DNA of 44,464 nucleotides from Clostridia bacterium (GTDB lineage: Bacteria > Bacillota > Clostridia > Oscillospirales > Acutalibacteraceae): the NCBI GenBank assembly GCA_017625095.1, contig JAGALQ010000002.1, positions 1-44,464 of the forward strand, written 5' to 3'. The translations under genes were made by a program, and so were the position numbers. Below, in pieces: positions 1 to 44,464 of this stretch; within the stretch, counting starts at the first letter, position 1; each line of letters opens with the position of its first letter. Below the pieces are notes generated by a model, which had not been told where the DNA came from, made no database searches, and saw only the letters and a program-made list of their open reading frames with translations.

Positions 1-154
1 CATCGGTAAGCCTGCACAGATCGGGATGCTTTTTGGCATAGGCGGTCAATCTGTTTTTGAGATCGGTGTTGTATGTGTCCACCGTTATCCATCGACTTGC
101 TTCATCGAAGAATATCTCCGTTGTTTTCTGCGACTTTTTAAGTCCGGTTTTCAT
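1..154 (-). CDS. Partial small mobile-element protein (5' end only)
   Basis: Reading leftward from an ATG at 154 there is an open frame of 51 codons that runs off the window edge. It begins MKTGLKKSQKTTEIFFDEAS and is preceded by a good ribosome-binding site (GAAAGGAG about 8 bases upstream). From memory this resembles short conserved proteins of unknown function carried by clostridial integrative elements, which have lysine-rich starts and a later WITVDTYNTDLKNRL-like stretch; I could not verify this. No function can be assigned. It lies in the same orientation as the structured RNA and the VanZ operon, which supports reading the left 5.9 kb as accessory DNA. Confidence 0.6.
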   Translation of the reverse strand, partial: MKTGLKKSQKTTEIFFDEASRWITVDTYNTDLKNRLTAYAKKHPDLCRLTD

Positions 155-656
155 CACTTCACGCTCCTTTCAAAAAATAGCTTGATTTTTCTTGTCTTTT
201 GTAAGTAGGGCATTTTTGACCGATTTTTCACAGTTCAAGACTTGTGAAAAATACGGAATTTTTAATAGGAACACCCCGAACGATGCGGACATCGTCAAAT
301 CCTTTTCTGTTTGAAAAAGTACCGACTTTTACAGTTCAAGAGCCATTTTGCCGTTCTACCCGAATGTCGTTCCTGCCCCTGCTTTTTCAGCGGCGTTGTT
401 TCGCTCGTTTCATCGCAAAATCATATCCCATTCGGACGGTTATTCGGTTGTTAAGTACAAGTGGCTTTTAATTACCCCTCAATAAGTAGCCAGCGAAAAG
501 GGGTAAAATATTCGATTTTTGCAAAAATTTCTCGAAAAAATTTTTATCCCTCAATTAGTAGGCAGCGAGAAGGGCTAAAAATCCAACCTTTTCAAAAAAC
601 TTTTCTATCTAACGTCAAAAATCTTCGATTTTATGCATAGTTTTTCGAAAAAAGGC
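155..656. other. AT-rich intergenic stretch with a duplicated stem-loop motif
   Basis: No convincing gene is visible in these 500 bases; short open frames lack ribosome-binding sites. The stretch contains many A/T runs and the two repeat copies listed separately. It probably carries the promoter and leader of the truncated gene at the left edge. Confidence 0.5.
472..578. repeat. 35-bp direct repeat, two copies, each a potential stem-loop
   Basis: Copy 1 (472-506) and copy 2 (544-578) match at about 30 of 35 positions and start 72 bases apart. Both carry the core CCCTCAATNAGTAG followed by NCAGCGANAAGGG. Copy 1 has perfect 8-bp inverted ends (TTACCCCT at 472-479 and AGGGGTAA at 499-506); copy 2 keeps most of the pairing. 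Each copy is followed by A/T-rich tracts. They could be protein-binding or recombination sites of a mobile element, or RNA stem-loops. I do not recognise a named family. Confidence 0.6.
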
Positions 657-905
657 AAAACAAAAAAGCCGCTACACAGACATCAAGAATCGGCGGGAGC
701 TTTGCTCTCGCTTCAAAATGATGTTCTATGTAACGGCTTTGAAATTCAAAGACGGGACTGTTTTCGCACCCATTCACTCGCTAACAGTACCAAAACGCAT
801 AGAGTGGTGGGTGTCGGTATTTTCTCTTAGCATACCGCTGGCATTGGGTGGCTTTGCCACATCTCAATCTTACATCGTATTCAGTTGTGCCCCTCATTTA
901 AGGGG
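657..905 (-). ncRNA. Structured RNA gene of about 250 nt, unknown class
   Basis: On the minus strand a sigma-A-type promoter (911-939) is followed by a region with no credible coding frame but many paired elements, ending in a Rho-independent terminator. Going 5' to 3' the arms, in plus coordinates, are: 901-905/890-894 (5-bp hairpin at the 5' end); 856-860/848-852 (GTGGC/GCCAC); 832-837/815-820 (6 bp); 808-813/767-772 enclosing 802-806/775-779 (CACCCA/TGGGTG around CACTC/GAGTG); 745-751/737-743; and a long terminal stem 720-740/665-684 enclosing 704-711/693-700, followed by a T run at 667-662. Only very short peptides are encoded. It could be a regulatory sRNA, an antisense or maintenance RNA of the element, or a known Rfam class I cannot identify by eye. 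Confidence 0.75.
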
Positions 906-910
906 ACTAT

Positions 911-939
911 ATTATACCATAAAACCCGCCGCAAATCAA
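911..939 (-). promoter_or_regulatory. Promoter of the structured RNA
   Basis: On the minus strand the -35 TTGATT lies at 939-934 and a perfect TATAAT at 916-911, with a 17-base spacer. Transcription should start near 905, exactly before the first hairpin of the RNA. The -35 lies in the loop of the terminator at 921-958. Confidence 0.75.
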
Positions 940-958
940 GAAATTTACGACGGGTTTT
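921..958 (-). terminator. Terminator of the PadR-SEDS-VanZ operon
   Basis: An 11-bp stem (921-931 with 948-958, one mismatch) has a loop of 16 bases. In the leftward direction it ends in TTTT and sits 54 bases beyond the VanZ stop. It shares sequence with the next promoter, so termination of one unit and initiation of the next are physically overlapped. Confidence 0.65.
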
Positions 959-1011
959 GAATATTTTTCGGATTTGTGGGGAATACTATTTAGCTCTCAG
1001 ATATCATCTGT

Positions 1012-1725
1012 TCATATTTTTTGTTCATCGCTTGAAATAAGTATGTTAATAATTCTCTTGATTGGTTTTGCCTTTAATATTATAAATGCAATGCAAGCAC
1101 CGAAAACATTAAGAATCAAATCGTCAATATCGCACGATCCGGTCACGAAAATCAATTGAAGTAATTCGATTACTATAACTGTTACAGATGTAGAAAGCAC
1201 AAAATATTTAAATTTCTCACATTTTTGAATAAACATTGGTAAAAACAAAGCCATTGGAGTCAAGGCGACTAAGTTACCCAATAAATTAGTTACTATAGTT
1301 GAAAAATTCATACTTTGAGTTAACAGAGCTCTTATATATTCAAAAATGGTAGCAAAAGGAATAATGTTAAATGAATTTGTCAAATAGTTTTTTAATAGCA
1401 CTCGGTCTGATAAAATAAAGTTAATATGTCCATTTCTGCCAAACATAGGATCGAATAATGTAAAAGTTAAAAGCAGAGATAAGTATAAAACGAAAAAAAC
1501 AAAAAATGTTATCTTCATAACTTTATTTTTGCTTATTGTTGGTGTTTTGCATAATATACGGCTACCGATATATGCAAACACACAGAATATTCCGAGTAAG
1601 AACAATCTACCTTCTGGGCTCAATAAAATTCGTGGAAAAATATCAGCAAGCATATATACAACTATGCTAATGGTTGCTATTAAATAAAATGGTATTGATA
1701 CGAGTATAAATTTTATTTTTCTCAT
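1012..1725 (-). CDS. VanZ family membrane protein
   Basis: This 237-residue protein has several hydrophobic segments. It carries the VanZ-like signature: an N-L-L-G-N segment before PMALFLP, then E-L-L-Q, and a GSCDIDDLILNVFGA motif near the C-terminus. VanZ proteins are small integral membrane proteins linked to low-level teicoplanin resistance in Tn1546 and to unknown envelope roles elsewhere; the biochemical activity is not established. The start overlaps the end of the SEDS gene by 4 bases, which indicates translational coupling, with AAGGGATGG as ribosome-binding site. It is the last gene of the PadR-controlled operon. Assignment to the family is firm, but a role in glycopeptide resistance is not implied. 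Confidence 0.88.
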   Translation of the reverse strand: MRKIKFILVSIPFYLIATISIVVYMLADIFPRILLSPEGRLFLLGIFCVFAYIGSRILCKTPTISKNKVMKITFFVFFVLYLSLLLTFTLFDPMFGRNGHINFILSDRVLLKNYLTNSFNIIPFATIFEYIRALLTQSMNFSTIVTNLLGNLVALTPMALFLPMFIQKCEKFKYFVLSTSVTVIVIELLQLIFVTGSCDIDDLILNVFGACIAFIILKAKPIKRIINILISSDEQKI

Positions 1726-3062
1726 TCTTCATCCATCCCTTCAAATGATAATTTTGATATGATTTCATCTATTTTTTGTCGTGTGATTAAAGGTTTCGTC
1801 ACCCTGTCTACCATAATTTCCTCATTTCTAAATACCGATAAAAGTATTCCTAACATTGCAAAATTAATCAAATTGGCAAACGAGCCATATGATACGAACG
1901 GTAAAACCGACAGTGTCGAATTTACTATTCCAAGATTTGATAAAATGTATAATGTTATTTGAACCGTAAAAACTCCAGTAATTGATAGAGTAAACAATTG
2001 GCCTAATACACTTTTTTGTTTTATTGCTGCATTTAAACAGATAATAATTAACGCATAAAACAATGCTACCATAAATCCAAAGGCAAGCCATCCATAACGA
2101 TATAATATAAATGCCAAGATATAGTCCGTATGAAAAATGTCCGGAAAAGGACTTGACAATGTGTTTGCTTGGCCAATCATCTTTGCGTTTAGTGTCATCT
2201 CTTGTAAAAGATTTGGAATATATCCCGCACCAAGTTCGTCATTTGTAGAAACATACCCTAATATTGATAGAATACCTTCTCGTGTGCTTGGTATAGTGAA
2301 TATAACTATAATCATCAATATAAACGGGGAAAGGCATAATAATAATCCTATGCTTCTTTTAATGTTGAACCATTTTCTGTATATCGAAACAGGCGTTATT
2401 ATTAAGGCTATAAACAAACACAGAATAATTCCCAAAATATTGTTTGTAAAATGACAAAATACAAGTAATGTAAGCGTAAAAAGTGTGTTTATTGCAATTC
2501 CGAAATATCCTCTTGTCCTGAAATGATAGATAGAACACGAAAGAGCAAGCGGATATAATAAAGCAATATAATATTTAAAACTTATGTAAAATGGAAAAAT
2601 ACACAAAATAACGGAAAGAAAAAATACGGTTACATAAAAATGAAATGAATATTTCGATAATATCGTAAAATCAATGAAATATGTGACCGTCAGTATTGCA
2701 ATCCCCAATATGTACGAGACAATTTGTGGAGCTATATTGGCTGAAATACTTCCCGAAAGAATTATGATGGATTGTATCAATATACCAACAAAAGATAGAA
2801 TGCCAAGAATAATAAAACAGACAAGTTGATTCTTGGGTCTGTGAATTCTATCCAATTCCGTTCCTATGTATGTTGCATCACCGAAATCATTTATGGCTTT
2901 ATCTGTAGCATCTGCTTCTGTATATCCTGAGTTAATATACTCATCACGTTGCTCTATTAAATGATTTTCGATTTCTCCAAACACAGTTTTATGCGTTTTC
3001 TTCCATCGGATCTGATTGCAAACTATGTTACAAAAATCTGATATTTTATTATCTTGTTGCAA
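1722..3062 (-). CDS. FtsW/RodA/SpoVE-like SEDS protein with N-terminal permease-prefix (HAAS-type) domain
   Basis: Residues 1-77 are soluble and match the helical prefix domain found in many PadR-linked membrane proteins (ending ELDRIHRPK). Residues 78-430 form about ten membrane segments of the SEDS type. SEDS proteins polymerise lipid II into glycan strands; the conserved catalytic-loop aspartate corresponds to Asp313 in FHTDY, and the C-terminal half has the typical VLPFVSYGSFANLINFAMLG stretch. The usual GEELG that follows the catalytic Asp is replaced by RYGW. Start: TTG at 3062 with GGAGG 8 bases upstream, overlapping the PadR stop by 14 bases. It lies in an accessory operon rather than a cell-division cluster, so it is likely a specialised or stress-induced glycan polymerase; that role is inferred. 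Confidence 0.85.
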   Translation of the reverse strand: MQQDNKISDFCNIVCNQIRWKKTHKTVFGEIENHLIEQRDEYINSGYTEADATDKAINDFGDATYIGTELDRIHRPKNQLVCFIILGILSFVGILIQSIIILSGSISANIAPQIVSYILGIAILTVTYFIDFTILSKYSFHFYVTVFFLSVILCIFPFYISFKYYIALLYPLALSCSIYHFRTRGYFGIAINTLFTLTLLVFCHFTNNILGIILCLFIALIITPVSIYRKWFNIKRSIGLLLCLSPFILMIIVIFTIPSTREGILSILGYVSTNDELGAGYIPNLLQEMTLNAKMIGQANTLSSPFPDIFHTDYILAFILYRYGWLAFGFMVALFYALIIICLNAAIKQKSVLGQLFTLSITGVFTVQITLYILSNLGIVNSTLSVLPFVSYGSFANLINFAMLGILLSVFRNEEIMVDRVTKPLITRQKIDEIISKLSFEGMDEE

Positions 3063-3396
3063 AACTTAATCCTCCGTTTAGGACTCTGTTAACGGCTGTT
3101 GAATATTCGTGCCATTCCTTTTCTTTTATCTTCAAAACATCTTTTCCTTTTTCGGTTAAATGATAATATTTTCTCGTGCGTTCACTTGCTGTAGATTCCT
3201 CGTACGATTCTACTATACCATTTTTTTCAAGATTGTGTAAAAGAGGATAGAGTGTTCCTGCTTTTAAGTCAAAAGTATGGTTTGATTTCTTCGCTAAATT
3301 AGAAATCATTTCATAACCATACATATCTTTTTCCTCTAATAATTTCAAAATTAAAACAGTCGTGCTTCCTGTAAGCAAACTTTTATCAATAGACAT
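3049..3396 (-). CDS. PadR family transcriptional regulator
   Basis: This 115-residue protein has the PadR winged-helix pattern: a stretch TTVLILKLLEEKDMYGYEM, then GTLYPLLHNLEKNGIVES (the wing and recognition region), and RKYYHLTEKGKDVL. It is first in a three-gene operon with overlapping genes (PadR, SEDS, VanZ). PadR plus a prefix-domain membrane protein is a recurrent pairing in Firmicutes in which PadR represses the operon until a membrane or antibiotic signal is met. A symmetric operator overlaps its promoter, consistent with autorepression. The C-terminal dimerisation helix is short, as in the PadR-s2 subfamily. Confidence 0.92.
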   Translation of the reverse strand: MSIDKSLLTGSTTVLILKLLEEKDMYGYEMISNLAKKSNHTFDLKAGTLYPLLHNLEKNGIVESYEESTASERTRKYYHLTEKGKDVLKIKEKEWHEYSTAVNRVLNGGLSFATR

Positions 3397-3411
3397 AATT
3401 TACCCCCCCAC

Positions 3412-3458
3412 TATATAGATGACCTATATATTATATATCGATTATCTATATATGTCAA
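3412..3458 (-). promoter_or_regulatory. PadR operon promoter with overlapping dyad operator
   Basis: On the minus strand TTGACA (3458-3453) and TATAAT (3435-3430) are separated by 17 bases. A perfect 7-bp inverted repeat TATATAG-5-CTATATA (3412-3430) covers the end of the -10 and the start site. A second, near-perfect dyad spans the spacer (3433-3452). The layout is that of an autoregulated repressor site. Confidence 0.75.
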
Positions 3459-3470
3459 GGAGAAAATATA

Positions 3471-3502
3471 AACTGCGGTAGGGAGAAAACCCTACCGCAG
3501 TT
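3471..3502 (-). terminator. Terminator after tnpV
   Basis: A perfect 13-bp stem (3471-3483 with 3490-3502) and a 6-base loop follow the tnpV stop by 6 bases. The leftward side ends in TTTATATTTTC, so it closes the tnpV operon before the PadR promoter. Confidence 0.8.
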
Positions 3503-3507
3503 GTGTA

Positions 3508-3882
3508 TTAGGTAAAAATTAACTCTGTATTTACGATTTCTGTGACTTTGTTGCGGATGTTATTCATCCAAGCAACCCATTCCATTTGATTATCCGCCTT
3601 GAGCTTTTCCGTCACGCCTTCACGCTCCGCCATCTGTTTTACGAGCCGAAAAAACATATCCTCAGCCTGTTTGTCAATGTCTGCAAGATAACCGTTCAAC
3701 TTGCCATTTGTTAGCAGATTGGTGTATCGCACCTTGTGATGTTGCTTGATGTACCGTAGGTGTCGTTGTCCCCATACACCAATAGGTTGTTCTTCTTGTT
3801 CAGCAGGCAAAAGATCAGGTAAATAATAATCTCCAACCTTTGTATATGTACCGCCCATTTGCTCAAATATAGTCTTTTTCAT
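3508..3882 (-). CDS. tnpV: Transposon-encoded protein TnpV
   Basis: The 124-residue product matches the TnpV family of clostridial and Bacteroides-associated transposons: an N-terminal GGTYTKVGDYYLPDL segment, a central WGQRHLRYIKQHHKV stretch, and a C-terminal MEWVAWMNNIRNKVTEIVNTE. Its molecular role is not established; it is not a transposase by itself. The ribosome-binding site GGAGGG overlaps the stop of the upstream small gene. It forms a compact operon with the 59-residue protein and the DUF6809 gene, and no transposase is visible here, so the element is either fragmentary or has its recombinase outside the window. Confidence 0.88.
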   Translation of the reverse strand: MKKTIFEQMGGTYTKVGDYYLPDLLPAEQEEQPIGVWGQRHLRYIKQHHKVRYTNLLTNGKLNGYLADIDKQAEDMFFRLVKQMAEREGVTEKLKADNQMEWVAWMNNIRNKVTEIVNTELIFT

Positions 3883-3886
3883 AATT

Positions 3887-4066
3887 TTAACCCTCCGTAT
3901 ATCTAATCTTAAATCTCTTTTGTTTTGCGTTAATGACTTTTAGCAGGACTTCGTCAACTGCATCGGTATACCGCCCCCCTTTAATGAGAGCGTTCCGTTT
4001 GTCATTAAGAGCGTTGATGATAATGCCTCTTTCGTATTCGTTAAATACTATGTAATACTTTTTCAT
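3887..4066 (-). CDS. Small mobile-element protein, 59 residues
   Basis: The ATG at 4066 has GGAGTGATGATA directly upstream and begins MKKYYIVFNEYERGIIINAL. A longer frame can be opened to 4198, but its extension overlaps the DUF6809 gene in another frame, so the short form is preferred. The product is basic and without membrane segments. Similar proteins accompany TnpV and DUF6809 in clostridial elements; function unknown. It starts 5 bases after the DUF6809 stop. Confidence 0.72.
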   Translation of the reverse strand: MKKYYIVFNEYERGIIINALNDKRNALIKGGRYTDAVDEVLLKVINAKQKRFKIRYTEG

Positions 4067-4071
4067 TATCA

Positions 4072-4371
4072 TCACTCCTTCAAGAGATCCTCGAACGGAG
4101 CATCTGTTCCGATAAAGGTGTCGTATGTAAATTTCGCACCTAACCGAAAACCCATTATGAAACTGTCTAATGTGGATTCGCCGTTTACAACACTCCAAGC
4201 ATTTGCAAAATTAAGAAACAACTTCTTGTTTTCATCATCCAATGCCGCTGTCAGCTTTTCCTCGTTGTTCATCAAAATTTCCATCTGCTTCTGAACAGCA
4301 TTGTTTTGCTTTGTGCTACGTGCTTGTGGGTCGAGATTTCCGTAGAAAAATTCTTCAATAAAGTTTGCCAT
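4072..4371 (-). CDS. DUF6809 family protein
   Basis: The 99-residue acidic protein has the family layout I remember: an N-terminal EEFFYGNLDPQ, a middle stretch around EEKLTAALDDENKKLFLNFANAW, and a C-terminal FIMGFRLGAKFTYD. Function is unknown; members are common beside TnpV and small regulators in clostridial mobile elements. The ATG has a strong GGAGG 8 bases upstream. It is the first gene of the leftward DUF6809-small protein-TnpV operon. Confidence 0.8.
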   Translation of the reverse strand: MANFIEEFFYGNLDPQARSTKQNNAVQKQMEILMNNEEKLTAALDDENKKLFLNFANAWSVVNGESTLDSFIMGFRLGAKFTYDTFIGTDAPFEDLLKE

Positions 4372-4438
4372 TGTGTAATCCTCCGTTATGAATTGAATTA
4401 TCCTTACAATTCAATCATTCTGGCTGACTACAAAAGCC

Positions 4439-4490
4439 GAAGGGAGACAACTTCCTTACGGAGTGTCTCCCTTCAAGCGGTCTTTTTGTT
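4439..4490 (+). terminator. Hairpin followed by T tract, function uncertain
   Basis: A perfect 11-bp stem (4439-4449 with 4464-4474) is followed on the plus strand by TCTTTTTGTTTT. No rightward gene precedes it, so it is either a relic terminator of a lost gene or insulates the divergent DUF6809 and MerR units. Confidence 0.55.
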
Positions 4491-4543
4491 TTATCAGGAT
4501 GCTATAGTTTTTTCTGTTTCTTTTAAATTCTTTCAAAAAAAGC

Positions 4544-4592
4544 TTGACTCTTACCTTAACTTAAGGTTTATATTGTAGCCGTAAGGTACCTT
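4544..4592 (+). promoter_or_regulatory. MerR-type promoter with 19-bp spacer and dyad
   Basis: TTGACT (4544-4549) and TATATT (4569-4574) are 19 bases apart, the over-long spacer typical of MerR-activated promoters. The spacer holds a perfect 7-bp inverted repeat ACCTTAA-C-TTAAGGT (4553-4567). A further palindrome AAGGTACCTT lies at 4583-4592 and repeats the half-site. The arrangement indicates autoregulation of the downstream gene. Confidence 0.82.
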
Positions 4593-4616
4593 AAGTTTTG
4601 CAAAGGAGAATGTTTT

Positions 4617-5861
4617 ATGAAAATAGGAGAGTTTGCAAAGGCATGCGGAACGAAAATATCTGTTTTGCGTCATTATGATAGGGAAAAGCTTCTTGAGCCA
4701 AACTTTATCGATAAGTTTTCAGGCTACAGATATTATACCTCTGAACAAATTCTTGTGTTTTACAGAATTAACGCTTTGAAAAAAGCGGGATTCTCCTTGC
4801 AGGAAATCAAGGAAATTATCTCCGGAAAAAAGTCTGACAGTGAAATTAATGCGATTTTTTTACAAAAGGAAAAAGAATTTCTTGATACGCTTGAAAACTT
4901 AAAGGAGGCTAAGTTAATTATGACAAAACTTAATATTTCGTTCTCGAATAATACAGCTGTTATCAAACGCAGAAAAGATGATAATCCTGCTGATTTGTGT
5001 ACAGTTGCAGAAACTGAAATCAAGGCGGCAGAATATCAGCGGATATCTCAATATACGGTGAATGATAGCGAGATATTTTGTAAGGTTGTAAAGCTTGTGG
5101 ACGAGATTGCTCAACCGAAAAAATATATACCGTTTATAAATGACGAAAAGGTTATAGGTAAATGGGAGGTTAAGGGAGTTTACGCAGTAAAAGAAGATTA
5201 TCTGCAGAATATTTTTTGTGACAATACGGGCTTTTACGGCGGTGACGTAAAATATTTGTATTTTCTTCCTGATGGGGAAGAGTATTGGGGATACAGCTGG
5301 ACAAAAGGCTATTTTATAAGCAACTCTTATCTGTCAGGCTGTATTTATAATGAATATGAGGTCGAAGAAAAATCAGACGGAACTTATATGCTTATTAGTT
5401 TGCGTGATACTGAAGTATGCCGTGGCGGTGAACCGACATATCTTCTGCTGAAAAAATATGACAATGTGCGTTATTCAGCAGAAAGTATTGCAAGAAAGGA
5501 CGATATAAACAAACCTTTTATTAGTGATGAGCGGATAATCGGTAAGTGGATGGCACATTCATTCCTTTGCAATAAGGCGGATTTCACTCAGAAACAGGAG
5601 AGTATAGATGAGCTTTATTTCAAAGAGGTTGAGTTTTTTGCGGATGGAAACAGCAGGTGCGTATATGAAGATGCTGTTTTTGAGGGTGAAAACACAGTCG
5701 TATGGACGAAAAATTTTCTCTTGCGTAAATGGAATTGGTCAGCTTGTGAGTATGAAATCAGAACGGTTGACGGAAAAGATTATATGATAATTGAATGGAA
5801 AAGCGGTGACTACAGATACGGCGGACACGATACTAACTATTACGTTTTTACAAGAGCATAA
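4617..5861 (+). CDS. MerR family regulator with duplicated C-terminal beta-rich domain
   Basis: Residues 1-70 are a MerR winged helix (MKIGEFAKACGTKISVLRHY, then SGYRYYTSEQ), followed by a dimerisation helix at about 74-105. The C-terminal 300 residues hold two copies of one domain: copy 1 from PFINDEKVIGKW (172) to about 280, and copy 2 from PFISDERIIGKW (300) to 414. Both run through SWTKG/VVWTKN, a Y-E-[VI]/DG-YM motif and a final Y-[LV] strand. The domain resembles the lipocalin-like C-terminal repeats I remember in clostridial M56/BlaR1-type sensors; this is by eye. It probably binds a ligand and drives its own promoter. The ribosome-binding site AAAGGAGA and the ATG at 4617 are clear. 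Confidence 0.85.
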   Translation: MKIGEFAKACGTKISVLRHYDREKLLEPNFIDKFSGYRYYTSEQILVFYRINALKKAGFSLQEIKEIISGKKSDSEINAIFLQKEKEFLDTLENLKEAKLIMTKLNISFSNNTAVIKRRKDDNPADLCTVAETEIKAAEYQRISQYTVNDSEIFCKVVKLVDEIAQPKKYIPFINDEKVIGKWEVKGVYAVKEDYLQNIFCDNTGFYGGDVKYLYFLPDGEEYWGYSWTKGYFISNSYLSGCIYNEYEVEEKSDGTYMLISLRDTEVCRGGEPTYLLLKKYDNVRYSAESIARKDDINKPFISDERIIGKWMAHSFLCNKADFTQKQESIDELYFKEVEFFADGNSRCVYEDAVFEGENTVVWTKNFLLRKWNWSACEYEIRTVDGKDYMIIEWKSGDYRYGGHDTNYYVFTRA

Positions 5862-5898
5862 AAAAAGCTCACGAAAGGTGATCTTTCGTGAGCTTAAT
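5860..5898. terminator. Bidirectional terminator between merR-type gene and GH95-like gene
   Basis: A perfect 13-bp stem (5865-5877 with 5883-5895) has a 5-base loop. The leftward side carries seven T's (5866-5860), the rightward side TTAATTTT, so it can end both convergent units. Confidence 0.88.
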
Positions 5899-5899
5899 T

Positions 5900-7993
5900 T
5901 TATATGAGGATATATGTTTCGTTTTCTTTTGTTTCGAATGTGACGGTGTTGCCTTCTGCTGTGAAATCAATTCTTTGGTTATCTGATTTTCTTATAACGG
6001 ATTTTATGCTGTCACATTCTACCGTGCATTTTCTGCCCTTAAGGCTCTTTATTTTAAGTGAATTTACCTTTTCGTTTTTAAGCTCTGCGCTTACAAGGAA
6101 TGCACCGTCTGCACGAAGGTTTTCAAATGAAGCGTTGCTTTTTTTGTCCCAGCAGGGGAAAAGCCTGATGATGCCTTCGTAACTCTGCATAAGCATCTCA
6201 TTTATCGTTGCAGGCACTGTTGTCAGGTGCTCGATTCCTCCGCCGTGGTGACGGAACAATCCGTTAGGCATTGCGAATTCTTTGATGTTTTGCTTAATAC
6301 CCTCAATAATAAAATCGGGGTCAACGCCGATTCTTGCGCCTGCAGGCAGGTAGGAGTTAGAGCCGTTGTCATCAAGACGTCTGTCGTTTATGAAATATGT
6401 GTTTTTCGCAATCTTCAGCAGCTTTTCACCCGATGAAAAACCGATCTGAGAAGCAGGGTAGATGTGCTGAAGACCGACTGTGTTGTCATCTCTCCAGCGT
6501 ATGCCGCGCTTTGAATATCTGAAGCATTTCTTGCCGTGCTTGATAAACGTCGGGAAATCGCTCAGATTATCGGAAATTTCCTGCCATACGGCAAGCTTAT
6601 CTGTGTTGAGTTCTAATTCCTTTGATATATCGTAAATGCCTTGGAAGAGCAGTTTTACGAGACCGAGAGAATTTATTGCGTTTACGGCTTCAATCTGACC
6701 CTTGTGTGTGATATACCTGAATTTTTTACCGCGGTAGTAGGGGATTTCGTGAGCGGCATCGTTTTTGATTATATATTTGCCGTTTTTCTTTACAAGATAA
6801 TCCTCCCAGAATGCGGCAACGTTAAAAATAAAGTCATAATAGTTTTCGCGTGCATAATCTTTATCGTATGTTGAATACCAGTGCATTATCGGAATAACCG
6901 CGGCATATGCAGCGTGACTCTTCTGTCCGAGGAAAAGTATGCCGTGTTCCTTGCAGTCGGGCTGAGAGTATACGTCAAGTGTTTTCGGACCGAAGCTGAC
7001 CGGGAATGCATAACCTCTGCAGCCGAAGAAGCTTGCGAATTTTGCCGCATTTTCAGCCATATCGTTGATGGGTACCATATATCCGTCAAACAGCTCAGGA
7101 TGGTTTGCCGAAAAGATGCAGTAGTAGGGCGCTTCATAGTTGTAATTCATATGATAATCTCCTGCCCAGGGGAAGAAATCATCGGTTATGAAGTTGCCGA
7201 ACAGTCCGGGCGGAAATTCAGTGTTACCCATACAGCCGGCAAGGTGATAGAGGCTGGAATTATAAAACTTTTCAATCTCTTTGTCTTCAAGCGTTACCTT
7301 TGAAGCTGAGAAGAATTTCTGCCATTTTTCTTCTGTGGCGGTCTTGTCCTTTTCATAGTTACAGCTGTTGACGGATTCAAAAGCTTTTTCGCTGTATTTT
7401 TCATCGTCAAAGTTTGTTACAACGGCTATGCAGTAGCGTGACGTTTTTCTGCCGTCGGTGCTGTCTGCTTCAATCTCTTTGCAGCATACGGCAACTGCAG
7501 AGTCAAGGGTGATGTTTTCGCCTTCAAATTTTCTGCTGCAGCAGCTCACCGAATCCTGAACATACTGAGAATTTATCGAATTGCAGGTGTCTGGCAGCTC
7601 AATGCTCACGCAGGGGAATCTGTCCGTATCGGCAGCATTTATCTGAAAACAAATACGGTTTTCGGGTGCGACAAAAAACTCAATTTCCGTGTCGCCGAAT
7701 CTGCATTCGAGCAGACCTTTGTCAAAATACTGCTTTATGTTGTATTGTGAAAGGTCAATGTTTTTAATCACGATATTTCCGACGGTTTTTATGCCGCCGT
7801 CGTTGTGCGCACCGGGTACGAATTTCCAGAAATCGCACTTTGAAATATGTATTATAAGGTCTTTATCGCTATTGTCAAAAACTACGCCGAGGTCGCCGTT
7901 ACCGCACATCGCGCCGGCAGGTATTTTGTAGAGTATTTTGCTTTCGGATACGTTAACAGGCTTTTCTGTTATTTCATTAAAATATGTGTTCAT
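5900..7993 (-). CDS. GH95-like glycoside hydrolase (alpha-L-fucosidase/galactosidase family), intracellular
   Basis: The 697-residue protein follows the GH95 plan. An N-terminal beta domain begins GNGDLGVVFD. The (alpha/alpha)6 barrel contains DYHMNYNYEAPYY, where the two Asn match the base-activating pair, and AENAAKFASFFGCRGYAF. The C-terminus has NEMLMQSYEGIIRLFP and a LRADGAFLVSAELK strand domain. GH95 enzymes remove terminal alpha-1,2-L-fucose or L-galactose from glycans by inversion. By eye the catalytic-base Asp of the usual DGNFG/DANFG motif aligns with Glu588 in GGGIEHL, so specificity or mechanism may differ. No signal peptide is visible, and it is shorter than typical members (about 750-800), suggesting action on imported oligosaccharides. 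It has its own promoter and a shared terminator. Confidence 0.75.
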   Translation of the reverse strand: MNTYFNEITEKPVNVSESKILYKIPAGAMCGNGDLGVVFDNSDKDLIIHISKCDFWKFVPGAHNDGGIKTVGNIVIKNIDLSQYNIKQYFDKGLLECRFGDTEIEFFVAPENRICFQINAADTDRFPCVSIELPDTCNSINSQYVQDSVSCCSRKFEGENITLDSAVAVCCKEIEADSTDGRKTSRYCIAVVTNFDDEKYSEKAFESVNSCNYEKDKTATEEKWQKFFSASKVTLEDKEIEKFYNSSLYHLAGCMGNTEFPPGLFGNFITDDFFPWAGDYHMNYNYEAPYYCIFSANHPELFDGYMVPINDMAENAAKFASFFGCRGYAFPVSFGPKTLDVYSQPDCKEHGILFLGQKSHAAYAAVIPIMHWYSTYDKDYARENYYDFIFNVAAFWEDYLVKKNGKYIIKNDAAHEIPYYRGKKFRYITHKGQIEAVNAINSLGLVKLLFQGIYDISKELELNTDKLAVWQEISDNLSDFPTFIKHGKKCFRYSKRGIRWRDDNTVGLQHIYPASQIGFSSGEKLLKIAKNTYFINDRRLDDNGSNSYLPAGARIGVDPDFIIEGIKQNIKEFAMPNGLFRHHGGGIEHLTTVPATINEMLMQSYEGIIRLFPCWDKKSNASFENLRADGAFLVSAELKNEKVNSLKIKSLKGRKCTVECDSIKSVIRKSDNQRIDFTAEGNTVTFETKENETYILI

Positions 7994-8013
7994 TTCATCA
8001 TCACCTACAGAGT

Positions 8014-8041
8014 ATTATAGTGTATTTTTTTTTATAGTCAA
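8014..8041 (-). promoter_or_regulatory. Promoter of the GH95-like gene
   Basis: On the minus strand TTGACT (8041-8036) and TATAAT (8019-8014) are separated by 16 bases. The predicted start lies about 14 bases before the ATG at 7993, giving a very short leader with the site TAGGTGATGATGAA. Confidence 0.7.
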
Positions 8042-8075
8042 GGATTAGTTGGAAAAACAGCCACTGTTAACTGTA

Positions 8076-8105
8076 TTGCATTATGCGTATCCGATATGAT
8101 ATAAT
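8076..8105 (+). promoter_or_regulatory. Promoter of the pyrophosphatase relic and four-gene operon
   Basis: TTGCAT (8076-8081), an 18-base spacer and a perfect TATAAT (8100-8105) precede the relic and the operon starting at 8285. No other promoter is evident before that gene. Confidence 0.55.
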
Positions 8106-8142
8106 GTAACAGCAATCAATAAGCTTTTTTAGGGTGAATTTA

Positions 8143-8269
8143 ATGATAGGAGAAACCGTAACGGTTATTATAGACAGACCGCACAAAGTCAGAGATTTTT
8201 GAGCAGGTTGGATTTCAGGGAAAACATTTTGATATAGAAATACTGATGTATTCTTATCCCGATATTTAA
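8143..8269 (+). pseudogene. Relic of a compact inorganic pyrophosphatase-like gene
   Basis: An ATG with MIGETVTVIIDRPHKVRD, then a stop, matches the start of the intact 107-residue protein at 35368 (MIGKTVKVIIDRP). After a frame change near 8190 the sequence reads EIFEQVGFQGKHFDIEILM and ends at TAA 8267-8269, matching the C-terminus of the intact protein (EIMQQVDFQEKYFKTEVIM). About 60 central codons, including the acidic DGEEQD motif, are missing. It is therefore an internally deleted, frameshifted paralogue. It still lies between a good promoter and the methyltransferase-family gene, so it may now serve only as leader. Confidence 0.8.
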
Positions 8270-8284
8270 TTAAATGAGGTTATT

Positions 8285-8956
8285 ATGGTGGCAAAACTGT
8301 TTTTTCAGGCATTGATTAAATATGTGTTTGGCGTTGTTATTGTAGGCGCATTGATTTTTTTGCCTGCAGGCACGTTCAGTTTTTTTAACGGCTGGCTGTT
8401 TATGGCTATACTGTTTTTGCCCATTCTGATTGCGGGCGTTGTTATGTTTTTCAAAAATCCCGAGCTTCTGAAAAAAAGATTGGATTCAAAGGAAAAACAG
8501 AAGGATCAGAACATAGTTGTTAAACTCAGCGGCCTTATGTTTTTGGTCGGATTTATTCTTTGCGGTCTCGGTTTTCGCTTTGGGTGGTACACCTTGCCGA
8601 AGACAGTCAGCATAATTGCCGCTGCTGTGTTTTTGTTTTCTTATGTGCTGTATGCTCAGGTTATGCGCGAAAATGCATATCTCAGCCGTACAGTTAGGGT
8701 TGAAGAAAATCAGAAGGTAGTTGATACGGGGCTTTACGCAGTTGTCAGACATCCTATGTATTCTGTGACCGTGCTTATGTTTCTTGCAATGCCGCTTGTG
8801 CTCGGTTCGGTTTATTCGTTTGTTGTTTTTCTTGTCTATCCTTTTCTGATTGCTTTCAGAATAAAGGGCGAGGAAAAATTGCTTGAGCAAGAGCTTGACG
8901 GCTATAAGGAGTATAAGCAAAGGATAAAATACCGACTTGTGCCGTTTATATGGTAA
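8285..8956 (+). CDS. Isoprenylcysteine carboxyl methyltransferase (ICMT)/PEMT-like membrane protein
   Basis: The 223-residue protein has about five hydrophobic segments and the conserved C-terminal ICMT/PEMT signature: VVDTGLYAVVRHPMYS (RHPMYS at 155-160), and a later GEEKLLEQELDGYKEYKQRIKYRLVPFIW with the E-E pair. Such enzymes bind S-adenosylmethionine at the RHP and EE motifs and methylate small-molecule, lipid or cysteine carboxyl substrates at the membrane; bacterial substrates are mostly unknown. It starts the operon with the Ntn hydrolase (32-base gap), SASA esterase and DUF2804 gene. The ATG at 8285 has a modest AATGAGGTT site. Confidence 0.8.
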   Translation: MVAKLFFQALIKYVFGVVIVGALIFLPAGTFSFFNGWLFMAILFLPILIAGVVMFFKNPELLKKRLDSKEKQKDQNIVVKLSGLMFLVGFILCGLGFRFGWYTLPKTVSIIAAAVFLFSYVLYAQVMRENAYLSRTVRVEENQKVVDTGLYAVVRHPMYSVTVLMFLAMPLVLGSVYSFVVFLVYPFLIAFRIKGEEKLLEQELDGYKEYKQRIKYRLVPFIW

Positions 8957-8988
8957 CGGATTCTGAAAAAATTTAAGGAGATGATAAT

Positions 8989-10032
8989 ATGAAAAAGGCA
9001 GCAAAAGCTTTAATTACAATTATATGTATTCTGCTTATCGGGCTGATTGTGCTGTATATATTTTTCGGTGGCCAGGTGCGCACTGTTGCAAGCGTAAAGA
9101 AAGTGGATGACGGTATTTATCAGGCAAGATACTTTTCCGATTATAAGCTCGATAAACTGCTTGCGGCAGATGTCGGCAGTATAGATGAATTTATGAGCTG
9201 GATTTCTGATAATATGTTCTTCGGCTTACCGCTTGATGCTGTTTACAGCCGCTTTGCCTGCACAGCATTTATTGCCCGGAATCCTGAAGGAGATTATATA
9301 ATGGGCAGAAACTACGATTACGTCAAAACAGACACAATGCTTGTTTTCAGCTCACCTGAAGAAGGTTATGAATCAATCGCTGTGTCTGACCTTCACCTTA
9401 TGGGGGTTGGCAGTATGCCCATCACTTCGGCAGACGGTCCTTACGGTAAGCTGGTATCACTTGTAAGTCCTTACACGATCACGGAGGGTGTCAACGAAAA
9501 AGGGCTCGGTGTTGCCATACTTGAGCTTAAGGATAAAGAAATTCATCAGGATAACGGCAAGCCCGATGTGCTGCTTTTTGTTGCGGTCAGAATGTTGCTT
9601 GATAAAGCTGCAAACGTTGACGAAGCTGTGGAAATGCTTGATGATTACGATATTCATACTTTCTTCAACAGCTCGTTCCATCTGTTTATCAGCGATTCAT
9701 CGGGTGAATCTGCCGTTGTTGAGTGGATTGACGGAAAGATGAATGTGCTTGATGAAGCATATGTGACCAACTTCCAGCTGAGCGAAGGTGAGGGTCACGG
9801 CAAGGGTGCAGGTCAGAAAAGATATGAAACGGTTGAGAAAAAATTGGCCGAAACAGGCGGTGTTCTCACCGAGGAAGAGGCTATGTCACTGCTTCGCGAT
9901 GCCAGAATTGACTGGAACGGAAAATGGGGCACACAGTGGTCTGTTGTTACAAATCTGAAGAATTTCTCGTTGGATATTTGTCTTGATAATAATTTTGAAA
10001 AGGTTTATGAATTCTCAAAAGAAAGTTTCTGA
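8989..10032 (+). CDS. Membrane-anchored linear amide C-N hydrolase (choloylglycine hydrolase/C45-like Ntn family)
   Basis: Residues 6-27 are a single hydrophobic N-terminal anchor. The Ntn core has the presumed nucleophile Cys91 in FACTAFIARNPEGDYIMGRNYDY, with the diagnostic GRNYD at 106-110. Later there are NEKGLGVAILEL and VVEWIDGKMNVL stretches, and WGTQWSVVTNLKNFSLDI near the C-terminus, as in penicillin V acylase and bile salt hydrolase relatives. These enzymes cleave amide bonds after exposing an N-terminal Cys by processing. Cys91 is internal, so autoproteolysis would be needed, or the activity differs. The substrate may be an N-acyl amide, bile acid conjugate or peptide. It is the second gene of the operon, with AAGGAG before the ATG. 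Confidence 0.82.
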   Translation: MKKAAKALITIICILLIGLIVLYIFFGGQVRTVASVKKVDDGIYQARYFSDYKLDKLLAADVGSIDEFMSWISDNMFFGLPLDAVYSRFACTAFIARNPEGDYIMGRNYDYVKTDTMLVFSSPEEGYESIAVSDLHLMGVGSMPITSADGPYGKLVSLVSPYTITEGVNEKGLGVAILELKDKEIHQDNGKPDVLLFVAVRMLLDKAANVDEAVEMLDDYDIHTFFNSSFHLFISDSSGESAVVEWIDGKMNVLDEAYVTNFQLSEGEGHGKGAGQKRYETVEKKLAETGGVLTEEEAMSLLRDARIDWNGKWGTQWSVVTNLKNFSLDICLDNNFEKVYEFSKESF

Positions 10033-10047
10033 TTGAAGGTGTAGCTG

Positions 10048-10881
10048 ATGAAGGCTGAAATCATTGTGCTTGCAGGTCAGTCCAATGCTGTGGGTGTTGC
10101 TCATATCGGATATCTGCAAAGACATTTTGACGAAGAACGAATAAAAAAATTCGAGAACGGATATGATACCGTTCTTATGAATTATTACTCTCACGATATG
10201 AAAAGTGAAGGCTTTGTGAAAACAACCATGCGTTGTTCCGAGGCAGGCAAGGATACTTTCGGCCCCGAGGTTGGTATGGCAGATGTTCTTTCATTACGCT
10301 ACCCGGATAAAACTCTGTTTATTGTCAAATGTGCTTTCGGCGGTACGGATATTGCAAATAACTGGGCATCTCCTTCACGCGGCGATATTTATGATGTGCT
10401 CGCTTTTGCTGAAGGTGATGAGCGGGATGAGCATTACCGTAAACCGGGATGGTGCTATAATGAGCTTGTAAAAGTAACGAATGAGAGTATCTCGATACTC
10501 AAAGCTCAGGGCTATGAGCCGCAAATCCGCGCATTCTGCTGGATGCAGGGTGAGAGCGATGCTCTTGATGAGAAAAACGCTTTGCCGTATATTGAGCGTT
10601 ATGAAATGCTGCTTAATGATATTGAGAAAAACTTCGGTGAATATATGAGCGGCTGTGTTTTTGTTGATGCAGGCATTTCTGAATGCTGGCAATACTATGA
10701 GGAAATAAACCGACAAAAGCTTTTGCACGCAGAAAGAACAGAAAACAGCTTTTATATTGACACAATTGCCTGCGGTCTTGATACAAAAAACGAGCCTGAA
10801 GGCGAAGTCGATTGGGCGCATTACGATTCTGACAGCACAATAAAGCTCGGTGAGCTGTTTGCTGAAAAAATAAAACTTTGA
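10048..10881 (+). CDS. SASA-domain carbohydrate esterase (sialate O-acetylesterase-like), intracellular
   Basis: This 277-residue protein begins directly with the SASA/SGNH block I motif AGQSNAVG (nucleophile Ser12). It has GPEVGMADVL, a mid-chain FCWMQGESDALD (WMQGESDA at 165-172) and the terminal D-x-x-H block DWAHYD. The family removes O-acetyl groups from sialic acids, acetylxylan or related sugars. No signal peptide is present, unlike the paralogous esterase at 33007. It is third in the four-gene operon, 15 bases after the Ntn hydrolase stop and 18 before the DUF2804 start. The substrate is probably an imported acetylated saccharide (inference). Confidence 0.85.
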   Translation: MKAEIIVLAGQSNAVGVAHIGYLQRHFDEERIKKFENGYDTVLMNYYSHDMKSEGFVKTTMRCSEAGKDTFGPEVGMADVLSLRYPDKTLFIVKCAFGGTDIANNWASPSRGDIYDVLAFAEGDERDEHYRKPGWCYNELVKVTNESISILKAQGYEPQIRAFCWMQGESDALDEKNALPYIERYEMLLNDIEKNFGEYMSGCVFVDAGISECWQYYEEINRQKLLHAERTENSFYIDTIACGLDTKNEPEGEVDWAHYDSDSTIKLGELFAEKIKL

Positions 10882-10899
10882 TTTTTACGGAGAATTATT

Positions 10900-11994
10900 A
10901 TGAGTAATGAACTGAAACGCACTTACGTTCCGTTTAAAGATTGGAAAGAAAAGTCAAAGCAGATTGAATACACCTCAAAAACTCCGCTTCTTTCGCCTGA
11001 CGGCAAGCTTCTTGTCAGAGGTTGGGCGAGAAAGAATTACTTTGAGTACAACCGTGACTACGTAAAAAGAATCATAACCACCCGTAAGGAGTGGGATTTT
11101 TATACCATCTCTGATGATGAAATGCAGGTGCTTGTAAGCTTTGCCAATATCGGCATCGGCGGTTATGTTTCCGCAAGACTTGTCAACCTTAAAACAGGCG
11201 AAACCGTCTGCGATGCCGTGCAGTATTTTGCAGGTGCAAATAAACACGTTTCTCATTCAATCCCTGATGCACCGAGCAGATACAAGGATAAAATCGGTAA
11301 AACGCTGGTGGATTACCACACCAAGGAAAGAGAGCGTACACTCAGCTTTAAAGGCTTTTATAAGGGGAAACCGGTTGAGGTCAATGCGGCTATGGATATC
11401 CTTGAAGGGCTTGAGAGTCTGACAACCGTTTTTCCGTTCCACGGTTACGATACGATGTACTTTATGACCACAAAGCAGGTATGTATGCCTTGCGAGGGTT
11501 CGTTCAGATTGGGCGATTTCGAATATAAATTCACCAAGGACAAAGCATTCTGTTCGCTTGACTGGGGCAGAGTAAACACTCCGCACGAGATGGTATGGTA
11601 TTGGGGTACAGGCAGTCAGTACATCTATGACAAAGACGGCAACAGACACCTCTTCGGCTTTGAAATAACCTGGGCGATAGGTAACGAGAGCTATGCAACG
11701 GAAACCTGTATTTTCTATGACGGCAAGATTCACAAAATCGGTGCAGTCGATGTGGAGAAGTTCCCGAAGGGGCGTTATCTTGAACCTTGGAAATTTATTT
11801 CGGAAGACGGCAGGTTCAATATGACGATGATTCCGAGTCTGGATAACTACAGCGGTGTTGATTTAAAAATCGGCAGCATGCTTTGTCATCAGGTTTACGG
11901 TATGTGGAACGGTGACGTAACACTTGATGACGGAACAAAAATCGAAATCAAGGATCTTTTCACGTTCTGCGAATATGTAGAAAACAAATGGTAA
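10900..11994 (+). CDS. DUF2804 family protein
   Basis: The 364-residue soluble protein resembles the DUF2804 family. It has an N-terminal TPLLSPDGKLLVRGWARK, RKEWDFYTISDD, a central FPFHGYDTMYFMTTKQVCMPCEG and SLDWGRVNTPHEMVWYWGTG, and a C-terminal VYGMWNGDVTLDDG. The function of the family is unknown; the fold is expected to be a beta-rich lipocalin/AttH-like barrel, hinting at lipid or hydrophobic ligand binding. It is the last gene of the operon, with site ACGGAGAATTATT before the ATG, and is followed at once by a strong terminator. The methyltransferase and acyl-hydrolase context would fit a lipid or acyl-sugar substrate. Confidence 0.82.
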   Translation: MSNELKRTYVPFKDWKEKSKQIEYTSKTPLLSPDGKLLVRGWARKNYFEYNRDYVKRIITTRKEWDFYTISDDEMQVLVSFANIGIGGYVSARLVNLKTGETVCDAVQYFAGANKHVSHSIPDAPSRYKDKIGKTLVDYHTKERERTLSFKGFYKGKPVEVNAAMDILEGLESLTTVFPFHGYDTMYFMTTKQVCMPCEGSFRLGDFEYKFTKDKAFCSLDWGRVNTPHEMVWYWGTGSQYIYDKDGNRHLFGFEITWAIGNESYATETCIFYDGKIHKIGAVDVEKFPKGRYLEPWKFISEDGRFNMTMIPSLDNYSGVDLKIGSMLCHQVYGMWNGDVTLDDGTKIEIKDLFTFCEYVENKW

Positions 11995-11998
11995 AAGA

Positions 11999-12027
11999 AA
12001 ACGTGCCCTGCGATGGGCACGTTTTTT
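11999..12027. terminator. Bidirectional terminator after DUF2804 gene
   Basis: A 10-bp stem (11999-12008 with 12015-12024), a 6-base loop and six T's on the plus strand (12022-12027). The reverse strand has TTTTC on its far side, so it may also end the leftward DMT gene. Confidence 0.9.
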
Positions 12028-12033
12028 GCTATA

Positions 12034-12885
12034 TTAAAATGCCATAAGTACGGAAGCGACAAATGATATTGCGGCAGATATATAATCTGTTTTTGTCAGC
12101 TTTTCTTTTCTTACTGCGCTGATAATTGTTGAGAACACCATAACGCCGCCTGTTACAAGAGGATACTGAACGGATGCTGGAAGATTTACGAGCGAAATCA
12201 GTAAGAACCAGTTGCCCATTCCGTTGAATATTCCGTATCCCGAAGCATAAAGCAGGCTTTTGCCCTTGATAATCGGAATCTTCTTATACTGAATAAGCAG
12301 CCATGCTGCGCTTATGATTATTCCGGCAAGCGAAGATATGAACATAAATCCCGTGCTGTCGGTGTGTGCGTAAGAGGATGACTGATGTATTTTTGAAATT
12401 ACACCGACTCCGCCGTTGAGTACGAAAACCGCCATATAATAGAGAAATGCTTTTTTGCTCTGTTTGCCGCTCTTGATGTTGAGCAGCACAGAAACTACAA
12501 TCAGCACACAGCAGATGATTTTAAATACAGTCAGCTTTTCATCATAGAAGCCTACACCGAGCAGAAACGGCAGCAGCATACCGCCAAGCATTGAAAATAC
12601 CGAGTAAACAGAGAGGTTAGCAACCGCAAACGCCTTCATGCTGAAATAGGTCATCAGTATGCAAGCTGCAGCATATACAACCGAAAGGGCGATGCTGAAC
12701 GGTGTGAAGATAATTTTAAATCCGCTGATGAACAGCATCATTATAACGATAATTATATTTTTGTAGAGCGTAAATTCCAACGCGGATTTTACGTCGCTTC
12801 CTCTTACTTTTTCAAATTTCTGGTTGAACAGAAACTGAAGCGCAAACAGTATCGTTGCCGAAAAAACAAGTGCATAATCAAACAA
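12034..12885 (-). CDS. EamA/DMT superfamily transporter
   Basis: This is a 283-residue, highly hydrophobic protein with about ten predicted membrane segments in two similar halves. Each half ends with the EamA pattern: AVANLSVYSVFSMLGGMLLPFLLGV with DEKLTVFKIICCVLIVVSV in half 1, and NLPASVQYPLVTGGVMVFSTIISAV with KEKLTKTDYISAAISFVASV in half 2. DMT proteins export or import metabolites such as amino acids and nucleotide sugars; the substrate here cannot be told. The start is TTG at 12885 with AAGGTG 8 bases upstream. A perfect 18-bp palindrome lies 32 bases upstream. Confidence 0.85.
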   Translation of the reverse strand: MFDYALVFSATILFALQFLFNQKFEKVRGSDVKSALEFTLYKNIIIVIMMLFISGFKIIFTPFSIALSVVYAAACILMTYFSMKAFAVANLSVYSVFSMLGGMLLPFLLGVGFYDEKLTVFKIICCVLIVVSVLLNIKSGKQSKKAFLYYMAVFVLNGGVGVISKIHQSSSYAHTDSTGFMFISSLAGIIISAAWLLIQYKKIPIIKGKSLLYASGYGIFNGMGNWFLLISLVNLPASVQYPLVTGGVMVFSTIISAVRKEKLTKTDYISAAISFVASVLMAF

Positions 12886-12916
12886 AATAATTCACCTTGA
12901 CATTTTAGTTTTTGCA

Positions 12917-12934
12917 GATAAACTATAGTTTATC
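12917..12934. promoter_or_regulatory. 18-bp perfect palindrome, likely operator
   Basis: GATAAACTATAGTTTATC is a perfect palindrome. It lies 31 bases upstream of the DMT start and about 110 bases upstream of the divergent metallophosphoesterase promoter. On the minus strand its centre can act as a -10 (TATAGT) 17 bases from TTAATC, so a bound protein would block DMT transcription. Confidence 0.55.
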
Positions 12935-13028
12935 AAAATTAAGTGATTAAAACAATATCTTTGAACAATTTTTGAACATATATTACTGATTTTTACTTTA
13001 AATATTTATTTAACAGCAGATTTTCAGC

Positions 13029-13057
13029 TTGAAATAAAAACGGTTTTACTGTAAAAT
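13029..13057 (+). promoter_or_regulatory. Promoter of the metallophosphoesterase gene
   Basis: TTGAAA (13029-13034), a 17-base spacer and TAAAAT (13052-13057). The start codon follows 33 bases later behind AGAGGAGG. Confidence 0.65.
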
Positions 13058-13090
13058 TAAAGCAGTTGATTTTCAGAGGAGGATTTTTTT

Positions 13091-14311
13091 ATGAAAAAAA
13101 GTTCAAAAATTCTGGCAGTAATGTTGAGTGTTGTTATGGCTTTCGGCTTTATGCTCAACTCATTTGCAGCCGTCGATATCACGACGGCAGAGCCTATCAG
13201 ATTTGATGAAAACGGCAACCTGCGTATAATGCACGTTACGGATAACCATCTCGATACGGATAATGTTGAGGATACCGTATGGCTTCTTGGCGAAGCCTGC
13301 GACCGTGAGCAGCCCGACATCGTTGTTATAACAGGTGACAACGTTAATAACGTAGGCGATAAGGAATGTACAAAATACCTTATTGGTGAGCTTATGGGTG
13401 TTTTTGATTCAAGGGATATTCCCGTTGCGGTAACTTTCGGTAATCACGATTCCGAGAATGAAAACGGTTTAACAAGAGAAGACCTTATGGCTTACTACAA
13501 TACCTTCGATTGTTCGGTTTCGGTCGATGACGGTGAACTGCTTTCGGGCTGCGGAACTTATAATGTTCCCGTGCTTGCTTCCGACAGCAATAAGATTGCC
13601 TTCAACCTCTGGGTGTTCGATTCGGGCGATTATGACGAGAGCGGTCGCTATGCCTGTGTGCGCGAAGATCAGGTCAACTGGTATAAGGCAAAATCTGATT
13701 TACTTGCTCTTCTCAACGGCGGCAAGCGTGTCAACTCGCTTGCATTTCAGCATATAATTGTCGGCGAAATCTACGATGCACTCAAGAAAGCAGACGGTAA
13801 GGCTCTTTTCTCTTTTGAGCATCTTTACAATGACGGTGAGTATTATATGTTTGATGAAAGCGCCACAAACTACGGAACTCTCAACGAAACTCCCTGTCCC
13901 GGCTATCTCAACTTCGGTCAGTTTGATGCAATGGTTGAAAAAGGCGACGTTCTCGGTATCTTCACAGGTCACGACCATACAAATGCATTCGGTGTAAAGT
14001 ATAAGGGTATCGATATTGTCAATTCTCTGAGCACACGTTACAACGGCGATGCTTTTTCAACAGAGTACGGCTACAGAATTATCGACGTTAATGAAAACGA
14101 TACATCAACCTATAAAACAAGAGTTGTTCATTGGTACGAGATGTTTGAGCTTGGCGATATTTTCGAAATCAGTTCAAGGGATGACAGCTTCGGCGCAAGC
14201 CTTGTAGCTAAGATTATATTCCTCGGCTTCCTTGAGGAAACCTTCGCTGTTCGCTTCTACCGCGGTTTTGCTCAGCTTTTCACTGGCAGACAGATAACTT
14301 ACGCTGACTGA
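13091..14311 (+). CDS. Secreted calcineurin-like metallophosphoesterase
   Basis: A signal peptide (1-27, cleavage near SFA-A) precedes a calcineurin-fold domain. Its metal-ligand blocks are HVTDNHLD (Asp51, His53), TGDN (82-84), GNHD (117-120), a QH pair (about 222) and GHDHTN (about 300). Such enzymes hydrolyse phosphomonoesters or diesters using two metal ions, here outside the cell. The last 50 residues carry a hydrophobic/amphipathic segment (VAKIIFLGFLEETFAV) that is not part of the catalytic fold. The gene is monocistronic, with its own promoter and a strong AGAGGAGG site. The substrate (nucleotides, phosphodiesters or teichoic-acid-like polymers) is unknown. Confidence 0.88.
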   Translation: MKKSSKILAVMLSVVMAFGFMLNSFAAVDITTAEPIRFDENGNLRIMHVTDNHLDTDNVEDTVWLLGEACDREQPDIVVITGDNVNNVGDKECTKYLIGELMGVFDSRDIPVAVTFGNHDSENENGLTREDLMAYYNTFDCSVSVDDGELLSGCGTYNVPVLASDSNKIAFNLWVFDSGDYDESGRYACVREDQVNWYKAKSDLLALLNGGKRVNSLAFQHIIVGEIYDALKKADGKALFSFEHLYNDGEYYMFDESATNYGTLNETPCPGYLNFGQFDAMVEKGDVLGIFTGHDHTNAFGVKYKGIDIVNSLSTRYNGDAFSTEYGYRIIDVNENDTSTYKTRVVHWYEMFELGDIFEISSRDDSFGASLVAKIIFLGFLEETFAVRFYRGFAQLFTGRQITYAD

Positions 14312-14320
14312 TATAAAAAC

Positions 14321-14362
14321 AAGTGCTTTGCAGTTCGTTTTGAGCCGCAAAGCACTTTTGTT
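14321..14362. terminator. Bidirectional terminator between convergent genes
   Basis: A perfect 11-bp stem (14321-14331 with 14347-14357). T's follow on the plus strand (TTTTGTT), and a CTTGTTTTTAT run follows on the minus strand. It serves the phosphoesterase and the SLC13-like gene. Confidence 0.88.
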
Positions 14363-15575
14363 ATTTGATAATCTGCAGTATATCCGATTTGAGCAGAAGC
14401 ATAAAACCTGTGAGAATGGCAAGAAAAGCAAAGTTGAAAGCGGAGAAAATACCGACGTAACGAAGTGCTTTACCGGGATTATGCTTTGTGTATTCACGGA
14501 ACGTGATAAGACTTGCAAGTGAAGATATCAGCGTGCCTACGCCGCCGATGTTGACACCTACGAGCAGGTCTTTGTAGTTTTCGGTAAACTGTGAGAGAAG
14601 TATAGCCGATGGAACGTTGCTGATAAACTGACAGGAGGCGATGCTGAACAGGAGAGTGCTTTTGTTGAGAAGAAATGAGAACAACTCTCTTACAGCGTCA
14701 ATTCGTGCCATATTACCCGCGAATATGAAGAAGAAAACAAATGTGAACAGCAGACCGTAGTCAACCATTTTAAGAGCTTTTCTGTCAACCGCAAACAGTA
14801 CGGTCGGGATTATAATAAGACCGATCCAATAGGGGATTCCTCTGAAAACAATCAGAACAGACAGTGCGAAAAGAACGAGGCAGAGTACCGTTCTTTTAGG
14901 CTCAAGATTGATTTTTTCATCACTCAGATTCAGCGGCTCTGATTTTACAAATATCAGACAGCATACCGTGATAACCGCAATTGCAAGGATGAACGGCGGA
15001 GCCATAATTGACATGAACTCGAGGTTGGGAATCTCATACTTTGTATAGAGGTAGAGATTCTGCGGGTTGCCGAAAGGCGTGAGCATACCGCCAAGGTTTG
15101 CGGCGATGTTCTGCATAATGAAGGTGAACGCCATGTACTTCTGCTTGCCCGTTGAGTTGAGCACAAAGTAGCCGAGCGGCAGAAAGGTCAGCAGCGCCAT
15201 ATCGTTTGCAATAAGCATCGAGCCGATAAAGGTTATGTAAACAAGAGCAAGCACGCTCATTCTGGCTGTTTTAAATACCTGAACTACCTTGCGTGCGAGC
15301 ATATAGAAAAAGTTTATGTTTTTCAGTGCGCATACAACCGCGAGCACACAGAATAAACACGTCAGCGTTTTGAAATCAAAATAACCTAAGTACTGTGAAT
15401 CAATGGGTACGATAACGCTTGTTACGAGTGCTGCAACAAAAGCAATGCACATAACGGCGTTTTTTCTGACGAAGGAAACAGCAGCGTTTTCAAATTCCTG
15501 TACAGAATATGCGATGCGATGTAATACAGCTTTTCTGTTTTTTATTACTATGCCGACAGCCTGCTGTACGCTCAT
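14361..15575 (-). CDS. SLC13/ArsB-NhaD (CitMHS-type) anion permease
   Basis: The 404-residue protein has about ten hydrophobic segments. Two family hairpin regions are visible: NIAANLGGMLTPFGNPQNLYLY in the first half and GVNIGGVGTLISSLASLI in the second, matching the ion-transporter superfamily signature (G-x-x-x-T-P-x-G-N-P). Relatives transport citrate, dicarboxylates, sulfate, arsenite or Na+; substrate not determinable. The gene overlaps the upstream YgjV-like gene by 4 bases, so the two are translationally coupled. The ribosome-binding site GAGGTT lies inside that gene. Confidence 0.85.
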   Translation of the reverse strand: MSVQQAVGIVIKNRKAVLHRIAYSVQEFENAAVSFVRKNAVMCIAFVAALVTSVIVPIDSQYLGYFDFKTLTCLFCVLAVVCALKNINFFYMLARKVVQVFKTARMSVLALVYITFIGSMLIANDMALLTFLPLGYFVLNSTGKQKYMAFTFIMQNIAANLGGMLTPFGNPQNLYLYTKYEIPNLEFMSIMAPPFILAIAVITVCCLIFVKSEPLNLSDEKINLEPKRTVLCLVLFALSVLIVFRGIPYWIGLIIIPTVLFAVDRKALKMVDYGLLFTFVFFFIFAGNMARIDAVRELFSFLLNKSTLLFSIASCQFISNVPSAILLSQFTENYKDLLVGVNIGGVGTLISSLASLITFREYTKHNPGKALRYVGIFSAFNFAFLAILTGFMLLLKSDILQIIK

Positions 15576-16162
15576 TCTTTAACCTCACTTTTCTTTTTGC
15601 GGTCGTGAATTATCATACCGATAAGTGTGAATGTAAGCAAGCAGATGTGTGTTGCAAAGTTTGAAGGCGACTTTGAAAGCACGTCATATATGCACCAGAG
15701 TACGGAATTGCATATTACCCAGAAACGGTATTTTGCACCGTTATCCTGGTCAATCATCATAACAAAGGTGAGCGAAGCGACAATTGCGAGCAGACAAAGG
15801 GGATTGAAGCCTGTCGAGAAGCTGACAACAAGGTTGACAATAACAAAAGCTGCCATATATATGCCGATAAGCCACTTGGGGAGCGGCTTACCCTTTGAGT
15901 CAAAGAAGTAGTTGATAACCGACTGTGCCGCGCCTATGAAGCAGGATGCTGCACCGTTGATGCCTTCGCCCGCAAGAAGATAACTGACGGCAATTGAAAA
16001 ATTACCGCAGAATACAAGCATAAGTATAATTTTCATATTCTTGCCTTTGACAAGTGATGCCGTAATCATACAAATAAGGCACACAAGGCTCATGATACCT
16101 GCAGGTGTAAAATCGAAAAAGCTGTGAATCATTTCGTTCAGAAACTCTTTGACTGCAGTCAT
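15572..16162 (-). CDS. YgjV family inner membrane protein
   Basis: The protein has 196 residues and about six membrane segments. The family block CFIGAAQSVINYFFDSKGK is followed by PLCLLAIVASL and a conserved W-x-x-YD near VLWCIYDVLSKSP. YgjV proteins are uncharacterised; they sit beside transporters, as here. A GTG 9 bases further upstream is in frame but abuts the ribosome-binding site AAAGGAG, so the ATG at 16162 is chosen. It forms an operon with the overlapping SLC13-like permease. Confidence 0.82.
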   Translation of the reverse strand: MTAVKEFLNEMIHSFFDFTPAGIMSLVCLICMITASLVKGKNMKIILMLVFCGNFSIAVSYLLAGEGINGAASCFIGAAQSVINYFFDSKGKPLPKWLIGIYMAAFVIVNLVVSFSTGFNPLCLLAIVASLTFVMMIDQDNGAKYRFWVICNSVLWCIYDVLSKSPSNFATHICLLTFTLIGMIIHDRKKKSEVKE

Positions 16163-16201
16163 TAATGACACTCCTTTATATATAAAAAATTACCGTCAAT
16201 A

Positions 16202-16230
16202 TTTTTATCATAAATAAGCATTGTTTTCAA
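16202..16230 (-). promoter_or_regulatory. Candidate promoter of the YgjV-SLC13 operon
   Basis: On the minus strand TTGAAA (16230-16225), a 17-base spacer and TAAAAA (16207-16202). The match is moderate; a second candidate with TTGACG lies closer to the gene. Confidence 0.4.
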
Positions 16231-16253
16231 GAGGATTTTTTCACCATTTTTTG

Positions 16254-16283
16254 TTGACACATACAGCTAAAATTAGATATAAT
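16254..16283 (+). promoter_or_regulatory. Promoter of the alkaline-phosphatase-superfamily gene
   Basis: Consensus TTGACA (16254-16259) and TATAAT (16278-16283) with an 18-base spacer. Start expected near 16290, giving a leader of about 110 bases. Confidence 0.8.
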
Positions 16284-16289
16284 TTATAC

Positions 16290-16400
16290 AAGTGTTTAAT
16301 ACAGCTGCGTGTTGCGGATAAGATTTCTGTTTTAATGCGTTTTTTGTATCAGACGTAGCAGTGTTAAATAATTTTCACTGTAATAAAAAGGAGAATAAAA
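16290..16400 (+). promoter_or_regulatory. 110-base leader with possible secondary structure
   Basis: Arms 16304-16310 and 16353-16359 pair over 7 bases (one G-U) and enclose about 42 bases. A smaller CAGTG/CACTG hairpin follows just before the AAGGAG site. No known riboswitch motif is recognised and no T run follows. Confidence 0.35.
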
Positions 16401-17354
16401 ATGTTTTTTTCAAAAGCCATATGCGTTATCGTAACATTTTTTCTAAGCCTCGGCGGTATGATTTCGGGCACATACTTTGATGACACAGCCGAATCCTACA
16501 TCGCAAACATCGAGTCGATTGATGTTTATACCAACACTATGGAAACCGCATCACCCCAGACTAAAGTTTATGATATGATCAAGGCTCATTACGATGCACC
16601 TCTTGCACAGGGTAAAACAGAAAAAAAGGCTATCGTAATCGGCTATGACGGCTGCCGTGCGGATGCACTTAAGCTCTTGAGCGATAATGCAGACGGTGCT
16701 ATCAGCTATCTGCTTGCAACCGGCGGTGAGGTTGAGCTCGCTTACTGCGGCGGTGCCAATTATCCTTCACTTAATAAGCAGAAAACAAAGACAGCTCCCG
16801 GTTGGTGCTCAATGCTTACAGGTGTATGGGCTGATGAGCACGGTGTTACAGCCAACGGTATCATAAAATCAAACGATAAACTTACTCTTCTCACAACCCT
16901 TGTAGAAGACGGCACAATTGACGATTCCGCTTTTTATGTATCGTGGGACGGACATTTTGTTAATCTGAATTCAACATATATTAAAGAAAAAGAATATATC
17001 GCTGAAAAAGGTCTTGATGTAACATTCCTTGATGCATCTGATGATGCTGGAACAGTTTCCAATATCCTTGCAGATGTCAACTCGACAGATTGCTCGGATT
17101 TCATTTTCCTCACTCTTGAGCATACTGACCATGCCGGTCACGATACAGGATTCAGTATTAACAATCCCGTTTATGCAGAGAGCTTTGCTCTTGCAGAGGC
17201 TGACGGTAAGACGATTATTAATGCAATCGAAGCCAGAGAAACATACGCTCAGGAAGATTGGCTCATTATTGTCACAACCGATCACGGCGGATTCTGTACA
17301 GAACACGGCAGTCTTACTCTTCAGGAAAGAATAACCTTTATAGCTGCTAGATAA
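16401..17354 (+). CDS. Secreted alkaline-phosphatase-superfamily phosphodiesterase/pyrophosphatase
   Basis: The 317-residue protein starts with a hydrophobic export signal (6-24). The catalytic block order is that of type I phosphodiesterase/nucleotide pyrophosphatases: IVIGYDGCRAD (metal Asp83), TAPGWCSMLTG (presumed nucleophile Thr131), LEHTDHAGH (about 246) and TTDHGG (about 292). These enzymes cleave phosphodiester or pyrophosphate bonds with two metal ions. The protein ends shortly after the last metal block, shorter than NPP relatives of 400-500 residues, but the end ERITFIAAR looks natural rather than truncated. It is monocistronic, with promoter and terminator visible. Confidence 0.85.
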   Translation: MFFSKAICVIVTFFLSLGGMISGTYFDDTAESYIANIESIDVYTNTMETASPQTKVYDMIKAHYDAPLAQGKTEKKAIVIGYDGCRADALKLLSDNADGAISYLLATGGEVELAYCGGANYPSLNKQKTKTAPGWCSMLTGVWADEHGVTANGIIKSNDKLTLLTTLVEDGTIDDSAFYVSWDGHFVNLNSTYIKEKEYIAEKGLDVTFLDASDDAGTVSNILADVNSTDCSDFIFLTLEHTDHAGHDTGFSINNPVYAESFALAEADGKTIINAIEARETYAQEDWLIIVTTDHGGFCTEHGSLTLQERITFIAAR

Positions 17355-17420
17355 CAAATAAACAAAACCTGCGCTTATAACGAGCGGGGTTGCTAAGGAC
17401 AGAAATAATAATTTATACAG

Positions 17421-17456
17421 TTATGAGACACTTTTTAAGGTGTCTCATAATTTTTT
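17421..17456 (+). terminator. Terminator of the phosphodiesterase gene
   Basis: A perfect 11-bp stem (17421-17431 with 17440-17450), an 8-base loop and six T's on the plus strand. Confidence 0.9.
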
Positions 17457-17537
17457 GATGAAAAACAGATACTTTCGGGCTGAAAGCGTCATAGTTGGTT
17501 ATATACTTTGAAAGCAAGCCGATCTAAAAGTATGTAT

Positions 17538-17693
17538 GAGTGATATTGCAAATTAAAATTTTTAGTGATATTCTTGATAAATCAAAAGTTATATTGAAGC
17601 CTTACAGCTTCAGTGTTATTTTATTCGCATAAAACTGTCTGAAAGAGAATAACACAATGCGGACTATTATATAACTGCGGAGCAATATCACTC
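17538..17693. repeat. 156-bp structure bounded by 12-bp perfect inverted repeats
   Basis: GAGTGATATTGC (17538-17549) and its exact complement GCAATATCACTC (17682-17693) bound a non-coding stretch. Inside are two further perfect hairpins: TGAAGC/GCTTCA (17595-17612) and GTGTTATT/AATAACAC (17613-17655). A partial direct copy of the terminal motif (AGTGATATT) lies near 17564. The size and terminal repeats would fit a miniature inverted-repeat element or a large RNA structure. No flanking target duplication was identified. The whole gap 17457-17845 holds no gene. Confidence 0.5.
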
Positions 17694-17712
17694 GCTGCAA
17701 GGCGAATAAAAC

Positions 17713-17740
17713 TGCCGAGTGTCCTTGCGAACACTCGGCA
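17713..17740. other. Perfect 10-bp hairpin of unknown role
   Basis: TGCCGAGTGT (17713-17722) pairs with ACACTCGGCA (17731-17740) around an 8-base loop. No T run follows on either strand, so it is not a standard terminator. It lies just outside the 156-bp inverted-repeat structure. Confidence 0.5.
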
Positions 17741-17837
17741 TAACGAGCTTTTGCCTATGTAGGTTTATTGATTTTAGTTGGATTATATTTTAACCTGATA
17801 TCAATTTGAAAAAACGGATTGCTGATGATTGATATTA

Positions 17838-17880
17838 ATAAAAATGCAGCACATTCCTTTCGGAGTGTGCTGCGCTTTTT
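17838..17880. terminator. Terminator of the PpiC-type foldase gene
   Basis: A perfect 8-bp stem GCAGCACA/TGTGCTGC (17846-17853 with 17866-17873). On the minus strand it is followed by ATTTTTATT; on the plus strand by GCTTTTTG, so it can work both ways. Confidence 0.8.
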
Positions 17881-17905
17881 GATTTGTTTTTAGTGCAGAT
17901 GTGTT

Positions 17906-19648
17906 TTAAATACCAACGTAGTATGTGGAAAGAAGGCTGTCGTAGATGCTGCTGTTGAGCTTTGCAACAACTGCGTTATCTTTTGCAACTGTATAAGCAT
18001 CGGAAGCTACGCTGTCATCAAGCATTTTGCTGACTTCATCATTAGCGAGCTCATCAGCGATTGTATATTTCCATGTGGGATACTCGTGTGTCTGTACGAA
18101 GTACATAATATGGAAACCGTAATCTGTTTCGACAATGCCCATATCGCCTTCCTTACGTGCGGGATCGAATGACCAGTCTTCAAAGGGCTTAACCATCTGA
18201 CCCTTAGCAACATACTCATAAAGTCCGCCGTTAGCAGCTGAGCCTGTGTCGTCGTTTTCTGTCTCACAGAGCTCAAGGAACTTTGCAAGCTTGTCATCAG
18301 CCTGTGTAATGGAAGTGTAAAGAGCCTCTGCTTCCTTTTTCTTAGCTGCTTTATCAGCTTCTTTATCCTCAGCTTCGGAATCTAACTGAACAAGAATGTG
18401 GCGAACGTCAACCGGCAGAGTAACATCGTCTCTGTATACGGGTTTTACAACGTATACGATATACTGAACACCGCCTATATCGAAGAGCTTCTTGTCGCCG
18501 ACTTTTCTGTCTGCGCTGTAAAGCCAATCAATAGCTTCTTTGTTAAGACCGTATGCATTTGTGGGATTGCCTGTACCGTCGTCAGAGTTCTGAGCGAAGG
18601 TTCTGAGAGTTGTTTCGGATTTGGAGAAATCCATAGCAGCCTTCTGAGCTTCCAATGCGTTTTCTTCAGCAAGAGCGATAAATGATGCATCATCCTTGAC
18701 CTTTTCAAACATTGCTTCAGCCTTTTTCTTTGCATCTTCAGTTGCCTGCTTTGTTGCTGCTGTTTTCTCTTCCTCTGTAGCATCTTCTGCAATAGCTGAT
18801 GTGTCGGGAGAAAGTGCAAATACACGGTAGTCTACGCAGTCGATAAAGAGCTTCTGTGCCTTGTAGTTTTCTTCAAGTAATGCAGTATCTGTGAGATATC
18901 CGTCGGATTTCTTCTCTGCAAGATAAGCACTGTACTCAGAGAATATAGTCTGCTTTTCAACAATCTTTTCAAAGAGAGTTGTGGTCATACCGTCGCCGTA
19001 CTGTAAGCGGAGATACTTGCTGAAGGAAATGGGTGTGCCGCCCTGTGCAGCAGCTGATTCCTTGAGCTGTGCCTTCAGATCGGAAATCTGAGTCTTTGCT
19101 TCTTCAAGTGCTGCGGGGTCAAGCTCAAACTCGGTGTCCTTTTCGGCGAGATCGCAAATAACTTCAATCTGCTGCATTCTCTTTACAGCAATGTGCTCGA
19201 AGAACTGCTTCCATGTGGGGGTTGAACCGTCTTCAAGTGTGTAGTCTGATCCGGGATACTGCTGATCCTCGGGAAGCTTGGTTGTGTCGTAGCCGAACTG
19301 CTGAAGTCCTGTGCCTGCACCGTAATATTCGTCATAAGACTTTGCTGACTGGTAGAAGTAGTTGTGAAGGTCACGGTAGTGGAATTCGTACTCAACAGCA
19401 GAGAAGCTGTCGCCTGAGACGGTTTCAATCGTCTTCATTCTCTTGAATACGCCGGAATTAGCGCATGCAGCAAGAGCAATAGCGGCAACAATTACAACCG
19501 CAACAACAGTTGAAACAACTGCTTTTGCTTTCTTGCTGAGCTTGCCTACAGAAATCTTGTGAGATTTCTTGGAGTTTTTCTTAGCTGCTTTTGCAAGGCG
19601 AGCCTTGCGTTCCTCACGATAGTCGTTGGAATTTTTTTCGGTAGCCAT
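17906..19648 (-). CDS. Membrane-anchored PpiC/SurA-like peptidyl-prolyl isomerase
   Basis: The 580-residue protein has a very basic cytoplasmic N-terminus (residues 1-42, many Lys/Arg) and one membrane segment (43-62). A long helical, Lys/Glu-rich extracytoplasmic region follows. A parvulin-type rotamase domain sits at about 410-515, beginning DVRHILVQ and containing GGLYEYVAKGQMVKPFEDW and ETDYGFHIMYF. It resembles PrsA/SurA foldases that help exported proteins fold at the membrane-wall interface, but it lacks the PrsA lipobox. With many secreted hydrolases nearby, a general export-quality role fits. It is monocistronic with promoter and terminator. The start has AAAAAGGTG upstream. Confidence 0.85.
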   Translation of the reverse strand: MATEKNSNDYREERKARLAKAAKKNSKKSHKISVGKLSKKAKAVVSTVVAVVIVAAIALAACANSGVFKRMKTIETVSGDSFSAVEYEFHYRDLHNYFYQSAKSYDEYYGAGTGLQQFGYDTTKLPEDQQYPGSDYTLEDGSTPTWKQFFEHIAVKRMQQIEVICDLAEKDTEFELDPAALEEAKTQISDLKAQLKESAAAQGGTPISFSKYLRLQYGDGMTTTLFEKIVEKQTIFSEYSAYLAEKKSDGYLTDTALLEENYKAQKLFIDCVDYRVFALSPDTSAIAEDATEEEKTAATKQATEDAKKKAEAMFEKVKDDASFIALAEENALEAQKAAMDFSKSETTLRTFAQNSDDGTGNPTNAYGLNKEAIDWLYSADRKVGDKKLFDIGGVQYIVYVVKPVYRDDVTLPVDVRHILVQLDSEAEDKEADKAAKKKEAEALYTSITQADDKLAKFLELCETENDDTGSAANGGLYEYVAKGQMVKPFEDWSFDPARKEGDMGIVETDYGFHIMYFVQTHEYPTWKYTIADELANDEVSKMLDDSVASDAYTVAKDNAVVAKLNSSIYDSLLSTYYVGI

Positions 19649-19697
19649 TTAATCACCTTTTTCGAATTTGTTTTGCGTAGTAAAAACTAACAGGACG

Positions 19698-19726
19698 ATT
19701 ATATACTATTTCTTTTAATTATACAA
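19698..19726 (-). promoter_or_regulatory. Promoter of the foldase gene
   Basis: On the minus strand TTGTAT (19726-19721), a 17-base spacer and TATAAT (19703-19698), about 50 bases before the start codon. Confidence 0.65.
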
Positions 19727-19797
19727 GTCTAAAAGCTAATTTTGTACATTTAATTAATTTAAAACACAAAATATTGACACATTTGAACAAAAATCAA

Positions 19798-19830
19798 GCG
19801 ACAGAATCAGCCTTGGACCGATTCTGTCGC
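19798..19830 (-). terminator. Terminator of the NfeD-SPFH operon
   Basis: A perfect 11-bp stem (19798-19808 with 19820-19830), followed on the minus strand by TTGATTTTTGTTC. It begins 12 bases after the SPFH stop. Confidence 0.85.
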
Positions 19831-19842
19831 GTTGTTTCATTA

Positions 19843-20763
19843 TTATTCGGATTTGATTGTTTCTGCAATTCCCTTTGCAAGTCCTGCAACCGACTGGATT
19901 TCGGACGGGATAATTATCTTGGTTGCTTTGCCGTCTGCTGCCTTTTCAAATGCATCAAGGCTGCGGATTGTCAGGAATGCCTGACCGGGCTGTGATTCGT
20001 TGATAAGTTTGATTGCCTGTGCGCGTGCTTCTTCAACCGCAAGGATTGCCTGTGCTTCACCTTCGGATTCGCGGATTTTGGCTTCTCTTACAGCTTCGGC
20101 ACGAAGGATTGCAGACTGTTTGTCAGCTTCTGCAGCGAGAATCTTAGATTCCTTCTGACCTTCAGCAACAAGCACCTGGCTTGCCTTTTCACCCTCTGCA
20201 CGGAGGATTGCCTCACGGCGTTCACGCTCTGCCTTCATCTGCTTTTCCATCGCATCCTGAATTTCCTTGGGAGGCAGGATGTTCTTGAGCTCAACTCGGT
20301 TTACCTTGATGCCCCATGCGTCTGTTGCCTCGTCGAGAATGCCTCTGATTTTTGCGTTGATTGTGTCGCGTGATGTGAGTGTGTGGTCAAGCTCAAGCTC
20401 GCCGATTATATTACGCAGTGTTGTCGCGGTAAGGTTTTCGATTGCCGAAAGGGGACGCTCAACACCGTAGCAGTAGAGCTTCGGGTCTGTAATCTGATAG
20501 AAAACAACGGTGTCAATCTGCATTGTTACGTTATCCTTGGTGATAACCGGCTGAGGCGGGAAGTCAACGACCTGCTCTTTAAGGGAAACAATTTTTGCAA
20601 CTCTGTCAATGAGCGGTATTTTGAAATGAACGCCTGTCTGCCAGGTTTCTTTGTATGCACCGAGCCTTTCGACAACGTAAGCTTTTGACTGCGGTACAAT
20701 TTTGATGTTGAGTGCAAGAAGAACAATAACGAGTAAAACTATAATGGGTATAACAAATTCCAT
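19843..20763 (-). CDS. SPFH/band 7 (stomatin/QmcA-like) membrane protein
   Basis: The 306-residue protein has one N-terminal membrane segment (3-20). The band 7 domain follows: IVPQSKAYVVERLGAY, then VDFPPQPVITKDNVTMQIDTVVFYQI and SRDTINAKIRGILDEATDAWGIKV. An Ala/Glu-rich coiled coil lies at about 175-245 (repeats of ILRAEGE/KILAAEAD), before IKLINESQPGQAFLTIRSLDAFEKA. Such proteins oligomerise into microdomain scaffolds and often associate with membrane proteases. The NfeD-like partner lies 31 bases upstream in the same operon, the classic arrangement for this family. Confidence 0.92.
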   Translation of the reverse strand: MEFVIPIIVLLVIVLLALNIKIVPQSKAYVVERLGAYKETWQTGVHFKIPLIDRVAKIVSLKEQVVDFPPQPVITKDNVTMQIDTVVFYQITDPKLYCYGVERPLSAIENLTATTLRNIIGELELDHTLTSRDTINAKIRGILDEATDAWGIKVNRVELKNILPPKEIQDAMEKQMKAERERREAILRAEGEKASQVLVAEGQKESKILAAEADKQSAILRAEAVREAKIRESEGEAQAILAVEEARAQAIKLINESQPGQAFLTIRSLDAFEKAADGKATKIIIPSEIQSVAGLAKGIAETIKSE

Positions 20764-20794
20764 AAATCAATACTCCTTTTTGCAGTTTATATTT

Positions 20795-21241
20795 TTAATT
20801 TTTTATTTCTGCAGGTAATGTTGCTTTTTCGACGATAAGTTTTACACCCTCGATTTTCTTTACCGTTACGGTTTCTCCCTCGGGTATTGCTTCGCCGTCG
20901 GCAGAGCGGGCTGTCCACACCGTGCCCTGAAGTTTTACAAGACCGGTCTGTGCGATGTTGCTGATATTCTCGGTTACAATCGCTGTTTCGCCTATGAATC
21001 TGTCAGCGTTGGTCGGCGAGAATTTCTGCTTTGTCAGCTTTTTCACAAGTGGTCTTGTGGCAATAAGCGCTATGAGCGAAACTGCAACAAATACTATGCA
21101 CTGAACAAGGGGAGAGGCATCAAGCAGTGTTGCAATTACTGCCGCCGCAGCACCTGCCGCAAACCAAATTGTGAGCAGCTGAGTTGTTATCGCTTCAATA
21201 ATAATGAAGGCAACCGTTACTGCTATCCAGACAAAAACCAC
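20795..21241 (-). CDS. NfeD-like membrane protein
   Basis: The protein has 148 residues: two or three membrane segments in the first 75, then an NfeD OB-fold domain with FIGETAIVTENISNIAQTG, LVKLQGTVWTARS and EGETVTVKKIEGVKLIVEK. NfeD proteins form a pair with stomatin-type SPFH proteins and are thought to help assemble membrane microdomains. The frame is open further upstream, but the GTG at 21241 has GGAGG 7 bases before it and the promoter lies at 21263-21291, so the longer form is rejected. First gene of the NfeD-SPFH operon. Confidence 0.88.
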   Translation of the reverse strand: MVFVWIAVTVAFIIIEAITTQLLTIWFAAGAAAAVIATLLDASPLVQCIVFVAVSLIALIATRPLVKKLTKQKFSPTNADRFIGETAIVTENISNIAQTGLVKLQGTVWTARSADGEAIPEGETVTVKKIEGVKLIVEKATLPAEIKN

Positions 21242-21262
21242 ATAACCACCTCCTTTGTTTGC

Positions 21263-21291
21263 ATTATAGCATATTAAGCGGAGAAATTCAA
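21263..21291 (-). promoter_or_regulatory. Promoter of the NfeD-SPFH operon
   Basis: On the minus strand TTGAAT (21291-21286), a 17-base spacer and TATAAT (21268-21263), about 20 bases before the GTG start. Confidence 0.75.
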
Positions 21292-21433
21292 TAATTTTGC
21301 GTTTTGATTCGGAATATAATGTGCTGACAGCAAGAAAACTATACAACATATTGTGATTTGCGTTGCGCATTATACTTGAGTTTGTATACGGAACCATTGT
21401 AAATTATTTGTGAACACACACGAAAAAATAGGC

Positions 21434-21775
21434 TCAGAAAACGTTACCTAAAGACAGTGCTGTTTCATCAGCAATTAAAGCGAGCGCACAGGCTGTCTGC
21501 AAGCATAAAAAACGGTAATTGCTGTCATCTGCATAATGAAGTGCAGCAATGTTCAGGTCTATGTTTTCTATCCTGCCGTGTTCTGTAAAAATGAGGAAAT
21601 ATATCTTTTGTTTCTGCCATTCTTTTTCAAAGCTGCTCAAGCGGTATTTATCATCGGCGGCAGCGAGCGCATAGCTTTGCAATGTATATGCTTTTTTCGG
21701 TAGTACAGTATTTATAGTTATGCCTATGCCTAAAATTAATGCCAGCATTATAATAGCCGCAGTGCCTCTCTTCAT
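21434..21775 (-). CDS. DUF4363 family protein
   Basis: The 113-residue protein has an N-terminal membrane segment or uncleaved signal (5-25). A small helical extracytoplasmic domain follows, with SSFEKEWQKQKIYFLIFTEHGRIENIDLNIA, the region most typical of DUF4363. Its function is unknown. The ATG overlaps the stop of the YetF-like gene by 4 bases, and DUF4363 next to DUF421/YetF is a recurring Firmicutes pair, so the two probably act together in the membrane. No clear terminator follows. Confidence 0.8.
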   Translation of the reverse strand: MKRGTAAIIMLALILGIGITINTVLPKKAYTLQSYALAAADDKYRLSSFEKEWQKQKIYFLIFTEHGRIENIDLNIAALHYADDSNYRFLCLQTACALALIADETALSLGNVF

Positions 21776-22449
21776 TGCTTTTCATCCTTCTTTATTATCT
21801 TTGAAAAATTCTTTCCGTCGTATGTGAGCAGCATTATCTGCTCTGCTTTTATCTTTTCTTTTTTCAGGTGGCGGTCAAGTTCTTTTTTGCTCAGTGATGC
21901 TTCCTCAAGCGCGTGTCTTATCATTTTTCCGTCGCAAATTATAAGGTGCTGCAAAGCTGTTTGCGGTGCTTTTATGTCAGCAATCTGCGGTGTCAGGGGA
22001 TTGTGCTGCGGTTTTACCATTATGCTGATTGCACCGTTGGTTTCGACAATTGCATATTGTATCTGCTCAATGTCAAAAACACCCTGTTGCCGTGCTGCTG
22101 ATAGCAAATCCTGTATTGTCAGCCTGAGTGCTTTCATTTTTTTGCGGTCGAGCACACCGTTGTTTATCACGACTGCAGGATGTCCTTCAAATATCTCTCT
22201 GAAACGCGGTGAATGAAGAGTCAGCACAGAAGTGATTATTGACAGTGAAGCAAGAAGGAGTACGGTAAGCACAGAGTTAATCAGCGGTATATCATTGCTG
22301 TCAAGCGGAATTGTCGCAACTTCAGATATCAGAATTGTCACCACAAGCTCAGTCGGCTGCATTTCACCGATTTGTCTTTTGCCCATCAGCCTTATAGCAA
22401 TCATTATCACAAAATAAAGAATGAATCCTCTTGTGAGAGTTGTCAGCAT
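21772..22449 (-). CDS. YetF/DUF421 family membrane protein
   Basis: The 225-residue protein has three N-terminal membrane segments with the family motif IRLMGKRQIGEMQPTELVVTILISE. Two soluble YetF modules follow (PAVVINNGVLDRKKMKALRLTIQDLL, then a C-terminal LLTYDGKNF-type end). YetF-type proteins are implicated in spore germination or envelope processes, and their biochemistry is unclear. The ATG at 22449 with GCGGAGGAA upstream is chosen. The frame stays open to 22902, but that extension overlaps the divergent ROK gene and its promoter and is not coding. Coupled to the DUF4363 gene. Confidence 0.88.
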   Translation of the reverse strand: MLTTLTRGFILYFVIMIAIRLMGKRQIGEMQPTELVVTILISEVATIPLDSNDIPLINSVLTVLLLASLSIITSVLTLHSPRFREIFEGHPAVVINNGVLDRKKMKALRLTIQDLLSAARQQGVFDIEQIQYAIVETNGAISIMVKPQHNPLTPQIADIKAPQTALQHLIICDGKMIRHALEEASLSKKELDRHLKKEKIKAEQIMLLTYDGKNFSKIIKKDEKQ

Positions 22450-22496
22450 ATAATTTCCTCCGCAATATGTTATGCTTTGATTATTCACAAAAGTTA

Positions 22497-22526
22497 TTGA
22501 CCTCAAACATAAATCAATGATATACT
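22497..22526 (+). promoter_or_regulatory. Promoter of the ROK-SIS operon
   Basis: TTGACC (22497-22502), an 18-base spacer and TATACT (22521-22526), 36 bases before the GTG at 22562. Confidence 0.6.
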
Positions 22527-22561
22527 TTTTCTGACATAATCTGCCTTGAGAGGTGACAGCT

Positions 22562-23548
22562 GTGGATAAATATACCCTCGGTTTTGATATCGGCGGCACA
22601 AAGTGTGCGGTTGTGCTCGGCAGAGGCGAAATTCCTGCCGAGATTTCGGATGATTTTATAATTGACAAAATTAAGTTTGATACTGTTCTGCACAGAGGCT
22701 GGAGAAAAATTGTTGATGAGCTGCTTGAAAGTGCACGTAAGATTCTTGAACGTAATAACGTAACCGCAGAGCAGGTCATTGCCTGCGGCATCAGCTGTGG
22801 CGGACCGCTTGACAGTAAGAAAGGCGTTATAATGTCACCGCCCAATCTGCCTGATTGGGATAATGTGCCTATAGTTGAGATGACGGAAAAAGCGCTCGGC
22901 ATCAGGACTTATCTGCAGAACGATGCAAATGCGTGTGCGCTTGCCGAATGGCGTTTCGGTGCAGGCAGAGGTACGGAAAATATGATCTTCCTTACATTCG
23001 GTACGGGTATGGGTGCAGGTCTGATTCTCGGCGGCAGACTGTACAGCGGCACCAACGATATGGCAGGTGAGGTCGGTCACATAAGAATGGCATCTGACGG
23101 ACCTGTCGGCTACGGTAAGAAAGGCTCTTTTGAGGGCTTTTGCAGCGGCGGCGGCATAGCGCAGCTCGCTAAACAGATTGTATTAAATAAGCTTTCAATC
23201 GGTGTTGTTCCCTCTTTTTGTAAGGATGAATCACAGCTTGATTCAATCACTGCTAAATCCGTTGCGCAGGCTGCCTGTGAAGGTGATGAAACGGCTATTG
23301 AGATTTACGGCATCTGCGGTGAATATCTGGGCAGAGGTTTGGCTGTCCTGATTGATATACTTAACCCTCAGGCGATTGTTATCGGCAGCATTTATCAGCG
23401 TTCATCGGCTCTGCTTCAGGAAAAAATGGAGGAGGCAATCAAGGCGGAGGCGCTTTCGCTATCGTCAGATGTGTGCAGGGTATTGCCTGCAACGCTCGGT
23501 GATTCGATAGGTGACTATGCGGCGCTCGGTGTAGCTTTTACGGATTGA
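22562..23548 (+). CDS. ROK family sugar kinase lacking the zinc-binding CxCGxxGC motif
   Basis: The protein has 328 residues. The N-terminal ATP-binding motif GFDIGGTKCAVV, the catalytic-loop LQNDANACALAEWRFGAGRG, LTFGTGMGAGLILGG and EVGHIRM are typical of ROK kinases. The usual CxCGxxGCxE zinc loop after EVGH is replaced by a cysteine-poor GYGKKGSFEGFCSGGG, so the structural zinc site appears lost while the catalytic Asp remains. The start is GTG at 22562 behind AGAGG; a GTG 9 bases upstream overlaps that site. The gene is followed 18 bases later by a SIS-domain isomerase, suggesting a kinase-isomerase pair for an amino sugar or heptose-like substrate (inference). Confidence 0.85.
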   Translation: MDKYTLGFDIGGTKCAVVLGRGEIPAEISDDFIIDKIKFDTVLHRGWRKIVDELLESARKILERNNVTAEQVIACGISCGGPLDSKKGVIMSPPNLPDWDNVPIVEMTEKALGIRTYLQNDANACALAEWRFGAGRGTENMIFLTFGTGMGAGLILGGRLYSGTNDMAGEVGHIRMASDGPVGYGKKGSFEGFCSGGGIAQLAKQIVLNKLSIGVVPSFCKDESQLDSITAKSVAQAACEGDETAIEIYGICGEYLGRGLAVLIDILNPQAIVIGSIYQRSSALLQEKMEEAIKAEALSLSSDVCRVLPATLGDSIGDYAALGVAFTD

Positions 23549-23566
23549 ACGGAGGAAATGTGAATT

Positions 23567-24184
23567 ATGACTTCAAATGAAATTTTTAAAGAACTTATCA
23601 GCCGCTATCCTGCTCTTGAAGTATGTGAGAATGAAATATACAGTTCGTATAAACTTATTAAAGATTGTTATGACGCAAACGGTAAGGTGCTCGCCTGCGG
23701 TAACGGCGGCAGTGCGGCTGATGCAGACCATATTGTCGGCGAATTGATGAAAGGCTTTCTTCTCGGCAGAAAGATAAATGAAAAGGCACTTAACGGTGAT
23801 GATGAAATACTCACTCATCTTCAGGGTGCTCTTCCCGCTGTGTCACTCAATGCACATTCAGCTTTGCTTACTGCTTTTGCCAATGACCTTGAATTTGATT
23901 ATGCCTATGCACAGCAGGTTTACGGTCTGGGCAACAAAGGCGACGTGCTTATTGCGCTGAGTACATCGGGCAATTCAGCAAGCGTTGTAAATGCTGTCAG
24001 GGCAGCTGCCGCAAAGGGCGTTAAAAGTATAGGCATTACCGGCAGTAAAGACAGTCTTATGAGCAAGAGCTGCGACGTTTGCATCAGACTTCCTGAAACC
24101 GAAACGTTCAAAATTCAGGAGCTTACACTTCCTGTTTATCACTGCCTTTGTGCAATGCTCGAAGCTGACTTTTTTATCAGCTGA
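23567..24184 (+). CDS. SIS-domain phosphosugar isomerase, GmhA-like
   Basis: The 205-residue protein has the GmhA/DiaA-type SIS fold: ACGNGGSAADADHIVGEL (sugar-phosphate-binding loop and the Glu), LSTSGNSASVVNAV (second phosphate loop), and a C-terminal IQELTLPVYHCLCAMLEADFF. In GmhA the equivalent of the last block is IQExH with two His; here the first position is Thr and only the second His is kept. GmhA converts sedoheptulose 7-phosphate to D-glycero-D-manno-heptose 7-phosphate; without other heptose genes nearby the substrate is uncertain. Strong ribosome-binding site GGAGG. Confidence 0.8.
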   Translation: MTSNEIFKELISRYPALEVCENEIYSSYKLIKDCYDANGKVLACGNGGSAADADHIVGELMKGFLLGRKINEKALNGDDEILTHLQGALPAVSLNAHSALLTAFANDLEFDYAYAQQVYGLGNKGDVLIALSTSGNSASVVNAVRAAAAKGVKSIGITGSKDSLMSKSCDVCIRLPETETFKIQELTLPVYHCLCAMLEADFFIS

Positions 24185-24212
24185 CACTAAGGACAAGTCA
24201 AGAATAAAAAAC

Positions 24213-24259
24213 AACCTCCCGACATATCAATGTAGCGATATGATTTTGGGAGGTTTTTA
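24213..24259 (+). promoter_or_regulatory. Hairpin that sequesters the spoIIID ribosome-binding site / intrinsic terminator
   Basis: AACCTCCC (24213-24220) pairs perfectly with GGGAGGTT (24248-24255), and an inner ATATC/GATAT stem extends the fold. The 3' arm is the Shine-Dalgarno sequence of spoIIID (GGGAGG, 8 bases before its TTG start) and is followed by a T run (24254-24258). Transcripts from the upstream ROK-SIS operon would thus terminate or hide the spoIIID start. A sequence resembling a sigma-E -10 (CATATCAAT, 24223-24231) lies in the loop. Confidence 0.65.
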
Positions 24260-24261
24260 TA

Positions 24262-24519
24262 TTGCATTTCATTGTTGAGGAAAGAGCAATAGAGCTTGGA
24301 AGGTATATTGTTGAAAACAACACTACGGTGCGTGCTGCCGCAAAACAGTACGGAATCAGCAAATCAACCGTACATATGGATGTTTCAAGGCGGCTCGAAA
24401 GACTTGATCCGATGCTTTATGAACAGGTGAGAGCGGTGCTGAATGTCAATAAAGCTCAGCGTCACATCAGGGGAGGCATTGCGACAAGAGAAAAATACAG
24501 GTCAGCTTCTCAAAAATAA
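24262..24519 (+). CDS. spoIIID: SpoIIID sporulation transcription factor
   Basis: The 85-residue protein matches SpoIIID closely: an N-terminal EERAIELGRYIVENNTTVRA, the helix-turn-helix AAKQYGISKSTVHMDVSRRL, and the C-terminal basic extension KAQRHIRGGIATREKYR that contacts DNA. SpoIIID acts in the mother cell after sigma-E to activate and repress many genes, including sigK. The start is TTG at 24262. The ribosome-binding site is embedded in a hairpin (see the leader entry), suggesting tight control. It marks the organism as an endospore former. Confidence 0.95.
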   Translation: MHFIVEERAIELGRYIVENNTTVRAAAKQYGISKSTVHMDVSRRLERLDPMLYEQVRAVLNVNKAQRHIRGGIATREKYRSASQK

Positions 24520-24540
24520 TTATATTTTTTCTTTAATGAC

Positions 24541-24569
24541 TTGAAGTTTGCGTTTTAATTATTTATAAT
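24541..24569 (+). promoter_or_regulatory. Promoter of the hprK operon
   Basis: TTGAAG (24541-24546), a 17-base spacer and TATAAT (24564-24569), 35 bases before the hprK start. Confidence 0.75.
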
Positions 24570-24604
24570 ATACCCAACTATCATTTGAAGGGAAGGGTAT
24601 AGAA

Positions 24605-25573
24605 TTGGCTTCCAAGTACTCGGTTTCGTTACAGAAAGTAATTGATGTCCACTCTTTTTCCGTGCTCTATACACCGTGTGACCCTGCTCAGATAATGCTC
24701 ACTATGCAGGAGGTAATCCGTCCCGGTCTCATTCTTTCGGGCTATGACGATTACTTCGATCCGGGCAGAGTTCAGTTTCTCGGTCTGACAGAAATTGAAT
24801 ATCTCCGCGGTATGTCGGATGAGCTTCGTGCAGAGCGTCTTGAGTTTTACCTCTCGCACAAGCCCGTTGTTTGTATTGCAACCCGTTCGCTCGAGCTTCC
24901 TGAGGAGTTCCTTCCGCTTGCCGAAAAATACGGTGTGCCCGTGCTTACCACCAAAGATTCAACATCGGGCTGTATGTCCACGCTGATATCGTTCCTCGGC
25001 GTTGAGCTTGCTCCCCGTATCACTCGTCACGGTGTTCTTGTTGAGGTTTACGGTGAAGGTGTGCTTATCCTCGGTGACAGCGGCGTAGGTAAGAGTGAAA
25101 CCGCACTTGAGCTTATCAAGAGGGGACACAGACTTATTGCTGACGATGCTGTTGAAATCCGCAAGGTTTCTTCGCGTACGCTCGTCGGCTCAGCTCCTGA
25201 CAATATCCGTCATTTTATCGAGGTCAGAGGTGTTGGTATAATTAACGCACGCAGACTTTTCGGTATGGGCTCCGTCAAGCTGACGGAAAAAATCGATATG
25301 GTTGTCGAGCTTGAACACTGGGATGTCGAAAAAATATATGACAGACTCGGTCTTGAAACGCAGTACACAGAGATTCTCGGCATAAATGTTCCGAGCACTG
25401 TTGTTCCCGTACGTCCCGGTCGAAATCTTTCGATCATTATTGAGGCAGCGGCAATGAACAACAGACAGCGTAAGCTCGGCTACAATGCGGCACGTGAGCT
25501 GCTTCACGGTCTGGGTATGGACGAGGATATTTCACCCAAACCCGAAGAAATGAAAATATGGCATGATGCCTGA
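24605..25573 (+). CDS. hprK: HPr kinase/phosphorylase
   Basis: The 322-residue protein has the full HprK layout: an N-terminal DRTGG-like domain (1-130), His142 in RHGVLVEV, the Walker A GDSGVGKS (157-164), the conserved signature around IEVRGVGIINAR (205-216) and the C-terminal RKLGYNAARELLHGLG. It phosphorylates Ser46 of HPr in response to fructose-1,6-bisphosphate and removes the phosphate when Pi is high, setting carbon catabolite repression. The start is TTG with GGAAGGG upstream. It leads an operon with glucokinase, murB, whiA and dnaE, linking sugar sensing to growth genes. Confidence 0.96.
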   Translation: MASKYSVSLQKVIDVHSFSVLYTPCDPAQIMLTMQEVIRPGLILSGYDDYFDPGRVQFLGLTEIEYLRGMSDELRAERLEFYLSHKPVVCIATRSLELPEEFLPLAEKYGVPVLTTKDSTSGCMSTLISFLGVELAPRITRHGVLVEVYGEGVLILGDSGVGKSETALELIKRGHRLIADDAVEIRKVSSRTLVGSAPDNIRHFIEVRGVGIINARRLFGMGSVKLTEKIDMVVELEHWDVEKIYDRLGLETQYTEILGINVPSTVVPVRPGRNLSIIIEAAAMNNRQRKLGYNAARELLHGLGMDEDISPKPEEMKIWHDA

Positions 25574-25606
25574 CCAATAAATCAAATTATTTGGAGGAAT
25601 TTTAAA

Positions 25607-26557
25607 ATGTACAGAGTAGGCGTAGATCTTGGCGGCACAAACATTGCCGTCGGTGTAGTAGACGATAATTTCAACATCATCGGCAGAGGCAAGATGAAGA
25701 CCAATGCTCCCCGTGATGCAAAGTTGATTTTTGACGATATCGCAACAGCAGTCAAAATGGCTGTTGAGGATGCTAACCTCAGACTTTTCGATATCGAATC
25801 AATCGGCATCGGTACACCCGGCTCGGTCAACAAAGAGCTCGGTATGATCGACTATGCAAACAATCTCGCTTTCGATCACGTTCCCGCAAAGGCTCTTCTT
25901 TTCGCAAGCCTCGGCATTGACAAGATTTATATTGATAACGATGCTAACTGTGCAGCCCTCGGTGAGGCTCTTGCAGGTGCAGGTAAGGATAAGGACAGCT
26001 TTGTTGCAATCACACTCGGCACAGGCGTCGGAAGCGGTATCGTTATTGACGGCAAGCTTGTAAACGGCTGTAACTATGCCGCAGGCGAAATGGGCCATAT
26101 GGTAATTGCAATGGACGGTGAGCAGTGTAACTGCGGCAGACGCGGCTGTTGGGAAAGATATGCTTCCGCTACAGCCCTCATTGCACAGACCAAGGATGCA
26201 ATGAAGAAGGATGTTGACAGCATAATGTGGGATCTTGTTGATAACAATATTGCAAGAGTCAGCGGCAGAACAGCATTCGATGCAATGCGCAAGGGTGACG
26301 CAACAGCTAAATCGGTTGTTGATAATTACATCCGCTATATCGCTGTAGGTCTTGTCAATGTCATCAATGCTCTTCAGCCTGATGTTATATGCATCGGCGG
26401 CGGTATCAGCCACGAGAAGGACAATCTCCTCGTTCCTCTGCGTAAGCACGTTGGTCGCGGCAGATACAGCATCTATTCAGAAAAGCAGACTGAGCTTTGC
26501 TGTGCAGTTCTCGGTAACGATGCCGGAATCATCGGTGCAGCTCTTCTTGATAAATAA
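25607..26557 (+). CDS. glcK: ROK family glucokinase
   Basis: The 316-residue protein has the complete ROK set: VGVDLGGTNIAVG (phosphate loop), IGIGTPGSV, the catalytic IDNDANCAALGE, TLGTGVGSGIVIDG, GEMGH and an intact zinc motif CNCGRRGCWE. This is the typical Firmicutes glucokinase that makes glucose 6-phosphate from free glucose. It lies 33 bases downstream of hprK with a strong TTGGAGGAA site, so sugar phosphorylation and HPr control are transcribed together. Compare the divergent ROK protein at 22562 that lacks the zinc motif. Confidence 0.9.
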   Translation: MYRVGVDLGGTNIAVGVVDDNFNIIGRGKMKTNAPRDAKLIFDDIATAVKMAVEDANLRLFDIESIGIGTPGSVNKELGMIDYANNLAFDHVPAKALLFASLGIDKIYIDNDANCAALGEALAGAGKDKDSFVAITLGTGVGSGIVIDGKLVNGCNYAAGEMGHMVIAMDGEQCNCGRRGCWERYASATALIAQTKDAMKKDVDSIMWDLVDNNIARVSGRTAFDAMRKGDATAKSVVDNYIRYIAVGLVNVINALQPDVICIGGGISHEKDNLLVPLRKHVGRGRYSIYSEKQTELCCAVLGNDAGIIGAALLDK

Positions 26558-26578
26558 TTAAGTTAGGCAGTTCGTGAA

Positions 26579-27487
26579 ATGAATAATACCGAAAGAATTA
26601 TTTCGGGTGTTGAAAAGGCGGGAATTGAGTACCGCCTTAACGCACCTATGTCAGAATATACTTCGTTCAAAACAGGCGGTCCTGCGGATGTTCTCATCCT
26701 GCCGAAAAATGAGCCTGAGCTGCGCAGAGTGCTCAGCCTTTGCAATGATGAGGAAATCAGACCCTTTATTTTCGGCAACGGATCTAATCTCCTTGTGTCG
26801 GATGACGGCATAAGGGGTGTTTCTGTGCGCCTTGCATCAAACTTTGATGATATCCGCTTGCTCAACGATGATATGATATTCTGCACCGCAGGCACAAAGC
26901 TTGCAAAACTTTGCAATTTTGCACTCGAAAACTCGCTCACCGGTCTTGAGTTTGCCTACGGAATCCCGGGCACTGCAGGCGGTGCGGCATATATGAATGC
27001 AGGTGCATACGGCGGTGAAATGAAGGACGTTCTCGTGTCGTGCAATCATCTCGATTATTCGGGCAACCCCGGCAGACTTACGGGCGACCAGCTTGGTTTG
27101 TCATACCGCCGCAGTGCATATACCGATAAGTATTTCGTCATTACAGGTATCACCGTAAAACTCGAGAAAGGCGATAAGGACGAAATCAATGCAAAGATGA
27201 AAGATATTCTTTCACGCCGTGTTGATAAGCAACCGCTTGATCTGCCGAGTGCAGGCAGCTTTTTCAAACGCCCAGAGGGTTATTTTGCAGGTGCTCTCAT
27301 TGAGCAGTGCGGTCTCAAAGGCTTCTCTGTCGGCGGTGCACAGGTCAGCGAAAAGCACGCGGGCTTTGTTGTCAACAAGGGTGGCGCAACAACCGCCGAG
27401 ATAATGGAGCTCGGAAAAACCGTAAGCGAAAAAGTGTTCAACGAAACAGGCGTAAAGCTTGAAATGGAAGTCAAATATATCGGGTAA
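26579..27487 (+). CDS. murB: UDP-N-acetylmuramate dehydrogenase (UDP-N-acetylenolpyruvoylglucosamine reductase)
   Basis: The 302-residue protein is a type II MurB. It has an FAD-binding start SEYTSFKTGGPADVLILP and FGNGSNLLVSDDGIRGV, then GLEFAYGIPGTAGGAAYMNAGAYGGEM, the catalytic Ser region LPSAGSFFKRPEGYFAGALIEQ (acid Ser in AGSFF), and a C-terminal AGFVVNKGGATTAEI with an EMEV end. It reduces the enolpyruvyl group to make UDP-MurNAc with NADPH. The gene starts 22 bases after glucokinase with a weak ribosome-binding site and ends 6 bases before whiA. Confidence 0.96.
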   Translation: MNNTERIISGVEKAGIEYRLNAPMSEYTSFKTGGPADVLILPKNEPELRRVLSLCNDEEIRPFIFGNGSNLLVSDDGIRGVSVRLASNFDDIRLLNDDMIFCTAGTKLAKLCNFALENSLTGLEFAYGIPGTAGGAAYMNAGAYGGEMKDVLVSCNHLDYSGNPGRLTGDQLGLSYRRSAYTDKYFVITGITVKLEKGDKDEINAKMKDILSRRVDKQPLDLPSAGSFFKRPEGYFAGALIEQCGLKGFSVGGAQVSEKHAGFVVNKGGATTAEIMELGKTVSEKVFNETGVKLEMEVKYIG

Positions 27488-27493
27488 TTTTTT

Positions 27494-28411
27494 ATGAATA
27501 ACGAAATACAGGAAAAGTCCTTTGCTGCAAGAGCAAAGGACGAAATATGTCTGATATCAGCCGACTTGCCGACCTGCTGCTACCACGCAATGTCCTACGG
27601 GCTGTTGCTGTGCGGCAGGTCTTTCAGTTCTTCTTCAATGATGATTGTGACTGAGCACGAAGGGACGGCAAATCTGTATGCTCAGGCTGTAGGCTCAATT
27701 ATCGGCACTCAGCCTGCCGTCAAGGTGTCGGATTCGGGTAAATACTCGGTTTCAGTTTCCCGTAAGGAGGACAGGCTCAAGGTGCTTTCTGCCTTCGGCA
27801 TTTCCGAAAAAACGGTTGGTGTGCGTATCAACAGAGCTAATATTACAGATGAGTGCTGTCACGCAGCCTTTGTGCGCGGCGCTTTTCTCGGCTGCTCAAC
27901 ACTCACAAGTCCGCAAAAAAGCTATCAGCTTGAGTTTCTTCTGCCTTATCTCCATCTGGCGGATGACCTGCTCAATCTTCTGCAGGAGCTCAACGTCACA
28001 CCTAAAATGGTGCGTCGCAGAAGCAGCTATGTTATCTACATCAAAAAAAGTGAAGTTATCGAGGATCTTCTTATGACAATAGGTGCTCAGAAGAGTGCGC
28101 TTGAAATAATGGAGATCAAAATCGAAAAAGATATGCGCAACAAAATAAACCGCAAGGTTAATTTTGAAACCGCAAATATCGACCGCTCTGTTGCGGCTGC
28201 AACAGAGCAGAGAGAAGCAATACGCAAGCTCAGGGCTGATAATCGGTTTGACGATTTGCCCGAAGAACTCAAGGAGCTTGCACAGCTCAGGGAAGAATAT
28301 CCCGAGGCAAGCCTGAAAGAGCTCGGAAGTCTGCTTTCCGTCAGCCTTTCACGCTCGGGTATTTATCACAGACTCAACAAAATCGTAAGCATTGCCAACA
28401 GTGCCGAATAA
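27494..28411 (+). CDS. whiA: WhiA DNA-binding regulator
   Basis: The 305-residue protein has the WhiA plan: an N-terminal LAGLIDADG-like domain (FVRGAFLGCSTLTSPQKSYQLEF) and a C-terminal helix-turn-helix with LREEYPEASLKELGSLLSVSLSRSGIYHRLNKI. WhiA acts in cell division and chromosome segregation in Firmicutes and in sporulation septation in actinobacteria. It starts 6 bases after murB with almost no Shine-Dalgarno sequence, implying translational coupling. In many Clostridia rapZ and yvcK lie between murB and whiA; both are absent here. Confidence 0.94.
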   Translation: MNNEIQEKSFAARAKDEICLISADLPTCCYHAMSYGLLLCGRSFSSSSMMIVTEHEGTANLYAQAVGSIIGTQPAVKVSDSGKYSVSVSRKEDRLKVLSAFGISEKTVGVRINRANITDECCHAAFVRGAFLGCSTLTSPQKSYQLEFLLPYLHLADDLLNLLQELNVTPKMVRRRSSYVIYIKKSEVIEDLLMTIGAQKSALEIMEIKIEKDMRNKINRKVNFETANIDRSVAAATEQREAIRKLRADNRFDDLPEELKELAQLREEYPEASLKELGSLLSVSLSRSGIYHRLNKIVSIANSAE

Positions 28412-28448
28412 ATTTTTTCAACTTTAAACCGAAGGGAGGGCTTGTTTA

Positions 28449-31400
28449 ATGTCCGGTTTTACACATCTGCATCTTCACAGTGAGTTCAGCCTGCTTGACG
28501 GCGCATGCCGCATCAGGCCGCTTATTGCTGCCGCAAAAAGTCTAGGTCAGACAAGCCTTGCCATAACTGACCACGGCGTAATGTTCGGCGCAATAAACTT
28601 TTATAAAGAAGCTGTGGCACAGGGAATCAAACCCATAATAGGCTGTGAAGTGTATGTTGCAGCAAGAACAAGGTTTGACAAGGTGCACGGTATTGATAAC
28701 GAAAGATATCACCTGATTCTCCTTGCCGAAAATGATATAGGCTACAGCAACCTTGTTAAAATCGTTTCTGATGCCTGGACTCAGGGGTTTTACTCCAAAC
28801 CGCGTGTTGACCGTGAGCTGCTTGAAAAATATCACGAGGGCATAATTGCCATGTCTGCCTGCCTTGCAGGTGAAATACCGCAGGCGCTTCTGCGGGGCGA
28901 TTATGATTCAGCCGTAAAAACAGCACAGTGGTACAGCGAAACATTCGGAAAAGACAACTTTTTTATCGAAATACAGAATCACGGAATCGAGGAAGAATTA
29001 AGAGTGCTTCCGCTTCTTAAACGTCTCTCAAGGGAGACGGGCATAGGTCTTGTTGCAACAAACGACGTTCACTATGTCCGTAAGGAAGATTCCAAAATCC
29101 AGCAGATTCTTATCTGTATACAGACCAACCACATCCTCGGTGAAAACACGGGCATTGAATTTGAAGCGGATGAGTTTTATCTCAAGAGCGAAGATGAGAT
29201 GAGGTCGCTTTTTGCCGATACACCCGAGGCTATTGAAAATACGGCAATTATTGCCGAACGCTGTAATCTGGATATCGAATTCGGCAACACAAAGCTTCCT
29301 AATTTTGATACACCCGGTAATGAAGATCACTTTGATTATTTTGCCCGTATGTGCCGTGAAGGCTTTGTTGAGCGTTACGGCAATTCTGCTCCGGAGAATT
29401 ACCGTGAGCGGCTTGAATACGAGCTTAATGTTATAAATACGATGGGCTATACGGATTATTATCTTATTGTCCATGATTTTGTGCGCTATGCAAAAAGTCG
29501 GGGTATTCCCGTCGGTCCGGGCAGAGGTTCGGGTGCAGGCAGCATCGCGGCTTATTGCATAGGCATTACAGGCATTGACCCAATGAAATACAACCTTCTT
29601 TTTGAGCGTTTTCTCAACCCCGAAAGAGTCAGTATGCCTGATTTCGATATAGATTTTTGCTATGAGCGCAGACACGAAGTTATCGATTATGTCATATCAA
29701 AATACGGCTCTGACCACGTTTCGCAGATCGTTACCTTCGGTACGCTTGCCGCAAAGGCTGCGGTACGCGACGCAGGCAGGGTAATGGGCTTGCCTTATGC
29801 AACTGTTGATGCCGTTGCAAAGCTGATTCCGTTTGAGCTTGGTGTAACGCTCGAAAAAGCACTTGCACGCTCATCCGAGCTTCGTTCAAGATATGAGAAC
29901 GATGAAACGGTAAGAGAGCTTATTGATAACTCAATGCAGATTGAAGGTATGCCTCGCCACGCATCAAAGCACGCGGCAGGTGTTGTTATCACCCGTGATC
30001 CTGTTAAGGATTATGTGCCGCTTGCGCTCAGTGACGAGTTTGTAGTTACTCAATACACAATGACATCACTTGAAGAACTCGGTCTTCTCAAAATGGATTT
30101 TCTCGGTCTTAAAACATTGACCGTTATTTCCGATGCCGAAAAGGCGGTTAAGGAAATTGAGCCGACATTTGATATCGAAAATATACCGCTTGATGACCCC
30201 GAAACCTATGGGATTTTTTCTTCAGGTCAGACCTACGGTGTATTTCAGTTTGAATCCGCAGGTATGCGATCTGTTCTTGCAAGAATAAAGCCTGAAAACC
30301 TCGAGGATCTGATAGCAGTAATTTCTCTTTACAGACCCGGTCCGATGGATTCTATCGACACTTATATACAAAACAGACGCAATCCGCAAAAAACAGTTTA
30401 TAAATCGGACAAGCTAAAGCCAATACTTTCTGTTACACACGGCTGTATGATTTATCAGGAGCAGGTTATGCAGGTTTTCCGCGAGCTTGCAGGCTACTCT
30501 TACGGCAGAGCTGATGTTGTGCGCCGTGCAATGTCCAAAAAAAAGCACGACGTTATGGAAAAAGAGCGTGTAACCTTTATTGAGGGCGCATCACGCAACG
30601 GAATTGACCCTGCGGCGGCAAATTCGATTTTTGAGGATATGTCCTCGTTTGCTTCGTATGCGTTCAACAAATCTCACGCTGCGGCTTATTCGCTTGTTGC
30701 CTATCGCACTGCATGGCTCAAACGCCACTATCCTGCGCAGTTTATGGCGGCTCTGCTGACAAGCGTGCTTGACCAGACTGCAAAGGTCAGCAGTTATATC
30801 AATGAATGTGAGCGGCTCGGAATAAGAGTGCAGGCACCCGATGTCAATTCAAGCTTTGCAGGCTTTGTCGCTAAGGACGGCAGAATACTTTTCGGTTTGC
30901 TTGCCATCAAAAATCTCGGCAGGGGACTTATTGCGGCAATTGTTGAAGAGCGTGAGAAAAACGGCAGGTTTGACAGCTTTTACAGCTTCTGCAAACGCGT
31001 TTACGGTCGCAATTTCAACCGACGTGCAGTTGAAAGTCTGATATACAGCGGTGCGCTTGACAGCCTTGGTCTTAACAGAAGACAGATGCTGATTATGCTG
31101 CCGTCAATTCTCTCGGAGCTTGAAAGCGACAGAAACGGTGCTCTGAGCGGTCAGATGAATTTCTTTACCCTTCTCGGCGAGGAAAGCGGTGCGGGTCCCG
31201 ATATCCCCGATGCCGAGGAATTGCCCGACGATGAAAAGCTTCTGCGTGAAAAAGAGGTTGTGGGCTTTTATGTCAGCGGACATCCTATGGCAGGGTACAG
31301 AAAACTTGCCGAAAAGCTCGGATGTGCTGAAATATTTGACCTGACCGAATCGGAAAGCTATGAAGATAACGCAAAAGTAACAGTTTTGGGTATAATAACC

Positions 31401-31874
31401 TCAATAAAGAAAAAAGTTACACGAAGCAATGCCGAAATGGCTTTTATAACAGTTGAGGATACGAGCGGCAACATTGAAGCACTTCTGTTTCCGAAAACGG
31501 TTGCGGACAGCCGCAATCTTCTTATGAACGGTACGGTTGTGCTGCTTAAGGGCAGGCTCAGCCTTCGTGAAGATAAAGAGCCGAGCATTGTCTGCGACAG
31601 TATTTCACCTTGTCCGACAGCCGAGCAGGTAAGTGTTGCCGATACTTCAAAAAAAGTCAGGCACGGATTGTTCCTGCGTGTGGATAGCGAAGGCTCTGAT
31701 GCTGAAAAAAGAGCCCTGAATCTTGTGAGCATTTTTGAGGGTAACACACCCGTCTATTTCTACTATAATGATAAAAAGGGATACTCTGACTGCTGTGCAC
31801 GTGTTGAAGTGAATGATCCGTTACTCAAGGAGCTCAGACGTGTTTTAGGGACAGAAAATGTCGTTTTTCAGTGA
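28449..31874 (+). CDS. dnaE: DNA polymerase III alpha subunit
   Basis: The 1141-residue protein begins with a PHP domain whose metal-binding residues look intact (THLHLHSEFSLLDG; TDHGVMF; GCEVYVA). The polymerase palm has the two catalytic Asp in MPDFDIDFCYERR and a further LLKMDFLGLKTL region. The helix-hairpin-helix/finger region includes VVRRAMSKKKHDVMEKE, and a C-terminal OB-fold starts near VTVLGIITSIKKK. This is the DnaE-type replicative polymerase that works with PolC in Firmicutes. Strong site GGGAGGG; last gene of the hprK operon before the separately promoted pfkA. Confidence 0.97.
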   Translation: MSGFTHLHLHSEFSLLDGACRIRPLIAAAKSLGQTSLAITDHGVMFGAINFYKEAVAQGIKPIIGCEVYVAARTRFDKVHGIDNERYHLILLAENDIGYSNLVKIVSDAWTQGFYSKPRVDRELLEKYHEGIIAMSACLAGEIPQALLRGDYDSAVKTAQWYSETFGKDNFFIEIQNHGIEEELRVLPLLKRLSRETGIGLVATNDVHYVRKEDSKIQQILICIQTNHILGENTGIEFEADEFYLKSEDEMRSLFADTPEAIENTAIIAERCNLDIEFGNTKLPNFDTPGNEDHFDYFARMCREGFVERYGNSAPENYRERLEYELNVINTMGYTDYYLIVHDFVRYAKSRGIPVGPGRGSGAGSIAAYCIGITGIDPMKYNLLFERFLNPERVSMPDFDIDFCYERRHEVIDYVISKYGSDHVSQIVTFGTLAAKAAVRDAGRVMGLPYATVDAVAKLIPFELGVTLEKALARSSELRSRYENDETVRELIDNSMQIEGMPRHASKHAAGVVITRDPVKDYVPLALSDEFVVTQYTMTSLEELGLLKMDFLGLKTLTVISDAEKAVKEIEPTFDIENIPLDDPETYGIFSSGQTYGVFQFESAGMRSVLARIKPENLEDLIAVISLYRPGPMDSIDTYIQNRRNPQKTVYKSDKLKPILSVTHGCMIYQEQVMQVFRELAGYSYGRADVVRRAMSKKKHDVMEKERVTFIEGASRNGIDPAAANSIFEDMSSFASYAFNKSHAAAYSLVAYRTAWLKRHYPAQFMAALLTSVLDQTAKVSSYINECERLGIRVQAPDVNSSFAGFVAKDGRILFGLLAIKNLGRGLIAAIVEEREKNGRFDSFYSFCKRVYGRNFNRRAVESLIYSGALDSLGLNRRQMLIMLPSILSELESDRNGALSGQMNFFTLLGEESGAGPDIPDAEELPDDEKLLREKEVVGFYVSGHPMAGYRKLAEKLGCAEIFDLTESESYEDNAKVTVLGIITSIKKKVTRSNAEMAFITVEDTSGNIEALLFPKTVADSRNLLMNGTVVLLKGRLSLREDKEPSIVCDSISPCPTAEQVSVADTSKKVRHGLFLRVDSEGSDAEKRALNLVSIFEGNTPVYFYYNDKKGYSDCCARVEVNDPLLKELRRVLGTENVVFQ

Positions 31875-31891
31875 AAGTTGTTTGAAATGGC

Positions 31892-31919
31892 TTGACATAA
31901 TTTTTTATTTGTGTAATAT
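31892..31919 (+). promoter_or_regulatory. Promoter of pfkA
   Basis: Consensus TTGACA (31892-31897), a 16-base spacer and TAATAT (31914-31919), 46 bases before the pfkA start and after the dnaE stop. Confidence 0.7.
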
Positions 31920-31965
31920 ATAAAGAAATGATTTTTTGAGCAAAAGACATAGGAGAGATTGAGTT

Positions 31966-32943
31966 ATGAAAAAAATCGGTGTTCTGACAAGTGGCGGCGA
32001 CGCTCCGGGTATGAATGCTGCGGTTCGTGCAGTTGTACGTACAGCGTGTTATCTTGGTATGGAGGTAGTCGGTGTCCGTTACGGCTACAAAGGTCTTCTT
32101 GAGGAAGATTTTATTGAGCTTAATATGCGTAATGTCTGCGATATCATCCATCGCGGCGGCACAAAGATTTATACAGCACGTTGCCCCGAATTCAGAGGCG
32201 AAGAGGCTGTACGTAAGGCTGTTGATGTTGCAAAGAAGAACGGCATCGAAGGTCTTGTAGTTGTTGGCGGTGACGGTTCATTCCGCGGCGCACGTGACCT
32301 TTCAAATTTCGGACTTCCCTGTGTTGCAATTCCCGGCACAATCGATAACGATATCGTCTGCACAGACTACACAATCGGCTTTGATACCTGCCTTAACACA
32401 GTTCAGGCTCTTGTTGACCGTCTTCGTGATACAATCGAAAGCCACAGCCGTTGTATGGTTGTTGAGGTTATGGGTGCACGTGCAGGTTATCTCACACTCA
32501 ATGCAGGTATTGCAGTCGGTGCAACAGCAATCCTTATTCCCGAAATTCCCTACGATATCGAAAAGAACGTAATCGAAAAGATCAGACGCACAGCTTCAAC
32601 AGGCAAGCATCACTTCATCGTTATGGTTGCTGAAGGTGTACGTTTCCGCGACGGTATAACTGTTGACGAAATTGCAAAGAAAATTGAGGAAGAAACAGGC
32701 GTTGAAGCACGTTCAATCGTTCTCGGCCATATTCAGCGCGGCGGTTCACCCTCAGTACGTGACCGTGTTGTCGCAAGCCAGATGGGCCATAAGGCTGTTC
32801 ACCTTCTTCACGAGGGCAAGAGCAACAGAGTTGTTGTTATGCACGGTGAGACAATCACAGACCACGACATCAACGAGGCTCTCGAAATGTCCAAGACCAT
32901 CGACAAGGATCTTTATAACTGCGCAATGGAGATTTCACTTTAA
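31966..32943 (+). CDS. pfkA: ATP-dependent 6-phosphofructokinase
   Basis: The 325-residue protein is a canonical bacterial PfkA: ATP-binding LTSGGDAPGMNAA, VVVGGDGSFRGA (ATP rather than PPi type), the catalytic PGTIDNDI with TIGFDTCLNT, the substrate motif EVMGARAGYL and a C-terminal LGHIQRGGSPSVRDR. It catalyses the committed step of glycolysis and is normally activated by ADP and inhibited by PEP. It has its own promoter and a terminator and lies directly after dnaE, a common Firmicutes order. Confidence 0.97.
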   Translation: MKKIGVLTSGGDAPGMNAAVRAVVRTACYLGMEVVGVRYGYKGLLEEDFIELNMRNVCDIIHRGGTKIYTARCPEFRGEEAVRKAVDVAKKNGIEGLVVVGGDGSFRGARDLSNFGLPCVAIPGTIDNDIVCTDYTIGFDTCLNTVQALVDRLRDTIESHSRCMVVEVMGARAGYLTLNAGIAVGATAILIPEIPYDIEKNVIEKIRRTASTGKHHFIVMVAEGVRFRDGITVDEIAKKIEEETGVEARSIVLGHIQRGGSPSVRDRVVASQMGHKAVHLLHEGKSNRVVVMHGETITDHDINEALEMSKTIDKDLYNCAMEISL

Positions 32944-32962
32944 TCTCAGAATACAAAAAATC

Positions 32963-32991
32963 AGCCGCTCATCGTAAGATGGGCGGCTTTT
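32963..32991 (+). terminator. Terminator of pfkA
   Basis: An 11-bp stem with one G-U pair (32963-32973 with 32978-32988), a 4-base GTAA loop and TTT following. The rightward end of the core block. Confidence 0.8.
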
Positions 32992-33006
32992 GCTATATTA
33001 TTTTGT

Positions 33007-35235
33007 TTATGAAAAGATGTTGGCGAAGAATGCTATTACCGTTGTGAACATTGCGCTTATAACTTCGAATACGTTGTCAGCATCGGCTATATCTGCTTCA
33101 AAGCGTGTGCCGAGCTTTTCTGCTGAGGGTGCAAATTCAAAGCTGTCAATGCTCAGGTCAGCGTTTGCTCCCGAGAACTCAAATCGGAACTCGTGTACAT
33201 ATGTGAGTTTTTCGTTTGCGTAGGTGAATCCGCATTCGTTACCGAAAAGATAGAGCGAATCAAGATCAAGTGTGATTTTGTGCCATTCACCGTCTGCAGG
33301 CAATATCAATGAGCTGTCTTTTACACCTTGCGCTGCAGGTGAATACCATCTGTACGCATCAACATAAATTCTCATTTCATCAAGAGAAATGTCGGCTGTG
33401 CCGTTGTTGCGTGCCATAAAGCTGAGTTTGCCGTAGCTGCTCCAATCGGTTTCAATGTCAGTAAACGGTTTTTCTTTGTCAATCTTATAAAGCTGAGCAG
33501 GCTTTACGGTAAAGCTGTCTTCGGTTGATTTAATTTCAAGTCCATTTGTGCCTGAGTATGCGCTGCCTGCTGTAAGGGCAACCTGTGCACCATCTGCTTT
33601 CCAGGTGTCAAACTCTGCGCTGTGCGGGTCGGGCAGCAGATGCCATACCTTGTCAAATTCACAGTCTGCCCAGGTTTTATCTGACCAGTAGACTGCACCC
33701 GGTATTACCTTTGTCACAAAGGTGCTCACAGGCATAAATTTTTCGCCATTAATCGTTGAGTAAAGATTTGAATATGTGTTGAGCATACAGTATGCGTAGC
33801 TCGCACTTACGGGTTGAGGAATGCTGTCGCTCCATATTCTTACCGTGTCCTCGCTTACTATTTCTGCCTGAGCCTGAACGTATATTCCGTCTGCACCGCA
33901 GATTGCAAAGCCTCTGAGCAATTTACCGTCGGCTGTTAATCCTTCACCGACATTTTTGAATGTTACGTAAATGTCCGAATCCTTTATTTCGGTTTTTTCG
34001 GGTGATGCGGCAGTGTAAGTTTCGCTCTTGCCGTAAACCATGCCGAGTGCCGCCTGAGCCATACGCTGACCGACAGGCTGCTTTGTGGCAGGGTGGATTA
34101 CACCCACTTCAGGCACATATGTAAGAGACAGATCGAGTAAGGTTATCATCGCACGGCTTTCTGGCAGGACAGACTGCATCTGAGTATAAGAATAGTTCCA
34201 TTCCGGAAGCAAATCATCGCCGTAGTCGTACGGAGCAATCTGTGTGTAGATTATGGGGAAGAATTCATCGCCGTAATCAAACATATCGGTGTACATTTGC
34301 TGTAATGCGTCAAAGCTGTGCGCGTAGACATCTGTGCCCGTGCGGAATATGAGGTCGGTTTCACCCTGATACCAGATAAGACCCGAAGGGCGGAAGTTGC
34401 GGTATGCGTGAGTACGAAGGTTGTAGTTTGCGGTCATTGCAGTGTATATATCGGTGTTGTTTTCATCCCATTCCGATTTATCTATATAAAGACCGCCGTC
34501 TATAAACTCATTTTTGAGTGTGCTGTCAGCTTCAATTGCTTCCCGTGAAAGCCAGCTCCTTATAGATGAGCCGCCCAGGGATGAGTTGAGAATGCCCACA
34601 GGCATATCAAGTTCATTCATAAGCTTTTCTGCAAAAAAGAAACCTACTGCACTCATAGAGTATATATAAGGGTTTTCGCCGTCAATCCACATTACATCGG
34701 CGATATCGTTCTGCGGTTCGACGGGTATTGCTTCTGTGCCGTTATATTTCGGATATGCAGGCTCATAGCAGACTCTGAGCCACTTGCCGGGCATCTGTCC
34801 GGCTTGAAACATTTCGTTGCCCTTTATTGACTGAATCAGAGGATACATCATATTGCTCTGTCCGCCTGCAATCCACAGCTCACCGAAAACTACGTTTGTG
34901 AGTCTTGCGAACTCATCGTTATCCTGCGTAAGCACAACGGTATATTCGTTATAACTTCCCGCAGGGGAAATGAAAGACACTTCAAAAGTTCCGTCTTCAC
35001 TTACCTTTGAAGATGCTGTTCTTATCGGCCAGCCGTTATCGTTGAGCAGCTGAACTCTGATTACGCTGCCGGGCTTTCCTTCACCTGCAAAAATTGCATC
35101 CTTATTCTGTGTGAAAAGCATACCGTTGCTGTAGACGTTGTAAAGTCTTGCATCGGCTTCGGCGGCAAAAGCAACCGTAATACTGCAGAATGCAAATACT
35201 ATCACGAGCAATGTACATATAATCTTTTTAGCCAT
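33007..35235 (-). CDS. Secreted sialate 9-O-acetylesterase (SASA) with C-terminal carbohydrate-binding-like domain
   Basis: The 742-residue protein has a signal peptide (1-25) and a bacterial Ig-like start. The SASA catalytic domain follows: GELWIAGGQSNMMYPL (Ser127), WYQGETD (288-294) and HPATKQP (catalytic His380). Residues about 520-690 look like a beta-sandwich carbohydrate-binding domain (LEIKSTEDSFTVKPAQ; GEWHKITLDLDSLYLFG). The last 24 residues are hydrophobic (VFEVISAMFTTVIAFFANIF), a possible membrane anchor. It should remove O-acetyl groups from sialic acid or hemicellulose outside the cell. Promoter visible; no operon partner. Confidence 0.88.
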   Translation of the reverse strand: MAKKIICTLLVIVFAFCSITVAFAAEADARLYNVYSNGMLFTQNKDAIFAGEGKPGSVIRVQLLNDNGWPIRTASSKVSEDGTFEVSFISPAGSYNEYTVVLTQDNDEFARLTNVVFGELWIAGGQSNMMYPLIQSIKGNEMFQAGQMPGKWLRVCYEPAYPKYNGTEAIPVEPQNDIADVMWIDGENPYIYSMSAVGFFFAEKLMNELDMPVGILNSSLGGSSIRSWLSREAIEADSTLKNEFIDGGLYIDKSEWDENNTDIYTAMTANYNLRTHAYRNFRPSGLIWYQGETDLIFRTGTDVYAHSFDALQQMYTDMFDYGDEFFPIIYTQIAPYDYGDDLLPEWNYSYTQMQSVLPESRAMITLLDLSLTYVPEVGVIHPATKQPVGQRMAQAALGMVYGKSETYTAASPEKTEIKDSDIYVTFKNVGEGLTADGKLLRGFAICGADGIYVQAQAEIVSEDTVRIWSDSIPQPVSASYAYCMLNTYSNLYSTINGEKFMPVSTFVTKVIPGAVYWSDKTWADCEFDKVWHLLPDPHSAEFDTWKADGAQVALTAGSAYSGTNGLEIKSTEDSFTVKPAQLYKIDKEKPFTDIETDWSSYGKLSFMARNNGTADISLDEMRIYVDAYRWYSPAAQGVKDSSLILPADGEWHKITLDLDSLYLFGNECGFTYANEKLTYVHEFRFEFSGANADLSIDSFEFAPSAEKLGTRFEADIADADNVFEVISAMFTTVIAFFANIFS

Positions 35236-35264
35236 AACGATTCCTCCGAAAAATTATATATTTT

Positions 35265-35293
35265 AATATATCATATTGTAATTTACTGTGCAA
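35265..35293 (-). promoter_or_regulatory. Promoter of the secreted esterase gene
   Basis: On the minus strand TTGCAC (35293-35288), a 17-base spacer and TATATT (35270-35265), 30 bases before the start with GGAGGAA. Confidence 0.55.
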
Positions 35294-35308
35294 GATAAAA
35301 TGTGAATA

Positions 35309-35337
35309 TTGAATTACATTGTTGCAGGTGATATAAT
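35309..35337 (+). promoter_or_regulatory. Promoter of the compact pyrophosphatase-like gene
   Basis: TTGAAT (35309-35314), a 17-base spacer and TATAAT (35332-35337), 31 bases before the ATG with AAGGAG. Confidence 0.7.
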
Positions 35338-35367
35338 AAAAATATATTTAACTCAAGGAGATTCATA

Positions 35368-35691
35368 ATGATAGGTAAAACAGTAAAAGTCATTATAGAC
35401 AGACCTCTCGGAACTTATCATCCGGAGCACAAAGATCTGTTTTATTCTGTCAACTACGGCTATATTGAAGGCATTATTGCGCCTGACGGGGAAGAGCAGG
35501 ATGCCTATGTTATCGGCGTTAGTGAACCTGTAAAAGAGTTTACGGGTAAAGTTATTGCAGTTATTAAAAGGCTTGATGACATTGAAGAAAAATGGGTTGT
35601 TGCACCCAAAAATATGTATTTTAAAAAAGAGGAAATAATGCAGCAGGTAGATTTTCAGGAAAAATATTTTAAAACAGAGGTTATCATGTAA
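35368..35691 (+). CDS. Compact inorganic pyrophosphatase-like protein
   Basis: The 107-residue protein resembles the core of type I soluble pyrophosphatase: VIIDRPLGTYHPEHKDLFYSVNYGYIEG, then APDGEEQDAYVIGV in place of the metal-binding D-x-D-P-x-D loop, and KVIAVIKRLDDIEEKWVV. Family I enzymes are about 170 residues with several Asp; this short form keeps only part of that loop. Related short proteins are annotated as pyrophosphatase in Clostridia, but activity is not certain. The intact copy allows the relic at 8143 to be recognised. It has its own promoter; the FAD oxidoreductase follows with a separate one. Confidence 0.75.
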   Translation: MIGKTVKVIIDRPLGTYHPEHKDLFYSVNYGYIEGIIAPDGEEQDAYVIGVSEPVKEFTGKVIAVIKRLDDIEEKWVVAPKNMYFKKEEIMQQVDFQEKYFKTEVIM

Positions 35692-35702
35692 TACTTCTTT
35701 TA

Positions 35703-35731
35703 TTGAAATAAGAGGGCTTCTATGCTACAAT
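35703..35731 (+). promoter_or_regulatory. Promoter of the FAD oxidoreductase gene
   Basis: TTGAAA (35703-35708), a 17-base spacer and TACAAT (35726-35731), 27 bases before the ATG; the site GGGGG precedes the start. Confidence 0.6.
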
Positions 35732-35758
35732 TTATAAAAATCTGACGGGGGTAGACTT

Positions 35759-37126
35759 ATGAAAAACAGTTATGACGTAATCATTGTCGGTGCAGCCACA
35801 GCAGGCAGCTATTTTGCAAATAAGCTTGCAAAAGAGGGAATCAGTGTTCTTGTTATTGATTCAAAGCCTGAGGAAAAAATCGGCACAAAATATGATATTT
35901 TCCATGTCGGCCGTGAGGACTTTGATAAATTCGGCATTCCTTGGCCTGTCAAGGGTGAGGATTATGCTTTCGAGTTTGACAGCACTCACGTCTGCTCTGC
36001 ATTCGGCAATCATCCTAAGTATTCTCCCGGCAAAGTTGTCGGTATGCATATGCACGATTATACCCTCAGGCTCAACCGCTGGGCACAGCAGGCAGGCGCA
36101 GAGATTGCATATGAAACCGCCTTTAAATCCTGCATTTACGAAAACGGGAAGATTACAGGTGTAACCTGTGTAAGAAACGGTGAAGAGCTCGAAATCAAAG
36201 CAAAACTTGTTGCCGATTGTTCGGGTATTCCTTCTGTGGTAAGACGCAGTCTTCCCGATAATTACGGTGTAGAAACGTTTGAAATTGACCCGACGGATAT
36301 GTTTTATGTCGTGCTCAGATACATAAGCTTTACGAATCCCGACGATAAGATGAACCTGCGTTCCTGGCCTTTCTATAAAACGTGGGAAGCACCGCAGCAC
36401 AACCCTGACGGTGCGATTCTCGGTATAGGCGCAAATTTAAGCTTTGATATGTGCGAAAAGGTGTATAAGGAGTTTGAGTCTGCTGTTAACCTCACTCCTC
36501 ATAAAATCGATTATTTTGAGCGTGGCTTTACACCTTATCGCAGACCTCCGTATTCTTTAGTTTCCGATTCATTTGTTGCGCTCGGCGACTCTGCCTGTAT
36601 TACAAAGCCGTCCTGCGGTGAGGGTGTAACGGCAGCAATGGTGCAGATGGATGCAGTGCTCGAGGTTGTGATTCCGCTTATTAAATCCGGCAAGCAACTC
36701 AGCCGTGAAAACCTATGGCCGATAAACAAAAAGTATATCGATGCTCAGGGTGCTGATTTTGCAAATCAGATGGCTGTGCTTATCGGTGCTGTTGCTTCAA
36801 GTGCAGAAGAAAACGAGTATTTCTTTGAAAATGATCTTATTTTCAGCACGAAGAATTTCATCGCGATGGGCGAGGGCGGAATGCCCAGGTTTTCAATCGG
36901 TGAAATACTTACAATGGCATACCGCTTTATCAAGGGTATTGTTACGGGAAAGCTTCGTATATCAACAATACTCGCGTTGCTAAAAGCTGTTATGAACGGC
37001 GGAAAAATTTCGGGTCACTATAAAAAATTCCCGACAACACCCGCAGGATTTGACAAGTGGTGCGCCAAGGCAGATATTATCTGGAAAAAATGCGGTAAAA
37101 TGGCTGATATGGTCAGCGACAAATGA
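35759..37126 (+). CDS. NAD(P)/FAD-dependent oxidoreductase, geranylgeranyl reductase-like
   Basis: The 455-residue protein has a Rossmann FAD-binding start (DVIIVGAATAGSYFANKLA, ending at Asp-containing VLVIDSK), a middle VADCSGIPSVVRRSL and the second FAD motif FVALGDSACITKPSCGEGVTAAM. This is the PHBH/geranylgeranyl reductase layout, used to hydroxylate aromatics or reduce prenyl chains. The C-terminal 100 residues are helical and basic. Substrate unknown. It has its own promoter and a strong shared terminator and no obvious partner genes. Confidence 0.8.
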   Translation: MKNSYDVIIVGAATAGSYFANKLAKEGISVLVIDSKPEEKIGTKYDIFHVGREDFDKFGIPWPVKGEDYAFEFDSTHVCSAFGNHPKYSPGKVVGMHMHDYTLRLNRWAQQAGAEIAYETAFKSCIYENGKITGVTCVRNGEELEIKAKLVADCSGIPSVVRRSLPDNYGVETFEIDPTDMFYVVLRYISFTNPDDKMNLRSWPFYKTWEAPQHNPDGAILGIGANLSFDMCEKVYKEFESAVNLTPHKIDYFERGFTPYRRPPYSLVSDSFVALGDSACITKPSCGEGVTAAMVQMDAVLEVVIPLIKSGKQLSRENLWPINKKYIDAQGADFANQMAVLIGAVASSAEENEYFFENDLIFSTKNFIAMGEGGMPRFSIGEILTMAYRFIKGIVTGKLRISTILALLKAVMNGGKISGHYKKFPTTPAGFDKWCAKADIIWKKCGKMADMVSDK

Positions 37127-37137
37127 GAGAATAAATT

Positions 37138-37170
37138 ATGCCCGTACAGAATGTTGTACGGGCATTTTTG
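37138..37170. terminator. Bidirectional terminator
   Basis: An 11-bp stem (37138-37148 with 37155-37165) with a 6-base loop and TTTTT on the plus strand. It closes both the oxidoreductase and the leftward GPH transporter operon. Confidence 0.85.
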
Positions 37171-37175
37171 TATCA

Positions 37176-38612
37176 TTATTCGGTTGCTTCTGCTGCTTCT
37201 CTGCGCTGCTGAAGCTCTTTTTCGACCTGAGCCTTCTGCTCGGGTGTGTATTTGATGAAGAGCAGAGGGATTATGAAGAGCAGTGCTGCAACAGCAGGTG
37301 TGAGCATAACGAGCGGCCATATCCACGTTTCAAACGTTGCGCTCTGTGTGCCGTAGAATACAGCACCGGGAACGTCTGCTACAGCCTTGTAGCCGATAAG
37401 ACCGAGTGAAAGTGTTGCAAGTCCGCCGGTAATACCGCTTGAAACCTTGGTGAAGAAGGTCTGCATTGCGAATGTGACACCTTCTGTACGCTTGCCTGTT
37501 TTCCATTCCATATAATCGACACTGTCGCAGAAGAGTGCTGTCTGCGCAATGCTGCTTGCACCTGACGGTATTGAAAGCACAGCCATAATAGCGATGCCTA
37601 TAATCATATTTTTGCCCTCATAGCCGATCAGGAAAGCGACAACCTTGCCGATAATTGTGCATACCTGAATGAGGATTATTACGTTGCGGTAGCCTCTGCA
37701 AAGCTTTTTGAGTTTTTCCGCAAAAATCATACCGAGAAAACTTGGCGCATAGGTGAGTGCAGAGTAAATGGTAGTGATACCGAGAGCACCAATGAAGCCG
37801 CCGAAATAATTATCGGGATACATATATTTGAAGAAGTAAGTAATAAGATTGTTGCCGAATGCAAAAGAGCCGAGAAGACTTGCCAGTGTGATAAGCAAAA
37901 GCATCTTATTCTGGAAAAGAAGCTTGAAGCACTCTGAAAGTGAGGTCTGCTGCTGACTTGCTTTCACAAGGCGTACTCTTTCCTGCGCTTTATAGCATTT
38001 TGCGCTGATGAGCGCACCGCCGAGACCGAAGATTACGGCGAAAACAAAGGTCATAAGCTGGAGTGAGTTGCCCGAGATTTTTGCGATTGATTCCATAACC
38101 ATCGGGACTACAGCACTGAAAACACCGTAGAAAATCGAGCCTACCGTTCTTGCAAGCTGAACAAATTTATCTCTGTCACCAGAGTCAGGTGATATAACTG
38201 CGGTTGTACCCCATATTGCAACGTCCTGCAGCGTGTAGGTAATATCCCAGCACAGATACATTATTACAAAGTAAGATATGCGAAGCCACAGAAGACTCTC
38301 TTTTGTAGAGAATACGATGAATAAAAGCACTGTGAAAACGCCTACGGGTACAGGAGTGTATTTGAGAAGCGGTCTGAGTTTTTCGCCTGATTTGAAGCGG
38401 TGTCTGTCAACCATTGCACCGATGAGCGGATCATTGACACCGTCCCATATCTTCATCAGCAGTAAAAGCACCGTAACCACTGCAGGCGGAAACATTGCAA
38501 TATCTGTCATAAAGTAGGTGAAGAATGATGCACCAATCATGCAGTATACAAGATTCTGTCCCGCAAGACCTGCCAGAAAGCTGTTTCTTTCTTTTTTAGT
38601 TATGTATTTCAT
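37176..38612 (-). CDS. GPH/MelB family sugar:cation symporter
   Basis: The 478-residue protein has twelve membrane segments. MelB-type signatures are KIWDGVNDPLIGAMVDRHRF with K-L-R-P in the first cytoplasmic loop and DYMEWKTGKRTEG in the C-terminal half. GPH symporters import glycosides, pentosides or hexuronides with Na+ or H+. It is the second gene of a leftward operon after the 690-residue transporter. The ATG at 38612 lies unusually far (27 bases) from GGAGG, with a small hairpin between. The substrate is unknown; nearby hydrolases suggest a glycoside. Confidence 0.9.
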   Translation of the reverse strand: MKYITKKERNSFLAGLAGQNLVYCMIGASFFTYFMTDIAMFPPAVVTVLLLLMKIWDGVNDPLIGAMVDRHRFKSGEKLRPLLKYTPVPVGVFTVLLFIVFSTKESLLWLRISYFVIMYLCWDITYTLQDVAIWGTTAVISPDSGDRDKFVQLARTVGSIFYGVFSAVVPMVMESIAKISGNSLQLMTFVFAVIFGLGGALISAKCYKAQERVRLVKASQQQTSLSECFKLLFQNKMLLLITLASLLGSFAFGNNLITYFFKYMYPDNYFGGFIGALGITTIYSALTYAPSFLGMIFAEKLKKLCRGYRNVIILIQVCTIIGKVVAFLIGYEGKNMIIGIAIMAVLSIPSGASSIAQTALFCDSVDYMEWKTGKRTEGVTFAMQTFFTKVSSGITGGLATLSLGLIGYKAVADVPGAVFYGTQSATFETWIWPLVMLTPAVAALLFIIPLLFIKYTPEQKAQVEKELQQRREAAEATE

Positions 38613-38622
38613 AATTATTTGT

Positions 38623-38644
38623 GCTGATTTTTTCAGCTTCCTCC
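38623..38644 (-). promoter_or_regulatory. Hairpin between ribosome-binding site and start codon
   Basis: On the minus strand GGAGG (38644-38640) is followed by a 5-bp stem GCTGA/TCAGC (38637-38633 with 38627-38623), then 10 bases to the ATG. Folding the hairpin shortens the effective spacing from 27 to about 12 bases, so structure may decide translation of the second symporter. Confidence 0.45.
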
Positions 38645-38669
38645 TTTGATTATAGGTAGTTTTTGTGCT

Positions 38670-40742
38670 TTATTGAGATGCCGTTGCATTTGTGTAAAGA
38701 GCTTCAAGTTCGTCATAGTGCGTGTAGTATTCTGCCTGAGCGAGAAGGTTTTGTGCATCGATATACGGTTTTACGGCTCTCTGATAAACCGATACTTTTT
38801 TGAGGTAAGCTTTAAGGTCGCGTCTTATCTTCAGGCTGTCAATAAAGCTTGCAGCTTCTCTGTTAACGATTTCTTCTTTAATTCTTTCATCGGGCTCACA
38901 GATGTTATCAATTCCGTGTTTTTCAATAAGCGCAGCTGATTCTTTTTTTGTTCGTGCACGTTTGATTGCATCGGAGCGTATCTCTTTTTCTTCAGCTGTT
39001 GATTTAGGCAGACTTTTTGCTGTCAGCATTTCGGCTTTTGCATCACTGTAATAATAAAGCTTATCTCGCATGATATCTTCTTTTGCGGCAGCAATCCTTG
39101 CCTTGCCTGCTGCGGTTGTGAACTTCTCCAGATCCTTGATGATTATTGCCGATCTTTCGATAGCGAGGTTGGTTTCTTTAATTAGTTTCTTTTCAGCTTT
39201 GTCTGCGGATTTGTTAACGGGCAGTTTTTCTTTACCGATGAGTTCTTTTGCCTGATGAATTATCTCCATTACCTCAACCAGCTCATCTTTGTCAAGCTCA
39301 CCGAGCACGTGGTTTTCGAACATTGCACGGATCTTAAGAACGGAAACGTATGCTTTGTGCTTGTTTTCTGTCAGGTCATAGAAGCAGAAGGGAATGAGGT
39401 TGAGTATTGCGCCTAATATCGAGCAAACGATCAGCACCTCAAAAAGGTTATTGCGCATTGTGTCGTCAAAAAGCACGTCGTAGTTGTCCTGGAGTCCCAT
39501 CTTTTCATAAATGGTGGGGTAAACCATACCGGTGAAAAAGCCTAAAACCGTGCCTATCATACCGAGCGGACCGAACATACCGTCAACACGCACACCTGTT
39601 TTCCATTGGTGATAGTCACGCATATCTGCGGAAATGTTGTGCTGAACGATGTTCCAGAAGGTGTTTATGAAGTTGTTTATGTACCAGAGCACACAAACAA
39701 CAATTATGTTCTGATAAACAAAGTACAGGATCGTAAGAATTACAACATTGATAGAGTTTGCAAGAATCAGCATATTGCGTTTGCCGAGCGTTTTGATAGC
39801 AATCGGTGCAAGCAGCATCGACCACAGTGCGGCATTGCCTATCAACGTGTTTGCAACGCCGAGCAGCTCGGGGTTGTCTTTACCCGGACCGTAAACAAAC
39901 GACCATCCGAAAATAACACCGTAACCCGATTCGAGGAATACAACCCAGGCGGCAGCCTGAATAATCCAGTAATACTTGTTTTTGGCGACCTCACGTATCG
40001 CATCAAAAAATCTTACGGCTTCGGGCTTCTTTTTAGGCAGGATGAGTCTTTCTTTTACTTTGCGGAAGAAAATGGTGCTGATTATAATACCGATTAATGC
40101 GAAAACAGGATGAATAATTCTGTATGTCCAGATGTTTTGCAGTCCCCACGTTTTGCCTGCAATAAAAGGTACGGCAAACTGAGAAATTGTCGGCGCAAGA
40201 GAATAGATAACCTGAGATATACTCATTACGTTTGCTCTTTCCTGTGCGTTAGGCGAAATAATCTGTTGGAAATACGTGTAGCTTTCATTGTAGAAACACA
40301 GGAACATGCTCAGCAGCATATACATAAACCATACTACAACAGCTTTTGTTATGTATGTCATATGCTCGTACGGCAACCAGACAAAAACCGTGGAGATAAT
40401 AACAATCGGCAGACCGGTCCGCTTGATAAACGGCAGGAATTTGCCGCCTTTGAGGTTGTGGTTATCATAATACCAGCTGCGGAAAATACCAATCGGTATA
40501 CCTACAAGATTGGCGACAATAAGCATAACCTGCAGGTCGACGGGCCTCAAACCTATACTTGCGCCCACAAGGAAGTTTGATGCGCTCAGTGTGATTTCTC
40601 CTGCAAGCAGAAGAGTCCAGTAAACACCGAAGCCTGCACCGCTGAGACTAGCAACTTCTTTGTAGGGAATGTAGTTGCCTTTAGCGGGCTCGTGCCAATA
40701 TTCTTTTGCAGTTTGCAATAAAGTTTTAACTTTACCTGCCAT
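38670..40742 (-). CDS. GPH-like MFS transporter with 220-residue C-terminal helical extension
   Basis: The 690-residue protein has an MFS/GPH core (about 1-468) with a MelB-like GGKFLPFIKRTGLP loop and ISADMRDYHQWKTGVRVDGM, the D-Y-x-x-W-K-T-G-x-R signature shared with the other two transporters here. After the last membrane segment (FCFYDLTENKHKAY) about 220 charged, Lys/Glu-rich residues follow, with helical and coiled-coil character (KELIGKEKLP, KKLIKETNLAIERSAIIIKDL). Such a tail is absent from ordinary GPH symporters of about 450 residues. It could be a regulatory or partner-binding domain. First gene of the operon; strong GGAGG. Confidence 0.85.
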   Translation of the reverse strand: MAGKVKTLLQTAKEYWHEPAKGNYIPYKEVASLSGAGFGVYWTLLLAGEITLSASNFLVGASIGLRPVDLQVMLIVANLVGIPIGIFRSWYYDNHNLKGGKFLPFIKRTGLPIVIISTVFVWLPYEHMTYITKAVVVWFMYMLLSMFLCFYNESYTYFQQIISPNAQERANVMSISQVIYSLAPTISQFAVPFIAGKTWGLQNIWTYRIIHPVFALIGIIISTIFFRKVKERLILPKKKPEAVRFFDAIREVAKNKYYWIIQAAAWVVFLESGYGVIFGWSFVYGPGKDNPELLGVANTLIGNAALWSMLLAPIAIKTLGKRNMLILANSINVVILTILYFVYQNIIVVCVLWYINNFINTFWNIVQHNISADMRDYHQWKTGVRVDGMFGPLGMIGTVLGFFTGMVYPTIYEKMGLQDNYDVLFDDTMRNNLFEVLIVCSILGAILNLIPFCFYDLTENKHKAYVSVLKIRAMFENHVLGELDKDELVEVMEIIHQAKELIGKEKLPVNKSADKAEKKLIKETNLAIERSAIIIKDLEKFTTAAGKARIAAAKEDIMRDKLYYYSDAKAEMLTAKSLPKSTAEEKEIRSDAIKRARTKKESAALIEKHGIDNICEPDERIKEEIVNREAASFIDSLKIRRDLKAYLKKVSVYQRAVKPYIDAQNLLAQAEYYTHYDELEALYTNATASQ

Positions 40743-40771
40743 AATACAAACCTCCGTCGGTATTTTCCTTA

Positions 40772-40780
40772 ATTATATCA
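40772..40780 (-). promoter_or_regulatory. Extended -10 promoter of the transporter operon
   Basis: On the minus strand TGATATAAT (40780-40772) is an extended -10 element with no clear -35. The start codon at 40742 follows with GGAGG. Confidence 0.55.
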
Positions 40781-40878
40781 CACTTAAATATGCATTTCTA
40801 TTGTTCAATAAGTAAATTTATTGCATACAGTTTTGTTGAATAGTTTCATTGCTGATAGCCTTTTGGAGTGGATTGATT

Positions 40879-40996
40879 ATGAAAAATACGATATCGCCGC
40901 TTTTATATGGCCTTCATACACGGGTGATGAACCACGCACACGTATTTCACGGCGGCGAATGGCAGAGCGTCAAGGAGAAAAAATCGGTATTCACTG
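40879..40996 (+). pseudogene. Frameshifted remnant of a GH99-like (WbsX/endomannanase-type) gene
   Basis: An ATG at 40879 behind GGAG begins a frame that, with one A added to the A-run after the ATG, would read MKKYDIAAFIWPSYTGDEPR. That matches the N-terminus I remember for clostridial GH99-like glycoside hydrolases. Further on, GGEWQSVKEKK continues the typical GEWQxVK motif, but in another frame, so there are at least two indels. Only about 40 codons remain. The 352-base gap between the transporter genes otherwise holds the two divergent promoters. Identification is from memory and by eye. Confidence 0.55.
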
Positions 40997-41023
40997 AATT
41001 TTTATTTTCAGATAATTTTTCTA

Positions 41024-41068
41024 TTGAATTTTTAATGCTTTTATGTTAAAATAAAGACAGTATACTGT
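41024..41068 (+). promoter_or_regulatory. Promoter with downstream palindromic operator
   Basis: TTGAAT (41024-41029), a 17-base spacer and TAAAAT (41047-41052). Five bases downstream lies a perfect 12-bp palindrome ACAGTATACTGT (41057-41068) at the start site, a likely repressor site for the transporter gene. Confidence 0.65.
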
Positions 41069-41094
41069 ATATCAATTGTTCAGGAGGTGTATAT

Positions 41095-42627
41095 ATGGCG
41101 CTTTTCAAAAAAGGCGGCAAGTCCCAGGCTTTTCAACCAAGCGTTGAATACAAGGGCAACCGACGCTACGTAGGCAGGGCAGAAACTGTTGCCTATGTTC
41201 TTAACGATGCTGCTGCTTCACTCAACATTAGCGATTTTTATGAGCGTTATATATTCGACGTCGTTAAAATCGATTTCAACTATCTTGCACTACATAATAT
41301 CGTAGCAACAATCTGGGATATTATCAACGATACGTTTATCGGCGTTATTGTCGAGCGTACACGTACGCGTTGGGGCAAGTTCAAGCCGTATATGCTTTTC
41401 GGTCAGATTCCGCTTATGATAATCGGTCTGTTCTATTGGGTCATTCCGTTTGTCTTCCCCGGTGCGGCTGCCGACTACTTGCCAAAGCTTATTTTCTACT
41501 CGATTATGATGATGGTGCAGGAAACTGCAGGCACGTTTACGAGTATTGCAAACACAGGTTTTATGACTACCATTACGCCTAATCCTGTTGAGCGTACAAG
41601 ACTTATCACTATGGCACATCTTCTGTCCCATATTTTTGAAGATTTGCCCAAGCAGATTTTCGGTATTCTCTACGACCTGGTTATCAACAAGGTTGTCAAA
41701 TGGGAGCTTCCCAATCTTTTTGCAGGCTTTGGTCTTGCCTGTGCAATTCTTTCAACGATTTTTGTTATGTATTTCTTTACAATCAGCCGTGAAAGAGTTC
41801 AGCAGTCTGTCGAACGTCCGAGCGTTATTCAGGGTCTTAAGGCTATCGTCAATAATAAGCCTGTTCTTATCCAGGTTATTTCTTCTTTCCTCAGCGGATT
41901 CAGTATCGGTAAGAGCAGAACCAATTTCTATATCGACGTTATCGGTTCGATCACGTGGAAAACAATTGTCGGTATTCCCGCGTTCCCTGTTAAGTTCATC
42001 AGCTACAGCTTCGTTGCTCCGCTTCGTAAGCGTTTCTCAACAAAGGCACTGTGGATTTTTGAGGATGCATGGACGGATATGCTGTGGATGGTTGTCTTTG
42101 GCATAGGTTCAATCAACAATAACTTTATGAATAAGAAAGTTATTCTTCCTATGATGGGCATTGAGGAAATTTTCGAAATGTGTATCTATGGCTTAAGGCG
42201 AGTTATTCCCAACGAAATTGTCAACGAATCTATGGACTACTGCGAATGGAAAAACGGTTACCGCGCAGAAGCTATGACAGGAGTTGCTCAATCACTGATA
42301 GCTAAGCTTCAGAACACGGTTATGGGCAGTATAAATGCCATAGTAATGAAGAAGATCGGTTATCAGCAGGGCCTTGAAATAGGTACGCAGACAACCAAGA
42401 CAAAGTGGTGGATTTTTGCTCTCGGTACTGGTATTCCGATTATCACAAGCAGCCTTGGCATTATACCCAAGTTCTTTTATCCTCTTAATGCAGAAATGCG
42501 CAACCAGATGTATACAGAGCTTCAGGAACGCCGCGACAGAATGGCAAAAATTATGCAGGAAGGTTCCGAAGAAGAAACAAAGCTTGCTGCTCAGGCAGAA
42601 ATCAAAGGCGAGTTTACCAACAAATAA
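41095..42627 (+). CDS. GPH/MelB-like MFS transporter, 510 residues
   Basis: The protein has the MelB first-loop signature WDIINDTFIGVIVERTRTRWGKFKPYM and the C-terminal-half motif SMDYCEWKNGYRAEAM, with about twelve membrane segments. It is longer than a typical GPH symporter because of a 40-residue hydrophilic N-terminus and a charged C-terminal tail of about 45 residues. The likely role is cation-coupled uptake of a glycoside or oligosaccharide. It is monocistronic, transcribed divergently from the other two symporters, under a promoter with a palindromic operator, and ends with a UUCG-loop terminator. Confidence 0.85.
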   Translation: MALFKKGGKSQAFQPSVEYKGNRRYVGRAETVAYVLNDAAASLNISDFYERYIFDVVKIDFNYLALHNIVATIWDIINDTFIGVIVERTRTRWGKFKPYMLFGQIPLMIIGLFYWVIPFVFPGAAADYLPKLIFYSIMMMVQETAGTFTSIANTGFMTTITPNPVERTRLITMAHLLSHIFEDLPKQIFGILYDLVINKVVKWELPNLFAGFGLACAILSTIFVMYFFTISRERVQQSVERPSVIQGLKAIVNNKPVLIQVISSFLSGFSIGKSRTNFYIDVIGSITWKTIVGIPAFPVKFISYSFVAPLRKRFSTKALWIFEDAWTDMLWMVVFGIGSINNNFMNKKVILPMMGIEEIFEMCIYGLRRVIPNEIVNESMDYCEWKNGYRAEAMTGVAQSLIAKLQNTVMGSINAIVMKKIGYQQGLEIGTQTTKTKWWIFALGTGIPIITSSLGIIPKFFYPLNAEMRNQMYTELQERRDRMAKIMQEGSEEETKLAAQAEIKGEFTNK

Positions 42628-42639
42628 CAGTGTTTTTTT

Positions 42640-42670
42640 ATCCCTGACATTCGTGTCAGGGATATTTTTT
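42640..42670 (+). terminator. Terminator with UUCG tetraloop
   Basis: A perfect 10-bp stem (42640-42649 with 42654-42663) capped by TTCG and followed by ATTTTTT. Confidence 0.93.
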
Positions 42671-42689
42671 ATGTTTATACAAAAAAATA

Positions 42690-42719
42690 TTGACTTTTAA
42701 AGATTTACAGATGTATAAT
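42690..42719 (+). promoter_or_regulatory. Promoter of the secreted PHP gene
   Basis: TTGACT (42690-42695), an 18-base spacer and TATAAT (42714-42719), 46 bases before the ATG. Confidence 0.75.
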
Positions 42720-42765
42720 CCAATTATCAATTGTGCATAAAATGCACGGAATCGGAGGTAAAATA

Positions 42766-44271
42766 ATGATTAAAAAGTACAAAAAGCTCCTCTCTGTCAT
42801 TCTTGTTTGTGCTATGTTTATTGCGCTTGCAATTCCTGTGCTGGCATCTGCACCGGCGAAGAAAAACTACATAATCACAAACCCATATGAAGGTATCGAC
42901 TGGGATGCGTGGGACGATTATAAGACCCAGCTTCACTGCCACACAAACGCAAGTGACGGCTTCCTTCCCGTACAGCAGTTCTGTGATATGCACTACGCAC
43001 TCGATTACGAAATAGTTGCTCTTACAGACCACGGCACGCTTAACCGCGGCTGGAATGTTGTACCCGATACCGTGCCTCTTATGCGTCTTATCAAGAAGGA
43101 ACGTACTAACAACAACGCTCCGATAATTCCTGTTCCCGAAGAGGCATATCAGGGCTACCTCAACGGTACAAATCCCGACAGATCTTATACCGTAAGTGAC
43201 GGTTACTATCTTGAACGCACCACAACAAACGGTATGCTTGACGTTCCGCTCGGTAACGAGCAGAATATGGCAACTCCTTTTGCTGACTGCCACCTTACAA
43301 GCTATTGGGCAGAGTACGGTCAGGGCTATGCTGGCGTTTTCGGCGATTATGAAACTCCCTGCCGCGAGGTTGCAAAGCTTGACGGTATCACTTTCCTTTC
43401 TCACGTTGGTGAATATGTTTATCCCGATAAGGATTCGGCAGACCATGTCGGTAAGAAGATTGATGAGTATTATGTAAATAAGTTTGCAAGAATTTTCCTT
43501 GATAATCCCAATAATTCACTCGGTATGGGTATCAACAGCGCAACGGATGCACACACTCGCTGTGACCGTATCCTTTACGATCAGATTCTTCAGAAGACAA
43601 TTCCAAACGGTGTTGTACCGTGGGGCAATACCTTTGCTGATTCTCACAATGAAACTTCACTCAACGATGCTTACACAATGAGCTGGATGCCGGAGCTCAC
43701 ACTCGATGCATTCCGCACCTGCCTTGAAAAAGGTCAGTTCTTCTCAATCTCTCACTTCTCAAACGGTGTTGAGCTCAACGGTATGGAAGAAATGCCCGGC
43801 TTTGTTGAGCAGGATGTTTATGACACAAGAGCTTATTGGCGTGACGATACTCCTCAGGTAAAGCGCATCACTGTTGATCAGGATGCTGACACAATCACAG
43901 TTGAGGGTATCAACGCAAACATCATCACATGGGTTTCCAACGGCAATGTTATCAAGCGCGAATCTATCGAGAACGGCAAGGCAACACTTGACCTTCACAA
44001 CGATGAGCTTCTTGATACACCCTATATGTTTGTTCGTTTCTATCTTTCAGGTGATAACGGCATCTGCTATGCAAATCCGATGGTTCTCAACGTAGAGGGT
44101 GAGACATTCCCCGAGGTTGACGTGCCTTTCACAATCGACCTTCCCTTCTTCCTTCGCGGTCTCGTTACGGTTCTTGATGTTGCTGTTTTCAAGCTCAATC
44201 CTATAATCTGGATCTTCAAGTACTTTGCACTTGGTTACAATCCGCTTCCTCAGCTCTTTAAGCTTTACTGA
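42766..44271 (+). CDS. Secreted PHP-domain phosphoesterase (CehA/PhoA-like)
   Basis: The 501-residue protein has a signal peptide (1-29). PHP metal blocks follow: LHCHTNASDG (His57, His59, Asp64), ALTDHGTL (87-90), a mid-domain FLSHVGEY and NSATDAHT near the end of the domain. A small C-terminal beta domain (KRITVDQDADTITVEGI) and a hydrophobic tail (LVTVLDVAVFKL, IIWIFKYFAL) complete it. PHP proteins use three metals to hydrolyse phosphoesters. The ATG at 42766 has CGGAGG 9 bases upstream; an in-frame ATG at 42733 lacks a site. The substrate is unknown, and the position beside transporters suggests phosphate or nutrient scavenging. Confidence 0.87.
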   Translation: MIKKYKKLLSVILVCAMFIALAIPVLASAPAKKNYIITNPYEGIDWDAWDDYKTQLHCHTNASDGFLPVQQFCDMHYALDYEIVALTDHGTLNRGWNVVPDTVPLMRLIKKERTNNNAPIIPVPEEAYQGYLNGTNPDRSYTVSDGYYLERTTTNGMLDVPLGNEQNMATPFADCHLTSYWAEYGQGYAGVFGDYETPCREVAKLDGITFLSHVGEYVYPDKDSADHVGKKIDEYYVNKFARIFLDNPNNSLGMGINSATDAHTRCDRILYDQILQKTIPNGVVPWGNTFADSHNETSLNDAYTMSWMPELTLDAFRTCLEKGQFFSISHFSNGVELNGMEEMPGFVEQDVYDTRAYWRDDTPQVKRITVDQDADTITVEGINANIITWVSNGNVIKRESIENGKATLDLHNDELLDTPYMFVRFYLSGDNGICYANPMVLNVEGETFPEVDVPFTIDLPFFLRGLVTVLDVAVFKLNPIIWIFKYFALGYNPLPQLFKLY

Positions 44272-44280
44272 TAACAAATA

Positions 44281-44328
44281 ACAAAGAAACAAGGCATCCG
44301 TCTTATGGCTGATGCCTTGTTTCTTTGT
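44281..44328 (+). terminator. Long perfect terminator hairpin
   Basis: An 18-bp perfect stem (44281-44298 with 44311-44328) with a 12-base loop, 9 bases after the PHP stop; CTCTTT follows rather than a clean T run. Confidence 0.8.
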
Positions 44329-44347
44329 CTCTTTAGCAAAGACAAAA

Positions 44348-44366
44348 CCCCCGGTTCTGCCGGGGG
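44348..44366 (-). terminator. GC-rich terminator of a leftward gene beyond the window
   Basis: CCCCCGG (44348-44354) pairs with CCGGGGG (44360-44366). On the minus strand TTTTGTC follows, so it probably ends a leftward gene whose body lies to the right of 44464. No gene is called in the last 98 bases. Confidence 0.6.
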
Positions 44367-44464
44367 AGAAAAAAGTGCGAAGCTAAAACAAAATGCGCGA
44401 GCTCGAAGCCAGCGAAAAAGGAAGCGGTGAATTGTCAAGTAAGTGCAACACCATATCCGAAGAA

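Follow-up and report, generated by a model that had tools for sequence, protein, structure and literature searches.

Introduction

A worked precedent for the control of an integrated element by a terminator and an RNA is provided by Tn916, where the terminator T1 stands before the mobility genes and is accompanied by a structured, cis-acting RNA, canT, in Gram-positive hosts (PMC11658703). A further precedent is conAn2 of pLS20 (PMC8955417), and ConAn1/conAn2, put of HK022 and EAR of B. subtilis have in common that a structured RNA opens a long operon with terminators (PMC8955417, PMC11658703). Elements of the Tn4451 family are marked by the large serine recombinase TnpX, by TnpV and by TnpW, and the papers listed in our searches on such elements name no RNA gene before the mobility operon. 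The LexA/SOS regulon of Clostridia, in turn, uses boxes of the GAACN4GTTC/T type, as found before lexA and recA of C. difficile, the lexA operator reading AGGAACAAATGTTTGC; the in silico screen of that work deals with sites near protein-coding genes (PMC4234289).

How does the present locus compare? The window analysed here, a stretch of 44,464 nucleotides at the start of contig JAGALQ010000002.1 of a Clostridia bacterium from the Acutalibacteraceae, carries on its minus strand, at 939-661, a folded RNA gene of about 245 letters, in which sequence and fold show a promoter, then the structured RNA and, closing it, an intrinsic terminator. The setting may be Tn4451-like, in that TnpV is encoded in the window, the recombinase side lying beyond the contig end, and that relatives possess Recombinase/Resolvase, TnpW and relaxase genes. 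With Tn916 it shares a terminator before the mobility genes of an integrated element, a structured RNA and a Gram-positive host; it differs in that the canT region, 452 nt long, lies apart from T1, and in that the passages compared mention no SOS control; the two are likened by description (PMC11658703). The pLS20, HK022 and EAR systems are likened in the same way, and antitermination is only putative for the window RNA. Finally, whereas the C. difficile screen concerned protein-coding genes, the LexA-type boxes described below precede an RNA that is transcribed first. Comparison of its relatives places the window RNA in an RNA family not described before, and it probably helps to decide when the mobile element spreads.

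Results and Discussion

Promoter and layout of the RNA gene

A first-pass annotation of the window had proposed a dedicated, free-standing RNA gene behind a minus-strand TTGATT-17-TATAAT promoter. This promoter is present (Table 1) and matches 10 of 12 consensus positions; such a match alone is not significant, as positions 1-1400 hold two sites of this quality and shuffled sequences a mean of 4.5. The same promoter type recurs in L161, L163, L086, L134 and other relatives, and family members as a rule have their own promoter in addition to an intrinsic terminator. Ahead of the RNA, the promoter score has a median of 9.3 and reaches at least 8.5 in 82 of 106 relatives. In the 330 nt past the terminator, the median is 7.3 against 7.5 in shuffles and 8.5 is reached in 4 of 106, in a scan that stops short of the first open reading frame in some loci (about 500 nt away in the window) and would miss non-consensus promoters.

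The inverted repeat which overlaps the -35 element is possibly the terminator of the upstream cargo genes. In relatives, both arms of the repeat change together, to GTCGC/GCGAC in L161 and CCCGCC/GGGCGGG in L086 (by eye).

Table 1. Positions of the RNA gene, its predicted structural parts and neighbouring features in the window
Feature	Position	Strand	Remarks
TnpV gene	3508-3882	-	Pfam
VanZ-like, FtsW/RodA-like, PadR and TnpV genes	1012-3882	-	Pfam; upstream of the RNA
Inverted repeat AAAACCCGTCG...CGGCGGGTTTT	921-958	-	overlaps -35 of the RNA promoter; by eye
RNA promoter	911-939	-	-35 TTGATT 939-934; 17-nt spacer; -10 TATAAT 916-911, preceded by TG
5' hairpin	890-905	-	905-901 pairs with 894-890; sequence varies among relatives, pairing maintained
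Conserved strand ACAACTGAATA	878-888	-	predicted unpaired
Hairpin 2 (GTGGC-AAA-GCCAC)	848-860	-	fold and alignment
Hairpin 3 (CGGTAT/ATACCG), conserved loop GCTAAGAGAAA	815-837	-	fold and alignment; compensatory T-A to C-G
Pseudoknot stem A	767-813	-	813-808/772-767 and 806-802/779-775
Pseudoknot stem B	755-791	-	791-783 (inside the stem A loop) with 762-755; U789 bulged
Palindromic hairpin CTTTGAATTTCAAAG, conserved	737-751	-	3' half extends into the base of the terminator stem
Intrinsic terminator	661-740	-	stem 740-726/679-665; inner hairpin 711-704/700-693; U-tract 667-662
E2, second structured RNA, separate family	346-451	-	R2 match of 119.1 bits, this copy being also in the R2 seed
KTGLKKSQKTTEIFF-type small ORF, start	1-154	-	cut by the contig end; relatives carry a counterpart

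A conserved fold with a pseudoknot

The minus strand folds with -85.8 kcal/mol, compared with -62.3 (standard deviation 4.6) for shuffled sequences (z -5.1), and none of 200 shuffles is as stable. Since the plus strand folds nearly as well (z -4.8), energy alone cannot assign the strand. The terminator stem of 24 relatives, however, has G-U pairs in 40 cells of the alignment and A-C or C-A in one (summed counts), and from these wobble pairs the minus strand is taken to be the one transcribed into RNA. The same observations bear on a reading in which the conserved structure acts at the level of DNA, as a single-strand origin or another folded single strand used in transfer or replication. Such a reading would agree with the near-equal folding of the opposite strand and with a location upstream of a region taken by eye for oriT, but it is at odds with the G-U pairs kept on the transcribed strand and with the conservation of both the promoter upstream and the U-tract downstream, and we consider it very improbable.

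Common to the family are the 5' hairpin and, after it, the conserved ACAACUGAAU strand, followed by hairpins, by a pseudoknot of the H type, by the palindromic hairpin and by the terminator. The nested stem of the first-pass annotation, 767-772/808-813 around 775-779/802-806, is exact in its coordinates and corresponds to stem A; the pseudoknot which 791-783 forms with 762-755 had been missed. The long terminator stem enclosing a second hairpin is likewise present as described, the inner hairpin being paired at seven of eight positions with one A-C mismatch.

Do these stems hold in the relatives? We compared the pairing of each sequence's own arms, taken by position, with that of arms exchanged between 32 dissimilar relatives, which represent 97 of the 115 sequences left after removal of near-copies (15 atypical ones were left out by name and three for their short upstream part); the segments had been picked after the arms had been seen. 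The terminator stem stands out most clearly (z -10.6, 0 of 5000 exchanges). Pseudoknot stem B (z -5.3) and, with n = 26, the 5' hairpin (z -5.2) were likewise equalled in 0 of 5000 exchanges. The signal of stem A is lower (z -2.1, 98 of 5000), and two pairs of unrelated control segments gave none (z -0.6 and +1.5). Covariation is thus supported for the first three stems and less so for stem A. In alignment A1, 98.2% of the cells of the terminator stem are paired and 5 of its 14 pairs have changed on both sides; its covariation score of 0.209 against 0.147 in shuffles is reached by none of 500 of them, and its number of further pair types by 13 of 500. An alternative pairing that would free the terminator was sought by eye and not found.

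The arms of stem B illustrate how sequence changes while pairing is kept, reading GGUACUGUU/AACAGUCC in the window, UGUCUGCC/GGCAGACA in L088, UAUGCUGCC/GGCAGCAUG in both L142 and L147, and GAACUGUC/GACAGUUU in L012. A free search for pseudoknots in single sequences does only slightly better than shuffles (median z of -1.05; in 42 of 112 sequences, no more than 3 of 60 shuffles do equally well), so that the pseudoknot claim rests on comparison among relatives.

No conserved reading frame

The first-pass annotation had seen no credible coding frame, and the relatives agree. Open frames at the window RNA extend to at most 80 aa, and chance frames in single homologues to 86 aa in sense and 79 aa in antisense orientation, with medians of 27 and 37. 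Among 53 homologues, the spacing between the ACAACTGAAT motif and the 3' domain falls into all three frames (20, 19 and 14 cases). In the 19 sequences matching the hairpin-3 motif, the T of an ATG changes together with its partner (T/A in 16, C/G in 3, mixed in none). This co-variation of the start codon, together with a spacing that does not proceed in threes, argues that the RNA encodes no peptide, no protein frame being conserved in either set. A short peptide beginning MLREN was considered as a candidate and rejected, its start codon being lost through compensatory base-pair change in 3 of the 19.

An RNA family of clostridial mobile elements

That the RNA might belong to an already listed class, as the first-pass annotation had allowed, is not borne out at the gathering level of Rfam 15, where the window has no match; sub-threshold matches score 15-21 bits, all below gathering. 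The lowest E-value among them (0.22) falls on the terminator and belongs to RF00489, ctRNA_p42d, a plasmid antisense RNA; at 19.3 bits, where gathering would call for 50, the window RNA is not a member of it. In 12 related loci, Rfam finds only a tRNA. Thousands of candidate RNAs from human microbiomes have been described (PMC8040213), and a term search of the main text of that paper gave no hits; the RNA may stand unnamed in its supplements. Among the papers listed in our literature searches, none deals with an RNA linked to SOS control in elements of this kind.

Relatives, on the other hand, are readily found. BLAST returns matches in 21 of 300 genomes of the host's family, and the host genome (G000) itself has three copies, a second one with 71% identity and one more at the end of a contig (C13:3-106). 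R1, which models the 3' domain from 24 sequences, detects the RNA in 41 of 398 sampled family genomes, in 27 of 394 order genomes and in 2 of 398 phylum genomes, both of the same order; these are samples of larger groups and include the window's own genome, and some entries among the matches merely reflect the reverse strand of a locus already counted. Scanning the genomes of named species for the motif yielded 110 stretches, and among the 80 of them that are listed are Lachnospiraceae, Oscillospiraceae, Acutalibacter, Erysipelotrichales including Traorella, one Streptococcus and others. Blastn searches with the window RNA in phage and plasmid records, blastn searches with two relatives in plasmid records, and an exact-motif scan of viral contigs all gave no match.

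In total, 163 hits were collected, of which 115 were left once near-copies had been removed; the collection skipped duplicates from the same site and left out L105, L138, L140 and L143 (4 of 100 loci, which have no R1 match) as well as L183, L186 and L187 (3 of the ten loci L181-L190). Members measure about 170-290 nt with a median near 240, as estimated from promoter and model positions. With these 115 relatives, covarying stems, the lack of a conserved frame and mobile-element neighbours, the proposal of a non-coding RNA dedicated to a mobile element of Clostridia finds support; its free-standing nature is uncertain, because the RNA stands at the head of the mobility genes and could serve as the leader of their operon. 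In L105, an otherwise window-like copy, unrelated sequence replaces the terminator half after TTTGAAG.

Position ahead of the mobility genes

The neighbourhood count drew on 82 loci, in which mobility genes were tagged by simple sequence patterns. Downstream sequence of at least 2.5 kb is present in 50 loci, of which 33 have a co-oriented tagged gene there and one has a tagged gene on the opposite strand; of the 52 loci with 2.5 kb upstream, none has a tagged gene on that side. The downstream tags are recombinase (25), relaxase (23), NikA/MobC (16), ParB (6), Mob_Pre (4) and small ORF (1), and Pfam finds NikA-like, Relaxase, Mob_Pre, ParB, TnpW and Recombinase domains in example loci. The 17 of 50 loci without a downstream tag are explained in part by the simplicity of the patterns. 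The KTGLKKSQKTTEIFF-type small ORF of the window is represented in relatives, and its relative in L007 has no Pfam match. Genes upstream of the RNA differ between loci, and those of the window are probably cargo. A conserved protein of about 146 aa, which by eye looks sigma-like or of helix-turn-helix type, is encoded some 0.9 kb ahead of the RNA in 22 loci, L164 among them.

How is this arrangement to be understood? With promoter, RNA, terminator, the second RNA E2 and the operon all co-oriented, the simplest account is an operon leader. A stand-alone small RNA that acts in trans, pairing with or sequestering outside targets such as host mRNAs, other elements or a protein, regardless of any read-through, would have no need of a position before a mobility operon. 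The window RNA does have the promoter and terminator expected of a candidate of this kind, forming a complete unit from the one to the other, and it would be just as likely to have a strong terminator that is conserved; the sequence conservation of the GCTAAGAGAAA loop and the ACAACTGAAT strand and the presence of three copies in one genome would suit it as well. Antisense pairing to the downstream operon was considered and rejected: in 24 loci, three conserved segments show no clear excess of matches to the 3 kb downstream, the mean longest match being 6.5, 6.6 and 7.7 against 6.3, 6.6 and 7.1 for shuffled segments, with matches of at least 9 in 2, 2 and 3 loci where about one is expected. 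We regard a trans-acting RNA as less likely than the leader.

LexA-type boxes in the promoters of relatives

The case for a leader gains a regulatory side from the promoters of the relatives. Among 111 relatives with at least 230 nt upstream, 47 have a LexA-type box, [AG]AACN4GTT[CT], in the promoter region (shuffles: mean 1.69, maximum 5), and 22 of the 111 have the strict form GAACN4GTTC (shuffle mean 0.12); as kinship among sequences inflates these counts, a less redundant set was compared, in which the box occurs in 30 of 74 (shuffle mean 1.36, maximum 5). In many family members it sits between the -35 and -10 elements: of 48 boxes, counted from the first base of the -35, 25 begin 9 nt and 20 begin 5 nt further on, and three have no -35 in range. 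Cultured carriers of a copy with such a box include Merdimmobilis hominis An559 (L148) and Traorella massiliensis (L128). The host genome uses the same form elsewhere, with AAACAAATGTTT and AAACATATGTTC before its lexA gene and GAACATTTGTTC before a gene read by eye as NAD-dependent DNA ligase, and its second copy of the RNA carries such a box (TTGACAAACAAATGTTCCATGTGGTATAGT). The promoter of the window copy (TTGATTTGCGGCGGGTTTTATGGTATAAT) and 64 of the 111 relatives have none; a third promoter type, found at many Lachnospiraceae loci, also lacks it. Membership in the LexA regulon is thus a matter of operator sequence in 47 of 111 relatives, at which LexA binding is putative, and does not extend to the window copy by this measure.

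We favour, with a probability of roughly one half, an SOS-linked leader RNA whose terminator would attenuate and insulate the mobility operon of Tn4451-like elements. Sequence comparison shows the RNA family with its structure, the LexA-type box and the place before the mobility genes; LexA binding, read-through and any effect on transfer are our inference. In copies with a box, LexA would hold the promoter off; upon DNA damage, transcription would start and the leader would fold. Most RNA polymerases would then halt at the leader terminator, yielding a discrete RNA, and a fraction might read through into E2, the transfer region, mobC/nikA, the relaxase gene, tnpW and the recombinase gene. The terminator would at the same time shield the mobility operon from transcription originating in the cargo or the host. 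Since the window promoter has no LexA box, control there would depend on the RNA together with the terminator, or else on a different regulator. About one in ten sampled family genomes carry the RNA, in mobile elements, and if it is an SOS-linked leader, DNA damage would be tied to element mobilization via an RNA step that is invisible to protein annotation. One promoter, one RNA, one terminator and one operon make for a compact, testable system.

E2, a second structured RNA

Between the first RNA and the mobility genes lies E2, for which Rfam has no match. Its model, R2, was built from 25 sequences, in which 11 of 26 pairs have changed on both sides (a number reached by 3 of 500 shuffles). 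With a covariation score of 0.355, E2 also exceeds the shuffled value of 0.208, and 0 of 500 shuffles come up to it. E2 is found in 63 of 396 family genomes. The motif of the first RNA led to 100 loci, of which R1 matches 96. R2 matches 44 of the 100 at E up to 0.1; the match is downstream and co-oriented in 43 and upstream in one, L174. A less redundant set of 50 of these loci includes 23 with E2.

The mobility operons whose leaders carry E2 encode serine recombinases or, in L255, a tyrosine recombinase. Among 20 E2 loci, chosen for the lack of a nearby R1 match except for L258, several sister elements have a strong promoter just before E2 (by eye; L244, L250, L253, L255, L259 and L262). A helix-turn-helix regulator is divergent from E2 in L253, L255, L259 and L260 (Pfam tested for L255), and in L255 genes for a tyrosine integrase and a NikA-like protein follow downstream.

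These sister elements bear on a further reading, that of a cis-acting processive antiterminator of the canT, put or EAR kind, in which the RNA would bind its own polymerase and carry it through its own and later terminators, so that the mobility operon would be expressed only by transcripts from the element's own promoter. The window RNA fits this kind in position and structure: it opens a mobility operon, a strong terminator follows immediately, and its conserved fold includes a pseudoknot. At the start of the leader, however, the sister elements have E2 and not the first RNA, so that E2 may be the better antiterminator candidate, and for the first RNA we consider this function unlikely. A combination of the two would be a transcription gate of two RNAs at the head of clostridial mobility operons, with E2 joined to an SOS-switched, pseudoknotted antiterminator leader; damage would fire the promoter, and only polymerases bearing the folded RNA would pass the insulating terminator. 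This we offer as a speculation of low probability.

In L249 and L254, divergent leaders with LexA-type boxes precede E2, where R1 misses or barely scores (22.4 bits in L254); such boxes with other leader sequences suggest that the RNA family may exceed what R1 detects. In L258 (G076:C16), the promoter with the LexA box is preceded by sequence similar to the 3' half of E2, and the promoter-RNA unit looks as if inserted between E2 copies. The window has, at 473-505 and about 546-578, two hairpin-forming repeats of the TACCCCT...AGGGGTA type (reverse strand GCTGGCTACTTATTGAGGGG), and by eye similar repeats are found upstream of E2 in L245, L248 and L257.
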